Assembly: GCA_016209155.1 (NCBI GenBank) | Contig: JACQWU010000066.1 | Coordinates: forward strand, 1 to 9,586 | DNA: 9,586 nucleotides | Source: Candidatus Desantisiibacteriota bacterium | GTDB lineage: Bacteria > JACRDZ01 | Reading direction: 5' to 3' | Shown here: positions 1-9,586 of the stretch, piece after piece | Layout of the letters: each line of letters starts with the position of its first letter | Numbering within the stretch: position 1 is the stretch's first letter | The notes under the pieces: model-generated | Seen by the model: the letters and a program-made list of their open reading frames with translations, nothing else | Told to the model about the DNA's origin: nothing | Database searches by the model: none | Translations under genes and position numbers: made by a program

Positions 1-1
1 A

Positions 2-967
2 CTTGATATTGTAAAACAAGAACTAAAAAATATATCTTTAATGGATGCATCATTAAAAGAACATCTTACCATATGTGAAAATACAATTATAGAGCTTAAG
101 GAAGTCGGGATTAGTATTTTAAGATATCATGATTCAATAGAATTCAGCAATGAATTGCAGGTTACAATTGAAGAAAGAATTTCAGCAATTCAATCAATAA
201 AAAAAAAATACGGGAATACAGTATCAGAAATCTTATTGTACAGAGAAAATATTCAAAAAGAGCTGGACGAACTTAATAATATAGAGGAAAATTTCAATGA
301 TTTTATTGAGCAATTAGAAAAACTAAAAAAGGAGATTATTTTAAAATCTCAAAATTTATCTGAAAAAAGAAAAGAATCAGCTAAATTATTTAATACTAAA
401 GTTGAAAAAGAGCTAAAAGATCTTGGTATGGAAAAAAGTAAATTTATTGCAAACCTGCAAAAAGAAGAGATTACAGGAAGCGATGGAATAGCTATAGAAA
501 ATAATTATTTCAGACTTTTCCCCTGGGGTATGGATAAAGTAGAATTTCTTATTTCCCCCAATCCCGGAGAAGAGATAAAACCTCTTTCTAAAATCGCCTC
601 CGGCGGAGAGATATCAAGAATCATGCTCGCATTAAAAACAATATGTACTCATGAAGACAAAGCCGCCACCATTGTTTTTGATGAAATAGATGTCGGAGTT
701 GGAGGAGAAATGGCAAACAAAATCGGGAAAAAGCTTCAGGCTATATCCTCAAAATTTCAGGTAATATGTATAACACATCTACCCCAAATAGCATGCCTTG
801 CAGATCACCACTTCAATATTTATAAGAAAATAAAAGACGGACGCACAGTCACCGAACTCAATCAACTGGATACAAAATCACGTATTCAGGAAATTGCGCG
901 GATGATTTCAGGAGATAAAATAACCGATTTGACATTAAAGCATGCGCAGGAATTAATTATGAAATAA
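2..967 (+). CDS. recN: DNA repair ATPase RecN, C-terminal part (5' end outside window)
   Basis: RecN is an SMC-like cytoplasmic ATPase that acts in recombinational repair of DNA double-strand breaks. The frame is open to the left edge, so the ATG at position 41 is internal, and 321 residues are visible of a family usually about 550 long. Counting from base 2, residues 1-130 are the end of the long coiled coil, including the RKYG-like segment KKKYG that RecN proteins share. The C-terminal ATPase lobe follows. It has the ABC signature within KIASGGEISRIMLAL (SGGE at 200-203), the Walker B motif IVFDEID (224-230, D227 and E228), and the switch histidine in THLPQIA (H259). RIQEIARMISG near the end is also typical of RecN. 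The Walker A lobe must lie upstream of the window. The tex gene starts 10 bp downstream and its ribosome binding site overlaps the recN stop codon. The family call is firm. Confidence 0.96.
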   Translation, partial: LDIVKQELKNISLMDASLKEHLTICENTIIELKEVGISILRYHDSIEFSNELQVTIEERISAIQSIKKKYGNTVSEILLYRENIQKELDELNNIEENFNDFIEQLEKLKKEIILKSQNLSEKRKESAKLFNTKVEKELKDLGMEKSKFIANLQKEEITGSDGIAIENNYFRLFPWGMDKVEFLISPNPGEEIKPLSKIASGGEISRIMLALKTICTHEDKAATIVFDEIDVGVGGEMANKIGKKLQAISSKFQVICITHLPQIACLADHHFNIYKKIKDGRTVTELNQLDTKSRIQEIARMISGDKITDLTLKHAQELIMK

Positions 968-971
968 AGGA
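966..971 (+). promoter_or_regulatory. Ribosome binding site of tex, overlapping the recN stop codon
   Basis: AAAGGA lies 6 bases upstream of the tex ATG at 978 and shares bases with the recN TAA (965-967). This supports the chosen tex start. The overlap suggests that ribosomes finishing recN may help to start tex, which is an inference. Confidence 0.7.
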
Positions 972-977
972 TAAATA

Positions 978-3230
978 ATGAATGAAAAACATATTTTAAA
1001 AGTTGCAGAGGAACTTAAGCTTTCAATAAAACAGATATTAGCTACTGATGCTCTTCTTGAGGAAGGGGGAACAATTCCGTTTATATCGCGTTATCGGAAA
1101 GAAGCTACAGGATCCCTGGATGAAGTGGCTGTGACAGCTATTCGTGACAGGCTTACACAACTTAAGGAATTGGACAGGCGGCGGCTTGTTATACTTAAAT
1201 CGCTTGAAGATACAGGAAATCTTACTGATGAGTTAAAGGAAAAAGTTCTTGCCGCGGAGACTATGGCAGTACTTGAAGATATATATTTGCCTTATCGTCC
1301 TAAACGCCGTACAAGAGCTATGATTGCAAAAGAAAAAGGACTTGAACCATTGGCACAGATGCTTTTTGCTCAGAATAATATTGATCCTTTTATTGAAGCA
1401 GGAGCATTTGTGAATTTAGAAAAAGGCGTGGAGAATATAGAAGACGCGCTAAATGGCGCAAGGGATATTATTGCTGAATGGATAAATGAAGATCAAAATG
1501 CCCGCGCGCAAATACGTGAATTATTTTTTAAGAAAGGTGTTTTTGAATGCAATGTAATAGAAGGTAAAGAAGAAGAAGGTATTAAATATAAAGATTACTT
1601 CAATTGGAAAGAACCGGTTGCGAATGCTCCATCGCATAGAGTACTTGCTATGCGGCGCGGAGAAAATGAAGAATTTTTAACTTTGCGTATTGCTCCTCCT
1701 GAAGAATCAGCTATTGCATTACTTGAGTCTCTTTTTGTAAAAGGATCAAACGCGGCATCTGAACAGGTAAAACTGGCAGTTCATGACAGCTACAAAAGAC
1801 TTTTATCTACCTCCATGGAAACAGAAATACGTACAGCAACCAAAGAAAAGGCTGATGATGAAGCTATAAGAGTTTTTGTTCCAAATCTTCGCCAGCTTCT
1901 ACTTGCCCCGCCCCTGGGACAAAAAAATGTTCTTTCTATCGACCCCGGATTTCGTACAGGATGTAAGGTGGTTTGTTTAAACCGTCAGGGGAAATTTTTA
2001 CATACCGATGTTATTTATCCCGGTAAATCCGAGAGAGAAGAAAAGGACGCTATCTCCATAATTACATTTTTATGCAAAAAATTTGAGATTGAAGTTATTG
2101 CTATAGGTAATGGCACAGCAGGACGGGAAACAGAAGCATTTATTAAAAAAATTGAACTGCCTAAAAACATTCAAATCATAATGGTCAATGAAAGCGGCGC
2201 ATCCATATATTCAGCGTCTGACGTTGCACGAAAAGAATTTCCGGATCAGGACATAACTGTACGCGGGGCAATATCAATTGGACGCAGGTTGATGGATCCT
2301 TTGTCAGAGCTTGTTAAAATTAATCCCAAATCAATTGGTGTGGGGCAATATCAGCATGATGTAGATCAGGAAAAATTAAAAAACAGCCTCGACGATGTAG
2401 TTACAAGTTGTGTGAATGCAGTTGGTGTTGAGGTTAATACTGCGAGCCAGGAACTGCTTATGTATGTCTCAGGATTGGGTCCGCAATTAGCTAAAAAAAT
2501 AGTGGATTACCGGAATGAGAACGGACCTTTTAAAACCAGAAAAGAATTTAAAAAAGTTCCGAAATTAGGTCCAAAAACCTTTGAACAGGCGGCAGGGTTT
2601 TTGCGTATACGGGATGGAGAAATGCCTCTTGACTCGAGCGCGGTTCATCCGGAAAGTTATGGTATTGTAGATGATATGGCAAGTGATCTTAAGTGCTCGG
2701 TTATTGATCTTTTGCATGATGAAAATTTGCGCAGAAAAATTGAACTTAAAAAATATGTGACTGATAAAGTTGGACTCCCTACATTAAATGATATTATGAA
2801 CGAACTGGCTAAACCCGGACGGGATCCGCGTGAAAAATTCGAAATTTTCAGCTTTACCGAAGGTGTTGAAAAAATTGAAGATGTTAAACCCGGAATGAAA
2901 CTGCCCGGAATTGTAACCAATATAACAGCTTTTGGTGTATTTGTAGATATCGGAGTACATCAAGACGGGTTAATACATGTCAGCCGGCTGTCGGATCGTT
3001 TTATTAAAGATATAAAAAATTTTATTAAAGTAAATCAAAAGGTTATAGTAACCGTATTGGAAGTAGATATAAAAAGGAAACGTATCACTCTATCTATGAA
3101 AAGTGATGTTTTAAAACAAAATCCAGGGACAGAAAAAAAATTAAACTCAAAACCAAACCAACCAACAAAAGCTGAAGGGTGGAAAGATGTTCTTAGCAAT
3201 ATATTACAAGAGATGAAGATTAAAAAATAA
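978..3230 (+). CDS. tex: Tex-family RNA-binding transcription accessory protein
   Basis: Tex is a conserved cytoplasmic nucleic-acid-binding protein, the bacterial relative of eukaryotic Spt6, linked to transcription and stress tolerance. The 750 residues match the usual family length and domain order. The helical Tex N-terminal region covers about 1-190, with the family motif PFISRYRKE at 34-42. A YqgF/RuvC-like RNase H fold starts at NVLSIDPGFRTG (D322) and runs to about 450. A helix-hairpin-helix region spans about 485-555 and includes SGLGPQLAKKIVDYR and KVPKLGPKTFEQAAGFL. A second helical segment begins at HPESYGI. The S1 RNA-binding domain lies at about 640-711, from GMKLPGIVTNITAFGVFVDIG to KRKRITLSMK. 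A lysine-rich tail of about 40 residues ends the protein. The ATG at 978 has a good Shine-Dalgarno sequence and gives the expected N-terminus. It appears to be in an operon with recN. No truncation or missing domain is seen. Confidence 0.97.
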   Translation: MNEKHILKVAEELKLSIKQILATDALLEEGGTIPFISRYRKEATGSLDEVAVTAIRDRLTQLKELDRRRLVILKSLEDTGNLTDELKEKVLAAETMAVLEDIYLPYRPKRRTRAMIAKEKGLEPLAQMLFAQNNIDPFIEAGAFVNLEKGVENIEDALNGARDIIAEWINEDQNARAQIRELFFKKGVFECNVIEGKEEEGIKYKDYFNWKEPVANAPSHRVLAMRRGENEEFLTLRIAPPEESAIALLESLFVKGSNAASEQVKLAVHDSYKRLLSTSMETEIRTATKEKADDEAIRVFVPNLRQLLLAPPLGQKNVLSIDPGFRTGCKVVCLNRQGKFLHTDVIYPGKSEREEKDAISIITFLCKKFEIEVIAIGNGTAGRETEAFIKKIELPKNIQIIMVNESGASIYSASDVARKEFPDQDITVRGAISIGRRLMDPLSELVKINPKSIGVGQYQHDVDQEKLKNSLDDVVTSCVNAVGVEVNTASQELLMYVSGLGPQLAKKIVDYRNENGPFKTRKEFKKVPKLGPKTFEQAAGFLRIRDGEMPLDSSAVHPESYGIVDDMASDLKCSVIDLLHDENLRRKIELKKYVTDKVGLPTLNDIMNELAKPGRDPREKFEIFSFTEGVEKIEDVKPGMKLPGIVTNITAFGVFVDIGVHQDGLIHVSRLSDRFIKDIKNFIKVNQKVIVTVLEVDIKRKRITLSMKSDVLKQNPGTEKKLNSKPNQPTKAEGWKDVLSNILQEMKIKK

Positions 3231-3236
3231 TTATTG

Positions 3237-5927
3237 CTATTTCATATATTCCAAAATCTTTGGTGAAAGTTTATGATACATTTCAGTAAATTTCATTCCT
3301 ATATTTTTAACTAAAAATCTATCTCTAAAATCTGTTAATGTTTTTATATAATTTGGATTATTAATAATCGTTGCTATAATACATATTTTTTTCTTACTGC
3401 TATCACTACTGTCAGCTTTTAATACACCGCTTTGTGTAACCGTAAATGTTTTATCTGCTATTGTTATTGTACCTGTTCGTGTACTTGAACTTGAATTTGA
3501 TAAAATTGAATATTTTATAATACCGTTTCCTTGACCGCTTGCTCCAGATGTAATTATTATCCATGAATCGTTACTTTTAGCCGACCAATAAGCCGCACTC
3601 GAAACAATATCTATTTCCCCTGTTCCTCCTGAAACCGGAAATGATTTATCTTGCGGAGATATAGTAATATTCATGTTTGCAATAATTCCGGTACCATTTA
3701 ATGCAACTTCAACCGTTGCTAAGCCCGGATCATTAGATGGAATAATTATCTTTGCGCTTTTTACACCTTCTGATATCGGGATAAATACAATTTCCATGGA
3801 CTTATTCTTATATGGAGAAAGCGATTGATTTGAACAACTGTCATATTTAATACTGAATTCAGTTGAGTTTGCACCTATTATCGAGATTGCTCCGATATTA
3901 AGATTAGATGTTCCGGTGTTTGTTATTGTAAGAGTTTGTGCTGATGATGCTATCCCTGTTATTGTCATATCAAAATTGATAGCTGTTGGAGATACAGATA
4001 TATCAGGATTACTATTTTTTGCTGCATATTTTAAATTACCGTTACTTAAATCAAAATAGCTAATATATATATTGTTATTTGTATCAATGGCTATGGATGT
4101 ATACATTCCAACATTGCCCTCACTATCAATTGTACTTGTAACCCATGCCCCTGAAGTATTTGTTGCATATTTTAAATCGCTGTTACTGTCATCAAAATAA
4201 CTAATATGTGCTTTATTGTTTGTATCTATGATTAAGGATGTGTACCTGCCTATATAATCCACGCTATCTACTGTAGTTGTAATCCATGAGCCTGAGACAT
4301 TTGTTGCATATTTCAGCCCATTTTTAGAAGCATCATAGCTAATATGGGCATTATTGTTTGTATCAATGGCCAGTGATGTAAATGCCCCTGAGTAATCATT
4401 TGTGCTATCCACTGTTTTTGTAATCCATTTGCCTGAAATATTGGCCGCATATTTCAACTTCCCATTGCCATAATCTTGATAGCTGATATGCACCTTATTG
4501 TTTCTATCTATTGCTATAGATGTATACCATCCAACCTTGCCATCACTATCTACTATAGTTGTAACCCATGCACCGGAAGCATTTGTTGCATATTTTAAAG
4601 CCGGGAAAGGAGAATTATTAGTACTGCCTTCAGATAAATAGCTAATATGTACCTTATTATTGGCACCAATAGCTAAGGATGAATATTGTCCAACATAGCC
4701 CTCATTATCTGCTGTTGTTGTAACCCATACACCTGAAGCATTTGTTGCATATTTTAAATCACTGTTGTCATAATCAAAATAACTGATATGCACTTTGTTA
4801 TTTATATCTATTGCTATAGATGTTTGCCATCCAATATTACCTGTACTATCAACTGTTGTTGTAATCCATATACCTGAAATATTTGTTGCATATTTTAAAT
4901 CTTTGTTACTTCTGTCATAATAGCTAATATGTATCTTGTTATTTGCATCTATAGCTATGGAGGCAAACTCTCCCGTAATATCTGATCTATCCAATATAGT
5001 TATAACCCATACATCTGAAACATTAGCCGCATATTTTAAATTATAATTGTTAGCATCAAAATAGCTAATATGTACTTTATTGTTTGTATCTATTGCTATA
5101 GATGTATAAGACACGTTATGTCCTATATTATCCACTATAGTTGTAACCCATTTGCCGGAAGAATTTGTCGCATATTTTAAGCCGTTGTTCAAATCAATAT
5201 AGCTAATATATACATTATTTTGATTATCTATGGCTATTGATGTATCGGATCCTGCATTCCCTTCACTATCTATTGTAGTTATAACCCATGCACCGGTAGA
5301 ATTTGTTGCATATTTTAAACTTGTGAAACCGATCCCTGTGGTAAAACAGGAATAACTAATATGTATATTGTTTTTGCTATCTATAGCTATGGATGTTTCA
5401 AGTCCTGTATTATTCAAACTATCAACGGTTGTTGTAATCCATGTACCGGAAGCATTTGTTGCATATTTCAAATCAAAATTACTCCAATCAAAATAGCTGA
5501 TATGTACATTATTATTTGTATCTATAGCTATGGATGTTTCAAGCCCTACAGCTCCTATGTTATCTACAGTCTCTATTACCCATGAACCTGAAGCATTTGT
5601 TGCATATTTATTGCTCTCGTCATAATAGCTAATATGTACCTTATTATTTGTATCTATAACTATGGATGCATATTTTCCAACACCTCTTGAATTATCAGCA
5701 ACTTCATATTGCCATTTTGTACCATCAAAATAAGCATGATAGAGATGTTTACTTCCATAAGCAATATGGGGATAATTATTTTTATCAATCGCTATTGCTC
5801 TGGAATTTAAATCTGTAAAATATTTAGTTGAAATATCGATTGCTTCTGTTGTCCATATTTCACTTGCCTGAGATTTATTCAAACAAATTAAAAAGCACAA
5901 AAAAACAAAAATACTTTTTCTAAACAT
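3237..5927 (-). CDS. Exported repeat (beta-propeller-like) protein with HYDIN-like, BACON-like and degenerate CFI-box C-terminal domains
   Basis: I do not recognise a named gene; the function is unknown. The ATG at 5927 is preferred because AAGGAGG lies 7 bases upstream and it opens a clear signal peptide (hydrophobic core FVFLCFLICL, likely cleavage after SQA at 21). An in-frame TTG at 6002 would put 25 residues before it. Of 896 residues, 22-72 form a divergent repeat. Residues 73-640 hold twelve repeats of 44-53 residues, most exactly 47, built around SIAIDTNNKVHISYFD, LKYATNASG and a closing W. This pattern suggests propeller blades, which is an inference. Residues 641-749 resemble ASPM-SPD-2-Hydin / choice-of-anchor-D domains (ISVSPTAINF, LTITNTGTSNLNI, SNDPG, LNGTG). 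Residues 750-834 resemble a BACON domain (NDSWIIITSG, GTITIADKTFTVTQSG). Residues 845-896 match the CFI-box C-terminal region, with ICIIAT for CFIATA, then FRDRFL (867-872) and YHKLSP (884-889). No membrane helix follows. It is likely secreted or surface-associated, perhaps binding a polymer. Confidence 0.85.
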   Translation of the reverse strand: MFRKSIFVFLCFLICLNKSQASEIWTTEAIDISTKYFTDLNSRAIAIDKNNYPHIAYGSKHLYHAYFDGTKWQYEVADNSRGVGKYASIVIDTNNKVHISYYDESNKYATNASGSWVIETVDNIGAVGLETSIAIDTNNNVHISYFDWSNFDLKYATNASGTWITTTVDSLNNTGLETSIAIDSKNNIHISYSCFTTGIGFTSLKYATNSTGAWVITTIDSEGNAGSDTSIAIDNQNNVYISYIDLNNGLKYATNSSGKWVTTIVDNIGHNVSYTSIAIDTNNKVHISYFDANNYNLKYAANVSDVWVITILDRSDITGEFASIAIDANNKIHISYYDRSNKDLKYATNISGIWITTTVDSTGNIGWQTSIAIDINNKVHISYFDYDNSDLKYATNASGVWVTTTADNEGYVGQYSSLAIGANNKVHISYLSEGSTNNSPFPALKYATNASGAWVTTIVDSDGKVGWYTSIAIDRNNKVHISYQDYGNGKLKYAANISGKWITKTVDSTNDYSGAFTSLAIDTNNNAHISYDASKNGLKYATNVSGSWITTTVDSVDYIGRYTSLIIDTNNKAHISYFDDSNSDLKYATNTSGAWVTSTIDSEGNVGMYTSIAIDTNNNIYISYFDLSNGNLKYAAKNSNPDISVSPTAINFDMTITGIASSAQTLTITNTGTSNLNIGAISIIGANSTEFSIKYDSCSNQSLSPYKNKSMEIVFIPISEGVKSAKIIIPSNDPGLATVEVALNGTGIIANMNITISPQDKSFPVSGGTGEIDIVSSAAYWSAKSNDSWIIITSGASGQGNGIIKYSILSNSSSSTRTGTITIADKTFTVTQSGVLKADSSDSSKKKICIIATIINNPNYIKTLTDFRDRFLVKNIGMKFTEMYHKLSPKILEYMK
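4008..5711 (-). repeat. Twelve tandem repeats of about 141 bp inside the exported repeat protein
   Basis: The repeats code for residues 73-640. Unit lengths in residues are 44, 47, 51, 46, 47, 47, 47, 53, 47, 47, 47 and 45. Similarity is visible in the DNA as well as the protein: on the plus strand, blocks such as ATAGCTAATATGTAC, followed by a variant of TTATTATTTGTATCTAT, recur once per unit, which indicates growth by tandem duplication. Units 3 and 8 are longer because they carry extra residues at the same place, between HISY and LKYA. One more, diverged unit lies just before the array at residues 30-72 (AIAIDKNNYPHIAY). Confidence 0.9.
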
Positions 5928-5934
5928 GAATATT

Positions 5935-5941
5935 CCTCCTT
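5935..5941 (-). promoter_or_regulatory. Strong ribosome binding site fixing the start of the repeat protein
   Basis: On the minus strand AAGGAGG ends 7 bases before the ATG at 5927. It is an almost complete Shine-Dalgarno sequence and sets the start at the signal peptide, not at the upstream in-frame TTG (6002). Confidence 0.85.
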
Positions 5942-5991
5942 TTCCACCTAATTCTTTTAGACGCAGAATTTCGGGATGTATTGGCGATTTG

Positions 5992-6009
5992 GGGCTGTCC
6001 AAAAAGGTG
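5992..6009 (+). repeat. Left arm of the 18-bp terminal inverted repeat
   Basis: This arm pairs perfectly with 6110-6127. The match stops on both sides: the bases just outside (G at 5991, T at 6128) and just inside (C at 6010, A at 6109) do not pair, so the arm length is well defined. Confidence 0.9.
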
Positions 6010-6035
6010 CGAAAACTACTTTACCGTCGATAGGC

Positions 6036-6055
6036 ATTCCCGCGAAGGTGGGAAT
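6036..6055. repeat. Small palindrome ATTCCC-N8-GGGAAT (dRS3-like)
   Basis: ATTCCC at 6036-6041 and GGGAAT at 6050-6055 are complementary and enclose GCGAAGGT. The pattern ATTCCC-N8-GGGAAT is that of the Neisseria dRS3 repeats, and similar short palindromes are widespread in some other proteobacterial genomes. The relationship rests on the pattern only. Confidence 0.65.
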
Positions 6056-6086
6056 CCAGCATTTAAGCTATTACTATAAAATCCGG

Positions 6087-6107
6087 ATTCCGCATCGAGT
6101 GCGGAAT
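6087..6107. repeat. Hairpin ATTCCGCA-TCGAG-TGCGGAAT
   Basis: A perfect 8-bp stem (6087-6094 with 6100-6107) closes a 5-base loop. On the minus strand it lies about 30 bp after the murJ stop and is followed by CCGG and then ATTTTAT. It could act as a weak terminator for murJ, but the T run is short. It is a second, inverted relative of the palindrome at 6036-6055, since both read CATTCC at their outer edge and GGAATCC at their inner edge. Confidence 0.6.
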
Positions 6108-6109
6108 GA

Positions 6110-6127
6110 CACCTTTTTGGACAGCCC
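6110..6127 (-). repeat. Right arm of the 18-bp terminal inverted repeat
   Basis: This is the exact reverse complement of 5992-6009. It ends 9 bases from the murJ stop codon (6137-6139). Confidence 0.9.
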
Positions 6128-6136
6128 TAAAATAAT

Positions 6137-7708
6137 TTATTTTTTTATTTTTATCAGCCAGAATAGTTCCTGCACCTTAAGAAGATATGCTATTCCGAAA
6201 TAACATGCAAGTCCTGTAAAAATAGATAATCCTACTGATAAAATTTGGCTAAAAATATGCTGTCCGGATAAATTGGTGATAAAAAAAACAAAAACTATCT
6301 TTACAATTAATGCCATTATCAAAGACAACATAAGAATTATTCCGGAAGAATACAATATTGTCTTTTTATTAAAATATCCTAATCTTTTTTCAAGATAATA
6401 AAGCAATAGGAAAAAATTTAAAAAAGCAGATACAGATGCGGCAAGCGCAAGTCCGGTATGCTTTATAAAAGATGAAAAGATAATACATAATATCAAATTG
6501 CAAAATACAGCAATACCTCCAATTTTCACAGGTGTTTTAACATCCTGCAATGAATAAAAAACAGGAATAATTATTTTTATACCTGCGAAAGCAAAAAGAC
6601 CTATGCTATATGCAATTAATGCGGATGAGGTTTGTTGTGTGGAAAAAGCAGTAAAATTACCATGCTGATAAAGCAGTTTGGTAATAGGATGAGAAAGAGT
6701 AATAAGGCCGATGCTTGCAGGCAAAATAATGAAAAATGAAATGCGTATCGCATTTGTAAAACTCTGTCGCAGTGACGCAAAATCTTTATTCGCGGCGAAA
6801 TGCGCCATATCGGGAAAAAATACTGTTGCTATAGAACCTGCAAAAAGAGAAAGAGGCAGTTGAACAAGAAAATTCGCATAAAAAAGAGCTGAGATAGCGC
6901 CTTTACCTGCAATAGATTCATATGAAGCAATAATATTATTTATAAAAATATTTATTTCAGTAATAGCCAGCGCAAAAATTGAAGGAAGAATTAATCGTCC
7001 TATTTTTTTTATCATAGGATTTTTAAAATCAGGATCAAAACTAAATTTAAAATTTATTTTTTTTAATGCAATGATGTGTATAAGAAGCTGTAATACTCCT
7101 CCACCCAATACTCCTGCTATTATAGCTGCTTCAGGCATATATATAATGCGGCTTAATATTAATATTGAAAAAATAAAACTGAGATTAAACAATACGGGTG
7201 AAAAAGCTGAAACAGCGAACTGCTTAAAAGAATTTAATATTCCCATGCAAAGCGCAGTAAGAGATATAAAAAAAAGATATGGGAAAAGATATTTTAAAAG
7301 AAAAACAGCGGTATTAAATTTTCCCGGCGACATTGCAAATCCCGGAGCAAGAACTTTTACAAGCCATGGAGCTGATAAATAAACTAAAATAGTTAATGAA
7401 AAAGTAATAATAGCAAGACATGTTAACAATTTATTGGCAAATTTAAATGCTTTATCTTCTCCTTCATTTACCAATACATCACTGAATAAAGGGATAAAAG
7501 TATTATTAATAGCACCTTCACCGAAGAGCTTTCGCAAAGAATTAGGTATGCGGAATGCAACAAAAAAAGCATCGGCAATTATCCCTGTCCCAAATTTTGC
7601 TGCCAGAGCAAGAGAACGGAAATATCCTAAAATACGGCTTAATGAAGTAAATAAACTTACAACTTTAAATGAGGCAATAGTCGTTTCATGATTAATATCT
7701 TTTTTCAC
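6137..7708 (-). CDS. murJ: Lipid II flippase MurJ (MviN family)
   Basis: MurJ is the inner-membrane flippase that moves lipid-linked peptidoglycan precursor (lipid II) to the periplasmic face for cell wall synthesis. The protein is hydrophobic throughout, consistent with the 14 membrane helices of the family. The N-terminal family pattern is clear: SRILGYFRS (two arginines corresponding to essential ones in E. coli MurJ), ADAFFVAFRIPNSLRKLFGEG, then APGF and YLFPYLFFISL. I prefer the GTG at 7708 (523 residues). GGGGA lies 6 bases upstream, and the distance from start to SRILG then fits the family. An in-frame ATG at 7774 and a TTG at 7783 would add 22-25 residues (LYLIRQGVNCSQIGHNLRGFL) that do not resemble MurJ, and neither has a visible ribosome binding site. 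The DUF4139 gene ends just upstream on the same strand, so the two are probably one operon. The family call is firm; the start is uncertain. Confidence 0.93.
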   Translation of the reverse strand: MKKDINHETTIASFKVVSLFTSLSRILGYFRSLALAAKFGTGIIADAFFVAFRIPNSLRKLFGEGAINNTFIPLFSDVLVNEGEDKAFKFANKLLTCLAIITFSLTILVYLSAPWLVKVLAPGFAMSPGKFNTAVFLLKYLFPYLFFISLTALCMGILNSFKQFAVSAFSPVLFNLSFIFSILILSRIIYMPEAAIIAGVLGGGVLQLLIHIIALKKINFKFSFDPDFKNPMIKKIGRLILPSIFALAITEINIFINNIIASYESIAGKGAISALFYANFLVQLPLSLFAGSIATVFFPDMAHFAANKDFASLRQSFTNAIRISFFIILPASIGLITLSHPITKLLYQHGNFTAFSTQQTSSALIAYSIGLFAFAGIKIIIPVFYSLQDVKTPVKIGGIAVFCNLILCIIFSSFIKHTGLALAASVSAFLNFFLLLYYLEKRLGYFNKKTILYSSGIILMLSLIMALIVKIVFVFFITNLSGQHIFSQILSVGLSIFTGLACYFGIAYLLKVQELFWLIKIKK

Positions 7709-7786
7709 TAAAAATCCCCGTAAATTATGCCCAATTTGTGAACAATTTACCCCCTGCCTTATTAGATAAAGCATATATTTCAAAAA

Positions 7787-9586
7787 TTAATCTTCTTTAA
7801 ATTCTTTTACTTTTTTCGCGATAGCTTCTTCTAATTCCTTTTTTTTGCTTTCTGCTTCGTCTAATTTACCGCGAAATTCCACAAGCTTATCTTCAGAGGA
7901 TGAAAGTGAATTTAGCCATTTCACTCTGAGTTCCTGCTCTTTTGGCGTATTATAATTTAATCTGCTGATATTGTCACGGAGTCTATTTTCTTCATCATTT
8001 AAACGTTTTGCCTGTTCCTGCCATTCGGTAATTTGCCGTTTTATTGAGGCTTTGGTTGACATCAAATTGCTCAATTCTTTTAAAAATATTTTGGAATTTT
8101 CTGATATATATTGTTCCGATAAATAAAAATTAATAGTTTCTTCATTACTGCTTGCTAAAATTACTGTTTCATCAAGATTGCGTTTTTCTTCAACAACAAA
8201 ATCATGTATTTCGCCTGCCTTCAAAATTACTTCAAAACGGTAATGATTATCAACTTCCTTCAATGGTTTTTCCGGTTTACTAAGTTGATATAAATTATTC
8301 TTAGGCTGGTTAATCCAAAGAGTAACAGATTCTTTTCCGCGATTAGTGAGTTTCCATGTGGTTTTTAATATTTCAAAACTGGTTAGAATTAGTATCCCGT
8401 CAACAATTTTACCTTTAAAATGAGGCATTCTATTTGAAACAATTTGAGGTACAATGTCAAGCGAAACATCAATCGCGTAAGGAATTACTTCCTGACTGCC
8501 CGGCGGTAATGTATGTACTAAGATTCCTTCTCCCAGGGAAGTATTGCTTTCAAAAAATGTTATAGCGCCGGCATCCAGGGTTAAATCAGTATCATTTTTT
8601 AAAACATATGAGTTCATTGGTTTTTGAGAAAAAGCCTCTTTATAATATAATACTCTTTTCCCTGAAATCTGTTTTAATAAAATAGGTACCATAGCCGCTT
8701 TATTGCGCGGTATTGTTATTTTTTCTTTAACATCATAGCTGAATAATTCTCCGACTTTTACGCCGATTGTTTCCGGCGGGGTACTGCCTGAAATCATTTC
8801 TCCTGAATAATCCATTTTATTTTCTGCTTCTGCCAATAAATTTTGATCCATAACCTGAGCTGCATCTGCAAAGGAACTTTTTCTTTTTAATAGACCTCTT
8901 CCTTCTGTTATTTTTTTAACTTCAGGTAAAGGTGTTTTTGCGGGTAAAGATGATCCCCAATTTACCGGTAAATCTGATAATCCCGGTATGGGAACAGTCT
9001 GCCGCTCAATATAAAATGGAGAATACATATCCATTGAATATGAAAGCGGATTGCCGGCTACAAAGGAGATATTAATATTTTCCCAATCTTCTTCAGTAAT
9101 ATTTTCTGCTTGAGCCCAGCCCTGCAAAAGCGCGTTTTCTTTCTCTTTAGAATCAAGAATTAACCGGTAAGAACATTTCCAGACAGGCATTTCAACAAGA
9201 TAACCGATTCTTAAATTTCTCTCTCCTTCTCCTACGGCTGTAAGAGTTAATTGCTTACGGTTTGTATATTTACTGTCAAGGGTGATATCAAGAAGTTTAT
9301 TTAAATCACGTTTTATAGTATCATCAGCCAAAGTAAATTCAACAATAGAAGAAATATTAACCGAACGTATCGGCCCTGAATCAGTCAATAATACAAGACG
9401 AGCATCCTGTTTTATCAACTGTCCGTTTACAATCTCATTAACCGGCTCTATCCCGAGAATGCGGCCTTCCAAAATTTCCCCCGAAGATTTTATTGAAATT
9501 TTAGCCCCTTTTAATTGAACAAAAAACTGACTCAACGCTGATTGTTCAGGAACGTTTATTAAAATATCCTGTAATCTTTTTGAAAG
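7787..9586 (-). CDS. DUF4139 / mucoidy-inhibitor-A-like protein, 5' end outside window
   Basis: This is a DUF4139-type protein, a family of mostly exported proteins of unknown biochemical role. The frame stays open to the right edge, so the gene is cut. The only in-frame start candidate near the edge is a TTG at 9535, inside the conserved stretch LSQFFVQLKGAKISIK, which argues that it is internal. Of 599 visible residues, about 18-85 are the end of the N-terminal beta-rich part. The DUF4139 region runs from about 110 to 485, with GYLVEMPVWKCSYRLIL near 128-144, WENINISFVAGNP and YVLKNDTDLTLDAGAITFF. The last 94 residues (506-599) are highly charged and predicted coiled coil (KRLNDEENRLRDNISRL, ESKKKELEEAIAKKVKEF). 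A signal peptide is expected upstream but cannot be seen. Its stop lies 78 bp before the preferred murJ start. A link to the envelope is inferred from the family and from murJ. Confidence 0.82.
   Translation of the reverse strand, partial: LSKRLQDILINVPEQSALSQFFVQLKGAKISIKSSGEILEGRILGIEPVNEIVNGQLIKQDARLVLLTDSGPIRSVNISSIVEFTLADDTIKRDLNKLLDITLDSKYTNRKQLTLTAVGEGERNLRIGYLVEMPVWKCSYRLILDSKEKENALLQGWAQAENITEEDWENINISFVAGNPLSYSMDMYSPFYIERQTVPIPGLSDLPVNWGSSLPAKTPLPEVKKITEGRGLLKRKSSFADAAQVMDQNLLAEAENKMDYSGEMISGSTPPETIGVKVGELFSYDVKEKITIPRNKAAMVPILLKQISGKRVLYYKEAFSQKPMNSYVLKNDTDLTLDAGAITFFESNTSLGEGILVHTLPPGSQEVIPYAIDVSLDIVPQIVSNRMPHFKGKIVDGILILTSFEILKTTWKLTNRGKESVTLWINQPKNNLYQLSKPEKPLKEVDNHYRFEVILKAGEIHDFVVEEKRNLDETVILASSNEETINFYLSEQYISENSKIFLKELSNLMSTKASIKRQITEWQEQAKRLNDEENRLRDNISRLNYNTPKEQELRVKWLNSLSSSEDKLVEFRGKLDEAESKKKELEEAIAKKVKEFKED

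What the first reader, a model, noticed from the sequence alone, without database searches (positions are those of the whole stretch)
3237..5927. Exported 12-13-repeat protein fused to HYDIN-like, BACON-like and CFI-box regions
The sequence shows a signal peptide, one diverged and twelve clear repeats, two Ig-like beta domains and a CFI-box tail in one 896-residue chain. Each part resembles something known, but I do not know this exact combination as a described system. The repeat motif (D-x-N-N-x-x-H-I-S-Y, then LKYATN, then W) recalls the Asp-box of sialidase-type propellers without matching it. Twelve or thirteen blades could form two six- or seven-bladed propellers. A surface adhesin or polymer-binding protein is the natural guess.
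Basis: partly seen in the sequence, partly recalled or inferred. Interest (0 to 1): 0.6.

Follow-up and report, generated by a model that had tools for sequence, protein, structure and literature searches.

The report
Exported double-propeller protein with shared tail
This gene encodes an exported bacterial protein built from two disc-shaped beta-propellers, two small Ig-like domains and a short C-terminal tail that about twenty exported proteins of the same genome share, so it is probably a cell-surface binding protein carried outward by a common address tag.

Summary
The gene is on the minus strand (5927 to 3240, stop 3237): signal peptide, 13 repeats of 44-53 residues, a choice-of-anchor-D (HYDIN-like) domain, a BACON domain and a CFI-box-like tail. 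A predicted structure shows four-stranded blades. The best-supported split is six plus seven blades: the second unit matches complete seven-bladed lectins (Z about 30), and a 14-repeat relative folded as a control gives two seven-bladed propellers. Most relatives carry 7-8 or 14-15 repeats. The repeat lacks the Asp-box motif. Elsewhere the same propeller ends in other known secretion or surface modules (T9SS type A, anammox S-layer C-terminus). The more unusual part is the tail. Twenty tails in this 79%-complete genome, on subtilase, papain, M6, kelch, cadherin and propeller proteins, form one family derived from the CFI-box: invariant Cys, Asp and Tyr, and 42-62 residues from Cys to stop. CFI-box tails sampled from other genomes run 70-78 or about 95-120 residues, the longer ones usually with a membrane helix. 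No T9SS type A tail was found here, but type II secretion genes are present. Best reading: a T2SS-exported, tag-sorted glycan- or polymer-binding surface protein. Fold and tail family are computed; binding and sorting are inferred.

The parts
3237..5927 (-). Whole gene, 896 aa, ATG at 5927, stop at 3237-3239
5865..5927 (-). Signal peptide, residues 1-21 (MFRKSIFVFLCFLICLNKSQA|SE)
   Evidence: Hydrophobicity heuristic; helix 5-12 in the model
4992..5864 (-). First propeller, residues about 22-312: N-terminal strand (WTTEAID) plus repeats 1-6, repeat 1 diverged
   Evidence: by analogy with the control relative. Lowest confidence at residues 280-320
4008..4991 (-). Second propeller, residues about 313-640: repeats 7-13, seven blades
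   Evidence: 6gxr Z 31.1, model 320..668
3723..4013 (-). Choice-of-anchor-D (ASH/HYDIN-like Ig) domain, residues 639-735
   Evidence: 61.6 bits against cut-off 45
3432..3590 (-). BACON domain, residues 780-832
   Evidence: 27.8 bits against cut-off 25
3240..3395 (-). Short CFI-box-derived C-terminal tail, residues 845-896 (KKKICIIATI...FRDRFL...YHKLSP...)
   Evidence: (E 5.8e-19 with the genome's own tail profile, which includes this row)

Best explanation
It is a Sec-exported surface or extracellular binding protein. Two propellers made of amplified, diverged blades (most likely six plus seven) form a multivalent binding head, probably for glycans or another repetitive polymer. The choice-of-anchor-D and BACON domains act as spacers. 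The last 50 or so residues are a C-terminal sorting tag, shared with about 20 exported proteins of this genome, that routes the cargo across or onto the outer membrane, most plausibly through the type II system. Shown by computation: repeats, fold class, domain identities, tail family and its position at the C-terminus. Inferred: ligand, location, sorting function, route.
For: Repeats and domains. Propeller fold, with the second unit matching complete seven-bladed PLL-type lectins; the 14-repeat relative L079 gives two separate seven-bladed propellers, mean pLDDT 85.7. Untruncated repeat arrays (n = 49) cluster at 7-8 (28) and 14-15 (8). Relatives join the same propeller to other export or surface modules: T9SS type A tails in L058, L093 and L096, anammox S-layer C-terminus in L078 and L085, choice_anch_U in L084. 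Twenty tails in the genome, at the extreme C-terminus in the cases inspected, on S8, C1 and M6 peptidases, kelch/PKD, cadherin and propeller proteins; of the twelve proteins checked, those whose annotated start looks intact have a strongly hydrophobic N-terminus. GspD (516 bits against 351) and GspK pass their cut-offs, and GspH/I/J-like genes and GspE pieces are present; no T9SS type A tail was found.
Against: No ligand evidence. Several of the closest structural matches are enzymes (glycoside hydrolases BT3686/BACINT_00347, lyases, CylK), so catalysis is not excluded. The first propeller has only six repeats and its last part is modelled with low confidence. No paper on the CFI-box was found in the held library, so sorting is an analogy, and no processing enzyme was identified. 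Residues 640-896 were not usefully modelled.
Confidence: 0.55

Rival explanations
1. The propellers are an enzyme, for example a polysaccharide lyase or glycoside hydrolase of the BNR_4/BT3686-like kind, secreted with the same tail.
For: Structural matches at 15-18% identity to glycoside hydrolases 5mum, 5muk, 5mvh and the putative neuraminidase 4irt, and to PL25 and L-rhamnose-glucuronate lyases. Two members of the relatives alignment hit BNR_4 (best E 3e-12). Known enzymes in the genome carry the tail.
Against: Blades are alike (median identity 0.57) and the window protein itself has no BNR_4 hit. Enzymes usually carry non-repeated catalytic residues; none were mapped here.
Confidence: 0.15
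2. The propellers are a protein-protein scaffold of a surface layer or pilus-like assembly rather than a glycan binder.
For: Relatives L078 and L085 end in an S-layer glycoprotein C-terminus; integrin alpha propellers also match.
Against: No partner is encoded next to it: neighbours are murJ, a DUF4139 gene and tex.
Confidence: 0.2
3. The tail is not a sorting signal but a small structural cap, or a decayed remnant of the CFI-box with no function.
For: It lacks the CFIATAAYGS core and the distal part of the domain.
Against: Nineteen aligned copies keep Cys, Asp and Tyr invariant and Ile nearly so, with a common RDxYL...YYKISP pattern, at 27-54% identity to the window tail, all short (42-62 residues) and on unrelated domains; decay would not be expected to keep one pattern.
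Confidence: 0.2

Closest known systems
PLL/PHL/BP39L seven-bladed propeller lectins (Photorhabdus, Burkholderia)
   Same: Seven four-stranded blades; best Foldseek and high VIA matches
   Different: About 7-15% identity, no sequence hit; here two propellers in one chain with Ig-like domains and a tail; sugar binding untested
WRAP and other amplified propellers (PMC9218822, PMC6805158)
   Same: Blade amplification; a 14-blade array folding as two seven-bladed propellers
   Different: WRAP blades are near-identical; blades here have median identity 0.57 and a HISY...KYATN...W pattern
BNR_4 (PF15892) and SBBP (PF06739) propeller families
   Same: Two members each of the relatives alignment match
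   Different: The window protein matches neither
CFI_box_CTERM (NF041770)
   Same: C-terminal position, Cys-x-Ile start, FRDxYL, YYKxSP
   Different: Below cut-off, AYGS lost, 42-62 residues instead of 70-120, no membrane helix
MYXO-CTERM and GlyGly-CTERM sorting tags (PMC11980579, PMC3237569)
   Same: One C-terminal tag on many unrelated exported proteins; invariant Cys in MYXO-CTERM
   Different: No membrane helix here; no processing enzyme identified

Membership tests
Beta-propeller fold | Repeated four-stranded blades | tested here: met
Beta-propeller fold | Closed ring | tested here: inconclusive
   Second unit aligns over whole seven-bladed chains and both units of the relative do; the six-repeat first unit was not resolved separately
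Asp-box propellers | SxDxGxTW motif in blades | tested here: not met
   0 matches; 11 copies of an NxSGxW-type motif at the strand 3-4 turn
PLL-type lectins | Seven-bladed lectin fold | tested here: met
   Second unit only, 6gxr Z 31.1, 8q82 Z 30.0
PLL-type lectins | Sequence similarity | tested here: inconclusive
   phmmer against PDB sequences found nothing
PLL-type lectins | Sugar binding | not testable with these tools
   Needs a binding assay
choice_anch_D (NF012200) | Score over the curated cut-off | tested here: met
   61.6 against 45
BACON (PF13004) | Score over the gathering cut-off | tested here: met
   27.8 against 25
HYDIN/ASH Pfam families (PF22544, PF15780) | Score over the gathering cut-off | tested here: not met
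   14.3 against 25.5; 20.6 against 27
CFI_box_CTERM (NF041770) | Score over the curated cut-off | tested here: not met
   26.9 against 40; four other tails of the genome do pass
CFI_box_CTERM (NF041770) | Match through the end of the 69-position model | tested here: not met
   1-52 or 1-54 here, 1-66..69 in most other genomes
T9SS type A sorting domain (TIGR04183) | Family match | tested here: not met
   No match in the protein or in the genome as held
MYXO-CTERM | Membrane helix after the Cys | tested here: not met
   Highest 19-residue mean hydropathy in the tail 0.64

The most novel reading that the evidence does not exclude
The genome uses a new, soluble C-terminal sorting tag evolved from the CFI-box by loss of its distal part, which acts as a general export or surface-display address for at least 20 proteins through an outer-membrane route other than T9SS, with the invariant Cys as a possible attachment site.
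Probability: 0.3. Interest if true: 0.6.

Novelty: new variant of a known kind. Interest (0 to 1): 0.42.

Why it matters
C-terminal tags reveal how bacteria choose which proteins to put on their surface. Here one short tag sits on about 20 unrelated exported proteins, peptidases included, in a genome without detected T9SS type A tails, so a single reporter experiment could test whether the little-studied CFI-box is a sorting signal and which part of it is needed. The propeller family is widespread in uncultured bacteria and archaea, no Pfam or NCBIfam model covers it over its length, and it is a readable case of propellers growing by units of about seven blades.

Tried and rejected
Phage or viral origin: the viral-contig scan gave no relative. 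Known solved homologue: none by phmmer; the profile found only the PknD sensor domain at E 1.3e-4 and weak cell-surface chains. RCC1_2, EipB_like, CUB, Yos9 and similar Pfam hits rest on short stretches or weak scores and were not taken as real. Asp-box membership: rejected. T9SS type A cargo: rejected for this genome on the evidence held. Single 13-bladed ring: not supported, because confidence drops at 280-320 and the second unit alone matches whole seven-bladed chains. Searches for the repeat motif and for 'CFI-box' in papers found nothing relevant. A first pass measuring tail lengths read minus-strand loci in the wrong orientation and was replaced. Promoter and terminator scans found no more than shuffles.

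Full report
WHAT IS THERE. The gene lies on the minus strand, ATG at 5927, stop at 3237-3239, 896 residues. It begins with a hydrophobic signal peptide. Thirteen repeats of 44-53 residues start at residues 46 to 613, and the DNA shows a 141-bp tandem period over 4018-5537. The first repeat is diverged from the rest but is well kept between species: it matches the first blade of relatives at 0.57-0.77, against about 0.3-0.4 with other blades. After the repeats come a choice-of-anchor-D domain and a BACON domain, both over their curated cut-offs, and a CFI-box-like tail below its cut-off. Neighbours are recN and tex on the plus strand and a DUF4139 gene and murJ on the minus strand; none suggests a partner. 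The stop codon lies within 7 bases of the end of tex, so the two genes converge.

FOLD. AlphaFold2 with 15 sequences gives a regular four-stranded meander, with most ten-residue blocks from 41 to 640 at 65-94 pLDDT, a dip at 270-320 and no useful model after 640. Foldseek ranks a seven-bladed Photorhabdus lectin first by E-value; VIA-align 2 places model residues 320-668 on BP39L at Z 31.1 (319 residues, 2.8 A) and on PLL lectins at Z 28-30. As a control I folded L079, a relative with 14 repeats: mean pLDDT 85.7, confidence dip at 346-349, and matches to whole propellers on residues 14-348 and 346-677 separately. So 14 repeats make 7 + 7. By the same reading the window protein, with 13, is 6 + 7, with the short unit first.

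BLADE NUMBERS. With an iterated repeat profile, 49 arrays not cut by contig ends had 7 (13), 8 (15), 14 (5) or 15 (3) repeats in 36 cases; the two arrays of 13 are both in this genome. Some of the 8s and 15s include an extra N-terminal hit that looks like the closing half-blade rather than a full blade; this was not checked case by case. The counts come from relatives found by two searches, so they are not a random sample. PMC9218822 describes a 14-blade array folding into two seven-bladed propellers, which is a precedent.

RELATIVES AND MODULARITY. Relatives occur in Nitrospirota, Planctomycetota including anammox lineages, Elusimicrobia, Omnitrophica, Chloroflexota and several archaea. None was found in viral contigs. 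Some end in T9SS type A domains (L058, L093, L096) or an anammox S-layer C-terminus (L078, L085), or carry choice_anch_U (L084). In this genome two paralogues carry the same head: C327 with PKD/cadherin-like linkers and the same tail, and C320, whose reading frame is interrupted between head and tail. Blades of the window protein do not in general match the C327 paralogue blade by blade, except the first and last repeats, which suggests that blades have been reshuffled or homogenised since duplication.

THE TAIL. A profile of the genome's own tails finds 20 copies. Nineteen were aligned: Cys, Asp and Tyr are invariant and Ile nearly so. Their owners include an S8 subtilase with kelch and PKD domains, a papain-family protease, an M6 protease, a PD40/TolB-like propeller, FN3/FG-GAP proteins and cadherin-like proteins. 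In a search of 290 genomes, 22 had a match at E 1e-7 or better. Lengths from Cys to stop were 42-62 in this genome (20 tails), against 70-78 and about 95-120 elsewhere, with a few longer fused or read-on frames; the longer class usually has a strongly hydrophobic stretch. Comparison tails elsewhere were those for which loci were held, not every match. The same-phylum genome G002 has long forms; two other same-phylum genomes have none. The shortened form is therefore specific to this genome among those sampled, but the phylum is represented by only four genomes.

HOW IT MAY WORK. The chain is exported by Sec (inferred from the signal peptide), folds, and is moved over the outer membrane. A type II system is a plausible route: GspD and GspK pass their cut-offs, and GspH/I/J-like genes and GspE pieces are present. 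No T9SS type A tail was found, but the genome is 79% complete and T9SS machinery genes were not searched. MYXO-CTERM, where a tag with an invariant Cys is thought to direct T2SS cargo to the surface (PMC11980579), is the model I borrow; the tail here has no membrane helix, so if it works similarly it must do so differently. Binding to glycans is suggested only by fold resemblance to lectins; the same fold is shared by glycoside hydrolases, lyases and integrins.

VERDICT. The propeller part is a new member of a known fold class; the tail is a new variant of a named C-terminal domain for which I found no functional paper. I score interest 0.42.

Noticed in passing
L012 4471-6552 and 6741-7898 (G000:C320): The paralogous head and its PKD-plus-tail part lie in different frames with a stop between them: a disrupted gene or an assembly error.
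   Followed up: partly
L182 2123-2944 and 2806-3480 (G000:C321): The GspE gene next to GspD is also split in two overlapping frames, which may point to frameshift errors in this assembly.
   Followed up: no
L012 8450-11248: Next to the C320 paralogue lies another tail-bearing exported protein with LVIVD-like repeats and PKD-like domains (read by eye, not scanned).
   Followed up: no
L152-L181 loci (G116, G253, G096 and others): CFI-box tails elsewhere fall into a 70-78 residue class, mostly without a strong membrane helix, and a longer class usually with one; G116 has nine tails.
   Followed up: partly
L014 1-933 and 1059-3197: RCC1-like and YD-repeat (Rhs-like) ORFs, named by eye, sit just upstream of a small choice-of-anchor-D-like protein with the same tail.
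   Followed up: no
window 7787-9586: DUF4139/MuiA-like protein (just below the Pfam cut-off) running off the contig end, on the same strand as murJ and the propeller gene.
   Followed up: no
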